Origin: Bdellovibrionales bacterium | GTDB lineage: Bacteria; Bdellovibrionota; Bdellovibrionia; Bdellovibrionales; UBA1609 | Length of the DNA: 60,906 nt | Direction of reading: 5' to 3' | NCBI GenBank assembly: GCA_019637855.1 | Contig: JAHBUX010000018.1 | Span: 1 to 60,906, forward strand | Shown: positions 1 to 60,906 of the stretch, one piece after another | How positions within the stretch are numbered: position 1 is the stretch's first letter | Layout of the letters: each line of letters opens with the position of its first letter | Made by a program: the position numbers and the translations under genes | The notes under the pieces: generated by a model | What the model saw: only the letters and a program-made list of their open reading frames with translations | Told to the model about the DNA's origin: nothing | Database searches by the model: none

Positions 1-57
1 TGCGATGCTGCGAGCGAACATTGCAAGATTGATCCGAAAGACCTGGTGTACGACTAA
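1..57 (+). CDS. C-terminal tail of a gene entering from the left
   Basis: An open frame runs from base 1 to a TAA at 55-57 and encodes the last 18 residues of some protein, ending DLVYD. It contains two cysteines six residues apart. There is too little sequence to assign a family. The frame is open at the window edge and is followed by a 205 bp gap without another plausible gene, so a real gene end is plausible but unproven. Confidence 0.35.
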   Translation, partial: CDAASEHCKIDPKDLVYD

Positions 58-262
58 AAAACGGGAGCGTTTGGCAGACCATATCGCCATCTACGCCGTC
101 TATCACAATCAACATTTAAATAAGGCTTAGGAAAGCCAAGATCCGTTGATCAAAAATATCCCGAAGAGATCATCGCTCCGTCCAAAAACCACAGGCTGGT
201 CAGCCAGTTCTTAATGCGTTAGGGCTTGCTTCGCCCCTCGCCCTTGCCGCAGTATCAGCGCT

Positions 263-1369
263 ATGCAAGCTCGACCCGTTTTGCAATGCTGTCTGTCCCA
301 GGCTTGGGGGGGACTGGAGATGGTGGCTCTAGAGACCGCGCAGCGCCTTGCGGCCAACGGCTTTCAAGTCAGCACCGTTTGCCTGACAGACACACCGCTG
401 GCCCGCGAACTCAAAGCCGCCGGCCTAGAAGTGGTGGAGACCGAGCGCCGCCACAAATACTTTGCCTTTAAAGCGATTCGTGACATTCGCACCGAGCTGA
501 AACGTAGGGACTACGGTTCGGTGCTGGTGCATCAACTCAACGATCTGTGGCAGCTGGTGCCGGCCCTGACGGGCTTTAAAAAAATCCGCTTGATCGGAGT
601 CGCCCACACTTTTGTGGGCATTCGGAAAAAGGATTTTTTGCATAGCTGGATCTACGGCCGCGTAAATGCACTGGTCGCCCTCACTTCGTTGCACAGAAAA
701 AATCTGACCGATCACCTTCCCGTACCCGAAGCACGCGTCGCAGTTTTACCCAACAGCATCGATAGCGAGAAATTTCAACCGGCCCGGCGCTCGGCCAGTT
801 TTCGTAAATCCTATGAACCCACAGCCCTATTGATCGGTGTGGTCTCGCGACTGGATGAGAATAAGGGGCTACGTGAGACTTTGACGAGTGCGGCTCTCTT
901 GCGTGATCAAGGGGTAGACTTCAAACTGACCATCGTGGGTAAAGAGACGGCCGGCGAGCTCGGCGTGCACGCCGCCTTAGAGCAAGAGATCGACCGCCTG
1001 GACCTAAAGAAACATGTTTATTTGGCCGGCCATCATAGCGATATTCAAAATGTAATGGCCTCTTTCGATGTTCTCTTGATGCCCTCCCCGGCCGAAACCT
1101 TTGGCCGCGTCCTGATTGAAGCCATGGCCTCCGGCGTTCCGATCGTGGCCTCCGGCGGAGGCGGCGTGCCCGATATCGTGCAAGATGGCGTCAACGGACT
1201 TTTGGTAAAACCGCTGGACGTACCCGCAATGACCGAAGCGCTGAAACGTTATGCGCAGTCACCGGACTTGCGGCGCCGGATGGCCGAACGCGGATTGCAA
1301 GAGGCGAAAAGCATCTATGAAACACGCGTGGTCGAACGCCGGCTCTACGACCTGTTGGGTTTACCCTAA
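263..1369 (+). CDS. Glycosyltransferase family 4 (GT-B fold)
   Basis: This 368-residue protein has the two Rossmann-like halves of a GT-B retaining glycosyltransferase. The N-terminal half opens with a glycine-rich acceptor-side loop (WGGLEMVALE, about 15-24). The C-terminal half carries the sugar-nucleotide site, with IGVVSRLDENKG at about 191-202 and the E-x7-E signature (E278 and E286 in ETFGRVLIEA). By family it transfers a sugar from a nucleotide donor during synthesis of LPS, capsule or another glycan at the cytoplasmic face of the inner membrane. Donor and acceptor cannot be read from the sequence. The length is normal. No strong ribosome-binding site precedes the ATG, but an earlier start would have to pass the family-typical N-terminus. 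The next gene follows after 35 bp on the same strand. Confidence 0.88.
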   Translation: MQARPVLQCCLSQAWGGLEMVALETAQRLAANGFQVSTVCLTDTPLARELKAAGLEVVETERRHKYFAFKAIRDIRTELKRRDYGSVLVHQLNDLWQLVPALTGFKKIRLIGVAHTFVGIRKKDFLHSWIYGRVNALVALTSLHRKNLTDHLPVPEARVAVLPNSIDSEKFQPARRSASFRKSYEPTALLIGVVSRLDENKGLRETLTSAALLRDQGVDFKLTIVGKETAGELGVHAALEQEIDRLDLKKHVYLAGHHSDIQNVMASFDVLLMPSPAETFGRVLIEAMASGVPIVASGGGGVPDIVQDGVNGLLVKPLDVPAMTEALKRYAQSPDLRRRMAERGLQEAKSIYETRVVERRLYDLLGLP

Positions 1370-1404
1370 CTTGCCTTTTCCTGATCCCGGTCGGATCATA
1401 AGGC

Positions 1405-1914
1405 ATGCTCAATAAACTTCAGGCTTTTCTACCGCAAGTGAACCTGGAAAATTTGAAACTGACCGCGCTGATCAACGCCTACTCGGCGCTGCAAATTCCG
1501 CTGCTCGCCTTCGTTACCCCTAAAGTGGTCGAGCTCACCGACGAGCGCAGTGAGGTGCGCGTGCGCCTAGATCGCCGCAGTCGCAATCATTTGAAAGTGA
1601 TGTACTTCGGCGCGCTGGCCATGGGGGCCGAGCTCTCGATCGCGCTCAAGGCCATTCAAGCCATCAGCCATAGCGGCAAACGCATCGATTTTATTTTTAA
1701 AGATTTCAAGGCTGAGTTTCTAAAACGCGCCGATGGACATGTGCACTTCGTTTGTCTCGAAGCCGCTGAGGTGCAAAATCTGATTGAAAACGTCGCGCAA
1801 AGTGACGAGCGCATGGAAGCGACCTTCAATGGTTTTGCCTATGTGCCCGGTAAATCCACAGAGCCGGTGATGAAATACACTCTGACTCTTTCTGTGCGTA
1901 AACGCGCCGGCTAG
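1405..1914 (+). CDS. DUF4442-type hotdog-fold protein
   Basis: This 169-residue cytoplasmic protein lacks a signal peptide. Its central helix (LKVMYFGALAMGAELSIALKAI, about 52-73), packed against predicted beta strands, is typical of the hotdog fold. The overall pattern matches the DUF4442/PaaI-like thioesterase group, whose members are presumed to act on acyl-CoA or similar thioesters; function is mostly unproven for this branch. It lies 35 bp after the glycosyltransferase, so the two may be co-transcribed. Its stop overlaps by 4 bp the convergent stop of the nitronate monooxygenase gene. A short AAGG precedes the ATG very closely. A real gene is nearly certain; the activity is a family-level guess. 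Confidence 0.75.
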   Translation: MLNKLQAFLPQVNLENLKLTALINAYSALQIPLLAFVTPKVVELTDERSEVRVRLDRRSRNHLKVMYFGALAMGAELSIALKAIQAISHSGKRIDFIFKDFKAEFLKRADGHVHFVCLEAAEVQNLIENVAQSDERMEATFNGFAYVPGKSTEPVMKYTLTLSVRKRAG

Positions 1915-2891
1915 GTAAGGCGCGTTTTCGCCTCTTCATATTCGCGCACCATTTTTTGCAGAATCTCGCGCACCGAAAGAATCTCATCGATCAAGCCCAC
2001 CGATTGACCTGCACTCCACACAGTCTTCCACGAAGGTTTGCTGGCCGACTCTTCAAGCGAGCGCATGCCGAAAAGATGAATCAAAGGAACGGCGTACTTT
2101 TTGGTGAGCTTATGCTCTTTCAACCGGCGCACAGCCCAAGGCAGTTCGGTGCCCACCTTATCGATATAGGGCGTGCGGATGACCGCGGCCGGCGTTCCCG
2201 ACACCCGACTGGTCATCACAATGTCTTCAGGTGTCGCCTTCACGACCGCATCTTTATAAGCTTGATCGATGCGCGCTTCACGACAAGCGATAAATCGAGT
2301 ACCGACAGACACTGCGTCCGCCCCGAGCGTGAGACAAGCGGCCATCGCAGCGCCGTGAGAAATCCCTCCTGCGGCCACTACGGGAATTTTAAGACGAGTT
2401 TTCAACCACGGAATTAAAACCAAAGGCGAGATCGGACCCGCATGTCCTCCCGCACCCTGTCCAACCGCGATCACGCCGTCGGCCCCCATATCCTCAACTT
2501 TTAGTGCGTGCTCCAGATTGGTGACATCGCAATACACCTTGGCACCTTGCTTATGAGCTTGAGCGATGACCTCCCGTGGACTGCCTAACGAGGTGATAAA
2601 GAGCTCTACACCCGCTTCGAGCGCGTACTTTAAATCCTCGCTTTGCCGAGTGTTGCTCTTGTTCACGATGATATTTACACCAATGGGCTTCTGCGTGCGG
2701 GCGCGCATCGCTTTTAAGGCCTCGCTGTATTGCTCGATAGGGCGATAGTTCAAGGCCGGAAAGGCGCCAAGAGCACCTGCGTTTGAGGCCTCAACCACAA
2801 TGTCTTCGTTACTCACAAGGAACATCGGTGCGGCAATGATAGGCAAATCTATTTTCAGTTGCTTTGTAAATGGCGTCGGAATGGTTTTCAT
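1911..2891 (-). CDS. Nitronate monooxygenase (2-nitropropane dioxygenase family), FMN-dependent
   Basis: A 326-residue TIM-barrel flavoprotein. It shows the family start PIIAAPMF, the strand GVNIIVN, the phosphate-binding run AVGQGAGGHAG and the distal FMN-binding segment IPVVAAGGISHG followed by ALGADAVSVGTRF-like sequence (here TLGADAVSVGTRF). Members oxidise alkyl nitronates such as propionate 3-nitronate to carbonyl compounds and nitrite using FMN and O2. Some relatives are instead enoyl-ACP reductases of the FabK type, and the sequence alone does not fully separate these. No signal peptide, so it is cytoplasmic. It converges on the hotdog gene with a 4 bp overlap. The length is normal for the family. 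Confidence 0.88.
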   Translation of the reverse strand: MKTIPTPFTKQLKIDLPIIAAPMFLVSNEDIVVEASNAGALGAFPALNYRPIEQYSEALKAMRARTQKPIGVNIIVNKSNTRQSEDLKYALEAGVELFITSLGSPREVIAQAHKQGAKVYCDVTNLEHALKVEDMGADGVIAVGQGAGGHAGPISPLVLIPWLKTRLKIPVVAAGGISHGAAMAACLTLGADAVSVGTRFIACREARIDQAYKDAVVKATPEDIVMTSRVSGTPAAVIRTPYIDKVGTELPWAVRRLKEHKLTKKYAVPLIHLFGMRSLEESASKPSWKTVWSAGQSVGLIDEILSVREILQKMVREYEEAKTRLT

Positions 2892-2972
2892 CTTCTTAAG
2901 CCTAACTCAGTGCGGAGTGAAATCAAGCTACGCCCTCGTTACAAATAGGTCTTCTTTCGATGGGGGTTTTCT

Positions 2973-5798
2973 ATGAAGTGCCGTTGGGCTTTGGCCTGCG
3001 TTCTCATTCTTCTCTCCGGTTGTAAATCCACCGCACCAAAATCCGCACCGGAGGCACCGTCGACAAACGCAGCCACACCCACATTTATTCGCAATATGCG
3101 CCAGCTGACCTTTGAAGGTGCGCGGGCCGGCGAAGGGTACTTCAGTCGCGACGGCCGCTATCTGATCTTTCAAAGCGAGCGCGAGAAAAACAACCCGTTC
3201 TATCAAATGTACGTGATGGACACCAAGACTGGTGCCACCACCCGCGTGTCGCCTGGCCAAGGCAAAACCACTTGTGGTTGGATTCATCCTAGCAATCGCA
3301 TCGTTCTGTTTTCCTCTACGCATGCCGACCCACAAGTGAAGCAAAAGGCCGAAGCCGAATGGGCTGAGCGTAAGAATCCAAAACAGCGTTACTCATGGAA
3401 CTTTGATGAAACCTATGACATCTATCAATCCAATCTGAACGGCAAAGGTTTAAAGAATCTTACAAAAGTTAAAGGTTACGACGCCGAAGGTTCTTATTCA
3501 CCGGATGGAAAACTAATCGCCTTCGCGTCCAACCGCTCGGCCTATGACGGCAGTATGAGTGAAGGCGATAAGAAAGCATTCGAACGCGATCCGTCTTACA
3601 TGATGGATATTTATATTATGAACGCCAATGGCAGTGGCGTAAAACGGCTGACGACCGATGCCGGCTATGACGGCGGTCCGTTCTTTTCTCCTGATGGCAA
3701 ATCGATCACCTACCGTCACTTCACGGCGGATGGGAAAACCGCCGAAGTGTACACGATGAAGATCGATGGCAGTGACCGTAAACAGATCACGCGCTTAGGG
3801 GCAATGTCCTGGGCCCCGTTTTATCACCCCAGTGGCGATTACTTGATCTTTGCCAGCAACAAATACGGCTATCAAAATTTCGAACTTTTTATCGTCGACC
3901 GCGAAGGCTTACGCGATCCCGTGCGCGCCACCGACATGGCTGGCTTTGACGGATTGCCCGTATTCACTCCCGATGGCTTAAATCTGGTGTGGACTCACGC
4001 GAATGAAAAAGGTGAAGCGCAGCTCTATCGAGCGCAATGGGATGATGCCGCCGCACGCAAAGCGCTGGGACTAGCGCCACATGCGCCCAAAGCTAGTCAC
4101 GCTTGGGTAGAGTACTTAGCCGACCCATACTTCGAAGGTCGACTCACCGGCAGCGTCAAAGAAAAAGAGTACACGCAAGCCCTAGCCGATGCTTTCAAAG
4201 CGATGGGTTTAAAACCCGGTGCCGGATCGAGCTACATTCAAACGTATGAATTCACCTCGGGCCTTGAACTCGGACCGAAGAACGATGTGCAAGTGGATAC
4301 GGCCGGCAAGAGCGAAACGTTGGCGCAAGGTCGTGATTGGATGCCTCTCTCGTATTCAAAAAATGGCGAGTTCAACAAAGCTGCCATGGTGTTTGCAGGT
4401 TACGGCATCACCGCCCCAGCCACAGGCCAACAAGCGGCTTACAACTCCTATGAAGGTTTGGATGTAAAAAACAAATGGGCTGTGGTGTTTTCCAGTTTGC
4501 CGGAAGATATCACTAACGAACGTCGTTTTTTCCTGCACATCTACTCGCGCCTGCAGCACAAAGCCCTGGCAGCACGCCAGAACGGCGCCATCGGCTTAGT
4601 GGTGATCGACGATGTGCACGCGGCCAAAAGTGCTTTGAAACTTAACTTCGAAGGTCGTAGCGAAGACGCCGGCCTGGCTGTCATTCGCTTTTCACCGGAA
4701 GCGGCCGAGCGCTTGTTTGCCGGTGCGAAGACTTCGCGCCAAGAGTGGACGCGCAAACTGGCCACCGGACAAACGGCGTCCTTTACCTTTCCCCAGCAAC
4801 TGCAAGCGCACGTGGATTTGATCTTTAAAAAGAGTAGCGCGCGCAATGTGCTGGCCATGCTCCCCGCTGCCAACGCCAAGAGCACTGTCTTAGTGGGCGC
4901 GCACTTGGATCACTTAGGCCATGGTGAACTTGGCAACTCGCTCACCCCTGGGAAACATTTGCCCCACGTCGGTGCCGACGACAATGCCTCCGGCGTGGCC
5001 GGCATCATGGAGATCGCAGCCCAGCTGTCGCAGCGAGTGAAGAGCGGCGAATTTAAGCCTAAGCAAAATATTCTGTTCGGACTGTGGACGGGAGAAGAGA
5101 TCGGCATTCTAGGTTCTGCCTATTTTGCCCGAACCGACACGCGCAAACTCAGCGCCTCGCTCAATCTGGATATGATCGGCCGCTATCGCGACCAGCTGAT
5201 GGTGCAAGGTGTGGCCTCAGCCCGCGAATGGAAAGGCTTGGTCGAACAGACCAACGCCATTGACCCTTTGAATATCCAAACACAAGAAGACCCTTACGTG
5301 CCCAGCGACGGTTTGACCTTCTACATGAAAGGTCTTCCCTCGATCATGCTGTTCACCGGTTCGCACCCGCAATATCACACACCTTCCGACACGCCTGATC
5401 TCATCAACTACGAAGGCTTGGCGAAAGTGGCGAGCTTTGGTGCACGCATAGTTGAACGCCTAGCCAGTGCGGCGACCTCACCAGTGACATATCAGAAGGT
5501 CGAGAGTACTAACGCACAGCCTGCACGCGGTTTGCGCCTGTACCTGGGCACTATCCCCGACTATGCTCGCGAACTGCCACAAGGTGTGGCCATTACGGGC
5601 ACCAGCAAGGGTTCGCCTGCGGAGAAGGCCGGTCTACTCGCCGGCGACGTGATTTTGGAGTTGGGTGGAATCAAAATTAAGAACCTGCAAGACTACGTCT
5701 ATTGCCTGCAAGCGCTTAAGGCCAATCAGAAAACGACGATGAGGATTTTGCGAGCGGGGCAAGAACGCGAACTGCAGATCGTGCCGCTCGCTAAATAG
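2973..5798 (+). CDS. Lipoprotein M28 zinc peptidase with PD40 propeller, PA domain and PDZ domain
   Basis: A 941-residue envelope protein. It starts with a lipoprotein signal (LLSGC, Cys17). Residues about 40-350 hold repeated TolB/PD40 propeller blades (SPDGKLIAFASN, SPDGKSITY, TPDGLNLVW). About 465-600 resembles a protease-associated (PA) domain. About 625-830 is an M28 aminopeptidase domain with the metal and catalytic residues H644 and D646 (GAHLDH), D669 (GADDNASG), E708/E709 (WTGEE), D733 (NLDMIG) and H802 (YHTPSD). A C-terminal PDZ domain (about 850-941) ends the chain. It probably trims peptides at the cell surface or in the periplasm, with propeller and PDZ handling substrate or partners. 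It appears monocistronic. Confidence 0.9.
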   Translation: MKCRWALACVLILLSGCKSTAPKSAPEAPSTNAATPTFIRNMRQLTFEGARAGEGYFSRDGRYLIFQSEREKNNPFYQMYVMDTKTGATTRVSPGQGKTTCGWIHPSNRIVLFSSTHADPQVKQKAEAEWAERKNPKQRYSWNFDETYDIYQSNLNGKGLKNLTKVKGYDAEGSYSPDGKLIAFASNRSAYDGSMSEGDKKAFERDPSYMMDIYIMNANGSGVKRLTTDAGYDGGPFFSPDGKSITYRHFTADGKTAEVYTMKIDGSDRKQITRLGAMSWAPFYHPSGDYLIFASNKYGYQNFELFIVDREGLRDPVRATDMAGFDGLPVFTPDGLNLVWTHANEKGEAQLYRAQWDDAAARKALGLAPHAPKASHAWVEYLADPYFEGRLTGSVKEKEYTQALADAFKAMGLKPGAGSSYIQTYEFTSGLELGPKNDVQVDTAGKSETLAQGRDWMPLSYSKNGEFNKAAMVFAGYGITAPATGQQAAYNSYEGLDVKNKWAVVFSSLPEDITNERRFFLHIYSRLQHKALAARQNGAIGLVVIDDVHAAKSALKLNFEGRSEDAGLAVIRFSPEAAERLFAGAKTSRQEWTRKLATGQTASFTFPQQLQAHVDLIFKKSSARNVLAMLPAANAKSTVLVGAHLDHLGHGELGNSLTPGKHLPHVGADDNASGVAGIMEIAAQLSQRVKSGEFKPKQNILFGLWTGEEIGILGSAYFARTDTRKLSASLNLDMIGRYRDQLMVQGVASAREWKGLVEQTNAIDPLNIQTQEDPYVPSDGLTFYMKGLPSIMLFTGSHPQYHTPSDTPDLINYEGLAKVASFGARIVERLASAATSPVTYQKVESTNAQPARGLRLYLGTIPDYARELPQGVAITGTSKGSPAEKAGLLAGDVILELGGIKIKNLQDYVYCLQALKANQKTTMRILRAGQERELQIVPLAK

Positions 5799-5803
5799 GA
5801 TTG

Positions 5804-6094
5804 CTATTGAGGGGCGGCCTTGTTCAAAATGACCTGATTGCCGCTAACCGTATCTTTAATGCTACCAGCGGCAACGTTGCCCACGGCCACCCAGCCATGC
5901 ACACCTGTGCTGACTGTTTTGCCCTGTTCGATCACCAAGGCCTTACCGCCTTGATTGACCTGCACGAAGGGCGAGCTCTTCTTTTTGCTGATCACAGCGG
6001 TGGACTCCAATGTCAGATTACCGCCATTGCTACAAGCGGATAAAAAGGCGGCTAAACCACCAAGAACTAGGATATGGAGTGTTTTAATCAGCAT
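5804..6094 (-). CDS. Small NGG-type lipoprotein
   Basis: A 96-residue lipoprotein. The ATG at 6094 is preferred over an upstream start at 6199 because GGAGG lies 6 nt before it and the protein then begins with a clean lipoprotein signal (FLSAC, Cys20). The mature part starts CSNGG and contains GGKALVIEQG and STGVHG. No family was recognised. It is clearly related to the protein encoded at 58792-59079, which shares C-x-NGG, GG-x-ALV-x-E-x-G and TG-x-HG in the same order and spacing. It probably sits in a membrane facing the periplasm. Its stop lies 5 bp from the convergent peptidase stop. Confidence 0.75.
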   Translation of the reverse strand: MLIKTLHILVLGGLAAFLSACSNGGNLTLESTAVISKKKSSPFVQVNQGGKALVIEQGKTVSTGVHGWVAVGNVAAGSIKDTVSGNQVILNKAAPQ

Positions 6095-6214
6095 ACGGGC
6101 CTCCAAGTTTCTTATCGGAGGGAAAGGTCTGGTTTTAAAGAGGTCCGTATCCAAATGAGACACCTTTCCCCTCGTTGACAGAGGTGAATCTGCCGCCAAG
6201 AATAGTGCATCAGG

Positions 6215-6865
6215 ATGAGACGGATCTCGTTCAACCCCAGAGCCACGACGAATTTCTTAGCCTTCAACCTAGGGTGGTGGGCCTGCGCCTTAGGCGCCGT
6301 TTACGACGGCTATTGGTGGCTGGGACCAGCCTTGCTGCCGTTATGGATCACGGCCAGCTTATGGAGCTCTTCATCACCAAAAGGCGAAGGTCTGTTTTTG
6401 ATTTTCATGGGGCTGTTCGGCTTTGTGCTGGATACGGTTTTGATCAAAGCCGGACTGTTTGAAACCGCCCGCCATTCGGTCGCACCCATTTGGCTGGCGT
6501 CGATGTGGATTTTGCTCGGCCTTACGTTTGAGAGCATGGTTCGCGCCCGCCGCAGCTTGTGGCTGCTCCTCAGCGTGGGTGCCGTCAGTGGACCACTTAC
6601 CTACCTCTGGTGCGAGCCATTGCACCTCGTGCGCTATGCCCGCCCGCTATGGTTTTCGCTCGGCGCGCACGCAGCCGTTTGGTCCATACTCATATTCGTT
6701 TTGTTTATCGTCAGGGATTTTTGCCTGATCTTGGCCGCACCTAGTGCGACTCTGTCGGAAGAGCCGGCACCATCGGCTTCTTTTCCTCAGGGGTGGTCGG
6801 TTCTGACCCAGCCGGTGGCTGAGTTTCACCAGGACACAAACTCAGTTCATCCAGCCGCGCATTGA
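6215..6865 (+). CDS. DUF2878-like multi-spanning membrane protein
   Basis: A 216-residue protein with about six hydrophobic segments between residues 12 and 175. The opening NFLAFNLGWWACALGA and the DTVLIKAGLF segment resemble the DUF2878 inner-membrane family, which has no established function. The hydrophilic tail (about 177-216) is encoded in the stretch shared with the convergent gene at 6741-7202, an antisense overlap of 125 bp. That tail may be a late addition through loss of an earlier stop. No neighbour suggests a role. Confidence 0.65.
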   Translation: MRRISFNPRATTNFLAFNLGWWACALGAVYDGYWWLGPALLPLWITASLWSSSSPKGEGLFLIFMGLFGFVLDTVLIKAGLFETARHSVAPIWLASMWILLGLTFESMVRARRSLWLLLSVGAVSGPLTYLWCEPLHLVRYARPLWFSLGAHAAVWSILIFVLFIVRDFCLILAAPSATLSEEPAPSASFPQGWSVLTQPVAEFHQDTNSVHPAAH

Positions 6866-7202
6866 AAAACGTATTGGCGCGATTGAAGTCCCACGGCGGA
6901 TAACGGTATAGCAAGGCATCGACACAGTAGTCCTTCTTGGCCACCTGCCATTTACGGTCCTCCGAGCTGGCGGTGTAAAGCTTGCCGTCTTCACCTTGAA
7001 TCAAAATAGCGTAAGAGTGCATCTGTTCGGGGGTGACACGGGCACTGATAAAGGCGTTGGGGTCAGTCACACGCTCCACATTAACGATGCGTCCTTTGAC
7101 CCGCTTGGCAAACACCCAAGAGTAGTTGGCAATGACAAAACCAATGCCGCCGACGATGGCGGAGAAGATCAACAATCCACGTAGAAATTTAATAAATGCC
7201 AT
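6741..7202 (-). CDS. Hypothetical membrane-anchored protein
   Basis: A 153-residue protein with one hydrophobic segment (about 6-26, LRGLLIFSAIVGGIGFVIANY) followed by a compact domain of about 95 residues containing two cysteines (YCVDALL and LSLCPGE). A Pro/Glu/Thr-rich tail ends it. The segment VKGRIVNVERVTDPN resembles the strands of small OB- or SH3-like folds, but no family was recognised. The positive N-terminus suggests that the domain faces the periplasm. The 3' end overlaps the DUF2878-like gene by 125 bp. It lies 20 bp downstream of the metallopeptidase gene on the same strand and may be its operon partner. Confidence 0.6.
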   Translation of the reverse strand: MAFIKFLRGLLIFSAIVGGIGFVIANYSWVFAKRVKGRIVNVERVTDPNAFISARVTPEQMHSYAILIQGEDGKLYTASSEDRKWQVAKKDYCVDALLYRYPPWDFNRANTFFNARLDELSLCPGETQPPAGSEPTTPEEKKPMVPALPTESH

Positions 7203-7222
7203 AGGCAGCGAACGTAGAAGCC

Positions 7223-8515
7223 CTACAAATATTTGTCAAAAAGAGATTTGTAATGCGCCTGCACCGACTGCAGATCGACACGGTTAAAAAATGTGGAAAA
7301 GCTCATCCAAACGGCCAAACCGTTCAAATCAGCGAAATGCGGCGGCAAAAAGCGCGGGGCTTCAACCAACCCTTCAAGATGCTTGGCGTACAGCAGTGGA
7401 ATATCTTCCACATTCAGTTTGCCGACAAAGATATAGGGAATCACAAAGGGCTTGTGAACGCGAATGCTCGAGCGCAGGAAATTGTAATTCTCCACAAAGC
7501 CTTTGCAGTAAGAGATATCTTTGGTAAATGGCGCCCCGCCCTCCAAAGTGCTGCCGCGAAACACACGCAAGGCATTGGTGATGCAATCGCGCTCGCTATA
7601 GCCTTCGGTGCGCATATACTCCAGAACCTCTAGCAGGTTGGCACCGTCTTCGGCCTTCTCGATACAAATGATGCGATCGTTGATCTGTTTAGCGCGCTGG
7701 ACACTGCTGCGAAATGTAAAGATCTCCATCAGCACGGCCAACCCCTCTTGCGTCGAGGCGCAGCGGGGCGGACCAATGCTTAAAAACTCACACACCGGCT
7801 GATGACGGCCATTCAGAGTGGTGCCCACGTGCACCCAGCCTTCGTGCACTTCATAGATATCGATGTCGCGTTTAGAAAACATCGCGCCGTCTTTGATTTT
7901 TACCTTGTCACCACCGGCGGCGGCATCCGCCACGATTCCGTCGCTCAGCTTGGCCAACACCTTCTGGCCGTCGAAGTACTGAGCAAAGCGCTGGTTCAAA
8001 CTCTCCACCACCTCTTTGGCGGGCACGTCTTCTGGAGAGGTGATTTCGGGCAAAGAGGGGCCGACGCCGGAGAGAGTCGCGTACAACAGACGCGACATGC
8101 TGGAGATCGTGTTCACGTCCTGGGCGAAGCAATCTTTGGGACTGCCATAAAGTTCGCGCGAGAAGCGGTAGAAATCGACTTTGCCCCGCGCCTTGAGCAT
8201 TTCGACCACCAACAAATACTCATCGCATAGCCGCTGCATATGCTGGCCGAGAGCATCGTCGGCGCCCAAGATGGATGTGATTTCATTTTTCAAGAGCTTG
8301 AGTTCCACGCTCTTTTCTAAGGGATCAAAACCGAGGGCGACCTTGTCGTAATGTTCACGGGGATTTTTGGGCAGGTCTTTGAAGCCCGATTTGACCAGTT
8401 CCGCCTCCCATTCCGGCGGCGTGCGAATGCTGTTCAAAATACGAATAGGCTTTTGCGCATCCACAATCCAACGCGAAAGCTGTTTTAGTTTTTCCTTATA
8501 AGTAGTCGCAGTCAT
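7223..8515 (-). CDS. MATCAP-like (former DUF1704) zinc metallopeptidase
   Basis: A 430-residue protein matching the family once called 'QEGLA motif' or DUF1704, now associated with microtubule-associated tyrosine carboxypeptidases in eukaryotes. The zinc signature HExxxH is present as H224-E225-GWV-H229. The family motif TQEGLA is at 255-260, with E257 as the likely third ligand. No signal peptide is visible, so it is presumably cytoplasmic. The bacterial substrate is unknown; a C-terminal peptide carboxypeptidase activity is inferred from the eukaryotic enzymes. Its ATG overlaps the stop of the upstream outer-membrane gene (TGATG, 1 bp), pointing to translational coupling. Confidence 0.83.
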   Translation of the reverse strand: MTATTYKEKLKQLSRWIVDAQKPIRILNSIRTPPEWEAELVKSGFKDLPKNPREHYDKVALGFDPLEKSVELKLLKNEITSILGADDALGQHMQRLCDEYLLVVEMLKARGKVDFYRFSRELYGSPKDCFAQDVNTISSMSRLLYATLSGVGPSLPEITSPEDVPAKEVVESLNQRFAQYFDGQKVLAKLSDGIVADAAAGGDKVKIKDGAMFSKRDIDIYEVHEGWVHVGTTLNGRHQPVCEFLSIGPPRCASTQEGLAVLMEIFTFRSSVQRAKQINDRIICIEKAEDGANLLEVLEYMRTEGYSERDCITNALRVFRGSTLEGGAPFTKDISYCKGFVENYNFLRSSIRVHKPFVIPYIFVGKLNVEDIPLLYAKHLEGLVEAPRFLPPHFADLNGLAVWMSFSTFFNRVDLQSVQAHYKSLFDKYL

Positions 8516-9324
8516 CAGAAGTAGAGAGAAAATTTGCCAGTGAAGCTGTTGGTGCTGAACATGCGACCATACTCAACCCCAAACTTAGCGACGCCCAACT
8601 TGACCTCGGTGCCCAACATCATCACCGTGCTGCTGCGTTTTGCGGTCGCACTTTGACTAGCGGCAAAATCCGGATCACTAAACACGGCGCCTGACCCGCT
8701 CACCACCATTTTGCCGTTGGCGCGGACCGTTCCAAAAGCCACATACGGATCTAAGATGCCCAGATCCTTACTGACCAAAAGTAAAAGTCCGGTGCCGCTG
8801 TTCTCGTAAGAAAAGTGCGTGGGCACGCCGCTGATCTCATCTTGAAAGTTGAGCAGAGTTTTGCCGGTTTGAACTTTCAAGGCCAGATTCACCGGTAGCT
8901 CGAAGAAGAAATCGCTGAAGGTCCACTTCGCGGCAAGAGCCAGCTGGTTGAACTTAAAGTCCCGGCTTCCCACCTTAGGAATAAAGCCCGCTTCCAACGT
9001 CACATTGGCCGGTAAGGTCAAAGCGCCGAGCAAAGCGGCATGGGGCAGCCGACTGACATTGGCATTGGGATCTTGGCGCTGCGCCAGACGATTGATTTCG
9101 GGAGTGTTGGTGGCGCCAAAAACCAAACCCACTTCAAAGCCCCAGATATCGCCAAGACCACTCGCACCGGAAACCGAGGTGTGGTGTGAGTTGGCAGAGA
9201 AATCATCGACCAGTTTTTCGAAATCACCGCGATCGATAGACTGAAGTCCGATGCTCTGCGCCTGAACGTTCAATGTGAATAGAGTTAGACATAGACTCGC
9301 ACTCAGAACGCCCACAATTCTCAT
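8515..9324 (-). CDS. Outer-membrane beta-barrel-like protein
   Basis: A 269-residue exported protein with a Sec signal (cleavage probably after VQA, about residue 22) and alternating-hydrophobicity strands throughout. It ends in an aromatic (KFSLYF), as barrel proteins recognised by BamA do. The middle resembles DUF6588-type porin-like proteins of unknown role. GGAGGAAAG sits a few bases before the ATG. It is the first gene of an operon with the MATCAP-like peptidase, coupled by TGATG. It is transcribed divergently from the subtilase gene across a 174 bp intergenic region that must hold both promoters. Confidence 0.75.
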   Translation of the reverse strand: MRIVGVLSASLCLTLFTLNVQAQSIGLQSIDRGDFEKLVDDFSANSHHTSVSGASGLGDIWGFEVGLVFGATNTPEINRLAQRQDPNANVSRLPHAALLGALTLPANVTLEAGFIPKVGSRDFKFNQLALAAKWTFSDFFFELPVNLALKVQTGKTLLNFQDEISGVPTHFSYENSGTGLLLLVSKDLGILDPYVAFGTVRANGKMVVSGSGAVFSDPDFAASQSATAKRSSTVMMLGTEVKLGVAKFGVEYGRMFSTNSFTGKFSLYF

Positions 9325-9498
9325 CGTCTTTCCTCCGTAAAAAATATCTTATCTATCTCATAATGCTGTTTCTACGGATTCAGAGCACTTAACGCATCAA
9401 GTCCTGTAATAGTTCCCTACCACTCTCTTTAGTGCAAAAACTTTTACATCCCAGTTTGGAACCACTACTTTCAGCCTCGGGGAAAAAGGGGGAGTGGA

Positions 9499-12400
9499 AT
9501 GATTTCGACACTGCGGAATCGCATCTTAGTTCTTAGCATCACAATACTGGCCACAGGCACAGCGTGCAGCAACGACAAGGTCGTTAACGACGTGAAGTCG
9601 ACAGCGGATATGCTCAGCGACCGGCCCATTGTGCCGACCGCCGAACTCTTTGTCGTCACATTGAACTCGCCCGCACTGCTCACAGTATCGAAGAAAACGG
9701 CCAACGGCTGGGAAACTCCGCCGGCCGCCAAACAACAGCTTCTGGAGGAGCAAGCGGAGTTTCTTAGAAAACTCGCCGCTCTCTCAAGCGAAGCAAAAGT
9801 CGTTTATCAATACCGTCTCACTGTGAATGGCATTGCCATCTTCGCACCGGCTTCACTTATCGCGAGCATTCGCGGTCTACCGGGTGTTGCCAAAGTCGAT
9901 TCGGCCCGCCCGCTCGCGCGACCGCAAGTTGAGGAAGTCAAAGGTTCGGCCACGGTGGCGGACGTCGATTCGGTGAATTTTATTGGCGCCGATATGGCCC
10001 ATGCCCGCGGCTATCGCGGTCAAGGCATGCGCGTCGGAATCTTAGACACCGGCATCGACTACACTCATAGAATGCTCGGCGGCAGCGGTGTGCAGGCGGA
10101 CTACGCCGCGGTCAATCCCGCTTTGCCCAACCCCGCTTTTCCCAACAAGAAAGTGGTGGGCGGGATTGATTTAGTGGGGACAGATTTCGATGCCTCTTCG
10201 CCGCTTCCCGCGGCCAATTTGCCGCATCCAGATTCCAATCCGCTCGATGAGGCAGGGCATGGAACACATGTAGCCGGCACAGTCGCCGGTCTAGGTGACG
10301 GCAAATTTACGTACTCAGGCGTGGCTCCCGAGGCCCAGCTCTACGCCGTAAAAGTTTTCGGCAAAGATGGTTCAACCAACGACGCCGTTGTGATTGCAGG
10401 TTTCGAATACGCCGCCGATCCGAACGGTGACTTAAATCCCGACGATCAATTGGATGTGATTAATCTTTCGTTAGGCGGAGGATTCGGCCAACCGCAGATT
10501 CTCTACAACGTTGCTGTACGCAATCTAGCGAACGCCGGGACTGTGGTCGTCGCTTCGGCCGGCAACTCAGGCGCTGTCGACTACATCGTGGGCGCCCCCA
10601 GCACTGCCGATGAAGCTTTGTCGGTGGCTGCAAGCGTTGACGGCTCGACTCACAACTGGCGCTTTAAAGCTGTGCGTTTCACAGCCCCCAGCAATCCGCA
10701 CTGGTTGGCAAAAGCCACCGAAGGCCCGATCAGCAAAGCCATTGCTGACAGCGGCAATGTGGAGGGCGAACTGGTCGACATCGGAATGGCCGATGAAGAT
10801 TTGAGCGACGAAGTCAAAGCTCAGCTGGCTGGCAACGTGGCCCTTATCCAACGCGGTAAAGTGGCGTTCTTCGATAAACTGAAGCGCGCGGCCGACGCCG
10901 GCGCGATCGGCGCCGTTGTGTACAACAACGACGCGGGCAAACCGATTCCCATGGGTGGCGAAGGCAAAGTGGAAATCCCCGCCATCATGATCACCCAAGC
11001 CTTGGGCACGCAGCTGAAAACCGACATGGCCGCAGGCCCGGTGCGCATTCAGTTTTCCACCGGCGAACTGATCGAAGAGCCCGAGTTGATCGACAGCATC
11101 ACCGAGTTCTCTTCCAAAGGTCCGCGTTCGGAAGACAATTTGCTTAAGCCCGAAATTGCCGCGCCTGGGGCGCGCGTGATTTCGGCGGCTATGGGTAAAG
11201 GTGCAGGCTCGGTCGAAATGGATGGCACCAGCATGGCAGCCCCTCACATGGCCGGCGTAATGGCTCTAATCAAACAAAAGTATCCCACGCTCAGCAGTGA
11301 TGAACTCAAAGCGCTGGCTATGAACACGGCGAAGCCGTTGCAAACCGCAGCCGGTATACCTATTCCCATCACCATGCAAGGTGCAGGTCGCGTGCAGGTA
11401 GCTGAAGCGGTGGCAACTCCTGTGGTGGTGCAACCGCCAGCCCTCAGCTTGGGTCGCGTGCAGCTCGGCACCACTCGCCAAGAGATGCGCAAATTAAAAC
11501 TGCGCAACTTAGGAAGCCGCGATTTGCATCTGAGCGTGACGGCAATATCCACTCCCGGCTTGAACCTCTCTACTCCAGCCGCAGTGACTGTGCCGGCCAG
11601 TGGCGAGGTCGAAGTCGACGTGGAAATCGGCTTCGATATGGCGAATGCCTCAGCCTACGTTTCGGAGTTGAATGGCCGTTTGATCTTCCAAGCCGGTTCA
11701 CAAGTCGTGGCCCAAGTGCCCGCGCTGGCGATTCGCACCCAAGCTTCCGAAATCAAAGTCAGTGGCACGTCGGAAGCTTTGCAACTGACCAACAGCAGCC
11801 CGGTGCAGGGTTTAGCTTTGCCCTTCAATCTGATCGGCGAGGACACGCGCAAAGATGCGCCCAATGCCAACGAACTATGGAAGGGCCGTGGCTGTGACAT
11901 GCAATCGGCCGGCTACCGCATCATCACAAAAATGACTCCGTTCGGCCCTGCCGAGATGATCCAGTTCGCCTTTAAGATCTTCACACCGGTGACCACATGG
12001 CACCTATGCGAGATGTCCGTTTTGATCGATGCCGACGGCGATGGCATCGCCGATCAAGAGGTGGCCAGCATGACCGGTGTTTCCGGCTCAGCCACAGTGT
12101 TGATGGATGCCGCTGCGGCCCGCACCATTCGCCTAGGCTTTGAAAAAGAAGTTTCGGATGGCAAGAAAGCGTCCACACCCAACTACCAACCCGCGCTTCT
12201 CGGTATGGGGCCAATCATCGCCTTCCCACAATCAACAGTGGCCGTACTTGAAGTCGAGTTGAGCAAATTGGCCAAGTCTTCCGATGGCCGGCTGCATGTG
12301 AAGCTGGCCACGCAAGGCGGTGGTGACGTGGTGGAGTCCGACGACTACTTGGGCAACGGCTTAGGTGATTGGATCAGCATCGCAGGCACTGCCGATACGC

Positions 12401-12546
12401 AAGCGTTCAAAGATATGGATGAAGTGATCGGTGTTACGATGGCTGGTGCTTCCACAGCCCTTGCTAAGGGGAGTGGCTCTGGGCAGTTGGTGCTTTACTT
12501 TCCTATTAATGAGTTGAGTGCGGGTCAGGCAGTGGTGGTTCACTAG
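9499..12546 (+). CDS. Subtilisin-family (S8) secreted serine peptidase with PA insert
   Basis: A 1015-residue exported protease. The N-terminus is a signal ending at a cysteine (TGTAC, Cys23), a weak lipobox, so a surface lipoprotein is possible. Residues about 45-140 look like an inhibitor I9-type propeptide. The catalytic triad is D183 (GILDTGID), H254 (GHGTHVAGT) and S578 (DGTSMAAPHMAG), with oxyanion N356 (SAGNSG). A PA domain interrupts the catalytic domain at about 395-525. The remaining 400 residues form beta-sandwich-like domains, including a calcium-loop-like stretch (DADGDGIADQE). It should degrade proteins outside the cell or in prey. A GGGGGAG ribosome-binding site precedes the ATG. 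Confidence 0.92.
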   Translation: MISTLRNRILVLSITILATGTACSNDKVVNDVKSTADMLSDRPIVPTAELFVVTLNSPALLTVSKKTANGWETPPAAKQQLLEEQAEFLRKLAALSSEAKVVYQYRLTVNGIAIFAPASLIASIRGLPGVAKVDSARPLARPQVEEVKGSATVADVDSVNFIGADMAHARGYRGQGMRVGILDTGIDYTHRMLGGSGVQADYAAVNPALPNPAFPNKKVVGGIDLVGTDFDASSPLPAANLPHPDSNPLDEAGHGTHVAGTVAGLGDGKFTYSGVAPEAQLYAVKVFGKDGSTNDAVVIAGFEYAADPNGDLNPDDQLDVINLSLGGGFGQPQILYNVAVRNLANAGTVVVASAGNSGAVDYIVGAPSTADEALSVAASVDGSTHNWRFKAVRFTAPSNPHWLAKATEGPISKAIADSGNVEGELVDIGMADEDLSDEVKAQLAGNVALIQRGKVAFFDKLKRAADAGAIGAVVYNNDAGKPIPMGGEGKVEIPAIMITQALGTQLKTDMAAGPVRIQFSTGELIEEPELIDSITEFSSKGPRSEDNLLKPEIAAPGARVISAAMGKGAGSVEMDGTSMAAPHMAGVMALIKQKYPTLSSDELKALAMNTAKPLQTAAGIPIPITMQGAGRVQVAEAVATPVVVQPPALSLGRVQLGTTRQEMRKLKLRNLGSRDLHLSVTAISTPGLNLSTPAAVTVPASGEVEVDVEIGFDMANASAYVSELNGRLIFQAGSQVVAQVPALAIRTQASEIKVSGTSEALQLTNSSPVQGLALPFNLIGEDTRKDAPNANELWKGRGCDMQSAGYRIITKMTPFGPAEMIQFAFKIFTPVTTWHLCEMSVLIDADGDGIADQEVASMTGVSGSATVLMDAAAARTIRLGFEKEVSDGKKASTPNYQPALLGMGPIIAFPQSTVAVLEVELSKLAKSSDGRLHVKLATQGGGDVVESDDYLGNGLGDWISIAGTADTQAFKDMDEVIGVTMAGASTALAKGSGSGQLVLYFPINELSAGQAVVVH

Positions 12547-12580
12547 CCCCCCCGCCTCGGCCTCTTTTGGACGGCTCGGA

Positions 12581-13045
12581 TTACCGAGCCGCCAGGTAGG
12601 GCCGCCACGCAATCGGTAGTCGATTGCCATCCAAGTCCAAATCTCGATTGGGCAACCAGCGCGGCTTTTCCGGACGGGTCAGCAATTTCAAATTGGCTCG
12701 CTCGGGGCTCTTGTCGCCCTTGATGTTATTGCACTTCGAGCAGGCGGTGACCACGTTGGTCCACTCATGGCGCCCACCTTTGCTGAGTGGCACCACATGA
12801 TCGATGGTCAGCTTTTTCTCGGTGAATTTCTTGTAGCAATATTGGCAGGTGTGGTTGTCGCGTAAAAAGATGTTTTGCCGCGACAGACGGACGCTAAGTG
12901 AAAGATAAGGACGGATGTATTGCTTCAAACGCATCACAGCCGGCAGTCGAAATGTTTGATTGGGAGAAGCCACGGTGACGGTGTGGAATTCGAGAACTTC
13001 CACCTTATCCTGAAACCACAAGACGATCGCTTTGCGCCAGTTCAC
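12581..13045 (-). CDS. HNH endonuclease, start uncertain
   Basis: A 154-residue protein with a type HNH fold: CQYCYKKF, then LTIDHVVPLSKGG, then CSKCNNIKG. The two CxxC pairs bind structural zinc and the H/N/H residues form the nuclease site. It matches the common stand-alone HNH family whose members normally begin with a VLNxxYEP box. That box is encoded here just upstream of the GTG at 13045 (LVLNSGYEPI, 13052-13081), but no ATG, GTG or TTG precedes it before the in-frame stop near 13127. A strong AGGAGG lies at 13112-13117. Either a non-standard start is used or an indel has altered the 5' end. It converges on the subtilase gene. Confidence 0.8.
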   Translation of the reverse strand: MNWRKAIVLWFQDKVEVLEFHTVTVASPNQTFRLPAVMRLKQYIRPYLSLSVRLSRQNIFLRDNHTCQYCYKKFTEKKLTIDHVVPLSKGGRHEWTNVVTACSKCNNIKGDKSPERANLKLLTRPEKPRWLPNRDLDLDGNRLPIAWRPYLAAR

Positions 13046-13195
13046 AACTTTGATGGGTTCATATCCAGAATTGAGAACGAGAGCGCCGGATAAGTTCCTA
13101 TTGAAGACAGGCCTCCTTGGACTTCTCTACCTTTAATTTTGAGGCACGCCACGAGCCTTTGCAAGTCCTGTCAGCCTAAGATCGCCTTATACTGA

Positions 13196-13807
13196 CTAGA
13201 AGAGATAGTCTAAAAACGTGAAGAAACTTGCACCGGTCGAGTACGTAAACTGCAGCCAACAGATTTGGTCGTTATATGGGACATCTTTGCTGAGTCCGGT
13301 TCCAGACTTAGGCACGTTTCCTTTAGCCTGACTGTAAGAAAATGAGACAGATAGCTGTTTAAACGGAATCAATAGACCCGCTTCGAGATTCATCAAGGGC
13401 AAGCTGTACTGCGTGGTCTTCGAGTTCAATCCCACTGAGTAATGCCGCGCCAGCATCACATTGTACTCATAGGCGACGAAAAACTTAAACGCTCGCAAGC
13501 GCAAGCCCGCATTGGGACCGATCATACTGGCCATTTCCGATTGATCGCCAGTGTTGGCTGTGTTGTCGAGATCGAGATAACGTAAACCGCCCGTAAGGGA
13601 CAGCGCCAGGTCTTCGCTTTCAAAGACAGGCAAACTGCCGCGCCCTTCCACGGAAAGAACTTTGTAGCCCGCCTTGGTACCATCGGGATTTTTGATCGTG
13701 GCCCCACCGGAACCAAAGCCGACCTCGGCGCTAACACCGCCCACCATCTCACTTGCGGAAGCTGTGAAGCCAAATAATAAAATGAGGCTAAGAAGAAGAG
13801 CTCTCAT
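13196..13807 (-). CDS. Outer-membrane beta-barrel-like protein
   Basis: A 203-residue exported protein with a Sec signal (cleavage after ASA or nearby, about 18) and repeated amphipathic strands. It ends FFTFLDYLF, a typical barrel C-terminus. No specific family was recognised; the size suits an eight-stranded barrel. Its ATG overlaps the stop of the upstream lipoprotein gene by 4 bp (ATGA, 13804-13807), so the two are translated together. The pair may form a lipoprotein/barrel complex in the outer membrane. Confidence 0.7.
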   Translation of the reverse strand: MRALLLSLILLFGFTASASEMVGGVSAEVGFGSGGATIKNPDGTKAGYKVLSVEGRGSLPVFESEDLALSLTGGLRYLDLDNTANTGDQSEMASMIGPNAGLRLRAFKFFVAYEYNVMLARHYSVGLNSKTTQYSLPLMNLEAGLLIPFKQLSVSFSYSQAKGNVPKSGTGLSKDVPYNDQICWLQFTYSTGASFFTFLDYLF

Positions 13808-14757
13808 TCGCCTCCTATCAGCAACATTTGCGTCACAGTGCCGGTAAACACATCTTTGATGAACGACGTGCTTCCGACATAAGTGCCCGAAGTGGTGATG
13901 CGCTCTATTGAATTTGTTTGATCAGAGGCCACCAATAACGTTCCGTCGGGCATCTCGATCAGCGCCGTGGGATTGCGGATGACCGCGATATTGGCCGCCC
14001 ACACCACGGCCGGAGTGCCGACGCCATCGGCCGGTAAAGATACAATTTGATGGTTGGCATTGGTCGCCAGATACAGATTGCCATCGCTATGTTGTATCAC
14101 GGCAAACGGCTGCGTCGTTGTGAAGCCGGCATTGGCAGAGATGCAGGTCGCCGCGGCCGGGTTGGACACATTGTAGATCAACAAACGATTGCCCACACCG
14201 TTGGCCACCAACAGACGCTGGTCAGCGGTCACAAAAGCACCGCGCGGTGTGGAGAGTGTGCAGGCGCCCAAAGTCGTACCGATATAAGGCACGCCGACAC
14301 GAGTTCCCGTTTTGGTGAAAGCTTCAATCGTATTGCCTTCAATGGCAAAGTAGCGCTCACCCGCCTTATCAAAGGCCATTTGATAAAGTGTGCCTGTAAG
14401 ATTGGCGTCGGAAGCTACGACACCGACTGTGCGATCCACCAAGCTGACTTTGGCAATGCGATCTACACCGTCCACCAGAACTGCCACATTGAAAGCATCA
14501 AACGGCGCCAGGCCTTTCGGGACATCGGCCACAGCCGAGCCGTCCCACAGCACATCAACGAGTTTGCCGTCCAAATCATAAAGAACGATATTGTTCCCGG
14601 TGGCGTTTTGTGTGGCGATCACCAAGCGTGGAGTGCCCAGCCCTAAAGCGCCATAGAAGAATTCGCCTGAGGGAGCGCTGCAGGCGATGATAAACATCAG
14701 CATCGCATAAACAGATACAATTGATATGAAAAGTCTTAAGCTTTTATAACGATCCAT
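13804..14757 (-). CDS. Lipoprotein with NHL/YVTN-like beta-propeller
   Basis: A 317-residue protein beginning MDRYKSL. The start is chosen because the open frame upstream (to 14832) adds a polar extension in front of the signal. The signal ends with MFIIAC, a lipobox-like site at about Cys26. The mature part shows repeated short blades (LVIATQNATGNNIVLYDLDGK, RLLVANGVGNRLLIYN, NLYLATNANHQIVSL, GTLLVASDQTNSIERI) characteristic of NHL or YVTN propellers that bind proteins or sugars. Translationally coupled to the barrel gene that follows. The function is unknown. Confidence 0.7.
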   Translation of the reverse strand: MDRYKSLRLFISIVSVYAMLMFIIACSAPSGEFFYGALGLGTPRLVIATQNATGNNIVLYDLDGKLVDVLWDGSAVADVPKGLAPFDAFNVAVLVDGVDRIAKVSLVDRTVGVVASDANLTGTLYQMAFDKAGERYFAIEGNTIEAFTKTGTRVGVPYIGTTLGACTLSTPRGAFVTADQRLLVANGVGNRLLIYNVSNPAAATCISANAGFTTTQPFAVIQHSDGNLYLATNANHQIVSLPADGVGTPAVVWAANIAVIRNPTALIEMPDGTLLVASDQTNSIERITTSGTYVGSTSFIKDVFTGTVTQMLLIGGE

Positions 14758-14856
14758 CACAACCGCGCGATTCCTTCCGGGAAATCTTGTACTGCTACAA
14801 TATATTTCGGAATTTACAGATTGTGACTGCACGGACCTAAGGCGGCCTCACCGCTC

Positions 14857-14884
14857 AAAAAGCAAAACCCGCCTTTCGGCGGGT
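14857..14884 (-). terminator. Intrinsic terminator of the 14916-15602 gene
   Basis: On the minus strand, ACCCGCC-GAAA-GGCGGGT forms a 7 bp stem with a stable tetraloop (arms 14878-14884 and 14867-14873). It is followed by TTTTGCTTTTT. It lies about 30 bp past the stop of the lipoprotein gene, which is the expected place. Confidence 0.85.
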
Positions 14885-14915
14885 CTTGAGTTCTCTCTTC
14901 TGATGTCGTCCTGGA

Positions 14916-15602
14916 CTATACGGCCAGCATGCGAGCTTTAACATTGGCGATCAGGTTCTTCACATCGCTCATCAAAAACATGTCGATGAAGATACCGGCG
15001 ATCGAACCAATACCGGGAATCAGCGACGAAGCGCTCAACACCAGTTTGTCCAGAGCAGCCGTAGCGAGATCCAGTTTACCAGCCAACATATGGATGGAGT
15101 TCGCAAACTGACCTTCCAACAAATCGACCTTAGCAATTTGAGCTTTGATCAAGTCGATCTGAGCTTGGCTACCGCCACCGGCGATCACCTGAGCCAGAGC
15201 ACCACTCAACAAAGTGCGGGCTTTAGCGAACTGAGCTTTTACCACATCCACTTTCGAGAATAGTTTATCAAACACGCCATTCAGTTTATCTACGATGGGA
15301 GCCAACAGGCCCACAGTGCGCGTTTGCGAGTCCACACTCGATGCAGAGAACAAGTTGATTTTGATCTTGCCGTTGGCGTCCATAATATCCGCCAGAGCCA
15401 GCTCGGCTTCTGCCATAGCTTTTTGTGCTTCGTCAGCTGCGTCTTGTGCCTTGGCAATCTGATCGTCTACATTAACAGACTGACCTTGGCTTAAAGACGA
15501 AGACGAATTTGAATTCGTGCGGAACCCATTACCGCAACCGATGCTGCTGAATGCGAACACAGTTGCTAAAACCACAGAAACGTACTGATTGTACTTACCC
15601 AT
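14916..15602 (-). CDS. Helical lipoprotein
   Basis: A 228-residue lipoprotein: signal ending FSSIGC (Cys23), a Ser/Asn-rich linker, an Ala/Asp-rich helix (about 48-75, DQIAKAQDAADEAQKAMAEAE) that may form a coiled coil, and long amphipathic helices. A hydrophobic stretch near the C-terminus (SSLIPGIGSIAGIFIDMFLMS) may insert in a membrane. No family recognised. GGAGG lies well placed before the ATG and the gene has a strong terminator, suggesting an independently transcribed, well-expressed gene. Its position next to other lipoproteins fits an envelope role. Confidence 0.75.
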   Translation of the reverse strand: MGKYNQYVSVVLATVFAFSSIGCGNGFRTNSNSSSSLSQGQSVNVDDQIAKAQDAADEAQKAMAEAELALADIMDANGKIKINLFSASSVDSQTRTVGLLAPIVDKLNGVFDKLFSKVDVVKAQFAKARTLLSGALAQVIAGGGSQAQIDLIKAQIAKVDLLEGQFANSIHMLAGKLDLATAALDKLVLSASSLIPGIGSIAGIFIDMFLMSDVKNLIANVKARMLAV

Positions 15603-15739
15603 ATTGATGCCTCCTCATTTCGTTACGAGAGAGGTGAATTGCAATGGTCGGGCCTAGACTGAGGTCCAGTTAGGGCCAATGACGCGCGGCTAATTTTGAG
15701 AAACTGTCGATCCCCTGGAGGGTGGCAAATTCGTAGTCT

Positions 15740-16345
15740 TCAAACGCCGGAATTCACGTTTGTCTTTGAAACGGGTTTGGCGAGTTGAAACCAAGCAACG
15801 CGCTGAAACAGCGAAACTTCGACTAGCTTAGCGACGGTAAATCCAAGAATTGCACCAGCGATCACATCCGAAGGATAGTGCACTCCCAGAGCGGGACGAC
15901 TAAGCGCAATCAGACCGGCAAAACTGTAAAAGAAGTAACGGCGACGACGAAAGTAGAAAGACAAAACTGTAGCGCCTGCGAAACAGTTGGCCGCATGGTT
16001 GGAAGGAAAACTAGGGCCATGAGCGTGTCCCACTTTACGCACCCAGGACGAAATCTCCGGATTGTTAAACGGCCGGGGGCGATCCACCGCTTTCTTAACT
16101 ACCCTATAGGAAATCGTATCGGTGAGCGCGATTGCAATCGTCATGGCTACCAGCACCTTAGCCACTCCTCCTCTATATATATAGATAAGCCATGCCAGGA
16201 GCAGGGGGAACACCACAAACTGAAACCACGGCACCCGATCCAAGTGCGTGATGGTGTCCCAAAACACGTCGCCGAATGAGGACGCAAGCGTCACGTTAAG
16301 GAACTTCAAAACGGCGAGGTCTAAGTTCCAAAGTGATTCACTCAC
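15740..16345 (-). CDS. PAP2-family membrane phosphatase
   Basis: A 201-residue integral membrane protein with about five or six helices and all three PAP2 motifs: K84-x6-R91-P92, P114-S-N-H117 and S149-R-x5-H156-x3-D160. The family removes phosphate from lipids such as undecaprenyl pyrophosphate, phosphatidic acid or lipid A (LpxE) at the periplasmic face. The start is GTG, directly abutting the TAG of the mannosyltransferase gene, with AGAGGA 8 nt upstream. Genetic linkage to two sugar transferases acting on LPS-type substrates favours lipid A dephosphorylation or polyprenyl phosphate recycling in that pathway. Confidence 0.88.
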   Translation of the reverse strand: MSESLWNLDLAVLKFLNVTLASSFGDVFWDTITHLDRVPWFQFVVFPLLLAWLIYIYRGGVAKVLVAMTIAIALTDTISYRVVKKAVDRPRPFNNPEISSWVRKVGHAHGPSFPSNHAANCFAGATVLSFYFRRRRYFFYSFAGLIALSRPALGVHYPSDVIAGAILGFTVAKLVEVSLFQRVAWFQLAKPVSKTNVNSGV

Positions 16346-17836
16346 CTACTTGTTCCTCTCACAGATCAAATACCAGGTGGGCCGCCGCCTTTGATTGTGC
16401 TTTGGATTCAAACTATACAGCAAGCGATCGATCACCGAACCGGACTCACGCAGCTGGAGGCAGGCGCCATCCACCGTGTTCAAACCCTCCATCGCGCGCA
16501 GCTGGTCGCGCGTGCCCGGGTCCGACGTGAGCAGCACCACCGCCTGGCGCTCGGCCCGCGCGCGAAACTCATCATCCACGCGATTGGCCGTGAACTCCCC
16601 GGGCGTCACATTTTTAAGCGAGCTCGGCGGGCGCAGAAAGTAAAACTGAAAGCGTGAAAGCCCAAACAGCGATTCGTGATCCAAGTACATCACGTCTTTG
16701 TAACGACTCTGCACGAAGGCCGGTGGTTCGATCTCGCCCTCTTGCGTGTTCACGAAGCACACGATCAAAAGCAGGATCGAGCCTAAAATAAACAAGGCCG
16801 GAGTGAATATCCTGCGCGCCCATTTGTCCATGGCCGCACTGGCCCATAACCGCGAGAGCGCCCATACCTCCAGCCCAACAATAGGATACAAAAACCGCTC
16901 TTCCTTATGCGCGGCCATGGAGTGTGCGGTAATGAACAATAATAACGGAATCAACAACGGCCACTGCTTGCGCCACAAACTGCGCGCATGGCGGAACAGC
17001 ACCAAAGAAAACGGCGCCAGAATGATCACAAGCGCAAACGTCCAAGTGTTGTACCACGGGTTAACTCCGTATTTCGCCCCACCACCTTCGTTCTCGGAAA
17101 GATAGATGAACAGTGTTCCCAGCGCCGTTTTACCACTGAACATATCGATCAGCGCTTGCGCCACCAACGTGAATACACCGCCGACCAGCGCGCCCAAAAC
17201 CCCTGTCCACAAACGCAGGTAAATCAAAACTACGGCATAGGCCAAAAACAGAATGCCGACATGGAAACGAAAGAGCGTGGCAATACCAAGAGCGATAAAG
17301 CCAAGCGCCCAATAGCTGATCTCGCGCCGATGCAGAGTGCGACCGGACTCCAAAATGCCAAAGCCAAACAGCACAAATGACATCGCCACCGCCTCGCCGA
17401 AAGCGCGCGTGCTCACAAACGGCATCAGCGGGTACATGGCCACCATGTAAAGCAACAAAGCTCCGAGCAAGCGCGAGTTGCGCGTGCGAGCGTAAAAGTG
17501 CGTGCCCACAATGGCCACAAGACTCAAAGCGCCCAGTCCCAGATACATGGCGCGCACTTGCGCCAGTGCCGACTCGACGCCAAACCACGACGCCACATAG
17601 GTGAAGCCACTGAGCATCCACACCAACAAGCGGCTTCGATAATCCGGCAGATCAAGCGGCAGGCCGGCGAAGAATTGATAGGCCGGATACACTCCATGTT
17701 TGTAGTCGTCCAAAGCCTGCGGCCCGTACACAAACCAAGCGCACAAAATGCGCAGACCAGCACCGATCAAGAGCGCGCGCCAAAAGTGCGTGCGTAAATC
17801 GGCAGAACGTAGATAGCGGCGTAACCACTTAGGCAT
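16346..17836 (-). CDS. GT-C glycosyltransferase, family GT22-like (polyprenyl-phosphate-mannose dependent)
   Basis: A 496-residue membrane protein with about ten helices. The first periplasmic loop carries an acidic pair (ALDDYKHG) followed by YRSRLL, and a later loop holds HKEERFLYP; this combination is the hallmark of GT22 (ALG9, ALG12, PIG-B type) mannosyltransferases. These use a polyprenyl-phosphate sugar, usually mannose, outside the cytoplasm. The start at 17836 (MPKWLRR) is preferred over 17866 because AAGGGA lies 7 nt before it; the upstream gene then overlaps by 8 bp. A soluble C-terminal domain of about 130 residues follows. Partners are a GT9 heptosyltransferase upstream and a PAP2 phosphatase downstream. 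Confidence 0.83.
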   Translation of the reverse strand: MPKWLRRYLRSADLRTHFWRALLIGAGLRILCAWFVYGPQALDDYKHGVYPAYQFFAGLPLDLPDYRSRLLVWMLSGFTYVASWFGVESALAQVRAMYLGLGALSLVAIVGTHFYARTRNSRLLGALLLYMVAMYPLMPFVSTRAFGEAVAMSFVLFGFGILESGRTLHRREISYWALGFIALGIATLFRFHVGILFLAYAVVLIYLRLWTGVLGALVGGVFTLVAQALIDMFSGKTALGTLFIYLSENEGGGAKYGVNPWYNTWTFALVIILAPFSLVLFRHARSLWRKQWPLLIPLLLFITAHSMAAHKEERFLYPIVGLEVWALSRLWASAAMDKWARRIFTPALFILGSILLLIVCFVNTQEGEIEPPAFVQSRYKDVMYLDHESLFGLSRFQFYFLRPPSSLKNVTPGEFTANRVDDEFRARAERQAVVLLTSDPGTRDQLRAMEGLNTVDGACLQLRESGSVIDRLLYSLNPKHNQRRRPTWYLICERNK

Positions 17837-18845
17837 GCAAAATTCCCTTAAGCTCGCGCACCACATGCTCAGGCGCGATCCCGCGCAAGCACTGATGAAA
17901 GTTCATATTCACGCACGGCCCTTGCCCGTGTTTGCTGCAGGGCCGACAGGGCAAATCCAGCTGCATGATTTTGGTGAGTGGACGGCTGGGAAAACCAAAC
18001 GGCGCCGGCCCCATCAAAGCCACGCAAGGTTTTCCGAGCTGCTCGGCCACATGCATAAGACCCGTGTCGTTCGACACCAAGGCATCGCTCAAAGCAATCA
18101 CTCGTGCACTGTCATTCAAACTCAAAGTGCCGGCCAAACACACCACGCGCTGAGGCGCCAGGTTTTCCAGCTCACGTAAAAACGTATCCTCAGGTCCACC
18201 CAAGACCGCAAAACGCGTGGAAGGCATCTCCTCGATCAGGCGACGCCAATAAGCCAGCGGCCAACGCTTCAATTCAAACGCGGCGGAAGGAGCCAAGGCC
18301 ACAAACGAAGTGAAGTCAGCGGGCAACTTAGTGCGCACCGAATCCACAGCCGATAAAAACAGCTGCGGCGGGGGCGGCGCCACCGCATCCAAGCCCCACT
18401 TTTGCAACGGCTCCAACAGAGCAAATTGACCTGAAAACGGCTGGGGAAAAAAGTTTTTGTGAAAGCGAAAAAGCAGGAAGCGACGAAAGCGGTAGATCGA
18501 ACGGCGCAAGAACCTGTGCTGGCCAGTCCACACCCGCCAGGCGAAAAAGCCGTTCAACATCCAACCCAACAGATGCGAACGCAGGTTGTTGTGGGCGTCG
18601 TAGATATGCGTAAAGCCCTCGGCCCTGAGCTCGCGACTTAGCGCACGCAGCGCCTTTAAGCCCGTCCCTTTGGGTAAACTCCACACCCGAGCGACAGCAG
18701 GATGAGTATCAATCAACGGCTTGAACTCAGCTCGCGTCACCCAATGGATTTCGGCCTGCGGGAAAGCCTCCTTCAAGCGGCCCGGCACACTGAGAGTCTG
18801 CAGAACATCGCCGAAGCTGGAGAAGCGAATAAGCAAGATCTTCAT
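17829..18845 (-). CDS. Glycosyltransferase family 9 (heptosyltransferase-like)
   Basis: A 338-residue cytoplasmic GT-B enzyme of the WaaC/WaaF/RfaQ type. It begins MKILLIRFSSFGDVLQTLSVPGRL, the usual acceptor-side motif, and has the ADP-heptose site ALVSNDTGLMHVAEQLGKPCVALMGP. A cysteine-rich insert near the C-terminus (CRPCSKHGQGPC) is typical of part of the family. It transfers heptose or a related sugar to the LPS core. It lies 53 bp after the FHA gene and overlaps the GT22 gene by 8 bp, so LPS assembly is the most likely shared pathway. Confidence 0.88.
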   Translation of the reverse strand: MKILLIRFSSFGDVLQTLSVPGRLKEAFPQAEIHWVTRAEFKPLIDTHPAVARVWSLPKGTGLKALRALSRELRAEGFTHIYDAHNNLRSHLLGWMLNGFFAWRVWTGQHRFLRRSIYRFRRFLLFRFHKNFFPQPFSGQFALLEPLQKWGLDAVAPPPPQLFLSAVDSVRTKLPADFTSFVALAPSAAFELKRWPLAYWRRLIEEMPSTRFAVLGGPEDTFLRELENLAPQRVVCLAGTLSLNDSARVIALSDALVSNDTGLMHVAEQLGKPCVALMGPAPFGFPSRPLTKIMQLDLPCRPCSKHGQGPCVNMNFHQCLRGIAPEHVVRELKGILHA

Positions 18846-18898
18846 GAGTCTTTGGTCTTCTCCGGAGGACCGGATGAAGTCAATAACGCGGCGGGTTT

Positions 18899-20497
18899 TT
18901 AGCGGCTTTGCCGAGAGGGCGACTGCTGATTTTTTGTGAAGAAGGAGCGCTTCAAACGCATGTACTTGTCCACCAGCTGGGGCGACTTTAAAAGCGTCAA
19001 TAGCTCCTGCGAAAAGGCGTTCTCACGGGCTCGCATCTGAGCGATCCCTTCAGTCTCACGTTGAACCTGAATGCCCTCGCGCAAGCGCAACAGGTCCGCG
19101 ATCAGCTGTTGCTCTTTGCTGGCCAACGACATAACGGTCTTCTCATCCACTTTCCAGTCGGTGCGGGCGGCTTTAGCCAAGTCGGCCAACCAACGCGAGC
19201 GGAACTCGCGATTCATTTCGGTGTCTGTGTAGTTCTCGGTGTAAAGGACGTTTTCCGTATAAGACTTTTTGTAGGTGCGATTTTGCTTAGGCGCAAAGCG
19301 CGCCGGAGCTTGCGCTTGCGGGGTACGCGCCGTCGGCACCTTCTGCGGAGCACTGGCAATCCCACGCACGGCCGAGCGACCGATGTACGGCTTCGCCACC
19401 CAACCCACAATGCCCATAAAGGCGAGCGCGATGGCGACAAGTCCCATGCGGCTCCAGTTGATATCTTCGCTATGCTTACGACGCTTACTTTTGCTGCGAG
19501 TCGCCGACGCGGTTACACCCGTTCCCGTGGCGCCACCTTTGGTCTTAGTCGACAGTGGCGGCGGGCGCTCGCCATTTTCGCGCGTGAGCGGAACTGTGGC
19601 CGTATGATCCACGTGTTGCGCCGGATGCACGTTTTCTTCCAAAAGCACGCGGCGAAACATCAAGTTCAAATCACCTTCCCATTCAAAAATCATGTCTTGC
19701 GACAATGGACGAGTTTGCCACGATTTTTGCTTTTGCACGGTGATGGCATGCAACTGGCGATTCAGATCGGCCACAGCATCCACTTTCCAATGGCCAAGCT
19801 TGCGGCCTTGAGCGTCGCGCATGTCTTTGATGTCACGCTCGGCTTTCAGCTTCATTTCGATGATTTCGGACTCGGTCGAACTGATCTTGGCGTGCTTCTC
19901 ATCGCTCAGGCGCTTTAGAGTTTCGTTCATCTTCTCGCGCTGCTCAGTTAACTGGCGCAGCTCATCGCGCAGACCATTGATCTGCTTGCGCATCTCTTCG
20001 GTCGAGCTCTTCTCCATTCGGCCCATCTGCAGCTGCAATTTGAGCTCGGCTAGCTCACGGCTGACTTTGGCCAGTTCGTCGCGACGCTTTTCAAGCTCGG
20101 GATCTTTCGCGGTCAGCGGTTTGATGTCGGTGAGAGTGTTTTCTTGTTCCACAGGTGCCTGCGTTTTAACCACTGGCGCGCGCACCAGATTCGCTTCCAA
20201 ACCTAAAGTGGCCGGACAATCGCCAAGTTTAAGCACATCCAAATCGCGCACCAGCATCGGCTTCAAAGGCGGCAAACGAATGCCATTCAAGAACGTACCG
20301 GCGGTCGTGCCCAGATCTTGAATCCAGATGCGGCCACCCTCCAGCCAAGCCCGCACATGCTCTTCCTGGACAGTCGCATGTTCGAGCACCACGTCGCAAT
20401 GCGAATGGCTACCGACGGTGACCGTCGATTTGGCCACAGGAACCACATTGGTTCCCTTGGCTTCGAAGATTTTGACTTTCAGGCTTCCGGCCGACAT
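18899..20497 (-). CDS. FHA-domain protein with coiled coil and one membrane helix
   Basis: A 532-residue protein starting MSAGSLK, supported by GGAAG just upstream and preferred over a start 10 codons earlier. An FHA domain (about 25-95; GSHSHCDVVLEH, DLGTTAGTFLNG) should bind phosphothreonine peptides in the cytoplasm. A coiled coil follows (about 135-230), then a basic linker (SKSKRRKHSE) and one transmembrane helix (about 351-368). The rest, rich in Tyr/Thr/Glu (TENVLYTENYTDTE) and helices, would be periplasmic. It could link Ser/Thr kinase signalling to envelope events. It is the first gene of the minus-strand run with GT9, GT22 and PAP2. Confidence 0.85.
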   Translation of the reverse strand: MSAGSLKVKIFEAKGTNVVPVAKSTVTVGSHSHCDVVLEHATVQEEHVRAWLEGGRIWIQDLGTTAGTFLNGIRLPPLKPMLVRDLDVLKLGDCPATLGLEANLVRAPVVKTQAPVEQENTLTDIKPLTAKDPELEKRRDELAKVSRELAELKLQLQMGRMEKSSTEEMRKQINGLRDELRQLTEQREKMNETLKRLSDEKHAKISSTESEIIEMKLKAERDIKDMRDAQGRKLGHWKVDAVADLNRQLHAITVQKQKSWQTRPLSQDMIFEWEGDLNLMFRRVLLEENVHPAQHVDHTATVPLTRENGERPPPLSTKTKGGATGTGVTASATRSKSKRRKHSEDINWSRMGLVAIALAFMGIVGWVAKPYIGRSAVRGIASAPQKVPTARTPQAQAPARFAPKQNRTYKKSYTENVLYTENYTDTEMNREFRSRWLADLAKAARTDWKVDEKTVMSLASKEQQLIADLLRLREGIQVQRETEGIAQMRARENAFSQELLTLLKSPQLVDKYMRLKRSFFTKNQQSPSRQSR

Positions 20498-20740
20498 TCG
20501 CTTCCTTTGACCTCTTAAAATCGGCATTTTGGCCGGTGAGGTGCACGGGACCTAAGGTGGGTTAGTGGAGCAAAAGCCACGGCGGATTGCTTAGCCTCTG
20601 AGCAATTCACATTTTTTATCCACAACCTGGACCTTGGTCGGTCCATTTGTCGGGATTGTGTTAAGACGGTAGTTTTACTCACCCCTCTCACCTTCCGCGT
20701 TTAGGCTTGAAAGTAAGCACCAACACGGAAGAAGGCCCTT

Positions 20741-21592
20741 TTGAGAACATTGATGTTCTTGCTCTGCGCTTGGTTTGCCGGAAATGCCTTTGCGGCGCCA
20801 CTCGCTCCGATGAAGTACTACCCTGCGGATTTCTATCAGCAGGTCGATGCCGGCCTTGATGGACAGCGACTAAAGGACGTCTTGTTCCGAATTCTCTCCT
20901 CCGGTCACATAAGCGGCGGCGAACACGATGCCCTTACTCCCGACTGCGAACACAACAACACAACCTGCCGACGCCACTTCAGTTTGGGCTATACGGCGGC
21001 CCGCAAAGTGCTGTTCGGTCAGATCCACTTGCACGAAAGCGCCAACAGCTTTTCGATCTTTGACGTCTACTGTGAAACCACCACTACGGATCGCGACATT
21101 CCTGGCCAGCCGCCCGGTCCGGGCCAGATCCCCGATGCCAAAGTGCTCAACGCCGAGCACACTTGGCCACAAAGCCATTTCACTAAAAAGTTTCCGCGTG
21201 ATCTGCAGAAGTCCGATCTGCACATCCTTTACCCAGTCTTGGCCCGCGCCAACTCTTCGCGCGGCAATCTGGAGTTCAACGAAGTGGTCACTCCGACCAC
21301 CACGCCGTGCGCGAAGTCACGCCGGGGCTACGCCTCGGACGGCAGTCGCCAGCAGTTTTTTGAGCCGCCGGCCTCTCACAAAGGCAACGTCGCACGCGCG
21401 TTGTTTTACTTTTCCGTGCGCTATCAAGTGCACATTTCTGCGGCAGAAGAGTCCAGCCTAAGGACCTGGAACCACCAAGATCCTCCCGACGAATTCGAGC
21501 GGCGGCGCAACGATCAGATCGACCACGAGCAGAACAACCGCAATCCATTCATCGACTATCCGGAATTGGCCGACCTGATCGCGGACTTTTGA
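20741..21592 (+). CDS. Secreted endonuclease I (EndA-type DNase)
   Basis: A 283-residue exported nuclease. Signal peptide about 1-18 (cleavage after AFA). The family motifs are present: NAEHTWPQSHF (catalytic His region), KSDLHILYP, a conserved arginine segment RGNVARALFYFSVRY and the C-terminal NDQIDHEQNNRNPFIDYPEL. Members cut DNA non-specifically in the periplasm or outside, using a divalent metal. The start is TTG at 20741, with GAAGG 5 nt upstream; the ATG at 20753 is the alternative. In a predator it could digest prey DNA. It lies 36 bp before the patatin gene on the same strand. Confidence 0.9.
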   Translation: MRTLMFLLCAWFAGNAFAAPLAPMKYYPADFYQQVDAGLDGQRLKDVLFRILSSGHISGGEHDALTPDCEHNNTTCRRHFSLGYTAARKVLFGQIHLHESANSFSIFDVYCETTTTDRDIPGQPPGPGQIPDAKVLNAEHTWPQSHFTKKFPRDLQKSDLHILYPVLARANSSRGNLEFNEVVTPTTTPCAKSRRGYASDGSRQQFFEPPASHKGNVARALFYFSVRYQVHISAAEESSLRTWNHQDPPDEFERRRNDQIDHEQNNRNPFIDYPELADLIADF

Positions 21593-21628
21593 TTTCTCTT
21601 TCCGGCTCCGTCGGTACAAAATAGTGGG

Positions 21629-22756
21629 ATGACAGTTCGTAACGACTTTTGCGTAGTCCTCTCCGGCGGTGGTGCGCGTGGTGCCTATCAGGCTGGAGCT
21701 TTGCGCGCGCTCTACGAATTGTGCCGCGAGACACGCAATTTCGCCCCGTTTCGCAATCTGGTCGGAGTTTCGGCCGGCGCCATTAACGCCGCTTACCTAG
21801 CTGCCGAAGCCGACAATCTAGATCGCGCCACCGAGAAAATGTGCGGCATGTGGCGCACTCTCACCACCGACGATGTTTTTGCCACCGACTCTCTAACTGT
21901 TTCCATGACGGCGTTTCGCATGTTGCGGGCCATTTCGCTCGGAGGCTTCAGCGACAAGCTGCGCCCGACTCAGTCGGCTTTGCTGAACGTCGAACCGCTG
22001 CGCGATCTTCTGGCCGAAAACATTCATTTTGGCCAGATTCCCGAACACATCCGCGCCGGGCGCCTGAATTCACTGTGCATCACCGCACTCGACTACTCGA
22101 CTGCGGTGGGCGTAACGTTTTTTATGGGCTCGCCGCATCTGCAAGAGTGGCGACGCGTTCACCGCGTGGGCTTGCGCCAAGACATTGGCATCGATCATGT
22201 TATGGGTTCAGCGGCAATCCCCTTGTTTTTCCCGCCGTGGAAAATCGGTGATCGCTATTTCGGTGACGGGGTTTTGCGCAATACCGCTCCTCTCAGCCCA
22301 GCTCGCCGCATCGGCGCCTCTAAACTTTTAGTCATCGGTGTGCGCAAATCCAAAGACGAAAAGATGACTGCCGACAACATCATCAAGCCCACACTCGGTC
22401 GCGTACTCTCGGTTGTGATCAACGCGATTTTCATGGATGCCATCGAAGTCGACATCGAGCGCGTGCGCATCATCAATGAAAACTTGAAAATGGCCTCTCC
22501 TACCGAAACCTTTCGGCAGATGGAGATCTTGCACGTACAGCCGTCCCAAGCCCCCAGCGATCTGGCCGAAGCCCGCATCGAGGGTCTGCCCCCAATGCTG
22601 CGCTTCTTGATCTCATCACTCGGTAGCCCAAGGGAATCGGCTGAAATCCTTTCCTACCTGACCTTTGATCCTATTTATCTCAATGCTCTCGTGGACTTAG
22701 GCTACTACGACCTAATGAAACAAAAAGAAAATCTAATACAATTCCTACGCGATTAA
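21629..22756 (+). CDS. Patatin-like phospholipase
   Basis: A 375-residue lipid acyl hydrolase. The oxyanion loop is GGGARGAYQAG (13-23), the nucleophile sits in GVSAG and the catalytic aspartate in YFGDGVLRN (a D-G dyad). No signal peptide is visible, so it is cytoplasmic or exported by another route. By family it releases fatty acids from phospholipids. It is followed after 18 bp by ppk1, so it is probably in the same transcript. The C-terminal third is predicted helical and less conserved. Confidence 0.9.
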   Translation: MTVRNDFCVVLSGGGARGAYQAGALRALYELCRETRNFAPFRNLVGVSAGAINAAYLAAEADNLDRATEKMCGMWRTLTTDDVFATDSLTVSMTAFRMLRAISLGGFSDKLRPTQSALLNVEPLRDLLAENIHFGQIPEHIRAGRLNSLCITALDYSTAVGVTFFMGSPHLQEWRRVHRVGLRQDIGIDHVMGSAAIPLFFPPWKIGDRYFGDGVLRNTAPLSPARRIGASKLLVIGVRKSKDEKMTADNIIKPTLGRVLSVVINAIFMDAIEVDIERVRIINENLKMASPTETFRQMEILHVQPSQAPSDLAEARIEGLPPMLRFLISSLGSPRESAEILSYLTFDPIYLNALVDLGYYDLMKQKENLIQFLRD

Positions 22757-22774
22757 GAGTAGCTTAAGCGTCTT

Positions 22775-24874
22775 ATGATTCCCTCGACACAGCTGTTTCT
22801 GAACCGAGAAATCGGCCTGCTAAAATTCAACAAACGGGTTTTATTCCAAGCCCGCGATGAGCGCAATCCGCTGCTCGAGCGCTTGCGCTTTCTCAATATT
22901 TTTCAGTCCAACATGGATGAGTTTTTCATGAAACGCGTGGGCGGGTTGCAGCGCCAGTTTTACGCCCGCTTGTCGACGGTATCGCCGGATGGCTTAACGC
23001 CTGAAGATCAACTCAAGCTGATTCGTCCGCAAGTTTTGGCCTTGAACGAAGACATTCGCCAGCTGTTGATTGGCGAACTTCTTCCACTGCTCAAACAAAA
23101 CGGCGTTTCGACCCTCAGCTGGAGCGATCTTAACGATAGCGAACGCGATTGGGCCCGTCAGTTTTTCCGCGATCGCATTTTTAGTGTGCTCACTCCGATG
23201 GCGGTGGACCCAGGCCATCCCTTTCCCCTGATCTCCAATCTTTCGACCTCACTGGCCGTGTCGCTGCAGGTGCCGAACGAAGAGGATCTTCTGTTCGCCC
23301 GGATTAAAATCCCCGATCTGTTTCCGGCTTGGGTGCGCATTCCCAACACCGACCCGGGCGTGGAGCGCTTCATTAGTATTTTAGAGATCGTGCGCCACCA
23401 TCTGGATCAGCTCTTCCCACGCATGCAAGTGGTCAACGTCATGCCGTTTCGCGTGACCCGTAACGCCGATATCGAGTCAGACAATGAGGGCGTGGAAGAT
23501 CTGCTCGAGCTGATCGAAGAAGAAGTGAAACAGCGCAAATTCGCCGAGGTCGTGCGCTTAGAGCACGGTCCCAACCCAGATCCGTGGCTGCTGGACTTCC
23601 TGATGGATGAACTCGATCTCACGCCTGAGGACATCTACGAGTATCCTGTCCCTCTCGAATATAAAAATCTGGGCGCCATCGTAAACTTGAATATGCCGCA
23701 ACTGAAGTTCAAGCCGTGGACCCCGGTCACAATGGGGCAGCTCAATGACGAGAGCGCCAATATTTTCGGCGTGATTCGCTCGAGCGATCTCATCGTGCAT
23801 CTGCCCTACGAAAGTTTCTCCACCAGTGTGGAGCGTTTTATCGTGACGGCAGCCAGTGATCCGGCCGTCGTGGCCATCAAAATGACTCTGTACCGCACCA
23901 ATGAAGAGAGCCCGATCGTCAACGCGCTTATCCGCGCCGCCGAGATGGGCAAGCAAGTGGTGTGCTTGGTGGAGCTAAAGGCGCGCTTCGATGAGGAACG
24001 CAATATCTACTGGGCGCAAGCGATGGAAAAAGCCGGCGTGCACGTGGTGTACGGCATCGTCGGTTTGAAGACCCACGCCAAGTTGGCGCTTGTGGTGCGT
24101 CGTGAACGCGATGAGTTTCGCTCGTACGTACACATCGGAACGGGCAATTATCACTCGCACACCGCCCGACTGTACACTGACTTCGGATTGTTCACCGCCA
24201 AGAGTGAGATCACCTCGGAAGTAGTCGAGATCTTCCACTATCTGACGGGGCGTTCGCTCAAAACCGACTACTCGCAGCTTTTGGTGGCTCCGATCAATAT
24301 GAAAAGCCGCTTTATTGAAATGATCCGGCAAGAGGCCGACAACGCCAAAGCCGGTCTGCCCAGCGGCATTATCGCCAAGTGCAACAGCCTGGAAGAAAAA
24401 GGCGTGATCGAAGCTCTGTATGAAGCCTCTCAAGCTGGTGTCCCGATTCAGCTGATCGTGCGCGGTTTCTCTTGCCTACGGCCCGGCGTGCCGGGCTTGA
24501 GTGAAAACATCCGCGTCACCTCGATCGTCGGTCAGTTTCTTGAGCATTCGCGGGTGTTTTATTTCCGTTCAGGCAAAAGCAATGAACTCGAAGGCCGCTT
24601 CTTCTTTGGCTCAGCCGATTGGATGGCGCGTAACCTGCTCGGGCGCGTTGAGGTCGTCACTCCGGTCGACGACAAGATGGGACGCGAAAAAATCTGGGAG
24701 GCTCTGCAAACCATGCTGTCCGACCGACGACAGACCTGGGACATGGATGGCGACGGCGCCTACAAGCTGCGCATGCCCGCAGACGCGGGCGAAGAAGTTC
24801 CGGCGCAAGAACTCCTGGCGGAAAAAGCCCGTCAGAAATCGCTTTTGTTCAAACCTGTTGATTTAAAAAATTGA
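22775..24874 (+). CDS. ppk1: Polyphosphate kinase 1
   Basis: A 699-residue enzyme of normal length. It makes long-chain polyphosphate from ATP, reversibly. The N-terminal domain has FNKRVLFQA and ERLRFLNIFQSNMDEFFMKRV. The two phospholipase-D-like C-terminal domains carry the phosphorylated histidine H434 (LKTHAKLALV), the ATP-binding region GTGNYHSHTARLYTDFGLFT and a second histidine in GQFLEHSRVFYF. It is followed by an exopolyphosphatase gene 31 bp later, the usual polyphosphate pair. Polyphosphate supports starvation and stress survival and, in predators, life-cycle transitions. Confidence 0.96.
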   Translation: MIPSTQLFLNREIGLLKFNKRVLFQARDERNPLLERLRFLNIFQSNMDEFFMKRVGGLQRQFYARLSTVSPDGLTPEDQLKLIRPQVLALNEDIRQLLIGELLPLLKQNGVSTLSWSDLNDSERDWARQFFRDRIFSVLTPMAVDPGHPFPLISNLSTSLAVSLQVPNEEDLLFARIKIPDLFPAWVRIPNTDPGVERFISILEIVRHHLDQLFPRMQVVNVMPFRVTRNADIESDNEGVEDLLELIEEEVKQRKFAEVVRLEHGPNPDPWLLDFLMDELDLTPEDIYEYPVPLEYKNLGAIVNLNMPQLKFKPWTPVTMGQLNDESANIFGVIRSSDLIVHLPYESFSTSVERFIVTAASDPAVVAIKMTLYRTNEESPIVNALIRAAEMGKQVVCLVELKARFDEERNIYWAQAMEKAGVHVVYGIVGLKTHAKLALVVRRERDEFRSYVHIGTGNYHSHTARLYTDFGLFTAKSEITSEVVEIFHYLTGRSLKTDYSQLLVAPINMKSRFIEMIRQEADNAKAGLPSGIIAKCNSLEEKGVIEALYEASQAGVPIQLIVRGFSCLRPGVPGLSENIRVTSIVGQFLEHSRVFYFRSGKSNELEGRFFFGSADWMARNLLGRVEVVTPVDDKMGREKIWEALQTMLSDRRQTWDMDGDGAYKLRMPADAGEEVPAQELLAEKARQKSLLFKPVDLKN

Positions 24875-24905
24875 CTCGCGCGCCATCCCGACGTGCAATC
24901 GAAAC

Positions 24906-25877
24906 ATGGTAAGCAAACCGCCTCTGCGTCTGGCTTCGATCGATATCGGCTCCAATGCCATTCGTTTGTTTGTCGGCCAGAAATCCAAATCAGGTCGGGT
25001 GCGCGTGCTGGAAGATGAGCGCGCTAGCGTCCGCCTAGGAAAGGACGCCTTTTCGGCGGGCTATATCCGTTTGGTCACGCAAGGCGAGCTGGAGCGTGCG
25101 CTTAAGCACTTTCGTGAACTCTGCGAGCATTGGAAGGTGGACCAAATTCGTGCCGTGGGCACTAGTGCCTTGCGCGATTCCACCAACTCCAAGTCGGTGA
25201 TTCAAAAGTTGCGCCATCGCACCGGCATTGACGTCAAACTGATCAATGGTCACACCGAAGCGACTTTGCTTCATAAGGCCGTCAGCCACGCCGTCGACCT
25301 CAGTCAGAAGACCGCGCTTTTGATTGATATGGGCGGCGGCAGCCTTGAAGTGGTGCTAAGCCGGCGGGGTAAATTGAGCACTAAGCAAAGCCTGCCGCTC
25401 GGAACCGTGCGCCTTTTATCCAAGGTGCACCACAAGCCGAATTACGAAGAAATCGCGCAGTGGGTGCGCACACCGCTGTACCGTCTGCGCTTGCAACTGC
25501 TGGGCTATAAACAACATCCGGTCGATCTTCTGGTCGGCACGGGCGGCAACCTGCGCGCCTTGGGCAAACTGTGTTTCCGTTTGGGCTTAAGCCGTTCCAG
25601 CAAACGCTTTCACCGCTCTCATTTAGAACTTCTCACGGCCCAACTGTTTCAATTGAACCTGACGCAAAGAATGAAGCGCTTTCAGCTGCGCAAGGACCGG
25701 GCCGATGTGATTCTGCCAGCGGCAGTTGTAACTCTGGAGATGATGCGCATTTTCGAAATGCAAGAGATCGTGGTGCCCAACGTGGGTTTAAAAAACGGTC
25801 TGTTCTGGGAGGCCGTTGAGCGCAAACGCCGCCATGCTCGTACTAAGCTGGACAAAAAACGCGCACCGCGCGCTTAA
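24906..25877 (+). CDS. Ppx/GppA-family exopolyphosphatase
   Basis: A 323-residue ASKHA-fold phosphatase. The N-terminal ATPase-like motifs are ASIDIGSNAIRLFVG, AVGTSALRDSTNS and LLIDMGGGSLEVVLS, followed by LPLGTVRL. It lacks the long C-terminal HD-type domain of E. coli Ppx, making it a short-form enzyme. It should cleave terminal phosphate from polyphosphate or convert pppGpp to ppGpp. The location directly after ppk1 favours polyphosphate turnover. The last 35 bp overlap the convergent gene at 25843-26244. Confidence 0.92.
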   Translation: MVSKPPLRLASIDIGSNAIRLFVGQKSKSGRVRVLEDERASVRLGKDAFSAGYIRLVTQGELERALKHFRELCEHWKVDQIRAVGTSALRDSTNSKSVIQKLRHRTGIDVKLINGHTEATLLHKAVSHAVDLSQKTALLIDMGGGSLEVVLSRRGKLSTKQSLPLGTVRLLSKVHHKPNYEEIAQWVRTPLYRLRLQLLGYKQHPVDLLVGTGGNLRALGKLCFRLGLSRSSKRFHRSHLELLTAQLFQLNLTQRMKRFQLRKDRADVILPAAVVTLEMMRIFEMQEIVVPNVGLKNGLFWEAVERKRRHARTKLDKKRAPRA

Positions 25878-26244
25878 GATCTTCACCCTTCGGGACTTGC
25901 GTCGGATAGAACAACGTCTTTTCAAAGATAGCCGGTTCCAAACGCTGAACACCGGCAATCAACTCCACCGCATCCTCGCACGCCACCAGATGCACCTTCT
26001 GCAAACCCAGGGTTTGCACCAAGCGCACAAAATCTTCAGGTTGAATTCGATTTTCACCTTCGTTCGACCACTCACAGGTCATGATGCGACCGCCAGCGGG
26101 CGCACCTCCGACCAATTCATCGAGAACGGGGCGCCAGTAACTGGCGTCAAAGCGCGAGCCTTGCAACAGAATCAAATCGGCGGCAAAGGGAGCCAGTTCC
26201 AAGTGGTAACTGATACTGCGATTGTTGTACTGAAATACGGCCAT
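25843..26244 (-). CDS. Small protein resembling a reduced alpha/beta-hydrolase
   Basis: A 133-residue protein, start chosen at 26244 because AGAGG precedes it. The order of strands and helices (LILLQGSRFDASYWRPVLDEL, then GRIMTCEW, then EDFVRLVQTLGLQKVHLVACEDAVELIAGV) follows the first half of alpha/beta-hydrolases. However, the nucleophile elbow G-x-S-x-G is replaced by ACEDA and the C-terminal half with Asp and His is absent. It is therefore either a non-catalytic relative or a truncated remnant. It is transcribed divergently from the ETF-QO gene. Its 3' end overlaps ppx by 35 bp. Confidence 0.6.
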   Translation of the reverse strand: MAVFQYNNRSISYHLELAPFAADLILLQGSRFDASYWRPVLDELVGGAPAGGRIMTCEWSNEGENRIQPEDFVRLVQTLGLQKVHLVACEDAVELIAGVQRLEPAIFEKTLFYPTQVPKGEDLKRAVRVFCPA

Positions 26245-26362
26245 ACAACCTCTATCGCAAAAGCTTCTCTTATGGGGCGCCTTAAGGTCAATCCGCACCC
26301 CACAAAAGCTTGCTAAAAGGCTCAATAAAACCTAACTTTTCAAGCACATCCAAGGAGCAACC

Positions 26363-28003
26363 ATGGCCCGCTTCGTGCCCGCTAAATCACAACCAGCACT
26401 TCCGCAAGACAAGTTCATCATCTCGCACAAACCGGAAGGCGACGATGTCGTGCCCTTCGATGTCGTATTCGTTGGCGCAGGTCCCGCTGGCCTGGCCGGC
26501 GCGATCGAGCTCGCGCGCCTGGTCAAAGCCGATGGCAGCATAAGTGTCGAAATCGGTGTGCTCGAAAAAGCCGCAACTTTGGGCGGCCACTCTCTCTCGG
26601 GCGCGGTGATCAACCCCATCGCTTTCCGCGAGCTCTTCCCCGACATGAAGGACTCTGACTTCCCCTTTCGTCGTCCAGTGACCGAAGAGCGTGTTTTTCT
26701 GATGACCCAAAACAAGTCTCTGCGCATTCCAACCCCACCCACCATGCAGAATCATGGCTACTATATCGCTTCACTCTGCGAAGTGGTGCGCTGGCTGGGC
26801 CAACAGGCCGAAGCTTTGGGCGTGAATATCATGGCTGGCTTCCCTGTCGACTCTCTTTTGGTCGACGGCAAACGTGCGGTGGGCGTGAGAACCACACCCG
26901 CCGGCTTAAAACGCGATGGCAGCAACGACCCCAATGGCATGCCTGCGACCGATGTGGCTGCGCAAGTGGTGGTGCTGTCAGACGGCACGCGCAGTCCGCT
27001 GGCGCAGAGTTATCTGGAGTGGCAAGACATCAAGTCGCACTTTCCGCAGATCTATGCGCTCGGCGTGAAGGAAGTGTGGAAAGTTAAAAAGGCTCCCAAC
27101 TACATTGCGCATACTTTAGGTTGGCCGATGCCAAAGGACGCCTTTGGTGGCAGCTTTATGTATCCTTTGTCGGACGATCAAATCGCGCTCGGCATCGTGG
27201 CCGGTCTGGATTATCGCAACGCCAAGATGGACGTGCATTTGCTTTTGCAACATATGAAGCAACATCCGCTGTTCAAAGAGATATTGGAAGGCGGCCAGTG
27301 CGTGGAGTGGGGCGCAAAGACCATTCCCGAGGGCGGTTTTCACGCTCTCCCCTCACGTTTGACAGGCGATGGTTTGATCATGACCGGCGATGCTGTAGGC
27401 CTGGTGAACGTGCCCGCGCTTAAAGGCATTCACTACGCCATGATGAGCGGTATGCTCGCGGCACGCGCGATTTTCAAAGCGCTCAAAGCGGGCGACACCT
27501 CTCAGGCCTCACTGGCCTCCTACGACCAAGCACTGAAAGAAAGCTTTGTGTGGAAAGATCTGCGTAAGGTGCGCAATATGCGTCTGGCCTTCAAAGACGG
27601 TTTTTACACCGGCGGCATAAAGGCCTCTTTGATGACGGTCACCGGCGGCGCTTTCCCAGGTGACCCGAGTGGTCCCGAACACGAAGATGCGGAGGAGTGG
27701 AAAGACTTTTACGCTCCCGATTTTCCGACGGAAAAAGTGGGTCTAAGCAAAGTCGATGCGGTCTATATGTCGGCCAACAAAACGCGCGACGATATTCCCC
27801 AACACTTGATCGTCGGCAAAGATATTTCTCCCGAGATGGCCGACTTTTATTCAGCACTGTGCCCGGCCGGCGTGTATGAACGCCAAGGCGACAAACTGGT
27901 GGTCAACGCGCCCAACTGTGTCGACTGCAAAGCGACCGATGTGGTGGGCCCGCGCTGGACTCCGCGTGAAGGCGGCAGTGGTCCGGACTACAAACAAATG
28001 TGA
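26363..28003 (+). CDS. Electron-transfer flavoprotein:quinone oxidoreductase (ETF-QO)
   Basis: A 546-residue membrane-associated flavoprotein that passes electrons from ETF to quinone in fatty-acid and amino-acid oxidation. FAD-binding GAGPAGLAGAIELARL lies at about 36-51, followed by GGHSLSGAVI and the late FAD motif TGDAVGLVN. The C-terminal ferredoxin-like part has C500 (CPAGVY), C519 and C522 (NCVDC), but the expected fourth ligand of C-x2-C-x2-C is Thr525 (CKATD instead of CKTCD). A good AAGGAG precedes the ATG. The HIT gene follows after 8 bp. No ETF subunit genes are in the window. Confidence 0.92.
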   Translation: MARFVPAKSQPALPQDKFIISHKPEGDDVVPFDVVFVGAGPAGLAGAIELARLVKADGSISVEIGVLEKAATLGGHSLSGAVINPIAFRELFPDMKDSDFPFRRPVTEERVFLMTQNKSLRIPTPPTMQNHGYYIASLCEVVRWLGQQAEALGVNIMAGFPVDSLLVDGKRAVGVRTTPAGLKRDGSNDPNGMPATDVAAQVVVLSDGTRSPLAQSYLEWQDIKSHFPQIYALGVKEVWKVKKAPNYIAHTLGWPMPKDAFGGSFMYPLSDDQIALGIVAGLDYRNAKMDVHLLLQHMKQHPLFKEILEGGQCVEWGAKTIPEGGFHALPSRLTGDGLIMTGDAVGLVNVPALKGIHYAMMSGMLAARAIFKALKAGDTSQASLASYDQALKESFVWKDLRKVRNMRLAFKDGFYTGGIKASLMTVTGGAFPGDPSGPEHEDAEEWKDFYAPDFPTEKVGLSKVDAVYMSANKTRDDIPQHLIVGKDISPEMADFYSALCPAGVYERQGDKLVVNAPNCVDCKATDVVGPRWTPREGGSGPDYKQM

Positions 28004-28011
28004 GGTTTTGA

Positions 28012-28353
28012 ATGGCGAGCATTTTGACCAAAATTCTCAAAAAAGAAATCCCCGGCAAGATCTTGCACGAGGATGAAATTTGCGCCGCCATTTTAGATAT
28101 AAATCCTCAGGCACCTAAACATATTTTGATCTATCCAAAAAAAGAAATCGTCTCTACCGACACGGCCACACCGGAAGACAAAGCCATCCTTGGCCATTGC
28201 CTTTTGGTGGCGGCCGAAGTGGCTCGCCAGCAGGGCATTTCGGAGCGCGGCTATCGCCTGGTCATCAACACAGGCGAGGACGGCGCGCAGACCATTCCCC
28301 ACTTGCATATCCACCTTCTGGGGGGCCGCCCAATGGATTGGCCGCCGGGTTAA
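28012..28353 (+). CDS. HIT-family nucleotide hydrolase (HinT-like)
   Basis: A 113-residue protein of the HinT branch: SILTKILKKEIPGKILHEDE at the N-terminus and the histidine triad H97-L-H99-I-H101 near the end (HLHIHLLGG). HinT enzymes hydrolyse adenosine phosphoramidates and aminoacyl-AMP-type compounds in the cytoplasm. GTGAGG lies 6 nt before the ATG. The gap to the ETF-QO gene is 8 bp, so they are co-transcribed. The length is normal. Confidence 0.93.
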   Translation: MASILTKILKKEIPGKILHEDEICAAILDINPQAPKHILIYPKKEIVSTDTATPEDKAILGHCLLVAAEVARQQGISERGYRLVINTGEDGAQTIPHLHIHLLGGRPMDWPPG

Positions 28354-28502
28354 AACGGCCACCTCGCGTGAAATCGTTACCGCCTTGTAACAAAAAACGG
28401 CTCAGAGACCCCATTCTCCCGCCGTCATCCTAGAATTTCGCGTACTTAGACCACGTTTCCATGGCATACCTTTCGCTCCCTTTTCTTGCGGGAGATCCCT
28501 AT

Positions 28503-31190
28503 ATGATCAAATTGAACTACCTACGAATTCTGGTGCTTTTAGGCCTAACCCTCGGGCTTATGAGTTTTAACGCTAAGGCGGACTCCAAAAAGCCGCCCAC
28601 CCAGACAGACACGCGCGGTATCGACTCGGGCTCCCCCCGCAGCGGTGCCCCGCTGGGCACAGACGATCTCGTCACTACAGAACCGGATTTCGAAAACCTC
28701 AACGACATTATCCGCGATCGTGTCAAACAGCGTGGCGGCCAGTACATCCTGGGGCGCGAAACCGAAGTGAACTTGCTGGAAGATAAGCTCGCCATCGCCG
28801 ACAGCCATACGGTCGTCGTGCAAGGTGAAGCCGGCAGCGGTCGTACCGGACTGGTCGAAGAGTTCGTACGCCAGAACATGATCAAAAATCCCGAAGACAA
28901 AGTGGTGCGTCTGAATCTGCGCAACTTGGATTTGAAATCGGAAGCCAACGCCACTCAATCGCTCAAGAGAATCCTGATCCAGCTCGAACAAGAGAACATC
29001 GAACGCAAAGGCCAAAGCCGCGTCATCCTGGTGATCGACAATCTCTCAGCCCTACTCAAGGGCGAGCTGCTGCAGCCGATCTCAGCACTACGCGAATTTA
29101 TCGCGCGTGAAGGTCGCCTGTTCACTATCATCGAGGGCGATATGCTCACGGTGAAAGAGCAGATCACAAAAGGCAAGTACGCCAAGCTGCAAAACTCGGT
29201 CGAAGTTATCGAAGTGAAGCCACCAACCTATGACGCTGTGGTGGCTCGCTTGATGAGCGATAAGGCTCAGCTACAACGCTCAAATATCAGCATCTCGCAG
29301 TTGGCCGTAGAAAACGCCGCTCGTATCGCGGTTCGCTACCGTCAGAACCGGGCGCTGAAATATGCCTACCAGATTTTGGAAGGCAGCGTGCGCCTGCTCG
29401 AATCCGACATGCGCGCCGGTTCTTTGAGTCAGGATCGTTTGAAAGGCGAGGTGGCTCAGCTACAACGCATACGTGACAGCGTGGCCGCAGACCTGACTGC
29501 CGAGACCGACGCCAGCGAAAAAGCGGTTTTGCAAAAACGTTTAGCCCAAATCGATCGTGATTTAAAGAGCAAGCAAGGCGATATCGGTCGTCTGACTGTT
29601 CCCACCGATAGCCGCGCCCAGTTGGCGCAGCTCGAAGCTGAAAAGATCGCTCTCGAACTCGAACTTGAGAAGGTGCGCGAGGAAGTGCGCGGTAAAAAGA
29701 GCTGGATTCAAAATCTCTCTGGCATGGGTGGCGGCAATAGTCCTGCCGAGCAGGCCGCAGTCCGCATCGGCCAAGAGATTGAACGCAAAACACTAATGAT
29801 GAATGAGCTCGAATCCCTTATTCTCAATTCGGAAGAAACACAAGGCCGTCCGGCCACACGCGTAGGCCCCAAACAAGTGGTGGCCATCGCTTCCAAGTGG
29901 CTTAACATTCCGGCCACTCGGCTATCCGCTAACTTCGATGAGGGCGTGCAACGCATTCAAGATATTAAAAAGCAAATCTTTGGTCAGGACCATGTGATTG
30001 ATGCTTTGGAAAGCCGTCTCCTGGTCTCGGCAACCCATCTGCAAGATGGCCCTGAGATTCTCCCGCATGAAGCCGGCGATGTCTTACGCGGCATCAGGAC
30101 CGATCGCGACCGTCCCCTGGGCTCATTCTTTTTTGCGGGCTCCACAGGAGTCGGTAAAACGGAGACCGCTCTGCAACTGTCCAACACCTTAGGCTACGAA
30201 TTGGTTCGTTTGGATATGACTGAGTTTCAGCAAGACCACATGGTTTCACGTTTGATCGGCTCGCCTCCCGGATATGTCGGCTCCACAGAGCCAGGTGAAC
30301 TGATCCGTAAAATCAAAGAGAATCCGGAAGCCGTCCTGCTATTCGACGAGATCGAAAAGGCGCATCCGCGCATCTTAGATGCGCTTATCCCGATTTTAGA
30401 TGCGGGCCGATTGAGCGCCGCCAACACCGGTGAAACGATAGATTTCCGCAAAACGATTATTGTGATTACGTCAAACTTAGCGCAACAGATCGGTAGCTGG
30501 AACCGCGCTCAAAGCATCGAGTTCCTCAAGACCACTGGTAAAATGAGCGATCAACAGATCGAACAGCTCACTAAATATGACCTTATTAAACTTCAACGCG
30601 AGTCTTATCGCGTATGGGTCAAGGATCATACGTTGATGAATGGTCAACCATTGCGGCCGGAGCTGGTCGAGCGTATCGACGATCTGATCATGTTCAACAA
30701 ACTCACCGAGGAAACCGCGGTTCGCATCGCTCAAAAGACTGTTTCTAACTTGGTTAACCGTATGAAAAACCTCTATCAGGTTTCGGTGAAGTTTGCTCCC
30801 GATGCGATCGTCGAGCTTATGGCTGGTTTTAATTCCGAAGGTGGAGGTCGCTCGATGCGCCGGGCCTTCGATGAACTTTTCCGGGCACCGATTGCACGCC
30901 TTATGGCTGAACGAAAACTCACCAGCGGCGACATGTTACTCGTGAACGTCAATCCCCAACGCGAACTCGAGTTGATGAAAACAACTCCGGCAATGGTCGC
31001 GGCCGCCGAGAAAGCCACTCAATCCAGCACGCCTGAGTTGACCGAGATGAAAGACAAGCTTTTGTCGCGCGCTAAAAACAGAGGCGCTGTGCGCGAGGCC
31101 CGCAGTGCCACTGCGGAACTCGTGCGCCGTACCTTCAACAAAGAATGGTTCGTTAGTGAGCGTGCGTTTGCACGACTGAAGGGAAAATAG
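28503..31190 (+). CDS. ClpB/HSP100-like double AAA+ ATPase with a Sec signal peptide
   Basis: An 895-residue protein. The start at 28503 (MIKLNYLRILV) has GGGAG upstream; a start 14 codons earlier lacks one. Residues 1-26 form a typical Sec signal ending NAKA before Asp27. The first AAA+ domain (about 80-300) is degenerate: Walker A is GEAGSGRT (108-115, Lys replaced by Arg), Walker B ends VIDN (Glu replaced) and the usual KYRG pore loop is missing. A coiled-coil middle region follows (about 310-445). The second domain is intact: Walker A GSTGVGKT (546-553), pore loop GYVG (590-593), Walker B LLFDE (612-616), sensor-1 N658, arginine finger in LRPELVERID (R718/R724) and sensor-2 R783. No ClpP-binding IGL/IGF loop was noticed. 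It heads a five-gene operon. Confidence 0.9.
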   Translation: MIKLNYLRILVLLGLTLGLMSFNAKADSKKPPTQTDTRGIDSGSPRSGAPLGTDDLVTTEPDFENLNDIIRDRVKQRGGQYILGRETEVNLLEDKLAIADSHTVVVQGEAGSGRTGLVEEFVRQNMIKNPEDKVVRLNLRNLDLKSEANATQSLKRILIQLEQENIERKGQSRVILVIDNLSALLKGELLQPISALREFIAREGRLFTIIEGDMLTVKEQITKGKYAKLQNSVEVIEVKPPTYDAVVARLMSDKAQLQRSNISISQLAVENAARIAVRYRQNRALKYAYQILEGSVRLLESDMRAGSLSQDRLKGEVAQLQRIRDSVAADLTAETDASEKAVLQKRLAQIDRDLKSKQGDIGRLTVPTDSRAQLAQLEAEKIALELELEKVREEVRGKKSWIQNLSGMGGGNSPAEQAAVRIGQEIERKTLMMNELESLILNSEETQGRPATRVGPKQVVAIASKWLNIPATRLSANFDEGVQRIQDIKKQIFGQDHVIDALESRLLVSATHLQDGPEILPHEAGDVLRGIRTDRDRPLGSFFFAGSTGVGKTETALQLSNTLGYELVRLDMTEFQQDHMVSRLIGSPPGYVGSTEPGELIRKIKENPEAVLLFDEIEKAHPRILDALIPILDAGRLSAANTGETIDFRKTIIVITSNLAQQIGSWNRAQSIEFLKTTGKMSDQQIEQLTKYDLIKLQRESYRVWVKDHTLMNGQPLRPELVERIDDLIMFNKLTEETAVRIAQKTVSNLVNRMKNLYQVSVKFAPDAIVELMAGFNSEGGGRSMRRAFDELFRAPIARLMAERKLTSGDMLLVNVNPQRELELMKTTPAMVAAAEKATQSSTPELTEMKDKLLSRAKNRGAVREARSATAELVRRTFNKEWFVSERAFARLKGK

Positions 31191-31196
31191 TTTTAG

Positions 31197-33002
31197 ATGC
31201 TAAGCCTGGGACGTGCGCTTTTAATCTATGCACTCTCTGCTGCGGTCGCGGTGCCGCCGGCCTTTGCTGCCCCAGCTGCCGCCGGTCGTTTGCCCGAAGT
31301 GCCTGTGAATCCAAGCTCGCTACGCGCAGCTTTAAAAAGCACCTTTAGTCCCGAAGCTGCCCTGGCTCGTCTCACTCCCGGTATCCCTGCTTCCGAACGC
31401 GCCGCTCATCTCAAGGCCCGCAGTCAAGCCACACTCAAAGGTGGCGCCCGCATCGCCAACGAGATCTTAGGCGTGCAAGCCATGATTATTCTGGCTGCAG
31501 TCTTAAGCTTTCAAGCCAGCCAAGAGCATCGCGAGTTGGTCAAACTCAGCAACAATCAAATGCCCGAAGATACGACTGCCGATGGGGCCTGCGCCGCCGG
31601 CAGCCACTCGACACTCAATGTCCTTTTGTGCAGCGGCGAGTTTTGGACCGGCGCCATCGGTGGCGCCGCTTTTCTGGGCGCCAACTCGGCGACTCAGGCC
31701 GTGATGAGAAAGTTTTTGCAAAGTGCAGGATCACGCCTCGCTTTCTTTAAATATCTAAGCGCAATGTCTTCAGGCGCCTTTTTAATGGTTGGCGCACAGG
31801 GTGCCTCCTTCTTATGGACCGAAGCCGTGAAAGCCTTGCCGGATGCCGAGTCTATTCGCAAAGCCGATGGTGTTGCCGGTCGTGCGATGATCGCCCTGAC
31901 CAGTGGCCAACGCGCTCAATTCAATGCCAGTGAAGATGGAAGACTCTTTGCCGCCATCAACGAGAACATGTGGAATATTCTGGTTGTCGATGCGTCCTTA
32001 CGCTCACAGTGGATGTACAACACATGGCGCTTTGGCCTAGCTCGCGGTGAGTTTATCAGCGCTATGGCCGCGCTTATGGCAGCGGCTTCCGCCGGTGAAA
32101 TCGTCACAGGCGTTGCGGCGTTAGGTTGGTCGGCACCGGTGCTCGGCTTTATAGTGTCGATGGGACTTGGCTTTGGTGCGATGAACCTCCTGTTCTCCGC
32201 CGACGCCCCCGCCCAAATGACTAAGGCCATGCAGGGTATGCGCTCATTCACGGCGTCAGGACAAATGCGACGTTGGCGGGCCGAGATTCTCACCCTGTCT
32301 AAGTCGGGGTTCACTAGCCAGCGTTACCCGCAAGCCGGTCAAGACGGATATATCCAAGTTTACGAGCGTTATCTCTCCGATCGCATCGGCTACCTCGAGT
32401 CGGCACGCGAAGACTTTGCCAACGTGGCTATAGAGAAGTACTACGAACTCTTGAATGTTCAACAAGCTCTCGAAAGCAAGATCCAAATCGCTGAGACCAC
32501 CGTGCGCTCCGCCGCCTTACAAAAAAACCTGTTCGTTGAGGTCGACAATAAGATCATGAGCTTTGAACAGGCTAAGGCCAAACTCTGCCCGAATGAAAAC
32601 GCCTGCGCGCAGAACGTGCACACACAGCTCGAGACGCTAAAAGATCTAAAGCCTCTGGTGCGCGAATCCAAAGCGCGTTTGAGCAACGCCGTACAAACTC
32701 TGGCCGCCGAGTACGCGTACGACCGCCAAAGCATTCAGAACCTATGGCAAGACAGCACTTTGATATTTCCATTCCCCATCGCACAGCGCTTGTCGGAATT
32801 CCAAAATCGCAGTCAGGCCATTGGTGAATCTTTGACCTTCATTTTGGGTGGCAGCGATCAAGACGTGGCCCGCAGTCAAGGACTAGAGGTCAGCGAGGCC
32901 GAGCTTGCCTCTTTCCGTCAGGATCTGGCCGAATTCTACACTCAGAGTTTCAAAGAAGCGCCGCTGTTTAACGAGCTCAAGAAAGTCGCAGGTCCGCAAT
33001 GA
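31197..33002 (+). CDS. Unrecognised exported multi-helix membrane protein, AAA+ operon gene 2
   Basis: A 601-residue protein with a Sec-like signal (1-24, ending PPAFA). Hydrophobic segments lie at about 90-107, 149-166, 187-207, 285-305 and 308-334. A long, mostly helical C-terminal part follows (about 340-601), rich in Glu/Lys/Gln and probably coiled coil. Four cysteines (two at about 132 and 145, and a CPNENAC pair near 462-467) could form disulphides in the periplasm. No family was recognised. The gene starts 6 bp after the AAA+ stop, and its own stop overlaps the next ATG by 4 bp. It is most likely a membrane partner of the exported AAA+ protein. Confidence 0.8.
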   Translation: MLSLGRALLIYALSAAVAVPPAFAAPAAAGRLPEVPVNPSSLRAALKSTFSPEAALARLTPGIPASERAAHLKARSQATLKGGARIANEILGVQAMIILAAVLSFQASQEHRELVKLSNNQMPEDTTADGACAAGSHSTLNVLLCSGEFWTGAIGGAAFLGANSATQAVMRKFLQSAGSRLAFFKYLSAMSSGAFLMVGAQGASFLWTEAVKALPDAESIRKADGVAGRAMIALTSGQRAQFNASEDGRLFAAINENMWNILVVDASLRSQWMYNTWRFGLARGEFISAMAALMAAASAGEIVTGVAALGWSAPVLGFIVSMGLGFGAMNLLFSADAPAQMTKAMQGMRSFTASGQMRRWRAEILTLSKSGFTSQRYPQAGQDGYIQVYERYLSDRIGYLESAREDFANVAIEKYYELLNVQQALESKIQIAETTVRSAALQKNLFVEVDNKIMSFEQAKAKLCPNENACAQNVHTQLETLKDLKPLVRESKARLSNAVQTLAAEYAYDRQSIQNLWQDSTLIFPFPIAQRLSEFQNRSQAIGESLTFILGGSDQDVARSQGLEVSEAELASFRQDLAEFYTQSFKEAPLFNELKKVAGPQ

Positions 33003-36000
33003 CACTGAAGCGACTTTTTAAATCCTCAACCTCACTCACGCTAAGTCTGAGCCTGGCACTGACTTCGATGGCCGGCATGGGACCGGCGTACTCTGTGCGC
33101 GTTGAAGCGCAAGAGAGTGACTACTCGGTCGGCTTCAAGCTGGCAGAGGAGCTCACCCAGCTGCTTGATCGCGCGGCTTATCCCGATATTCCCCGCCGCG
33201 GAAAAACCGGCGTGCCCACCTCGGCTGAACTCGCAGGAGTCTTGGCGCGCACCTTGTCCCTAAAGCAATCTCTGCAGAACGGCTACCTGAACCGGGTGTT
33301 GGAACCTCTATCTATTGACGCCGAAGAGCAGCTTCAACAAACGGCTCGCATCGTTAAAGACATGGACAAGTACTTCGAGGTGGTCTCGCGCCTCGAGGGT
33401 TTGAAGATCGTACTCGGTCTTCAGGTTGAGCCGGAAACTTGGGAAAGCCTGTACAATCTGAAGTTTCCGCTCAAAGATCTCTCACAGGTTCATTTCTTAG
33501 AGGCCATCAGTGCGTTTGCGCAAAATGCCGTCCTGCTGCCCGTGGAAGGCTATGACAAAGAAGAGCTACAAAAGCTCATCGCGCAAGGCTCATTCTTCGT
33601 CACACATATCGAAGCACTGAACGGAGCTTGGCAACTCACCTTCCGCTTGAATCCGAGTTTCGCCCAGCGCAGTGAACAACTGTCGTTTCTTACCCGTCCC
33701 AGCCTGCGCTCTGGACTTCAATATGCCGGCCACTTTGCTATGCATCGCCTGTATGACTCGCTGGTGCTGACCCGCAGCTTACGCGGTCAATCGCCGACGT
33801 CTTTACCGGCACCGCCGGCTGCGGCTCAAGCTCGCTACTTAAGTCTGAAAGTGGCGCGCTTTCAAGCGGTACGTGACTATCAAACCGCTCTCGATCAAGA
33901 AGTGAAACCGCAGGTCTATAAAGCGCTGCTCGATGCCGCTGAAACTTCAGGCGTGCGCGCCCTGACCAACGAATTCTACGCCAACGTCGGCAAACTTACC
34001 GGCCAAGAGCTCGGTTCATTCACGGACAAAGAGCTGGCGATGATGCAAAAAGGCGAATTGATCGCCCTCAGCCGCGCCCTTTCAGCCCTATTGAATCTCA
34101 GTGACATCAACGATTGGGAGGGCTTGCCTCGCCACCTGTTGCGTGAAGGCGAACGTCTGGCCCTACGCCATATTTTCTTAGCTTCCGAAGTGACACGCTT
34201 AAGTCTTAGCACCGAAAACTTGGCGGCACTCGAGGACTTGATCGATCAGGCGGCGGATACATTTGCCACCAACGTTCTGGCCAAAGCGAAACTGGATTTT
34301 AAAGCTCTTTCGGCTCAGTCATTTCAAAGTATGATGAGCAAGAAGCGCAGCGAGTTTCAGAAAAATCTCGAAGCCGCTTCTGTGTTGCTACGTGATTTCA
34401 AAAAACAGCCCCTACGCATCGACTACATCTATGGCGCACAGGCGCCTTATATACAGGATCTGCAGCCGAGCGAATCCACGCGCAAGCTCGCCGAACAACT
34501 CAGCCAGGTACCTGAGTACAATCTGGCCTACTTGAACTACAAAGCCGCACTGGCCTCAATACTGAGCGAATTTCAACTCAATGGTGGCGCGGTGCCGGCC
34601 CTCGACATCGACAGCTTAAGCAAACAGCGCAGCCGGTTGAAATGGAATCCTGCCGCCCTCAAAGGCAAAGTGCCGGACAAATATCTTTCCGCCGTCACTC
34701 CTAAGAGCGGTTGGTTCAGCGGTCTCATCGGTAAGCCCGTCAGCCCGCGCGACAAAGACCTCTCAGACCTGCTTGAGATCGGCCGGCTGCTGAAGTTCAA
34801 CGTATTCGAAAAACTTGAGCGCAAAGACGCAACCGTCGAAAACATGAAGCTCGACGACACCTTGCTCGGTCCTGTCTTGGGCAGCGAACACAAGGCCTAT
34901 CTCGAAGAGATGAAGAAGGACCTGCTGAACAACTCCCCCTTGCTCGGTGGTATTGTCGGCAAACAGGGAACAGCGCCCCGCCATCAGGGAAATATGCTCT
35001 GGCAAGCTTTGGCCGACGACCAACTCGCGGCCACTAGCAAATATGATCTGGTCGAAAAGCAGCTGGCCTACGTGGAAAAGCAAATTCACGTGACCGAACG
35101 CGAAGTGGCCGATCAGCTGGCTAAGATCGACGCCATTGAAGGCGAAAACGTCAGCGGCCTCAGCCACGATATGTTGGTGGTCTCGACTCGAGCCTATCAG
35201 ATCAGCAAAAGCCTTGAGCCCTTTGCCAGCTTCGAAAGCTTCTACAGCAAAATGCGCCAAAGCTTGCTGGAGCCCGGCTTCTGGCGCAGCGAATGGCAGG
35301 ATTTCTCGACCTGGGCGAACAATTCGGCCACCTATGTGATTTTGATTATGGTGGCTCAATTGATCGGCTCACGCGTTGGTCCGGTCGGTAAAGCCGCCGA
35401 TCCCATCGCCTCTCTGCTGACACCGTTTTGCGGTCCGAACTTCCGTTGCCTCGGCCCGGTGTTTATGGGTCTGATCGGCATCGGTCTCTCCGATCAGCTG
35501 TACCGCGGCTTTTATAGCGAAGCGAAAAATCTGGACTCTTTACGCAAATATTTCGAGACCGGCTCGGGCGCTCCGGGCGTCGCTCTTTACACCGACGTGA
35601 AGCAACAGACCGACGTGATGATGCAACCTCGTTATGAGGCCATGATCACCGTGGTGATGGTGGCGGCAATCATGGGTGGTTTTGCGGTCGGCCGCAAACT
35701 GCTCAATCGTTTTTCCGGCCCGGGCACATCTGCTGTCGAAATACTGAAGAAGGACATGCAGACTTTAGGTCTACCGCAGACGTCCTCATTGAGCCGCGAA
35801 GCCCTACAAGCTTCCGTGCGCGACTCTCTCAAGAGAGCCCGCCAGACCTCTGACCCAGTGGCACGCGCTCAGCTTGAGGCCTATATCAGCCAAGTCTATG
35901 CGCGCATGGAAAGCACTCTGCATAAAGAGGCCTTGTCGTGGAACGCCTTTGAACAACGCTACAGCCAAACTTTACGCCGCGTTGGCTTGAGTAAAGCCTC

Positions 36001-36427
36001 ATGGACTGACGCACAAGAGTTGACCCGTGCTCTCAATCAAGTGGAAGCCGCTTACAAGAACGGTCAGCTATTGCGTTCCGATTACCAAGAGCAAATGGCC
36101 GCCTTGATGAACGTCTATCAGCGTCTGGCGCCGGTGTGGCAGCAAATCGAAAAAGAGCCGTTGCTGGCCGCCTACTACACACGTTCCTGGCAGTTGGCCA
36201 GCGGCTCATCTGATATCTCGCTGACCGCCAATATCGCCTCTTACAATCTGCGCGTAACACGTCCGTTTTTGAAAGCTATGGACGAGTTTTATGGCGCCGG
36301 CACCAGCTCAAGCCGTATGGACACGATCATCGAGAATATCGCACAAGAGTTAAAGTCCGCGCCGCAGTTGCGCGCCAAGCGCATCGAACAGTTGAAACGT
36401 TATTTAGAAGAAGGAGCCCGTAAATGA
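32999..36427 (+). CDS. Unrecognised large exported membrane protein, AAA+ operon gene 3
   Basis: A 1142-residue protein. The N-terminus (KRLFK then a Ser/Leu-rich core) is a signal peptide, with cleavage near PAYS or VEA (about 32-37). A helical domain of about 740 residues follows. Then come hydrophobic segments at about 776-795, 817-832 and 879-897, with a cysteine pair between them (FCGPNFRCLG), and a helical C-terminal domain of about 240 residues. No motif for catalysis was seen; the regular heptad-like Leu/Ala/Glu pattern suggests a scaffold. ATGA overlaps join it to both neighbouring genes. It is the largest component of the operon. Confidence 0.8.
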   Translation: MTLKRLFKSSTSLTLSLSLALTSMAGMGPAYSVRVEAQESDYSVGFKLAEELTQLLDRAAYPDIPRRGKTGVPTSAELAGVLARTLSLKQSLQNGYLNRVLEPLSIDAEEQLQQTARIVKDMDKYFEVVSRLEGLKIVLGLQVEPETWESLYNLKFPLKDLSQVHFLEAISAFAQNAVLLPVEGYDKEELQKLIAQGSFFVTHIEALNGAWQLTFRLNPSFAQRSEQLSFLTRPSLRSGLQYAGHFAMHRLYDSLVLTRSLRGQSPTSLPAPPAAAQARYLSLKVARFQAVRDYQTALDQEVKPQVYKALLDAAETSGVRALTNEFYANVGKLTGQELGSFTDKELAMMQKGELIALSRALSALLNLSDINDWEGLPRHLLREGERLALRHIFLASEVTRLSLSTENLAALEDLIDQAADTFATNVLAKAKLDFKALSAQSFQSMMSKKRSEFQKNLEAASVLLRDFKKQPLRIDYIYGAQAPYIQDLQPSESTRKLAEQLSQVPEYNLAYLNYKAALASILSEFQLNGGAVPALDIDSLSKQRSRLKWNPAALKGKVPDKYLSAVTPKSGWFSGLIGKPVSPRDKDLSDLLEIGRLLKFNVFEKLERKDATVENMKLDDTLLGPVLGSEHKAYLEEMKKDLLNNSPLLGGIVGKQGTAPRHQGNMLWQALADDQLAATSKYDLVEKQLAYVEKQIHVTEREVADQLAKIDAIEGENVSGLSHDMLVVSTRAYQISKSLEPFASFESFYSKMRQSLLEPGFWRSEWQDFSTWANNSATYVILIMVAQLIGSRVGPVGKAADPIASLLTPFCGPNFRCLGPVFMGLIGIGLSDQLYRGFYSEAKNLDSLRKYFETGSGAPGVALYTDVKQQTDVMMQPRYEAMITVVMVAAIMGGFAVGRKLLNRFSGPGTSAVEILKKDMQTLGLPQTSSLSREALQASVRDSLKRARQTSDPVARAQLEAYISQVYARMESTLHKEALSWNAFEQRYSQTLRRVGLSKASWTDAQELTRALNQVEAAYKNGQLLRSDYQEQMAALMNVYQRLAPVWQQIEKEPLLAAYYTRSWQLASGSSDISLTANIASYNLRVTRPFLKAMDEFYGAGTSSSRMDTIIENIAQELKSAPQLRAKRIEQLKRYLEEGARK

Positions 36428-37482
36428 TCAAACGTGCCCTAGCTCTATTTTTAGCTTTCAGCGTTTCGCTTCCCGCCTTTGCCGGCGTTACCCGCAGCAA
36501 CGCCGACATGATGGCCTTGATCGATGATTACATTAAAGAGGTCGCCAGCACTCCGGCCAATGCGGATCAGACTTATATGGATATGCAGGCCGCCTTCTTA
36601 GCCGAAGCTGTAGGTTTGCAGGTGCGCACACTTGAGCCCGAAGACTTCAATCTCTTTATGTTGGCGGTGATGAGCCGCTATATCAACAAGCCAGAAGAGC
36701 GTGAAGCTCTGTTCAAGTTTATCGAGGGCACACGCCAATGGATCGCAGCCGACTTGGCCAACACGGCGCAACTGGAAAAAGGCGCGCTTCACTACATGAA
36801 CCCAGCCAACTACAGCTGGTACACCTGGGTGGTGATCGGCGCCGGTGTTGTCATCGGCGGGCGCGTTCTACACGGGCCGTTACGGACCACACGTTTCGTG
36901 CAGGGCTTGGATAAAATGCAAATGGCCGCCGCCAAATGGCGCGCGCCCTATCGTATCGCATTTCGCTCAGCCACTCACCCGATCACTCTTGCTACCGCCA
37001 CCGGCGCCGGCCTTGGTTTGCTGGAATACCAGCTCGAGAAAAATAAAACCCATCGTTTAGACCCGATGATTCTGACCAATGCCGTACAAACCGAACTGGC
37101 TTGCTATGCTTCCTACCAAGGCTTGGGTTTAGAAGAGCGTTTCGAATCCATCCGTGATGACGAAGAGAAACTCAAAGCCGGCTTCGCCGGTCTAAACGCC
37201 GATATCGATAAGCTGATGGGCGAAACCCAAGTCTTACTCAAACAGTACGCGCGTTTAGACAATCTGTATTTGAATGAGCCGGGCCTGCAGGCCGCTCGAG
37301 CCAAGCTCCCTCAAGCCAGCGATTTTCAAGATTTGCGCCGTTTACTCAACGCCAAAGACGCAGCGGCGACCGGTCCCTGTGCCGCCGTTTCACTAACTCA
37401 TCTGGTGATTGCTCTAGAGAGAATGAAGACTGACCTGAAGACCTACCACGATGTCTACGTTCCAACGGCGGCCCAACCATGA
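36424..37482 (+). CDS. Unrecognised exported membrane protein, AAA+ operon gene 4
   Basis: A 352-residue protein with a clear signal peptide (1-20, LPAFA before Gly). It repeats the plan of its neighbours: an N-terminal helical part, a short hydrophobic segment at about 132-149 (WYTWVVIGAGVVIGG), a basic loop (RTTRFVQGLDKMQMAAAKWR), a second segment at about 186-201 and a helical C-terminal part with a cysteine pair (ELACYAS and TGPCAAV). The basic loop suggests that the hairpin dips to the cytoplasm, leaving both ends in the periplasm. No family recognised. It overlaps both neighbours by 4 bp. Confidence 0.78.
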   Translation: MIKRALALFLAFSVSLPAFAGVTRSNADMMALIDDYIKEVASTPANADQTYMDMQAAFLAEAVGLQVRTLEPEDFNLFMLAVMSRYINKPEEREALFKFIEGTRQWIAADLANTAQLEKGALHYMNPANYSWYTWVVIGAGVVIGGRVLHGPLRTTRFVQGLDKMQMAAAKWRAPYRIAFRSATHPITLATATGAGLGLLEYQLEKNKTHRLDPMILTNAVQTELACYASYQGLGLEERFESIRDDEEKLKAGFAGLNADIDKLMGETQVLLKQYARLDNLYLNEPGLQAARAKLPQASDFQDLRRLLNAKDAAATGPCAAVSLTHLVIALERMKTDLKTYHDVYVPTAAQP

Positions 37483-38654
37483 AGAGCTTCGCCCTGATCC
37501 TTTTGTTGGTGACCACCCAGCTCGGAGCAACGGCGCCCACGGCAGAGGACTTCGTGCGCGGCTTCGCGGGAATGTCGGCCCTACAACGCGCCGGCCGCGC
37601 GCTACAGACCTGTAAAGCCACTCTAGGAAAAGCGCCCGCGCAATACCGCGAAGACATTCAGGCCATGGGGCGCTTATGGTCGGCCCACAGTGAGGCCGCC
37701 GACTATTTGATCTCGACGTGCAACACTTTGTGGACAGCACATGAACTGGACCCGCAAAAGTCGACGCAGATCGGGCGGGCACAAAAGATCGCCAATTTAG
37801 ATTTCCTCGAAGCCGGCAAATCCGCTCTGCCGGTCAAGATCCGTCAATACATGGAGGCACCAGGTAAAGGTCTGACTCGCCCCGCTCCGTATGAAATTCT
37901 AAACGGCATGGCCTCAAGCGCACGCGAACTTGATCTGACTCTGCAACAAAATGTCGGCCTGGCCGTAGCCTCACTGGTTGCCCTCGGCGGCAGCGGCGTG
38001 GTCACTGCCTTAGAAGCCACCGGAGCCTTAGCTCGCACCTCCGCCACTTGGGGTTTGCGAGCCAGCGCCACCGGTTTTGAGCCGGCTATGGTTGTGACCG
38101 TGCTGTCGGCTGGGATTGCAGTTAGCGCCAACTACGCCGTTTGGTGGAAACGCGAATACGATGCTTGGTGGTATGTAACGCAGATTTTAGAAAAGTTAGA
38201 GAAGCGCACGCCTGATCAACCCCTCCTGCCATTGCTGGAGGAGTACTACGGTATTGCCGAGCGTCTCGGCTACTTCTACACCTTCAGTCTTTTGCAAGCC
38301 GATGGCGGCAAGGACGTTTTGCCCGAGGGCAATGCGCGCTGCCTGACAAAGCTCGACAAGTTTTTTAACGCCGGCAACATCAATTGGGCCGTCAAATTTA
38401 AACGCCAAACCGTGTGTGGCGACGCCGCCGCCGTATGGATGGCCGCCGCTCAATACCTAGAGCAGCTGCTACCTCAGGAACCAATGGCAGGGCTTGTGGC
38501 CGATCGCTTAAAAGCACGTGCGACTCGCACCTACTGGGCCTACAAAGAGACCGCCGCGTTTAAGGCCACGCAACCGGTCTGCCACCCAGCCGTGGGGGTA
38601 GTGCAAACCAGTTGGGAATGCAGGGACCCAAAGACTGGGGCGCTCGTCCTATAA
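37479..38654 (+). CDS. Unrecognised exported membrane protein, AAA+ operon gene 5
   Basis: A 391-residue protein with a signal peptide (about 1-19, LGATA). Two hydrophobic segments, about 158-178 (VGLAVASLVALGGSGVVTAL) and about 202-222 (AMVVTVLSAGIAVSANYAVWW), flank a short loop with arginines. N- and C-terminal parts are helical. Six or so cysteines are spread through the soluble parts (LQTCKAT, ISTCNTL, ARCLTK, TVCGDA, PVCHPA, WECRDP), fitting a disulphide-bonded periplasmic domain. It is the last gene of the operon. A 294 bp gap follows before the next gene. Confidence 0.78.
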   Translation: MKSFALILLLVTTQLGATAPTAEDFVRGFAGMSALQRAGRALQTCKATLGKAPAQYREDIQAMGRLWSAHSEAADYLISTCNTLWTAHELDPQKSTQIGRAQKIANLDFLEAGKSALPVKIRQYMEAPGKGLTRPAPYEILNGMASSARELDLTLQQNVGLAVASLVALGGSGVVTALEATGALARTSATWGLRASATGFEPAMVVTVLSAGIAVSANYAVWWKREYDAWWYVTQILEKLEKRTPDQPLLPLLEEYYGIAERLGYFYTFSLLQADGGKDVLPEGNARCLTKLDKFFNAGNINWAVKFKRQTVCGDAAAVWMAAAQYLEQLLPQEPMAGLVADRLKARATRTYWAYKETAAFKATQPVCHPAVGVVQTSWECRDPKTGALVL

Positions 38655-38948
38655 AAGGGCGACAATTTTTGGTCAGTAGGGAATTTTTTTGAGAGAAGGC
38701 TCTCAAAACGAACCTGAGCACAGACTATAGAGGACTTGAGATGAGCCGTAGCTTGGACAGCGGATTGCAAGCTTGTCAGTCGGTAAAAAAGCGGCTGTAG
38801 AGAGGTTACGAAGCTCTGTGGCTCTATGGAAAAACTTATACGTAGGTGTTGAAAATTCGTTAACAATTTTGATTTGACGGTCGGCAGCACTTAAAACAAA
38901 ACTGCACACCTCAAATCATAAAATGAGGGACCGAAAGGAAGGGATCTT

Positions 38949-39689
38949 ATGAAGTCAGTCGCAAAAGTAGCTGTTTGTGGAATTTTGGCTCTCGCCATCA
39001 ATGCAAACGCACAAGTCGGACAAGCCATCTCGCAAGACGCCTTGCAGATCATCAACAAAAACGCTGCTGCTCGCCAATACTTGGCTGAGAAATTGGGCGT
39101 TCGTGCTGGTAGCGCTTCGGAAGCTAACGTGGCTCTGAAGAAACTCGCTCCCGCGGATCAAGCGGCTGTTTTGAAAGCCATCACTGCCTACACTAAAAAC
39201 GCTGTCGACAGCTCTTCGGCTGCCGCTTCTGCTTCGAACACTGCTGCTGCCAAAGCTGCTTTTGCTTCGAACACCGGTTCTGTGATCGAGTCTGTAGTTA
39301 ACGCTCAGAATGCTAAGAAAAACGAAACCATCTCTTGCAGCCAAAAGCTGGACGCTAGCCGTCTTGCTGTTGCCGGTGGTCCCAGCGTCGCCACTATCGA
39401 AGCCGCTAACAAAGCCGGCGTCGTAGCTCGTGGCGGTTGCGCTGAAAATCCCGAAGAAATGTCGCAAGAAAACATCAAAGTTTTCGGTCTTCTCAGCGAG
39501 TGCGGTTTGAACAAAGGTTTGAATGTGAACTCGTCTGAAGCTGAGCGCGTTGAAGTTATGGGTGCTTGCTTGGCTACCATCAACAACATCTCGGTTGAAG
39601 AAGCTAAGACCCGCGTCGCTTCGATCAACAACAAGTGTGGCTGGTTCTCGGCGAAATACGCTCAGTCTGCTGCAGCCGCCGCTCGCTAG
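38949..39689 (+). CDS. Ala-rich secreted protein, probably abundant
   Basis: A 246-residue exported protein: signal 1-21 (INANA before Gln), a helical N-terminal half, an Ala/Ser-rich linker (about 91-112) and a C-terminal half with five cysteines (SCSQ, GGCAE, SECGL, GACLA, NKCGW). Codons are strongly biased (GCT, CGT, AAC, ATC favoured), unlike its neighbours, which suggests high expression. GGAAGGGA lies just before the ATG, and an intrinsic terminator follows. No family recognised. It lies 294 bp after the exported AAA+ operon and could be a client or a structural partner of it, but that link is only positional. Confidence 0.8.
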   Translation: MKSVAKVAVCGILALAINANAQVGQAISQDALQIINKNAAARQYLAEKLGVRAGSASEANVALKKLAPADQAAVLKAITAYTKNAVDSSSAAASASNTAAAKAAFASNTGSVIESVVNAQNAKKNETISCSQKLDASRLAVAGGPSVATIEAANKAGVVARGGCAENPEEMSQENIKVFGLLSECGLNKGLNVNSSEAERVEVMGACLATINNISVEEAKTRVASINNKCGWFSAKYAQSAAAAAR

Positions 39690-39718
39690 TAGCGCCAGAT
39701 CTTAAAACTCGGTTCTTC

Positions 39719-39752
39719 AAAATAAGGGAGCAAAAAGCTCCCTTATTTTTTT
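39719..39752. terminator. Bidirectional intrinsic terminator between convergent genes
   Basis: AATAAGGGAGC (39721-39731), a five-A loop and GCTCCCTTATT (39737-39747) form an 11 bp stem followed by a T run to 39752 on the plus strand. Read on the minus strand, the hairpin is followed by TTTTG. The TAA stop of the ROK gene lies inside the second arm, so the hairpin serves both genes. Confidence 0.9.
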
Positions 39753-40681
39753 GTCTGAAGCGCTAGGTAAGCGGCGCCTAAGATTCCTGCCTCGTCCTGC
39801 AGTTTCGACACTTTGATTTTCGGCAACAGATCAATGCCTTCGCGATAGCGCTCCATCAATTTGGGCAGCAACGCTTGCGTTTCGTCCATAAACAGTGAAG
39901 AGGCGTGAGAGAACCCGCCAGAGATCACCACCACCTCGGGAGCGAACAGCACGCACAGCACGCGCACGGCTTGCGCCAGTTGGCGGCCATATTCGCGAAA
40001 CGCCTCCTGAACCCAGACGTCGCCACCGCGGGCCAGTGCCACGGCCTCTTGGCCGCTCAAGGCGCGGTTCTTTAGGCGACCCAAACGATGGGCAAAGTGT
40101 GAACCGGCTAAGAAAGCCTCAATACATCCGTTGGCGCCGCAGCCGCAGGGATAGTCTTTGGCATTGATATCCAAAGGAATATGACCGGCTTCAGGATGCA
40201 GGCCCTGACCCGCGCGCACCAGTCGATCATTGCAGATCGCGCCAACACCCACGCCGGTTCCTAGGGTCATGGCCACGATATTCTTGGTTCGGCCGTGGCC
40301 ACCCTTCCAGCGCTCGCCTAAAACCGCGGCGGCCGCGTCGTTTTCCAGCCGCACTGGTTTTCTAAAAACCTTTTTGAGTTCGCGTACCAGCGGCAACACT
40401 CCCCACGACTGATCGCCGGTGAAGAAGTTGGTCGGATCAAGCAAAATGCCTTTTTCCGGATGTAATGGCCCGGCGGAAGCCACAGATACCGCCTTGTATT
40501 TGGACTTGGGCAGCTGATCGGCGGTCTCTTTGAAGAGTTGTATCAGACCGCGAAAGCCCTCATCTTGGCGTACACGCGTGGTGGCGTGCGCTTTGATGCG
40601 GCCTTGAGCATCCACGAAAGCCGCGCGCAGTTTTGTACCGCCTAAATCGAATGCGAGAATCAGGTCAGTGGAGCGGCCCAC
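39743..40681 (-). CDS. ROK-family sugar kinase (glucokinase-like)
   Basis: A 312-residue cytoplasmic kinase. ATP-binding AFDLGGTKLRAA lies at about 10-21, the catalytic aspartate in LEND115AAAA, the second phosphate loop is TLGTGVGVGAI, and the zinc site uses H167 (HPEAGH) with C179-x-C181-x4-C186 (CGCGANGC). By family it phosphorylates glucose, N-acetylglucosamine or a similar hexose. The start is GTG at 40681, with GGGA about 8 nt before it; it overlaps the preceding 95-residue gene by 17 bp. The stop lies in the shared terminator. Confidence 0.9.
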   Translation of the reverse strand: MGRSTDLILAFDLGGTKLRAAFVDAQGRIKAHATTRVRQDEGFRGLIQLFKETADQLPKSKYKAVSVASAGPLHPEKGILLDPTNFFTGDQSWGVLPLVRELKKVFRKPVRLENDAAAAVLGERWKGGHGRTKNIVAMTLGTGVGVGAICNDRLVRAGQGLHPEAGHIPLDINAKDYPCGCGANGCIEAFLAGSHFAHRLGRLKNRALSGQEAVALARGGDVWVQEAFREYGRQLAQAVRVLCVLFAPEVVVISGGFSHASSLFMDETQALLPKLMERYREGIDLLPKIKVSKLQDEAGILGAAYLALQTKK

Positions 40682-40952
40682 TGTATGATCCCAACAGTTC
40701 GGCCGCGAGCTGGATCACTTCACGGCGGGTGGCTTCCATATCGCCGTTGGGATTGTAGACAACGGTGGTCTTCATATTCTCCAAGACCTTACCGCCCTTG
40801 CCGGCTTTGAACGAGGGATGAGCTTCCTCGAGGCGTTGGATGTAGAGGTTGAGTTTGCGTTTGAAATCACCGAATTCCGGTTCATAGAGCCAACGGACTT
40901 GGTCGATGAATTGTTGTACGGCTTCCTGCTCGGAATGTGCTTTTACGCTCAC
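40665..40952 (-). CDS. Small helical protein upstream of the ROK kinase
   Basis: A 95-residue cytoplasmic protein, predicted all-helical apart from a short KTTVVYNPNG turn. The GTG start at 40952 is supported by a perfect AGGAGG 7 nt upstream. A much longer frame to 41231 is rejected because it would run antisense through pdxH. Its end overlaps the ROK gene start by 17 bp, implying coupled translation. No family was recognised. It is divergent from pdxH. Confidence 0.75.
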   Translation of the reverse strand: MSVKAHSEQEAVQQFIDQVRWLYEPEFGDFKRKLNLYIQRLEEAHPSFKAGKGGKVLENMKTTVVYNPNGDMEATRREVIQLAAELLGSYSGPLH

Positions 40953-41013
40953 GCTCAAACCTCCTGATATCACCAGTAAAGCAAAAATCCCCGCGGAAGA
41001 GAAGCACCAGCTC

Positions 41014-41640
41014 TTGACGAAACACGTCGTGGCGAGCGATGACCTGGCCATGCAGATCGGCCCCGACTCCAACCCTATCGCTATCTTTGACGAATGGATG
41101 AAAGAGGTCCACTTGCTTGGCTTGAAGGAGCCGAATGCCATGACTTTGGCCACTAGCTCGCCCTCGGGGGAGATCCACGCTCGCACCGTCTTGTGCAAAT
41201 CCTGGTCAGAAGATGGCTTGATATTCTTCACGAACTACAACAGTCAGAAAGGTCATGATCTGGCGGCCAATCCTTACGCCGCCGCGGTATTCTTTTGGGA
41301 TGCACTCTCACGCCAGGTAAAGGTCGACGGCACGGTCGAGAAAACGTCACGACAAGTTTCCGAAGAGTACTGGCGCTCCCGGGCCAGAGAGAGTCAGCTC
41401 AGTCAGTTCGTCTCACAACAATCCCAGCCAGCACCTTCGCGCGAAGACTTGGAAAAACTGCGGAGTGAAGCCGAGGCTAAGTTTCACGGCCAAGAGATCC
41501 CATGCCCCGCACACTGGGGCGGATATTTACTTAGACCAAAGGCCATAGAATTTTGGCTTGGACGTCCAGGTCGATTGCACGATCGGCATCAATTCGTGAA
41601 ATCTACCCAACACTGGACTTACCGCCGCCTTTACCCTTGA
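41014..41640 (+). CDS. pdxH: Pyridoxamine/pyridoxine 5'-phosphate oxidase
   Basis: About 208 residues. The last step of pyridoxal phosphate synthesis and salvage, with FMN and O2. Family segments: TLATSSPSGEIHARTVLCKSW, FFTNYNSQKGHDLAANPYAAAVFFWDALSRQVKVDG, YWRSRARESQLSQFVSQQS, CPAHWGGYLLRPKAIEFWLGRPGRLHDR and the C-terminal W-T-Y-R-R-L-Y-P. The start is uncertain: TTG 41014 has a GGAAGAGAAG-like site 9 nt upstream and gives the usual N-terminal length; GTG 41029 and ATG 41050 are alternatives. An in-frame ATG at 40906 overlaps the divergent small gene and is rejected. Confidence 0.93.
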   Translation: MTKHVVASDDLAMQIGPDSNPIAIFDEWMKEVHLLGLKEPNAMTLATSSPSGEIHARTVLCKSWSEDGLIFFTNYNSQKGHDLAANPYAAAVFFWDALSRQVKVDGTVEKTSRQVSEEYWRSRARESQLSQFVSQQSQPAPSREDLEKLRSEAEAKFHGQEIPCPAHWGGYLLRPKAIEFWLGRPGRLHDRHQFVKSTQHWTYRRLYP

Positions 41641-41666
41641 AACACATCAATAATATATCGTGTAAT
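41637..41666 (+). promoter_or_regulatory. Putative sigma-70 promoter for the 41721 gene
   Basis: TTGAAA (41637-41642) and TGTAAT (41661-41666) are separated by 18 bp in an AT-rich stretch between pdxH and the next gene. Each hexamer differs from consensus at one base. The -35 box includes the pdxH stop codon. Confidence 0.4.
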
Positions 41667-41720
41667 TAAATTTGGAACGCTGTTTCCGAGTTTATTCGTC
41701 AGGGAGGACGCGAACTTACC

Positions 41721-43781
41721 GTGGCCAACGTTGTCGCTTTGGTAAAAGATGAACGGGTGCGCCGAAGCATTGAGCTCTACCTGAATGAGCTCGATATGGA
41801 CCTGCGTTTTGCGATCTTCTCCAGCGTTGAGGAGTTTGAACAGCTCTACTTCCAGGTTAAAGAAGAAGCTCCCGCAGCTGCGGAAAGCGCACCGCAGGCG
41901 GATGAGACCGCGCCCGCCTCTGCGCCTGTACCTGAGCCAAACCCTGAGGACGAAGGGGCTGAGCTAAAATTATTTAGTGAAGTTCACTTGCTGATCTTTG
42001 CACTGGACACCATCAACGAAAAGTCAGACGCGTGGATCAACAAAATGCGGGCCAATATGCGCAAGTTCAAGCGCATGCCTGAAAACGGCGATGCCATGCG
42101 CTTAGTGATGCTGAAGTACGAAGATGACAACATCGGCAAGCTCGATGTTTTGCATCGACATCTTGATGACTTGGTCTATCTGCCGCTGGACCGTTTGATC
42201 TTTCTACAGAAGATGCAGATTTTTCTGACTCTGCCCAAGCGGGTAACGCCAAGCTTTTTATTCAATCAAGAAGTCAAACAGCCGATCGAGATTTCAAAGA
42301 TCGTAAAACTCGATCGTTTCAGCGATGTGGCGTTGGCCATTCGCAACCCGGTGCCGTTAAAAAAGGGCCTGCCCGGCCATTTCTACATGAGCCTGCCGGG
42401 GGAGAAAAACCGCCTGGAGGTTTTCGGCAAAGTGCTGCGCTCGGAACCGCATCCCGAGCATGAAGGACAATTCCTGGTGTACTTCACCTATTTCGGCCTG
42501 GGGAAGACCGGACTCAGCGTGATCCGCCGAGCTCTCTCGAAATCGGCGCAATATAAAAGCCTGCTGTTCGACGATCGCAACAAGTTCCGCTACAAACCCG
42601 ATGACTTGTTCGTCGCCGATGCCGATCGCCACACTTTCGGGACGGTGATCATCGACACCGATGAGACCGCGGGCACCGCCATGATGCAGACTCTGAACAA
42701 AGAGATGGATCGCCTAAACGTGGTGACCGAGAGCTCTTACCAGGTCTTTTTGCATCGCTATTTGGAGACCGGCGGAAGCGCCAAAGACACGACCCCACCA
42801 CGGGCCACAGACGATACCGATTTTTACGCCAATCCGATCTCGCTCACCATCTCCGCAAAAGACCTTAAGGTTTTAAGTGTAGATCCTGGGCCGAGTGACT
42901 CGGCCACCTTCCTCGGGCATCCCGCCGCGATTATTTTCTCGAGCCCCGACAAATGGTTGAGCTTGGTACAGGAAAAAGAATCCAGGCTGATCATGGAAGA
43001 GGCGGCCGTACTGGCAGGCAAAGGGCGCGTGTTGGATAAGCTGTTGGCCGTGCAAGACGCACATAACCAGCGCTGCGCTGTGAATTTCAAGATCTACAAG
43101 GGCGCCACCGAAGGCACGGTGACCATCGATCTCACGCCGGCGTCGTTGAACGACATCTTGAACAAGATGCAGTCGGAAACGAAGAGCCAAAGCGTCGAAG
43201 CTTTGATACTGGACAGCAATTTCGTGCCTGAAGAACCGGCGTCGTGGATCGAAGGTATGCGTCTACGCGCCACACAAGTCGAACTTATCGATGACCCCAA
43301 AAAACTGAAGTTCTGGATGATTTCCGAAAGCGAACGTATCGAGCAAGGCTGGATCAATACGCCCGATATTCTCGGCATGTTTATTAAGCCCGTCGATCAA
43401 CGTCAGCTATTGTTCTCATTGTCTGAGAATTTGCCCAACAAGAACACCATCTACTCTTTTGAGAATCTCGGTTGGACTACGCCCAATATCAATATTCATA
43501 TTTCTAAAGATGTTGAACTCGAAGCTTTGAGTGAGTTCGGTGCCACTTTGAAATCAAAACAGAAAATCGTGGCCGGCAGCATGCTCTACCTGCGGCGATC
43601 AATTTTTGAGAATGCTCCCAACGGCTGTCTGGCCGCACGCGTGTACGCCTGCGAAGAGCATCAATCCGACAAGAATTACTTTCAGATCTACTGCACGTAC
43701 TTTGGCATCAACGACGCCTTCTTGAAATTCGCCCGTACTTGGATACGGGAAAACTACGCGCATCAAAAAGCCAAAGAATAA
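41721..43781 (+). CDS. Duplicated receiver-like / PilZ-like regulator
   Basis: A 686-residue cytoplasmic protein that appears to hold two copies of a receiver-like plus PilZ-like unit. Copy 1: a receiver-like domain split by an Ala/Pro/Glu-rich insert (about 50-82) and ending VYLPLDRLIFLQKMQIFL, then a PilZ-like barrel (about 195-275) ending FLVYFTYFGLGKTGLSVIRRAL. Copy 2: a receiver-like domain (about 495-575, ALILDSNF and MFIKPVDQRQLLFSL), then a PilZ-like barrel (about 590-680) with ALSEFGATL and FQIYCTYFGINDAFLKFARTWI. The c-di-GMP-binding RxxxR is not visible, so binding is doubtful. The start is GTG with AGGGAGGA about 13 nt upstream. Confidence 0.75.
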   Translation: MANVVALVKDERVRRSIELYLNELDMDLRFAIFSSVEEFEQLYFQVKEEAPAAAESAPQADETAPASAPVPEPNPEDEGAELKLFSEVHLLIFALDTINEKSDAWINKMRANMRKFKRMPENGDAMRLVMLKYEDDNIGKLDVLHRHLDDLVYLPLDRLIFLQKMQIFLTLPKRVTPSFLFNQEVKQPIEISKIVKLDRFSDVALAIRNPVPLKKGLPGHFYMSLPGEKNRLEVFGKVLRSEPHPEHEGQFLVYFTYFGLGKTGLSVIRRALSKSAQYKSLLFDDRNKFRYKPDDLFVADADRHTFGTVIIDTDETAGTAMMQTLNKEMDRLNVVTESSYQVFLHRYLETGGSAKDTTPPRATDDTDFYANPISLTISAKDLKVLSVDPGPSDSATFLGHPAAIIFSSPDKWLSLVQEKESRLIMEEAAVLAGKGRVLDKLLAVQDAHNQRCAVNFKIYKGATEGTVTIDLTPASLNDILNKMQSETKSQSVEALILDSNFVPEEPASWIEGMRLRATQVELIDDPKKLKFWMISESERIEQGWINTPDILGMFIKPVDQRQLLFSLSENLPNKNTIYSFENLGWTTPNINIHISKDVELEALSEFGATLKSKQKIVAGSMLYLRRSIFENAPNGCLAARVYACEEHQSDKNYFQIYCTYFGINDAFLKFARTWIRENYAHQKAKE

Positions 43782-43796
43782 GCCAGCCACTTCTTG

Positions 43797-44939
43797 TTAG
43801 GCCGCGGTCGGATTCAACTTGGCTCCGCAATGCGGGCAGAACTTGTGCTTGTCGTCGATCACACCTGAACACGTAGGGCAAGCGGCGCCTTCGGGGCCTA
43901 CCACTTCTTCCTTCTCATGCAGATTCACAAAGCCGTGCTCGTTCCATTTGTCGATTTCCGCAATGATGGACCAATAATGGGCCATCTTTACGAATTCATT
44001 GCGATCAAAAGACACCTGCATGCGGCCGTCGTCGAAGCTTTGCCGCTTCACGAACAAACCTTTGCGTTCCAAAGAGTCCAAGTGAGTGTTCTTGAGTTCG
44101 AAACGGTATTTGGCTTTGCACTCGGCCAGAACCACAGTCCAATCCAAACGCGAAGCCCCTTTATGGTCGACCTCAGCTCCGGCGGAGAGTTCACCAAAAG
44201 CTTTGGCCACTTTCAGAGCGAGTAGATCCACGTAAATAGCCTCGGCCTTGCTGCCTTTGAAGAGATGGTACTGATAGAACTCGGCAAAATCTTCGAGCAG
44301 CTGCACATCGGCCAGACGCACATCGGACAATTCCTCTTCACCTTCTTCGGTTTTGCGCACAGTGAATTCGGCAAACTTAATTTTGAGCAAGAGATCCATC
44401 AGCGAACGCAGACGTTGCGGCGACTCACCGAAGAAACGGCTCGAATATAGCTTCAAAGCATCCCAGGCAACGGTGACTTCGTTCGGGTTGTCAGCTTTCT
44501 TTTTACCGATGTGGCGGGCGATCAAGTGCACGATGGTGAACATGCGGTGAATCACGCCTTGCGGACACGGCACGCGCTCAGTTTCGAGCTTTTGCATTTT
44601 CATTTGTTTGCGCGCATTGCGCAGCTCTTCGCCCACACTCTTGATCAGAATCTTCATTCCCGGCGGGCATTTTTCAAACTGCTGCTTCATCAGCTCGATA
44701 GGAACCTCAAGGACTTTCACTTCTTGCAAAGCTTCGCCGCTGAACTCGTGCTTGCCGTTCATAAACAACGCATGTTCGCCAAGTACGGAGCCCGCCCCGG
44801 AGGCCTGCACCTCGATGCCTTTGCCGCCACGCTCGCTCATCAGGGCGACCTTTCCGCTTTGGATCATGTAGACATGCGTGATGGGCTCGCCCTCTTTGAA
44901 AAGTTGCTCGCCACGCTTCAGTTTTTTGACGTTTTCCAT
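43797..44939 (-). CDS. Cyclic-nucleotide-binding-domain protein with C-terminal zinc ribbon
   Basis: A 380-residue protein. ATG 44939 is chosen because GGAGG lies 7 nt upstream, and the longer frame to 45209 adds a low-complexity lead. Residues about 1-120 form a cNMP-binding beta roll (LFKEGEPITHVYMIQSGKVALMSE, GSVLGEHALFMNG). About 120-340 is helical, with winged-helix-like segments, and could bind DNA or partners. The end is a zinc ribbon, CPTC-x9-CPHC (about 358-373). The usual Crp HTH is not evident. It is transcribed divergently from the RNase Y gene, 111 bp away. Confidence 0.8.
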   Translation of the reverse strand: MENVKKLKRGEQLFKEGEPITHVYMIQSGKVALMSERGGKGIEVQASGAGSVLGEHALFMNGKHEFSGEALQEVKVLEVPIELMKQQFEKCPPGMKILIKSVGEELRNARKQMKMQKLETERVPCPQGVIHRMFTIVHLIARHIGKKKADNPNEVTVAWDALKLYSSRFFGESPQRLRSLMDLLLKIKFAEFTVRKTEEGEEELSDVRLADVQLLEDFAEFYQYHLFKGSKAEAIYVDLLALKVAKAFGELSAGAEVDHKGASRLDWTVVLAECKAKYRFELKNTHLDSLERKGLFVKRQSFDDGRMQVSFDRNEFVKMAHYWSIIAEIDKWNEHGFVNLHEKEEVVGPEGAACPTCSGVIDDKHKFCPHCGAKLNPTAA

Positions 44940-45050
44940 GCGGAAGCCTCCACATGGAGCTATCGGCGCAAATGTAGGCGTTTTTGAGTCCATGACGCTA
45001 TCTGGCGACGGCTTTTGTAAAACCGGCTGGAATGATACTTTCAGGCGGAC

Positions 45051-46619
45051 ATGATGATTCCAATTATTGCGATGTGCGCTGGACTTTTGATGGGTGCGAT
45101 TTTGACCGTGTTCGGTTTGGCGTGGGGACGCCGCCGTGAACGCCGCTGGGCTGAGGGCGAGGCTCAAAGCCTGGTCGAAGGCGCCAAGATGGACTCCGCC
45201 GCTCAACAAGAAGAGCTCAACCTACAACTCGAAGAGATGCGCGAAGTGGCGTTTGAGCGTTTCGAAAAAGAAACGCGCAAAGCGGTTCTGCGCAATGAGG
45301 AGTTTGAAGAGGAATTGGCTGAGCGCGAACTGAAGTTCAAAGAGCTGGTCAATACACGCGAACAGCTGCTCAACCGCAAGCAGCAGTCGTTGAACTCGCG
45401 CCAACAAAAGGTAGCGGGTTTTGAGACGCGCGTGAATCAAATTCGCCAGCGCGCCAGTGACCTGCGCGGTCAACTGCTAGAAGAGGCGCGCAAACGTTCA
45501 AACGTGTCACCGGAAGATTTAAAGGCACAGATTCACGGGCGCTTGGAACAAGAGGCTCGCACCATCGCCACCAAAGCGGCGCAAGAGTTCGAACAAGAGG
45601 CGCAACTCAATACGGAGCGCGACGCCAAAAAGATTCTTAACCTGGCTCTGAATCGCTTTGCCCGCCCCTACTGCTCTGAGCGTGGGATAGGAAACATCAC
45701 GTTCAACAATCCAGATCATAAAAACAAGGTCTTCGGTGAGAACGATCAGTTTATACGTAAGATCGAGCAGCTCTGCGGTGTCGACATCGTGTACAACGCC
45801 GACTACATGAGTGCCACGGTGATGGGATTCGATCCGGTCCGCCGCGAACTAGGTCGCTTGGTGTTAGAGACCGTTTCTAATCAGCGCAATATTAACGAGA
45901 AAGTCATCGACGATATCCATAATCGCTGCAAAAAGGATCTGTTCAAAAAAATCCTGGTGGATGGCAATCGCGTCACCAATGAGCTGCGCCTGCCAGCGAT
46001 GCACGAAAGTGTGCGCTCGATGTTGGGGGCTTTGCGCTATCGTTACTCATTTGCTCAGAACCAGCACTTCCACGTCGCCGAAGTCGGTTGGCTCTGCGGT
46101 TTGTTGAGCTCCGAACTGGGCTTGAATGTGCAAGACGGCCGACGCGCTGGACTGTTGCACGATATCGGCAAGGCCATGGATCACTCTAAAGACGGCGGTC
46201 ACGCGGTCATCGGCGCTGAGTTTATCGAGCAACACGGCGAAAAACCCGAAGTCGTGCACGCCGTTCGGGCTCACCACTATGACGAGCAGCCTTCGACCGA
46301 CCTGGCCTTCTTAACCATCGCCGCCGATGCGATCTCGGGTGCACGCCCGGGCGCGCGGCGCTCGACCATGGACTCTTACACGCAGAAGATGGCCGACTTG
46401 GAAAAGATTGGTTCAAGCTTCGAAGGTGTCACTGCCACCTACATCTTGAGTGCGGGTCGCGAAGTGCGCGTGATCGTGGATGGCCATCGCGTCGACGATC
46501 ATAAGGCGTTAAATCTCTCCAAGCAGATCGCGCAGAAGATCGAAGAAGAGTTGAGCTACCCGGGCCTGATCAAAGTCACCGTGGTCCGCGAAACCCAAGC
46601 CGTTGAGTTTGCGCGCTAA
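45051..46619 (+). CDS. rny: RNase Y-family HD-domain endoribonuclease
   Basis: A 522-residue protein with the RNase Y layout: one N-terminal membrane helix (about 3-24), a long coiled coil (about 30-195), a KH-like domain (about 205-290) and an HD domain (about 330-430) with H341 and H370-D371 (GLLHDIGKAMDH) and AVRAHHYDE. RNase Y anchors mRNA decay at the inner membrane. The KH GxxG loop, normally IIGREGRNIR, reads VFGENDQFIR here (second Gly replaced by Asp232), so RNA binding by this domain may be weakened. The stop lies 1 bp from the convergent SIS-gene stop. Confidence 0.9.
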   Translation: MMIPIIAMCAGLLMGAILTVFGLAWGRRRERRWAEGEAQSLVEGAKMDSAAQQEELNLQLEEMREVAFERFEKETRKAVLRNEEFEEELAERELKFKELVNTREQLLNRKQQSLNSRQQKVAGFETRVNQIRQRASDLRGQLLEEARKRSNVSPEDLKAQIHGRLEQEARTIATKAAQEFEQEAQLNTERDAKKILNLALNRFARPYCSERGIGNITFNNPDHKNKVFGENDQFIRKIEQLCGVDIVYNADYMSATVMGFDPVRRELGRLVLETVSNQRNINEKVIDDIHNRCKKDLFKKILVDGNRVTNELRLPAMHESVRSMLGALRYRYSFAQNQHFHVAEVGWLCGLLSSELGLNVQDGRRAGLLHDIGKAMDHSKDGGHAVIGAEFIEQHGEKPEVVHAVRAHHYDEQPSTDLAFLTIAADAISGARPGARRSTMDSYTQKMADLEKIGSSFEGVTATYILSAGREVRVIVDGHRVDDHKALNLSKQIAQKIEEELSYPGLIKVTVVRETQAVEFAR

Positions 46620-46620
46620 A

Positions 46621-48174
46621 TCAGTGCGTACCGTTCTGCTCCACTAAGCCATTGCTACTTCCTTGTAGCAGGATCTTGATCGTCTTGTGGACGATGGATT
46701 CTTTTGGGCTCAGGCCTTCTTTCGCTTTGAACTGGGCGCGTATGATGTCGTCGTACTTGATCTCCGTGAAACCTTTTTGCCGCAGCAAAATCTGCGTGTA
46801 GCGCGCGGCCCGGTCCACCAGCTTGCCATTGGACGGATAAACCCAAGTCATCAGGTTGCCTTCGAAGCGGTTCAATCGGCCGAACACCAAGGTCGAATGC
46901 ATATTCAGCAGCATCTTCAGCGTCAAATGCCGGAACAACGCAATCCCCTCAGGCACCGCGAAAGCCTCTTCTAGACCACGGAATTCGAAGATCAAGCTCT
47001 CTTCGGTGGAGTCGATCGTGAACACATGGTGTTGGCTCTTCGGCAGGATATGTTTGCGAAACAAAGCCGCCTGGCGACTGAAATCAAAAGTTTCCAAATA
47101 GGCTTTGGTAGCTTTGGGATGCACTTCGCTCCACTCGAGCGGACGCGGAGCGCGATTGAGCAGTTTGTTCCAGGCTTCCACGGCTGTGACCGTCGACGGA
47201 ATTTTGATATAGGTCAGTGAATGCCGATCCGTCAGATGCTTGGGGTTATCGAACGGCGCCAGGTTAAAGGTCGGCGCGCGTTCCGTGGTGTCGGTGAAGG
47301 CCGTGATGGCCATTTCATCGGCAGAATACAGAGTATAGCCGCCGTCCTGATAGGTCTCAGCCTCTTTGAGAATAAAGGGCGTCAGCTGTTTGACCGGAGA
47401 GCTTTCAAGAAAACGGATCCAGGATTCCAAGGCCGCGAAGGCCCTATCGATATCGCGCCCGAACTCAAGAGCTAGACCGATCACCAGCATCAACACCGTA
47501 CTGGCTTGCATGCGCGTGCTTCCCGTCAGCCCCATGCCTCCGATTTCAATGGCATGCGATTCAATGGCAGGATTGGTGAGAACCCGGCGCGAACGCTCCA
47601 CTTTGCTGATTAAGACCTGGGGTGTATTGCAGTGAAGAAAAATCGGTTTGCGTGTCGAGATGCGGGTCGCCTCTTCAATCGCTCCAATCACATAGGGCGT
47701 TTCTCCGCCCTCGGTAGGACCGATCAGCAGATCACCGGGGGCAAAACCAAGCTCACGCAGGTGGCGGGCGCCAAACTCAGGGAAGTCCTCAAAGCCTTCC
47801 AGGGAATGCACCAGCGCCACATCGCCGCCAGCCATAAGGGACACCACTTGATTGGAACCGGGATGAGCTTGCCGCCACAGAAATTCCAATGACATCGAGA
47901 GACGGCCCGTAGCGCCGCACCCGACTAAGAACACGCGCTGACCACCTTCCAGTGTGTCTGCCACCGATGTAAACACGGGGCCGAGATCACTCTTTAACGC
48001 GACGACCTTATTCAAGGCGTGCAAATCGACTTGCCGCAGGACCTGCAGTGCATGGTCCGGATCCCTTTGGGCCCATTCAGAAAGCTGTGCGGTAAGCGGA
48101 TTCGGTGTTTCAGTCGGGAGGTCGCCTAGCTGGAACAAGTGCTTTTGCTTTAGGAACTCGTCGGCAGTGTTCAT
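46621..48174 (-). CDS. Double-SIS protein of the MurQ/GKRP family
   Basis: A 517-residue cytoplasmic protein. The lead LPTETPNPLTAQL matches the TETRNP start of MurQ (N-acetylmuramic acid 6-phosphate etherase). A SIS domain follows: VFLVGCGATGRLSMSLEFLW, LMAGGDVALVHSLEGFEDF, GPTEGGETPYVIGAIEEA, and GLTGSTRMQASTVLMLVIG. MurQ is about 300 residues; the extra 220 here form a second SIS-like half, as in the eukaryotic glucokinase regulatory protein (GKRP). One MurQ active-site glutamate region (EGFED) is kept, the other (DASE) is altered. It may be an etherase in cell-wall recycling or a sugar-phosphate sensor. Confidence 0.8.
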   Translation of the reverse strand: MNTADEFLKQKHLFQLGDLPTETPNPLTAQLSEWAQRDPDHALQVLRQVDLHALNKVVALKSDLGPVFTSVADTLEGGQRVFLVGCGATGRLSMSLEFLWRQAHPGSNQVVSLMAGGDVALVHSLEGFEDFPEFGARHLRELGFAPGDLLIGPTEGGETPYVIGAIEEATRISTRKPIFLHCNTPQVLISKVERSRRVLTNPAIESHAIEIGGMGLTGSTRMQASTVLMLVIGLALEFGRDIDRAFAALESWIRFLESSPVKQLTPFILKEAETYQDGGYTLYSADEMAITAFTDTTERAPTFNLAPFDNPKHLTDRHSLTYIKIPSTVTAVEAWNKLLNRAPRPLEWSEVHPKATKAYLETFDFSRQAALFRKHILPKSQHHVFTIDSTEESLIFEFRGLEEAFAVPEGIALFRHLTLKMLLNMHSTLVFGRLNRFEGNLMTWVYPSNGKLVDRAARYTQILLRQKGFTEIKYDDIIRAQFKAKEGLSPKESIVHKTIKILLQGSSNGLVEQNGTH

Positions 48175-48262
48175 GCTTAAAAGTTTGGCGAAGTGAACGT
48201 GTGCGAGTCAAAGGTTGTAAGCACCGACCTCCTGCGCCACAATGACGGGCTGGAGGTTTCGC

Positions 48263-49531
48263 ATGCGTAAAGTAGCCATCTTGGGTGGAAAACGAATTCC
48301 GTTTGCTCGTTCATTCACAAACTATATGGGCGTCAGTGATCAGGATCTGATGAACCCGGCAATTCAAGCTTTGGTGGATGCGTTCAACCTCAAAGGCAAG
48401 AGCGTGGGTGAGGTGGTGACGGGCGCCGTGATTAAACACGCAGCCGACTGGAATCTCTCACGCGAGATCACTTTAAACTCCGGGTTATCGTGGAACACTC
48501 CCGCTTACGATGTGGTGCAGGCCTGCGGAACAAGTTTGGAGGCCGCCATTGCAGTAGGCAACAAAATCGCCCTCGGTCAGATCGAAAATGCGATCGCCGG
48601 CGGTATGGATACGAATAGCGATCTGCCGTTTACGTTCAGCCGTCATTTCGCTCACGTTATGTTAGCGGCCAATCGTGAGAAGACCTTCATGGGTAAGATG
48701 AAGCAGTATCTCAACCTTCGTCCAGGCGACTTGAAGCCGCATATGCCCGGAGTGGTTGAGCCGCAAACGGGCCTGAGCATGGGACAGTCATGTGAGATCA
48801 TGGCGAAGAATTGGAACGTCACGCAAGCGGAGCAAGATGAGTTGGCCTTGGCCAGTCACAAAAATGCAGCGCGCGCGTGGGAGCAAGGTTTTTACAACGA
48901 CCTCGTGGTGTCTTCGCACGGCTTGTCCAAAGACAACACCGTGCGCGGCGACACTTCGCTTGAGAAGCTAGCTAAGCTCCCTCCCGCTTTCGATCGCAAG
49001 AGCGGGCACGGCACCTTGACCGCTGGCAACAGCACAGCTTTGAGCGACGGCGCGGCCTGCGTGATGATGAGCTCGGAAGAATGGGCTAAGCAGAATGGCT
49101 TTCCGGTGCTGGCCTATATGACTCATGTGGAAACTGCGGCTGTTGAGTTTAAACAAGCGGAAGGTCTGTTGATGGCGCCGGCCTATGCGGTGGCTCGCAT
49201 GCTGAAAAAGGCCGGATTGAAACTGCAGGATTTTGACTACTACGAAATCCATGAGGCTTTCGCCGCGCAAGTTCTCTGCACTTTGAAAGCTTGGGAAAGC
49301 GATGAGTTCTGCCGTACCCGCTTGGGTCTATCGGGAGCTTTGGGTTCCATTGACCGTAGCAAACTGAATGTGAAGGGCGGATCAATTGCGCTCGGCCACC
49401 CGTTTGCCGCCACTGGCGCGCGCATTGTGGCGGGCTTAGCTAAAATTTTGAATGAAAAAGGCAAGGGTCGCGGCTTGATTTCCATCTGTACCGGCGGCGG
49501 TATGGGCGTTACGGCGATCCTGGAAAAGTAG
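48263..49531 (+). CDS. Thiolase (acetyl-CoA C-acyltransferase)
   Basis: A 422-residue thiolase starting MRKVAIL, with GGAGG 6 nt upstream; a start seven codons earlier is less likely. The nucleophile is C88 in VVQACGTSLEAA, the histidine lies in YEIHEAFAAQ, and the second cysteine is C409 in ISICTGGGMG. The CoA-site glycine motif is GGSIALGHPFAATGAR. The insert of about 30 residues near 130-170 resembles the FadI-type enzymes of anaerobic or alternate beta-oxidation. It cleaves 3-ketoacyl-CoA, or condenses acyl-CoA units. Electrons from upstream steps could enter through the ETF-QO encoded at 26 kb. The next gene starts 8 bp later. Confidence 0.93.
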   Translation: MRKVAILGGKRIPFARSFTNYMGVSDQDLMNPAIQALVDAFNLKGKSVGEVVTGAVIKHAADWNLSREITLNSGLSWNTPAYDVVQACGTSLEAAIAVGNKIALGQIENAIAGGMDTNSDLPFTFSRHFAHVMLAANREKTFMGKMKQYLNLRPGDLKPHMPGVVEPQTGLSMGQSCEIMAKNWNVTQAEQDELALASHKNAARAWEQGFYNDLVVSSHGLSKDNTVRGDTSLEKLAKLPPAFDRKSGHGTLTAGNSTALSDGAACVMMSSEEWAKQNGFPVLAYMTHVETAAVEFKQAEGLLMAPAYAVARMLKKAGLKLQDFDYYEIHEAFAAQVLCTLKAWESDEFCRTRLGLSGALGSIDRSKLNVKGGSIALGHPFAATGARIVAGLAKILNEKGKGRGLISICTGGGMGVTAILEK

Positions 49532-49539
49532 AGACCGAG

Positions 49540-50490
49540 ATGAACTACAGTGCCTATCCCGATATTCAGCCCTATCGCACGGGACGCTTGCGCGTCTCAG
49601 ACCGCCACGAAATTTACTTTGAAGAGGTTGGCAATCCTAAAGGTTCGCCGGTGCTATTTGTGCACGGCGGACCTGGCGGAGGGGTTGAGCCTTCGCACCG
49701 CCGTTACTTTGATCCAGCTCACTACCGCGTGATTCTATTCGATCAGCGCGGCTGTGGTCAGAGTACTCCCTATGCCGATTTAGCTGAGAACACGACGTGG
49801 GATTTGGTCAGTGATATTGAGAAACTGCGTGAGCATTTGGGCGTAGAGGGCTGGATTGTGTTCGGCGGCAGCTGGGGCAGCACTTTGTCTTTGCTGTACG
49901 CTGAGACTCATCCTAGCCGGGTGAAGGGATTGGTTCTGCGCGGTATCTTTTTATGCCGCAAACAAGAGATTCATTGGTTTTATCAAGACGGCGCCAGCCA
50001 TATTTTCCCTGACGTATGGGAGCACTACAAGAATGCGATTCCTGCCGATGAACGCCATGACTTTGTCACTGCCTATTACAAGCGGCTGACCAGCGCCAAT
50101 CGCGACGAGCGTCTGGCCGCGGCCCGTGCCTGGAGCATGTGGGAAGGGGCGACCTCGAAGCTAATTCCCGATGCGCGCATGGTGGAGTCCTTTGGTACGG
50201 ATGGGTTTGCAGAGGCCTTTGCCCGTATCGAGTGCCATTATTTTATCCACGGCATTTGGATGCGAAACGACAATCAGATTCTCGAAGATGTACATCGCAT
50301 TCGACATATTCCGTGTGAAATTATCCATGGCCGTTACGATGTGGTGTGCCCGGTGGAAAATGCCTGGGATTTGCACAAGGCTTGGCCGGAAAGTGCGCTG
50401 CACATCGTTGCCGATGCGGGCCATAGCGCTAAGGAGCCGGGCACTTTGCGTAAACTTGTCGAAGCTACGGAAAGATTTAAAGAGCTATAG
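49540..50490 (+). CDS. pip: Proline iminopeptidase (S33)
   Basis: A 316-residue alpha/beta-hydrolase. Family motifs: VLFVHGGPGGG, ILFDQRGCGQSTPYADLAENTTWDLVSDIEKLR, nucleophile S111 in GGSWGS, the catalytic aspartate in IHGRYDVVCP and histidine in ADAGHSAKEPG. It removes N-terminal proline from peptides in the cytoplasm. It is of normal length. It lies 8 bp after the thiolase gene and is probably co-transcribed with it. Confidence 0.95.
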   Translation: MNYSAYPDIQPYRTGRLRVSDRHEIYFEEVGNPKGSPVLFVHGGPGGGVEPSHRRYFDPAHYRVILFDQRGCGQSTPYADLAENTTWDLVSDIEKLREHLGVEGWIVFGGSWGSTLSLLYAETHPSRVKGLVLRGIFLCRKQEIHWFYQDGASHIFPDVWEHYKNAIPADERHDFVTAYYKRLTSANRDERLAAARAWSMWEGATSKLIPDARMVESFGTDGFAEAFARIECHYFIHGIWMRNDNQILEDVHRIRHIPCEIIHGRYDVVCPVENAWDLHKAWPESALHIVADAGHSAKEPGTLRKLVEATERFKEL

Positions 50491-50573
50491 ACGGTAATTC
50501 TTTCTTCACGAGGCCTGAATCTTCCCGCCCCCTCTCTTTCGCGCTAAATTTCGCGCGATCAAGGGGGGATTCC

Positions 50574-51083
50574 ATGAAATCGATTTCCGCAATCGCCATC
50601 TTTCTTTTGGCGCTGACCGTAGCACCACTCAGTGCCCAGGCCGCATGCAAGGGCAAGCAGTGTCCGTTGTTTGTTCACGTCAGTATTCCCGAGCAGTTGA
50701 TGTACGTGTATCAAAATGGTGAGCCGGTGGTGGCCTATCAGGTTTCGACCGGCCTGGATGGTTACGATACGGCTTCATATTCTGGCCATCCGGTGGCGGG
50801 ACGTATTTATGAGAGATACTCTTCGAAGAAATTCCCCGGAGGGAATTACATCGATGAAAACGGTCGTGGCTTAGGCAATATGCCTTATGCCATGTTCTTC
50901 TACGGTGGCTATGCGATTCATGGCACGCCGACTAGCAATTGGGCGCACATCGGCCGCGAGGCTTCGCATGGTTGTGTGCGCATGTACCCGCATCAGGCGA
51001 AGGAACTGAACCGCATGGTTCGCCAGTTGGGCGTGGAGAACGTGTGGTTCTTTATCGACCGTAAACCTGTGGGTAAGCGCTAG
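50574..51083 (+). CDS. L,D-transpeptidase (YkuD domain)
   Basis: A 169-residue exported enzyme: signal about 1-24 (SAQAA, then CKGKQC), followed by a single YkuD domain. The catalytic motif is H116-G then S131-H-G-C134-V-R. It makes or breaks 3-3 peptidoglycan cross-links or attaches lipoproteins or D-amino acids in the periplasm. Bdellovibrio-like predators carry many such enzymes for modifying prey and self walls. AAGGGGGGA lies just before the ATG. The gene ends at a repeat-rich gap. Confidence 0.93.
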   Translation: MKSISAIAIFLLALTVAPLSAQAACKGKQCPLFVHVSIPEQLMYVYQNGEPVVAYQVSTGLDGYDTASYSGHPVAGRIYERYSSKKFPGGNYIDENGRGLGNMPYAMFFYGGYAIHGTPTSNWAHIGREASHGCVRMYPHQAKELNRMVRQLGVENVWFFIDRKPVGKR

Positions 51084-51459
51084 GAAAGCTTCCTTCGGCC
51101 TTAGGTGCCTGTAGCCAAACGGGCACCGCTGCGAAACGGGCGCCTGTTGTGGAGCGGGGGCCTGTTTGTTGAGCGGATGTTTACGGTCGAATTGGGCTAC
51201 CCGTTGTGGAGTAGGTGACCGAAGTTCGAGGGTTGTTGTTGTTGTTGTTGTGCAAAAAGAATAACCACAAGCTCCGTTGAGCAGCAAGCTTGACTAGGGC
51301 TTATAAAAGCTCGGCGCAGAACCTCTGATGCCGACTCAGGCTTAATAGCCATATCTTTGCGCCCGCACTCCGTATCACCGTTTCTTCACCTTTCAATCCA
51401 CCTTCAATCTACTTTTCCACTCACCTATCTACCTTCCGGCGTTTCTCTCCGCCGCACTA
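51084..51459. other. Non-coding, repeat-bearing gap
   Basis: No gene is supported. At about 51118-51220 there are three diverged copies of a roughly 18 bp unit of the form CC-x-GTTGTGGAG-(C/T)-(G/A)-GG. A (GTT)6 run lies at 51232-51249. The rest is pyrimidine-rich without a clear terminator. Confidence 0.6.
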
Positions 51460-52583
51460 TCAATACCCCTGTTCCATTTTTAAATGCCGATCCATTTCCA
51501 AATGCGGATCCATTTTCGGCATACCGTAAAATTCGATAGCTGCCCGTTGATTGCAGTTGCGACAAAGCAGTCGCATATTGGCTTCGGTGTATTCACCGCC
51601 GGCGGCTTTAGGAAAGTGGTGGTCTTCTTGGATGGCGTAGGTTGATCCACAGTTGGTGCATTGATGATTGTCGCGGCTCCAGATGTTGCGTTTGGTCTGA
51701 GCTTTGGATTGAGGTTGAGTGGATGGAGCATGTATCTGATCCGCAATATTGTTGGTCACACCTTCCGATGCCTCAAGGTCTCTATTGCTAGCACTCGGCC
51801 TTTCATTGTTCTGAGCTTTCTTAGTCTCAGACATAGTCTTCGCCTCCGTCTTATTCTCAGCCCCAGCCTTAGCCTCGACCTCAGCTTTAGATCCAGCCTT
51901 AGTCTCAGTCTTATTTTTGGCTTCCGTCTTATGCTTAGTTCCAGCTTTATTCTCAGCCTCAGTCGTGTTCTTGCGCACCCGTTGCGCAACGGGTGCGAGT
52001 TCATGGTCACAAAGCAGGTGCAGCAGCTGCATCAAGTCCATATCCGGATGCTTATGTGCATACTGCCCCTTGATGCGAAGAAGCTTCTCGCGCAAAAGGT
52101 CATCTTCAATATCAGAAAATCCAAACTTCTTCTTAGCCCGAAATTCAGGAGAAACCGATTGCGCCGTCTTCTGAGCTTCACGGGTAGTTTGATTCTCAAT
52201 CTTCCTCAAAAACTCAGCCTTATCTTCGGCATCCAAGGCTCGACCAGCCTTACGCTCATGGTTAACAGAGTCTGAGCCATGCTTAGATTGGTTAACGTTA
52301 GTTCTCCCTCGCTAATTTTCTCTTCCACCCGAGCCACTTCCTCAGCGGGGAGTTCTTTAAGTAACCGCATGGCAGAGATACGCCGAACAGCCTCGTCGTC
52401 TGAATATTTGAGGTGTTTCATCATATAGTCATGTAGCGATTGATATTTCAAAGTGCAGAACAAGCGCCGTCTTTCGATCTCGCGTAAGTGATGCAGTAGT
52501 TCGATCAAAGTGGAGCGTTCCCGATAAGCCAATTCTGAAGTTTTCTCTAACAGCACCTGATCGCTTAGGTTTTTCAAATTCAT
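51460..52583 (-). pseudogene. Frameshifted DUF222-like/HNH endonuclease gene
   Basis: Two minus-strand frames together make one gene of about 374 codons, a plausible family length. The first (52583 to 52206) encodes MNLKNLSDQVLLEKT, then a helical part with LREIERRRLFCTLKYQSLHDYMMKHLKYSDDEAVRRISAMRL-type sequence. The second (open to 51460) continues with a Lys/Glu/Thr/Ala-rich linker and an HNH domain (CTNC, EDHHFPKAAGG, LCRNC). The correct frame changes between about 52250 and 52300, after LTNLSMAQ and before RALDAEDKAEF. A 1-base indel is the simplest cause; programmed shifting or an assembly error are alternatives. Such HNH genes are frequent in Bdellovibrio-like genomes. Confidence 0.7.
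51974..51997. repeat. Perfect 24 bp palindrome
   Basis: The two 12-base halves (CGCACCCGTTGC and its exact reverse complement) meet without a loop. It lies inside the frameshifted HNH gene. The core ACCCGTTGCGC recurs at 53193 and, inverted with one change, at 53270-53280. Confidence 0.9.
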
Positions 52584-52982
52584 ATGACGATCCCCCTTTT
52601 GCTAGAGGGACACTAACATGGGTTTTGAAAAGGAGAGTTTCGCTTCATAAATAATCCCCGCTGAATTTTAAAAATGAAAACGCGGCGGGGAGTATTTCAT
52701 CAAAACAAAGCGAATAGCGATCAATGTTGAAGCAAAGAACACTGCTGTAGAAGCACTTTATATTTTCAATATGCGCACATGATTCTAGCGGAAAACCTTG
52801 TCAAATATTTCTATCAATAATTATCAAATATTATTTATTTAACACGAACCGCTATTTAGCTCGCGACACCGTTCAACTCACAACTCACAACTCTATTCAA
52901 CACACGATTCAACTGACGCCACCATCAGGACACGACATCATCAGTGCACGCCACCATTCAATACACCATTCAAAACGCGACA

Positions 52983-53055
<73 letters not shown>

Positions 53056-53191
53056 CGGCTATCTAGATATCCAACACGGACATCACCCTGAAAGGTGTTT
53101 CGTTCTCGCCACCAAACCCCGCCCCCCAACACCAAGTGCTCGGCCGAGTCCGGACATGCTCACGCCACCCAATACCCACGCACATACCCGT

Positions 53192-53281
53192 TACCCGTTG
53201 CGCGACAGATATCTATACGAGATAAGCCCCGCGCAACATGAGCTTCCCAAGGTCCCACCTCTACCTGTCGCGCGACGGGTA
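53192..53281. repeat. Imperfect 17 bp inverted repeat with 56 bp loop
   Basis: Arms at 53192-53208 (TACCCGTTGCGCGACAG) and 53265-53281 are complementary with one mismatch. The arms share the ACCCGTTGCGC core with the palindrome at 51974-51997. Confidence 0.75.
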
Positions 53282-53325
53282 CCTCATTCGAAAAACCGCC
53301 GTTCCATTTTTCAAACGCGCCCGCA

Positions 53326-53363
53326 TCGCGCCTGCATCCCGCATCTCGCGCCTGCATCCCGCA
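53326..53363. repeat. 18 bp direct repeat, period 20
   Basis: TCGCGCCTGCATCCCGCA occurs at 53326-53343 and again at 53346-53363, separated by 2 bases, in the GC-rich stretch just after the histidine kinase stop. Confidence 0.85.
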
Positions 53364-53415
53364 AGCCCCGCCGGCGCACGCACCCCGCGCACGCCCCGGC
53401 CCGCACCCCACACTC

Positions 53416-56154
53416 CTACCGCATTCCCGCCAACGTCCGAATCAACGCCTCATGATCAATCGGCTTCGTAATATGATCATCAAACCCGCTGCGCAAAGAC
53501 CTTTGACGTTCCTCTTTCATTGCATGTGCCGTCAAAGCGATAATTGGCTTCTTAAATCCACGCTGACGCAAAATCTTCGTGGCTTCATAGCCATCCATCT
53601 CCGGCATCTGCAAATCCATCAATATCAAGCTGAACTCGCCCCTAGACGCTTTCTCCACGGCTTCCCGGCCATTGCCGGCGATCTCTACCGAAGCTCCCGC
53701 TAACCGCAAAATCTTACTGATCAAAATCTGGTTATCCACGCTATCGTCGACAATCAACACCTTCATCTGGCGCAAATCCACTTTGGGCCGCAACGGATCG
53801 ACCACAATCACATTGTTCACCGTCTGCTGAGCACTATGGAACAACAACTGCTCCGTAATCCCCAGATCGATGGTCACCGTAAACGTACTCCCCTTGCCAA
53901 GCGCCGTGTCTGTCAACTTCACATCACCGCCCAAAGCCATCGCTAACTTTCGCGACAGCGCCAATCCCAAACCCGTACCTCCGAACCGACGGGTGGTTGA
54001 GGCGTCAGCCTGCGTGAACGGAGTGAAAAGACGTTCGATCTGCTCAGCCGCAATGCCTTCGCCACTATCGGTTACACTGAACGCCAGCTGGGAACGGCCA
54101 CTTTCCCCCAACACCGTTTTAATACGCACATGCACCGTGCCCTGATTGGTGAACTTGATCGCATTACCCACCACATTCAACAGCACCTGTCGTAAACGTG
54201 ACGGATCCGTTTTGATAACACTGGGAACCACACCTTCAGAAGTGATCATCAGTGCAATGCCCTTTTCAGCCGCCTTCAAATTCAATACGGACCCAATCTC
54301 TGTCATCACCTCGGAGAAGACGACCTCCACAATCTCAATCTCCATCCGTCCCGCTTCGACTTTGGACAGATCGAGAATGTCATTGATAATGGTGGAGAGC
54401 AGGCGACCATTGCGTTTGATCACCTCCAAACTGTTCAGCCGCTCGGAGGCACTCATATTGTCGTCTATTAACAACTCCGAAAAACCTAAAACCGCACCCA
54501 GCGGAGTGCGAATCTCGTGGCTCATGTTCGCCAAAAATGCACTCTTCGTAGCATTGGCCACTTCCGCCGATTCTTTTGCCCTCTTTAACTCAGCTTCGAT
54601 CTCTTTGTGCTTGGTGATGTCGGTCGCCACTAAAATCAAGCCTGAGACAACGCCCACGGATTCGAACTCGGGCACAAGAGTGACATTCAAGAACATATGC
54701 TTTTCATGGGCACCGGCTTGACGCTCGTAACTCACAACCTCACCCTGCAGAGCGCGCCGGACATAGCTGACGGCGGCCTGGTAGTTCTCCTCTCCCAAAA
54801 CCTCACGCATCTGCTTGCCGACCACAGACTGACCTGGGGTTGTCCACTCACAAAACGCCTCATTGGCAAACAAGAAGGTCTCGCGTAGATCGAGCTGAGC
54901 CAGCAAAACGGGAACGGCGTCCGTGATGGTGCGCAGCTGTCGCTCACGTTGCTCCAAGGCCCGCGTCCGCAGTCCCACCCGCTTTTCCAACTCTTCGTTT
55001 GATTCGTAAAGCAGGCGCTGCGACTCTTTGGACTGCGTGATGTCTCGAGTCACCTTCGAAAAACCAACGACGTTGCCCTCGCCGTCATAGAGCGCCGCTA
55101 AAACTACATTGGCCCAGTACACCGAACCATCTTTGCGCACGCGCGGCGCTTCGCACTCAAAGTGGCCAGCGGCTTTCGCCGCCCGTAGCTCGTCTTCAGC
55201 CGCACGCGAGTTACGCTCTTCGGGCGTGTAGAATATCGACAAATGACGACCAAGAATCTCTTTTTCAGAATAGCCCGTGATGCGCTCAGCCCCTGAATTC
55301 CAGGTCGTAATATTGCCCTCGGCATCCAACATAAAAATGGCATACTCTTTCACCGCCTCTACGAGGCGACGAAATCTCTCTTCACTCTGTCCTAGAATAT
55401 CGCGAGCACGTTTGCTGTTGCGATTTAAAATCTTCTGCCCCATGGAGCTAGCGAGCGCGATCCCCAATATAAAAAGTGTCGCCGCAATCACGGTGAACGT
55501 AAGGTTCGATGTCACCATCAAATTGGAGTCTTCGATACCTACGGAAGGCGTATGCACAAAGGTCGCGGCAAGCATACCGATATAGTGCATACCCGCTATG
55601 GCAAAACCCATCAGCACGCTGGCCAAAAGCATTTGCCACAGCTGCACAACCTTGCTGCGCAGGCGAATCAAAACAAAGAGTGCCCCAAAGGAAGCGCCAA
55701 GCGCGGTCAACACCGAAAGCACAACCAGATAGACGTTCCACTGAATCACGGCGCTCATGCGCATCGAATACATACCGATGTAATGCATGCCCGCGATGGC
55801 CGCCGCCATGGCCACGCCGCCTGAAATGATCGAACCCATCGGCACGATGTCACGACTGATGATAAACAGCGCGAGCGCCGAGGCACCAATGGCCACCAAG
55901 ATCGAAAGCACCATAAGGGGGACGTCATAGGCCATCGCCATGTCAGGCATCTCAAACGCCAACATGCCTATGAAATGCATGCTCCAAATGCCGAAACCCA
56001 TAGCCAGAGCGGCACAGCTCAACCACCAGTTTTTGGCGCGCCCTCGGGCCTGCACAACGTTATGAGCCATGTGCAAAGCGACGTACGATGCGAAAACCGC
56101 AACAACTACGGAAAGCGTAACCAGCAATGGATCAAAACGGGTATCCATGACCAT
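53416..56154 (-). CDS. MHYT/PAS hybrid sensor histidine kinase
   Basis: A 912-residue inner-membrane kinase. About seven N-terminal helices form an MHYT sensor with three motif copies (MHFIGM 59-64, MHYIGM 123-128 and 189-194), thought to sense O2, CO or NO through bound copper. Two PAS domains follow (about 255-375 and 400-515), then HisKA with H546 (SHEIRTP), HATPase_c (NVVGNAIKF, DSGEGI, GGTGLGL) and a C-terminal receiver with D847 (LILMDLQMPEMDG) and the KP pair. No DNA-binding output is attached. It starts 23 bp after the FecR-barrel gene on the same strand, so the two may be co-transcribed. An ATG two codons later is an alternative start. Confidence 0.92.
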   Translation of the reverse strand: MVMDTRFDPLLVTLSVVVAVFASYVALHMAHNVVQARGRAKNWWLSCAALAMGFGIWSMHFIGMLAFEMPDMAMAYDVPLMVLSILVAIGASALALFIISRDIVPMGSIISGGVAMAAAIAGMHYIGMYSMRMSAVIQWNVYLVVLSVLTALGASFGALFVLIRLRSKVVQLWQMLLASVLMGFAIAGMHYIGMLAATFVHTPSVGIEDSNLMVTSNLTFTVIAATLFILGIALASSMGQKILNRNSKRARDILGQSEERFRRLVEAVKEYAIFMLDAEGNITTWNSGAERITGYSEKEILGRHLSIFYTPEERNSRAAEDELRAAKAAGHFECEAPRVRKDGSVYWANVVLAALYDGEGNVVGFSKVTRDITQSKESQRLLYESNEELEKRVGLRTRALEQRERQLRTITDAVPVLLAQLDLRETFLFANEAFCEWTTPGQSVVGKQMREVLGEENYQAAVSYVRRALQGEVVSYERQAGAHEKHMFLNVTLVPEFESVGVVSGLILVATDITKHKEIEAELKRAKESAEVANATKSAFLANMSHEIRTPLGAVLGFSELLIDDNMSASERLNSLEVIKRNGRLLSTIINDILDLSKVEAGRMEIEIVEVVFSEVMTEIGSVLNLKAAEKGIALMITSEGVVPSVIKTDPSRLRQVLLNVVGNAIKFTNQGTVHVRIKTVLGESGRSQLAFSVTDSGEGIAAEQIERLFTPFTQADASTTRRFGGTGLGLALSRKLAMALGGDVKLTDTALGKGSTFTVTIDLGITEQLLFHSAQQTVNNVIVVDPLRPKVDLRQMKVLIVDDSVDNQILISKILRLAGASVEIAGNGREAVEKASRGEFSLILMDLQMPEMDGYEATKILRQRGFKKPIIALTAHAMKEERQRSLRSGFDDHITKPIDHEALIRTLAGMR

Positions 56155-56177
56155 GGCATCAAAGTAACACCGCGAAC

Positions 56178-58703
56178 TTAAAAATCGTAGCCTAAACGCA
56201 TTTCGGCGTTAGAGTAAAATAGCCATTGTTTGCCAATATTTTTTTCCGTCGCCGAGCTATAGGAGAATTTGTAGTCGTGCATCTGACCATACCAGAATAG
56301 ACCGGTCTTGAGATTGCGGGTCAGAAGATAGGACGCCCCGATCGATCCGTCGAAAGCCGTAACCGGAGTCACGTGAAACTGATTCCCCCCCTCGGTGTCC
56401 GACTTGATCGGCTGCTGATAGCGCATACTCCAATGGTACTTGATGCGACCTACGGTCTCCGCAAAGAACCCCAAAGACGCCGTGGTCATATTGTTGGCCG
56501 CTTGGATCAAACTGCGGCCAGCAACAAACAAAAATGGAAAACGATGCATTTGCAAGCCCGCGCGCACGCCCCACTTGAGGGGGTAGTTAAGCACCTCTCC
56601 CCGCCACGGAAGCATAGCGAGCATCTCTCCGGAATAGGTGCTCCATACGAAGTCGCGCTTATCCACCGGGTAGTTATCGACCCGCACATCACCCGGCGTA
56701 CGCTTGTAGGAAACCACACCGCCATAATGGTCGTTCAGATAGCCCGCCTCGATAAAAAGGCTGGGTGCCTTAGTGTTTTTGTACTCCACATCCGCCGTAC
56801 TGGCGATCGTTTGACGGACCAACACGAAGTTAAAGCCCGTTCCCGCCCATAGCCATGCGCCTACTTTGTCCCACCACGAACGCTCAACTTTCAAAGTCGC
56901 TCGATTGGAGGCCATGTCTTGAGCCGGCTCGCGCTGAGGCTCTTGTTTTTGCGCCAAGACGGGTACGGGTACCGGCGCAGGTTCTGTTTTAAAACGATAG
57001 CTCTCCGACCAACCTGAGATCGGCTGGCCCGCACGGCCTAAAGCCCGAACTTTATAAGAGTATGTCACACCCGGCGCGAGTGCCGCCTTGTGCATGGACC
57101 CCGCGGTAAAAAAACTCGACATGCGACCGCGAGAATCTTGCAACTGTCCTTCGTACTTGGTGGCAAACAGAATCGGCGACCAATTCAACTGCCCCTTGTC
57201 GTCAGCACGCAACGCCTTAGGCGCCTCCATCGCAATTCGCAAACGATGGATCGAGGGCCTAGTCTGACTCTCACCTTGAGCCGCCATATGATAGAGGAAA
57301 TCCAAACGACCAGGCAAAATCCATTCCGCCGGAAGGTCCGGCGTACGCTGCACTTTCTCCTCATCCGAGTGGCGGCGCGACAACACAAGGTCATAGCCCT
57401 TGCGCATATAATTAGAAAAATAGTCTGCGAAATGTCTCTGCGCCCGCAGGTGATTCTGCACTTGAGCCACTGGGGCTTTGTATAAAGCCTTTGGATACTC
57501 CAGATTGGGAATCAAGATATCATAAGCCATTCCGCCACGAGCCATGCGATGCACATCAAGTGGCTCGCGCACATAGATCGGCAGCGGATCGGTCCATGCA
57601 CTCTGCAAACGATCCGCTTCATAAAGGGAACGAGCACGAACGAAATAATCCCCCAGAACGAGCTCAACCTCGACTTCCGGGGCCGAGCTCAATTTGTCTG
57701 CGATCAGCTGTTGAAATTGTGCATCCCGGGCGATCTGCACGTGCAGACCACTTCCAGGTGTAAGAGGCTGGACTTCAACCTTTAAATTGAGCTTGTCCGC
57801 AGTCTCAAAACCTTCTCGCGCTTTAGGCGCTTTGATCACGGGCGCTTGTGGTTTTGCCAAAACCAGCTGGCGCGTTTCACTGAGGTTGCCATGCGAGTCC
57901 TTCACGCGCACATATTGCGCAGAAGGTACGTTCAGAGCGACTGAAATAGCGGCTTTCCCCTTGAGGTTCTCTTTGGCGGTCAAACGCGAAAAATCGGAAG
58001 TTTCCGAAATTTCGACGGCAAACTCATCTTGCGCATTGGTCGAGCGCAATGAAGAGTAGCTCCAAGCCAAATCGACACGCCGACGATCCTCGAACGAATA
58101 GAAGTGTGAACGCTGAGGCAAATTAAAACGCAGAGGGTCCTCTTTGCCCACCACCATGCTGTCGTTAGGCGTAAGATTCTGAGCTTTGCCATCACGAATG
58201 ACGCGCGCAATGCCGCTCTGAACCTTAACGCGCATCTTGCCGTCTTTTTTCACCAAGGAAAGCTGCGTTTTCTCGCTCGAAGAAAACTCAACGACTTCAC
58301 CGTTGCTTTCAATTCTCAGCTTATCGCCAGGTGCGATCCAGCCGCGCAAACTTCCATAGTTGAGATCGAGGGTGCTGAACAGGTCGCTCTTGCGCAGAAC
58401 AATTAAAGTGTTCGAGTCTACGCGCAAATCGGATGCGCCCACTTTGAGATCCACTTGGCTGCGCTCGCCGGCGAAAATCGCGTCGTCAAAAATCAACTTT
58501 TCGTCCGACCGCGCTTTTTGCCAATGCAATTCATTCTTGTAGCGCACGCGCATATCACCGGAGCCGCCGACGATCATCGCAATCGCATCCGTCCCGCCGC
58601 GCTCGCGGCTATTGAAGATGGAGTCAAAGCCATAGAATGCGCCCATGGTCAGACACAGAAGTAAGAGCGCCAAAATAATAAGAATACGATCGGTTCTTTG
58701 CAT
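56178..58703 (-). CDS. FecR-domain protein ending in a beta-barrel-like domain
   Basis: An 841-residue exported protein. A hydrophobic N-terminus (about 6-27) is a signal or anchor. About 40-190 is a FecR-like beta domain (FAGERSQVDLKVGASDLRVDSNTLIVLRKS, GSLRGWIAPGDKLRIESNG). About 200-590 holds several fibronectin-III-like segments (YVRVKDSHGNLSETRQL, YSYKVRALGRAGQPISGWSESYRFKT). A Pro/Gln-rich linker leads to a barrel-like part (about 630-841) ending MRLGYDF. It might span the periplasm, with peptidoglycan or surface contacts. Whether the N-terminus is cleaved is unclear. It probably shares an operon with the histidine kinase. Confidence 0.78.
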   Translation of the reverse strand: MQRTDRILIILALLLLCLTMGAFYGFDSIFNSRERGGTDAIAMIVGGSGDMRVRYKNELHWQKARSDEKLIFDDAIFAGERSQVDLKVGASDLRVDSNTLIVLRKSDLFSTLDLNYGSLRGWIAPGDKLRIESNGEVVEFSSSEKTQLSLVKKDGKMRVKVQSGIARVIRDGKAQNLTPNDSMVVGKEDPLRFNLPQRSHFYSFEDRRRVDLAWSYSSLRSTNAQDEFAVEISETSDFSRLTAKENLKGKAAISVALNVPSAQYVRVKDSHGNLSETRQLVLAKPQAPVIKAPKAREGFETADKLNLKVEVQPLTPGSGLHVQIARDAQFQQLIADKLSSAPEVEVELVLGDYFVRARSLYEADRLQSAWTDPLPIYVREPLDVHRMARGGMAYDILIPNLEYPKALYKAPVAQVQNHLRAQRHFADYFSNYMRKGYDLVLSRRHSDEEKVQRTPDLPAEWILPGRLDFLYHMAAQGESQTRPSIHRLRIAMEAPKALRADDKGQLNWSPILFATKYEGQLQDSRGRMSSFFTAGSMHKAALAPGVTYSYKVRALGRAGQPISGWSESYRFKTEPAPVPVPVLAQKQEPQREPAQDMASNRATLKVERSWWDKVGAWLWAGTGFNFVLVRQTIASTADVEYKNTKAPSLFIEAGYLNDHYGGVVSYKRTPGDVRVDNYPVDKRDFVWSTYSGEMLAMLPWRGEVLNYPLKWGVRAGLQMHRFPFLFVAGRSLIQAANNMTTASLGFFAETVGRIKYHWSMRYQQPIKSDTEGGNQFHVTPVTAFDGSIGASYLLTRNLKTGLFWYGQMHDYKFSYSSATEKNIGKQWLFYSNAEMRLGYDF

Positions 58704-58791
58704 AGGTTCTCATTTTGAGAATCGGCAGATCTGTGACAATATTTGAGGTCCAGGTTGAATCCGCCGATAAGGAGACTCGTCGGAGGACTAG

Positions 58792-59079
58792 GTGAACTCG
58801 CCGTACCACTTACGCATTTTGCTACTCGCAGCCGTATTGCTCACGGCCAGCGCGTGCGGTAACGGCGGCTCCATCAACTTTGATCCAGGCTATCTGACCA
58901 AGACCTACGCAGTCCCCAAATTCACAATGACCGAGGGTGGCCTCGCCTTGGTGGTGGAAGACGGTTTGACTCCCACCACTGGCTACCATGGCAAATTGCA
59001 GTTCAACTCGGTCAGTGGGATCAAGATGAGCAACGCCTCTCACTACGCCAAGATCAAATACACGGTTCGCAACCGTTAA
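58792..59079 (+). CDS. Small NGG-type lipoprotein (second copy)
   Basis: A 95-residue lipoprotein. The start is GTG at 58792, with GGAGG 5 nt upstream. The signal ends LLTASAC (Cys22). The mature part begins CGNGG and contains GGLALVVEDG and TTGYHGK, in the order seen in the protein encoded at 5804-6094. No family recognised. It is divergent from the FecR-barrel gene and lies 123 bp before the fibre gene. Confidence 0.78.
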   Translation: MNSPYHLRILLLAAVLLTASACGNGGSINFDPGYLTKTYAVPKFTMTEGGLALVVEDGLTPTTGYHGKLQFNSVSGIKMSNASHYAKIKYTVRNR

Positions 59080-59202
59080 TCACAGAGCGTTCCATTAAAG
59101 TTCGCCAGGCCCTTTCCGTGTCTCAAAACGAGCCGGACTTTTGTCATAAATCGTAAAATCCCTGATCAAGTATTGCCCAAATAAAACCGATACATATAAC
59201 AG

Positions 59203-60906
59203 ATGACAAACTCACGTTTGCGGAAGGTCGCGCTCAATCTAATCTTGTCTCTTCTCGCCATGTTCGCGTCGCTATATACGCATGTTGTTTATGCAGGAAC
59301 TACGGCCGGCGGTTCTGTTCAAGGAACCTTGTTCGATTCCACCGGCGCGCCGGTCACATCCACCAGCGTCAATTTCAAACTGCAGGTTTTAGACAAGAAT
59401 GCAGCCTGCGTTCTCTATGAAGAGATCCATTTGGGCGTGAATTTATCGCAAACCAATGGCGACTTCTCTCTCGACCTGGGCTCCGGCACTTCGGGCGTGA
59501 ACAACACCAATGGCACAGCCGTCCTCGATCCTTCTATTTTCCGCAACGATCGTTCCCTAACCGCTTTTACCGGTTGCCCGAGCGGTTTGATTTTCGCGTC
59601 CGGGGACGAGCGTTTGATTCGCGTGCAATTTGATGTGGCCGGCGGCAGCACCTACGCGCTGCTTAGCCCCGATATGAAAGTGGCCGGCGGCGCTTACTCT
59701 GCCGTCGCTGAAACTCTGCAAGGCAAAAAGCCCTCTGATTTTATTCAAGTCGTGAATAATGGCACGGCCGTTCTGACTCAATCCAATGTGGAGAACATTT
59801 TCTCCGTCGCCAACTATCCGATTCTTACCAGCTTGCTGGCCGGCACTTTGCCGACGACGGGTGGTTCCGTAATCAACGTGAACAACCAACGCCTGACGGG
59901 TGTGGCCACTCCCGGCACCACTTCGGATGCGGTGAACAAAGGTTATGCCGACACTTATATCGGCGGCAAGCAAACAGATCTCACTGGCGTAGGCACTGGC
60001 TTTGGCGGTGGACAGACTCTGGTGTGGGATCAAATCAACGGTCGTTGGACTACTGGAAGTGCTGTCACTAGCGACAACACCAAACTGCCATTGGCAGGCG
60101 GTACGATGACCGGCCCGGTCACCATGTCGGGCTTTGATCTCTTTGCTGTTGGTAATATCACTATGCAGGCGCAAAAGACTCTGATGCTCGGTCGCTACAC
60201 CGATGCGCAAGAGGCCACTTTGCTCGCCAACCTAACCACGCTAGGCACCGGTGCTACCGGGACCAGCTGGTACAACACCGACAGCAAAACTTTGAAGATC
60301 TGGCACGGCACCGCCGCCGCCAAACAAGCCTACTTAAGTTCGACTGACAAATTAGATGCTTCATGGATTCCGAACACGGCCGTCACCGCCGCCACTTATG
60401 GCGCTGCGGGAACTGTTCCGGTATTCACCGTGGGCGCCGACGGTCGTATCACAGCGGCTTATGGCACGACCATCTCAGGCATCGCACCTAGCGGCAACGC
60501 CAGCGGCGATCTCACAGGCACCTATCCGGCTCCACAAATTAAGAACAATGCGATCACTGCGGACAAGATCAACAGCACCGGCGTCGCCATCAATCGTCTT
60601 ATCGCCACCGATTCGTCGGTGCCGAATAATCTCACTTACTTTGAGTGCCCCGATCCTGACGATATCATGCATTGGACCACCAACGGCTGGCAGTGTACGA
60701 CCGTGGGAGCCCTTTCTCCGGTGAAGACCGTGGCTAGTAAAACTCCGGATGCCGCGGGCAATGTGGCGTTGACCGCCTACGATATCAACGGCATCGAATC
60801 CGCCGCCACCAAAGAATATGGTACGGGCGCGGGAGAACTGGTTGAACTCGACGTAAACGGTAAAATCCCAGCCTCGCTTTTGCCGACGACAAGTTTGTCG
60901 TGGCCA
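59203..60906 (+). CDS. Chimeric phage-tail-like fibre protein, truncated by window edge
   Basis: The frame is open for 568 codons to the end of the window, without a stop. A signal peptide (about 1-31, ending VVYA) precedes an N-terminal domain (about 35-170) with VQGTLFDSTGAPVTSTSVNFKL, similar to surface-protein beta domains. Then come motifs from phage tail fibres: LPLAGGTMTGPVTM (about 296-309), a GDLTGTYPAPQI repeat (about 435-446) and NGKIPASLLPTT near the edge. This mosaic of exported leader and tail-fibre segments resembles the MAT fibres of Bdellovibrio, which trimerise on the cell surface and recognise prey. No clear ribosome-binding site precedes the ATG. Confidence 0.85.
   Translation, partial: MTNSRLRKVALNLILSLLAMFASLYTHVVYAGTTAGGSVQGTLFDSTGAPVTSTSVNFKLQVLDKNAACVLYEEIHLGVNLSQTNGDFSLDLGSGTSGVNNTNGTAVLDPSIFRNDRSLTAFTGCPSGLIFASGDERLIRVQFDVAGGSTYALLSPDMKVAGGAYSAVAETLQGKKPSDFIQVVNNGTAVLTQSNVENIFSVANYPILTSLLAGTLPTTGGSVINVNNQRLTGVATPGTTSDAVNKGYADTYIGGKQTDLTGVGTGFGGGQTLVWDQINGRWTTGSAVTSDNTKLPLAGGTMTGPVTMSGFDLFAVGNITMQAQKTLMLGRYTDAQEATLLANLTTLGTGATGTSWYNTDSKTLKIWHGTAAAKQAYLSSTDKLDASWIPNTAVTAATYGAAGTVPVFTVGADGRITAAYGTTISGIAPSGNASGDLTGTYPAPQIKNNAITADKINSTGVAINRLIATDSSVPNNLTYFECPDPDDIMHWTTNGWQCTTVGALSPVKTVASKTPDAAGNVALTAYDINGIESAATKEYGTGAGELVELDVNGKIPASLLPTTSLSWP

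Follow-up and report, generated by a model that had tools for sequence, protein, structure and literature searches.

Gene content of the locus

The window—the whole stretch of 60,906 nucleotides of Bdellovibrionales DNA that was analysed—contains a block of five forward-strand genes at 28503–38654. The first encodes an HSP100-like AAA+ protein with a predicted signal peptide, and the other four (partners 1 to 4) encode proteins that are likewise predicted to be exported. The ORF coordinates confirm the tight gene junctions of the preliminary description of this DNA, with a 6-bp gap after the AAA+ gene and then three 4-bp ATGA overlaps. A further gene encodes a small exported protein that possibly belongs to the same system, and 3′ of it lies a strong terminator-like hairpin (39719–39749). 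The features are as follows.

28503..31190, forward strand: predicted exported HSP100-like double AAA+ protein, 895 aa, mature form ~869 aa (ORFs, profile matches, AlphaFold2)
28503..28580, forward strand: predicted Sec signal peptide MIKLNYLRILVLLGLTLGLMSFNAKA, predicted cleavage after aa 26, before DS (signal test, homologue N-termini)
28743..29130, forward strand: AAA+ ring 1, degenerate, ~aa 81–209 (Walker A GEAGSGRT, Walker B VIDN)
29300..29850, forward strand: long helical or coiled, middle-domain-like region between the rings (approximate bounds)
30111..30940, forward strand: AAA+ ring 2, complete, with small domain to ~aa 812 (motifs, AlphaFold2)
31110..31187, forward strand: C-terminal tail TAELVRRTFNKEWFVSERAFARLKGK, kept in a genus-mate orthologue
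31197..33002, forward strand: partner 1, 601 aa, signal peptide, hydrophobic segments, 4 Cys
32999..36427, forward strand: partner 2, 1142 aa, predicted exported, 2 Cys, hydrophobic segments near aa 779–797 and 880–898
36424..37482, forward strand: partner 3, 352 aa, predicted exported, 2 Cys (C227, C319)
37479..38654, forward strand: partner 4, 391 aa, predicted exported, 6 Cys, hydrophobic pair at aa 159–177 and 203–221
38949..39689, forward strand: small protein, 246 aa, predicted exported, fast-evolving

Architecture of the AAA+ protein

Pfam, Clp-model and structure matches agree on the HSP100-type double AAA+ identity that had been proposed for the first gene. Its product matches AAA_2 (5e-40) and ClpB_D2-small (3e-7), with generic AAA matches across ring 1, and it has the two AAA+ modules and C-terminal D2-small domain by which an HSP100 double AAA+ protein is recognised. 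The NCBIfam ClpA, ClpB and ClpV models match at 1e-54 to 1e-62, far under their cut-offs. The protein does not qualify as a ClpB orthologue, as it falls below the ClpB equivalog cut-off (203.1 vs 1232.1 bits) and lacks two active nucleotide sites; no Clp N domain was found in it, and an ordinary ClpB is encoded elsewhere in the same genome. An AlphaFold2 model of the mature protein, built with 24 sequences, has a mean pLDDT of 64.8, with ring 2 mostly at 80–93 and the first 90 residues low. Foldseek matches to this model over both rings are ClpC, ClpB, Hsp104 and PTEX HSP101 (6e10), and a sequence search returned the same proteins (6e10/6e11 for HSP101) together with human CLPB/SKD3 (7ttr, 7us2, 7xbk). 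A viral scan yielded only HSP100 homologues, aligned mainly over ring 2, and these were added to deepen the alignment. A tree of ring-2 domains gives the exported proteins very long branches, and its bootstrap values do not separate a single origin from several. An anti-phage system was considered and rejected, the PADLOC matches being to generic AAA+ only, with none on the partners.

Mapping on the ClpB profile places the lost residues of ring 1 at the Walker A lysine and the Walker B glutamate, and by its motifs only ring 2 of the window protein is a complete ATPase. Ring 2 carries Walker A (GSTGVGKT), the pore loop GSPPGYVG, FDEIEKAH, TSN, the arginine finger ERID and the sensor-2 motif GGGR, such that a threading-type pore loop (GYVG) and a complete set of catalytic motifs coincide in one ring. 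The helices between the rings are long, modelled with low to moderate confidence, and were compared with the ClpB-type middle domain.

Homologues of the AAA+ protein were found in four genera of the same family at 17–34% identity to the window protein: two genomes of the same genus, G002 (33–34%) and G001 (17%), and G014 (20%), G130 (18–19%), G006 (18–20%) and G140 (18%). The G130 protein has a ring pattern like that of the window. In the protein of G001, a genus-mate of the window, the pattern is reversed: ring 2 is dead, and ring 1 is complete and bears a YRG pore loop. Walker A is present in both rings of G006 and G140, and G014 keeps the ring-1 site and has lost the Walker B aspartate of ring 2. 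Judged by these motifs, there is usually one catalytically complete ring per protein, and which ring it is varies by species. Every member retains nucleotide-site motifs in at least one ring, and the retention of a site despite such divergence suggests that nucleotide use is under selection.

Signal peptide and predicted export

The N-terminus of the AAA+ protein, MIKLNYLRILVLLGLTLGLMSFNAKA, had been described as a textbook Sec signal, and it passes a crude signal test; together with manual inspection, the test recognises n-, h- and c-regions and an AxA-like cleavage site. Among the controls, 70 of the 2700 shuffled N-termini pass the test, and no pass was seen among 22 cytosolic ClpBs or 1477 internal 60-mers. 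Six of the seven family members pass (window, G002, G001, G014, G130 and G006, with AxA or similar sites), and the seventh, G140, has the signal MNKTTVSLFAILLSLCVARTTYA with a site before QS and a weak score. A ClpB-like protein from another family (G038) also has a signal. Homologues devoid of the signal were sought as evidence against export, and what was found is that signals are kept across the full range of identity, if weakly in G140; the predicted signal peptides are thus a family property and not a chance of one gene.

Translation from a start after the hydrophobic segment was likewise sought. A Shine-Dalgarno-like GGGAG lies 8 bases 5′ of the start at 28503, and no such site was seen at the upstream ATG (28461) or at the ATG inside the hydrophobic segment (28560). 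The absent ribosome site and the homologues that keep the signal argue against a start downstream of the signal. No second membrane segment is present ahead of the ATPase, and with a basic N-terminus inside and a single membrane segment the usual orientation would place the rings outside. Cysteine counts do not separate the exported AAA+ proteins from cytosolic ClpB.

A hypervariable slot

Most of the AAA+ homologues occupy the same hypervariable slot near ETF-QO and pdxH, which has ETF-QO and HIT as neighbours on one side and, on the opposite side, the small exported protein, ROK and pdxH. In G001, G002, G006, G013, G014, G026 and G130, exported clusters are located in this slot or close to it, and G140 carries a G006-type cluster; the comparison genomes include metagenome assemblies labelled Bdellovibrionales, Pseudobdellovibrionaceae and similar. 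Between the window and G002 the identity is 33% for the AAA+ protein and 27–32% for the partners, and in the flanks it is 78% for ETF-QO, 64% for HIT, 74% for ROK and 57% for pdxH. By these comparisons the slot is fast-evolving and the partners turn over quickly. The slots of G013 and G026 contain partner homologues with no AAA+ gene, a situation seen for partners of the 1142/352/391 types, and some AAA+ genes are accompanied by other partners. As a gene neighbourhood, then, the locus does recur across genera, but the block is not rigid, and partners and AAA+ genes occur apart. Order- and phylum-wide scans gave no strong member outside family f1 among the best-scoring candidates per genome.

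The partner proteins

The preliminary description found no family for the four partners, and Pfam and NCBIfam searches bear this out, with no convincing match to any of them (601, 1142, 352 and 391 aa); in particular, no pore family, EXP2 or PTEX150 was recognised in either collection. It had also given all four signals and membrane segments, which holds for the most part, although the 352-aa protein has only a weak internal membrane segment and the 1142-aa protein a low-scoring signal. The partners have even numbers of cysteines (4, 2, 2 and 6 in partners 1 to 4), and C227 and C319 of the 352-aa protein are conserved without exception across four divergent sequences, a pattern that fits disulfides. 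A homologue of the 601-aa protein adjoins the AAA+ gene in G014, as does a fragment in G002; the 1142-aa family has homologues in G002, G021, G026 and G013, and the 352-aa family in G002 and G021. With hhalign on a focused set, the sole link was that of the 1142-aa family to G013. The AlphaFold2 model of the 601-aa partner is poor (pLDDT 42.5).

Other predicted exported ATP-dependent clusters

A scan with ClpB_D2-small exposed a second exported cluster in the same genome, on contig C26, whose products all have signals: an 835-aa PrkA-like AAA protein, a ~1780-aa AAA protein, a 1053-aa SpoVR-DUF444 fusion and a 1292-aa double AAA+ protein with an M41 peptidase. Of the 140 genomes from the order, 25, spread over six families, have homologues of the AAA-M41 protein, with signals recognisable in most of these. 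Long proteins of the SpoVR type, several of them with signals, occur in 12 of 59 genomes; they differ from the canonical SpoVR, which is also present in most of these genomes. In G001, the gene for an exported protein that combines three AAA+ modules with M41 adjoins two others, whose products, likewise exported, are a circularly permuted ATP-grasp protein and a protein weakly similar to PrkA; in G038 the gene for the exported ClpB-like protein adjoins an AAA-M41 gene. From the retained ring motifs and the recurrence of exported AAA clusters, we infer that these apparently exported machines, which use ATP, are kept by selection.

Comparison with known systems

The window protein shares with ClpB and Hsp104 the two AAA+ rings, a coiled region and, in ring 2, the GYVG pore loop, arginine finger and sensor-2; it differs from them in its predicted export and its dead ring 1. 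In the PTEX system, HSP101 in the malaria parasite's vacuole threads proteins via EXP2/PTEX150 into the host cell (PMC7355975). PTEX thus offers a secreted ClpB-type threading ATPase outside the producer's cytosol, a likeness for which export of the window protein is read from its sequence only, and just as PTEX has membrane and tether proteins, the window block has membrane-type exported partners. The two differ in that HSP101 has two active rings and the window protein one, and in belonging to different domains of life; the partners resemble neither EXP2 nor PTEX150, and the likeness is one of function only. Human CLPB/SKD3 places an HSP100 ring-2 motor in the mitochondrial intermembrane space, outside the matrix (PMC9934407). 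It differs from the window protein in having a single AAA+ ring with ankyrin repeats and no operon of exported partners.

The closest concept had previously been taken to be Torsin, a lumenal HSP100 relative with the membrane partners LAP1 and LULL1. Torsin has one ring and its arginine finger is supplied by its activators, whereas the window protein has two modules and an intact finger of its own (ERID), which rules out a Torsin-like single-ring model. Torsin is a weaker model than HSP101, given that the arginine finger and sensor-2 of ClpB and a threading pore loop are all present in the window protein, and PTEX HSP101 appears to be the nearest working analogue.

A proposed mechanism and its alternatives

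Our leading reading, held tentatively, is a PTEX-like machine that faces another cell's ATP, in which an exported single-ring threading motor is docked on its own exported partners. The HSP100 subunit would cross the inner membrane by Sec and, as its homology to ClpB suggests, would assemble into a hexamer of the ClpB type. Ring 1 would then have a structural role, and ring 2 would use ATP hydrolysis to draw polypeptide through by its Tyr pore loops. Through putative contacts with the motor, the 601-, 1142-, 352- and 391-aa proteins would anchor it to the membrane and form an acceptor or conduit. The most plausible site would be a compartment reached by another cell's ATP (prey periplasm or cytosol), and there the motor might thread candidate substrate proteins across a membrane as PTEX HSP101 does from the parasite vacuole. 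The intact ring 2 in the window, the recurrence of signals in homologues and the further exported ATP-dependent sets argue for this mechanism. Against it, ATP outside the cytoplasm is an assumption in this lineage, export is deduced from the protein sequences, the G013 and G026 slots have partner homologues but no AAA+ gene, the partners resemble no pore family, and the bacteria are putative predators only. A search of 59 genomes for a TLC-type ATP/ADP carrier, run without a positive control, gave no match. The envelope AAA+ machine with dedicated exported proteins that was originally envisaged is supported by the kept signals, the recurring locus and the second cluster, with two corrections: as a rule one ring per protein is catalytically complete, and Torsin gives way to HSP101 as the better model.

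An exported HSP100 could instead serve envelope proteostasis or secretion as a motor in the periplasm of the bacterium itself, supplied by ATP that enters there, with no other cell involved. The signals and internal hydrophobic segments of the partners are compatible with the cell's own inner membrane, and a standing pool of ATP in the periplasm could be what the further exported ATP-dependent sets of the lineage, several in number, point to; with no known periplasmic ATP supply, and a fast divergence of the slot that looks more like a changing interaction partner than housekeeping, we regard such a motor as somewhat unlikely. Delivery is less probable again: the AAA+ protein, perhaps with its neighbours, would be secreted into prey cells, where it would act with the exported AAA-M41 protease to remodel prey proteins. 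The prey cytosol contains ATP, an exported AAA-M41 protein is encoded in the same genome and the locus is hypervariable, but partners of a membrane type point to a fixed assembly, the analysis identified no route through the outer membrane, and delivery presupposes predation by bacteria that are putative predators only. Taken jointly over these three readings—the PTEX-like machine, the periplasmic motor and the delivered effector—export of the AAA+ protein is very probable.

The need for ATP, and a ring 2 that is a fully ordinary HSP100 motor, would suit a cytosolic ATPase, made either from a downstream translation start or with its N-terminal helix as an uncleaved reverse anchor. This is very improbable, since the ribosome site fits the signal-bearing start only, most of the divergent homologues retain n-, h- and c-regions with AxA-like sites, and the basic residues ahead of the helix oppose a reverse anchor. 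Least probable of all is that the nucleotide sites are relics and the exported protein is a degenerate scaffold working without ATP hydrolysis; one ring is clearly dead in most members, as this would have it, but even at 17–34% identity no member has lost the nucleotide-site motifs from both rings, and the surviving ring differs between genus-mates.

Returning to the PTEX-like reading, we consider it possible rather than probable that Bdellovibrionales assemble whole ATP-dependent machine sets outside the cytosol (HSP100 threading motors, AAA-M41 proteases, PrkA-like AAA proteins with SpoVR-DUF444, and ATP-grasp proteins), and that the window cluster is an independently arisen bacterial counterpart of PTEX. 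If so, such sets would need either an extracytoplasmic compartment that contains ATP or a way of being delivered to the cytosol of another cell, and the cluster may offer a bacterial parallel to the malaria protein-export motor. In the textbook view the bacterial periplasm is without ATP, and ATP-driven unfoldases are hence cytosolic. A predicted Sec-exported HSP100 with conserved catalytic and pore-loop residues, which recurs and is found alongside other exported sets, makes the choice between usable ATP outside the cytosol and action inside another cell a directly testable question. The exported cluster is an HSP100 variant and possibly a new kind of system; searches of openly licensed papers turned up no periplasmic or exported bacterial HSP100. 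The term 'periplasmic ATPase' in that literature comes mainly from work on type VII secretion.

Possible end of the transcription unit

The transcription unit that carries the predicted exported ClpB-like gene and its four partners may extend to include the 246-aa exported gene (window 38949-39689, + strand), as suggested by the strong hairpin that comes after that gene:

window 39719-39749: terminator-like hairpin of 13 pairs, followed by a T run

Other AAA+ loci in the order, most with predicted exported proteins

The following loci were identified in the genome from which the window comes (G000), in its genus-mate G001, and in G038, which represents another family of the order:

G000:C26, about 103.8-119.0 kb (L121:5762-13686; L100:3683-10984): a second cluster for exported ATP-dependent proteins
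G001:C4, L128:4689-8663 and L128:1398-4595: exported protein with three AAA+ modules and an M41 peptidase, with its neighbours
G038:C14, L129:6196-8964: exported ClpB-like protein, 922 aa
G000:C23, L098:508-2487: AAA+ protein, 659 aa, that lacks a signal peptide and contains an M41-like HEAGH motif

The second G000 cluster encodes a PrkA-like AAA protein (835 aa), a large AAA protein (about 1780 aa), a SpoVR-DUF444 fusion (1053 aa), and a double AAA+ protein with an M41 peptidase (1292 aa); all four have Sec signals. In G000 and G001 alike, a 178-aa ORF (L121:4913-5449 and L122:8692-9228) is found upstream of the exported AAA+ cluster; judged by eye, it looks like a tyrosine recombinase.

An exported pair or trio drawn from a PrkA-like AAA (about 820 aa), a large AAA (1760-2180 aa), and a long SpoVR-type protein (1040-1190 aa) is seen repeatedly in several families of the order (L270, L272, L274, L277, L279 and others), and the genomes with this set additionally encode a canonical SpoVR elsewhere.

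The three-module G001 protein adjoins two exported proteins, a circularly permuted ATP-grasp protein of 1065 aa and an 859-aa protein with weak PrkA similarity. The 659-aa G000 protein is possibly a cytosolic counterpart of AAA-M41, the predicted exported AAA+ protein with an M41 peptidase that recurs across the order. An exported AAA-M41 gene also neighbours the ClpB-like gene of G038, whose product keeps the ring-1 pore loop KYRG and has a dead ring-1 Walker A; its N-terminal part, judged by eye, looks like a Clp N domain.
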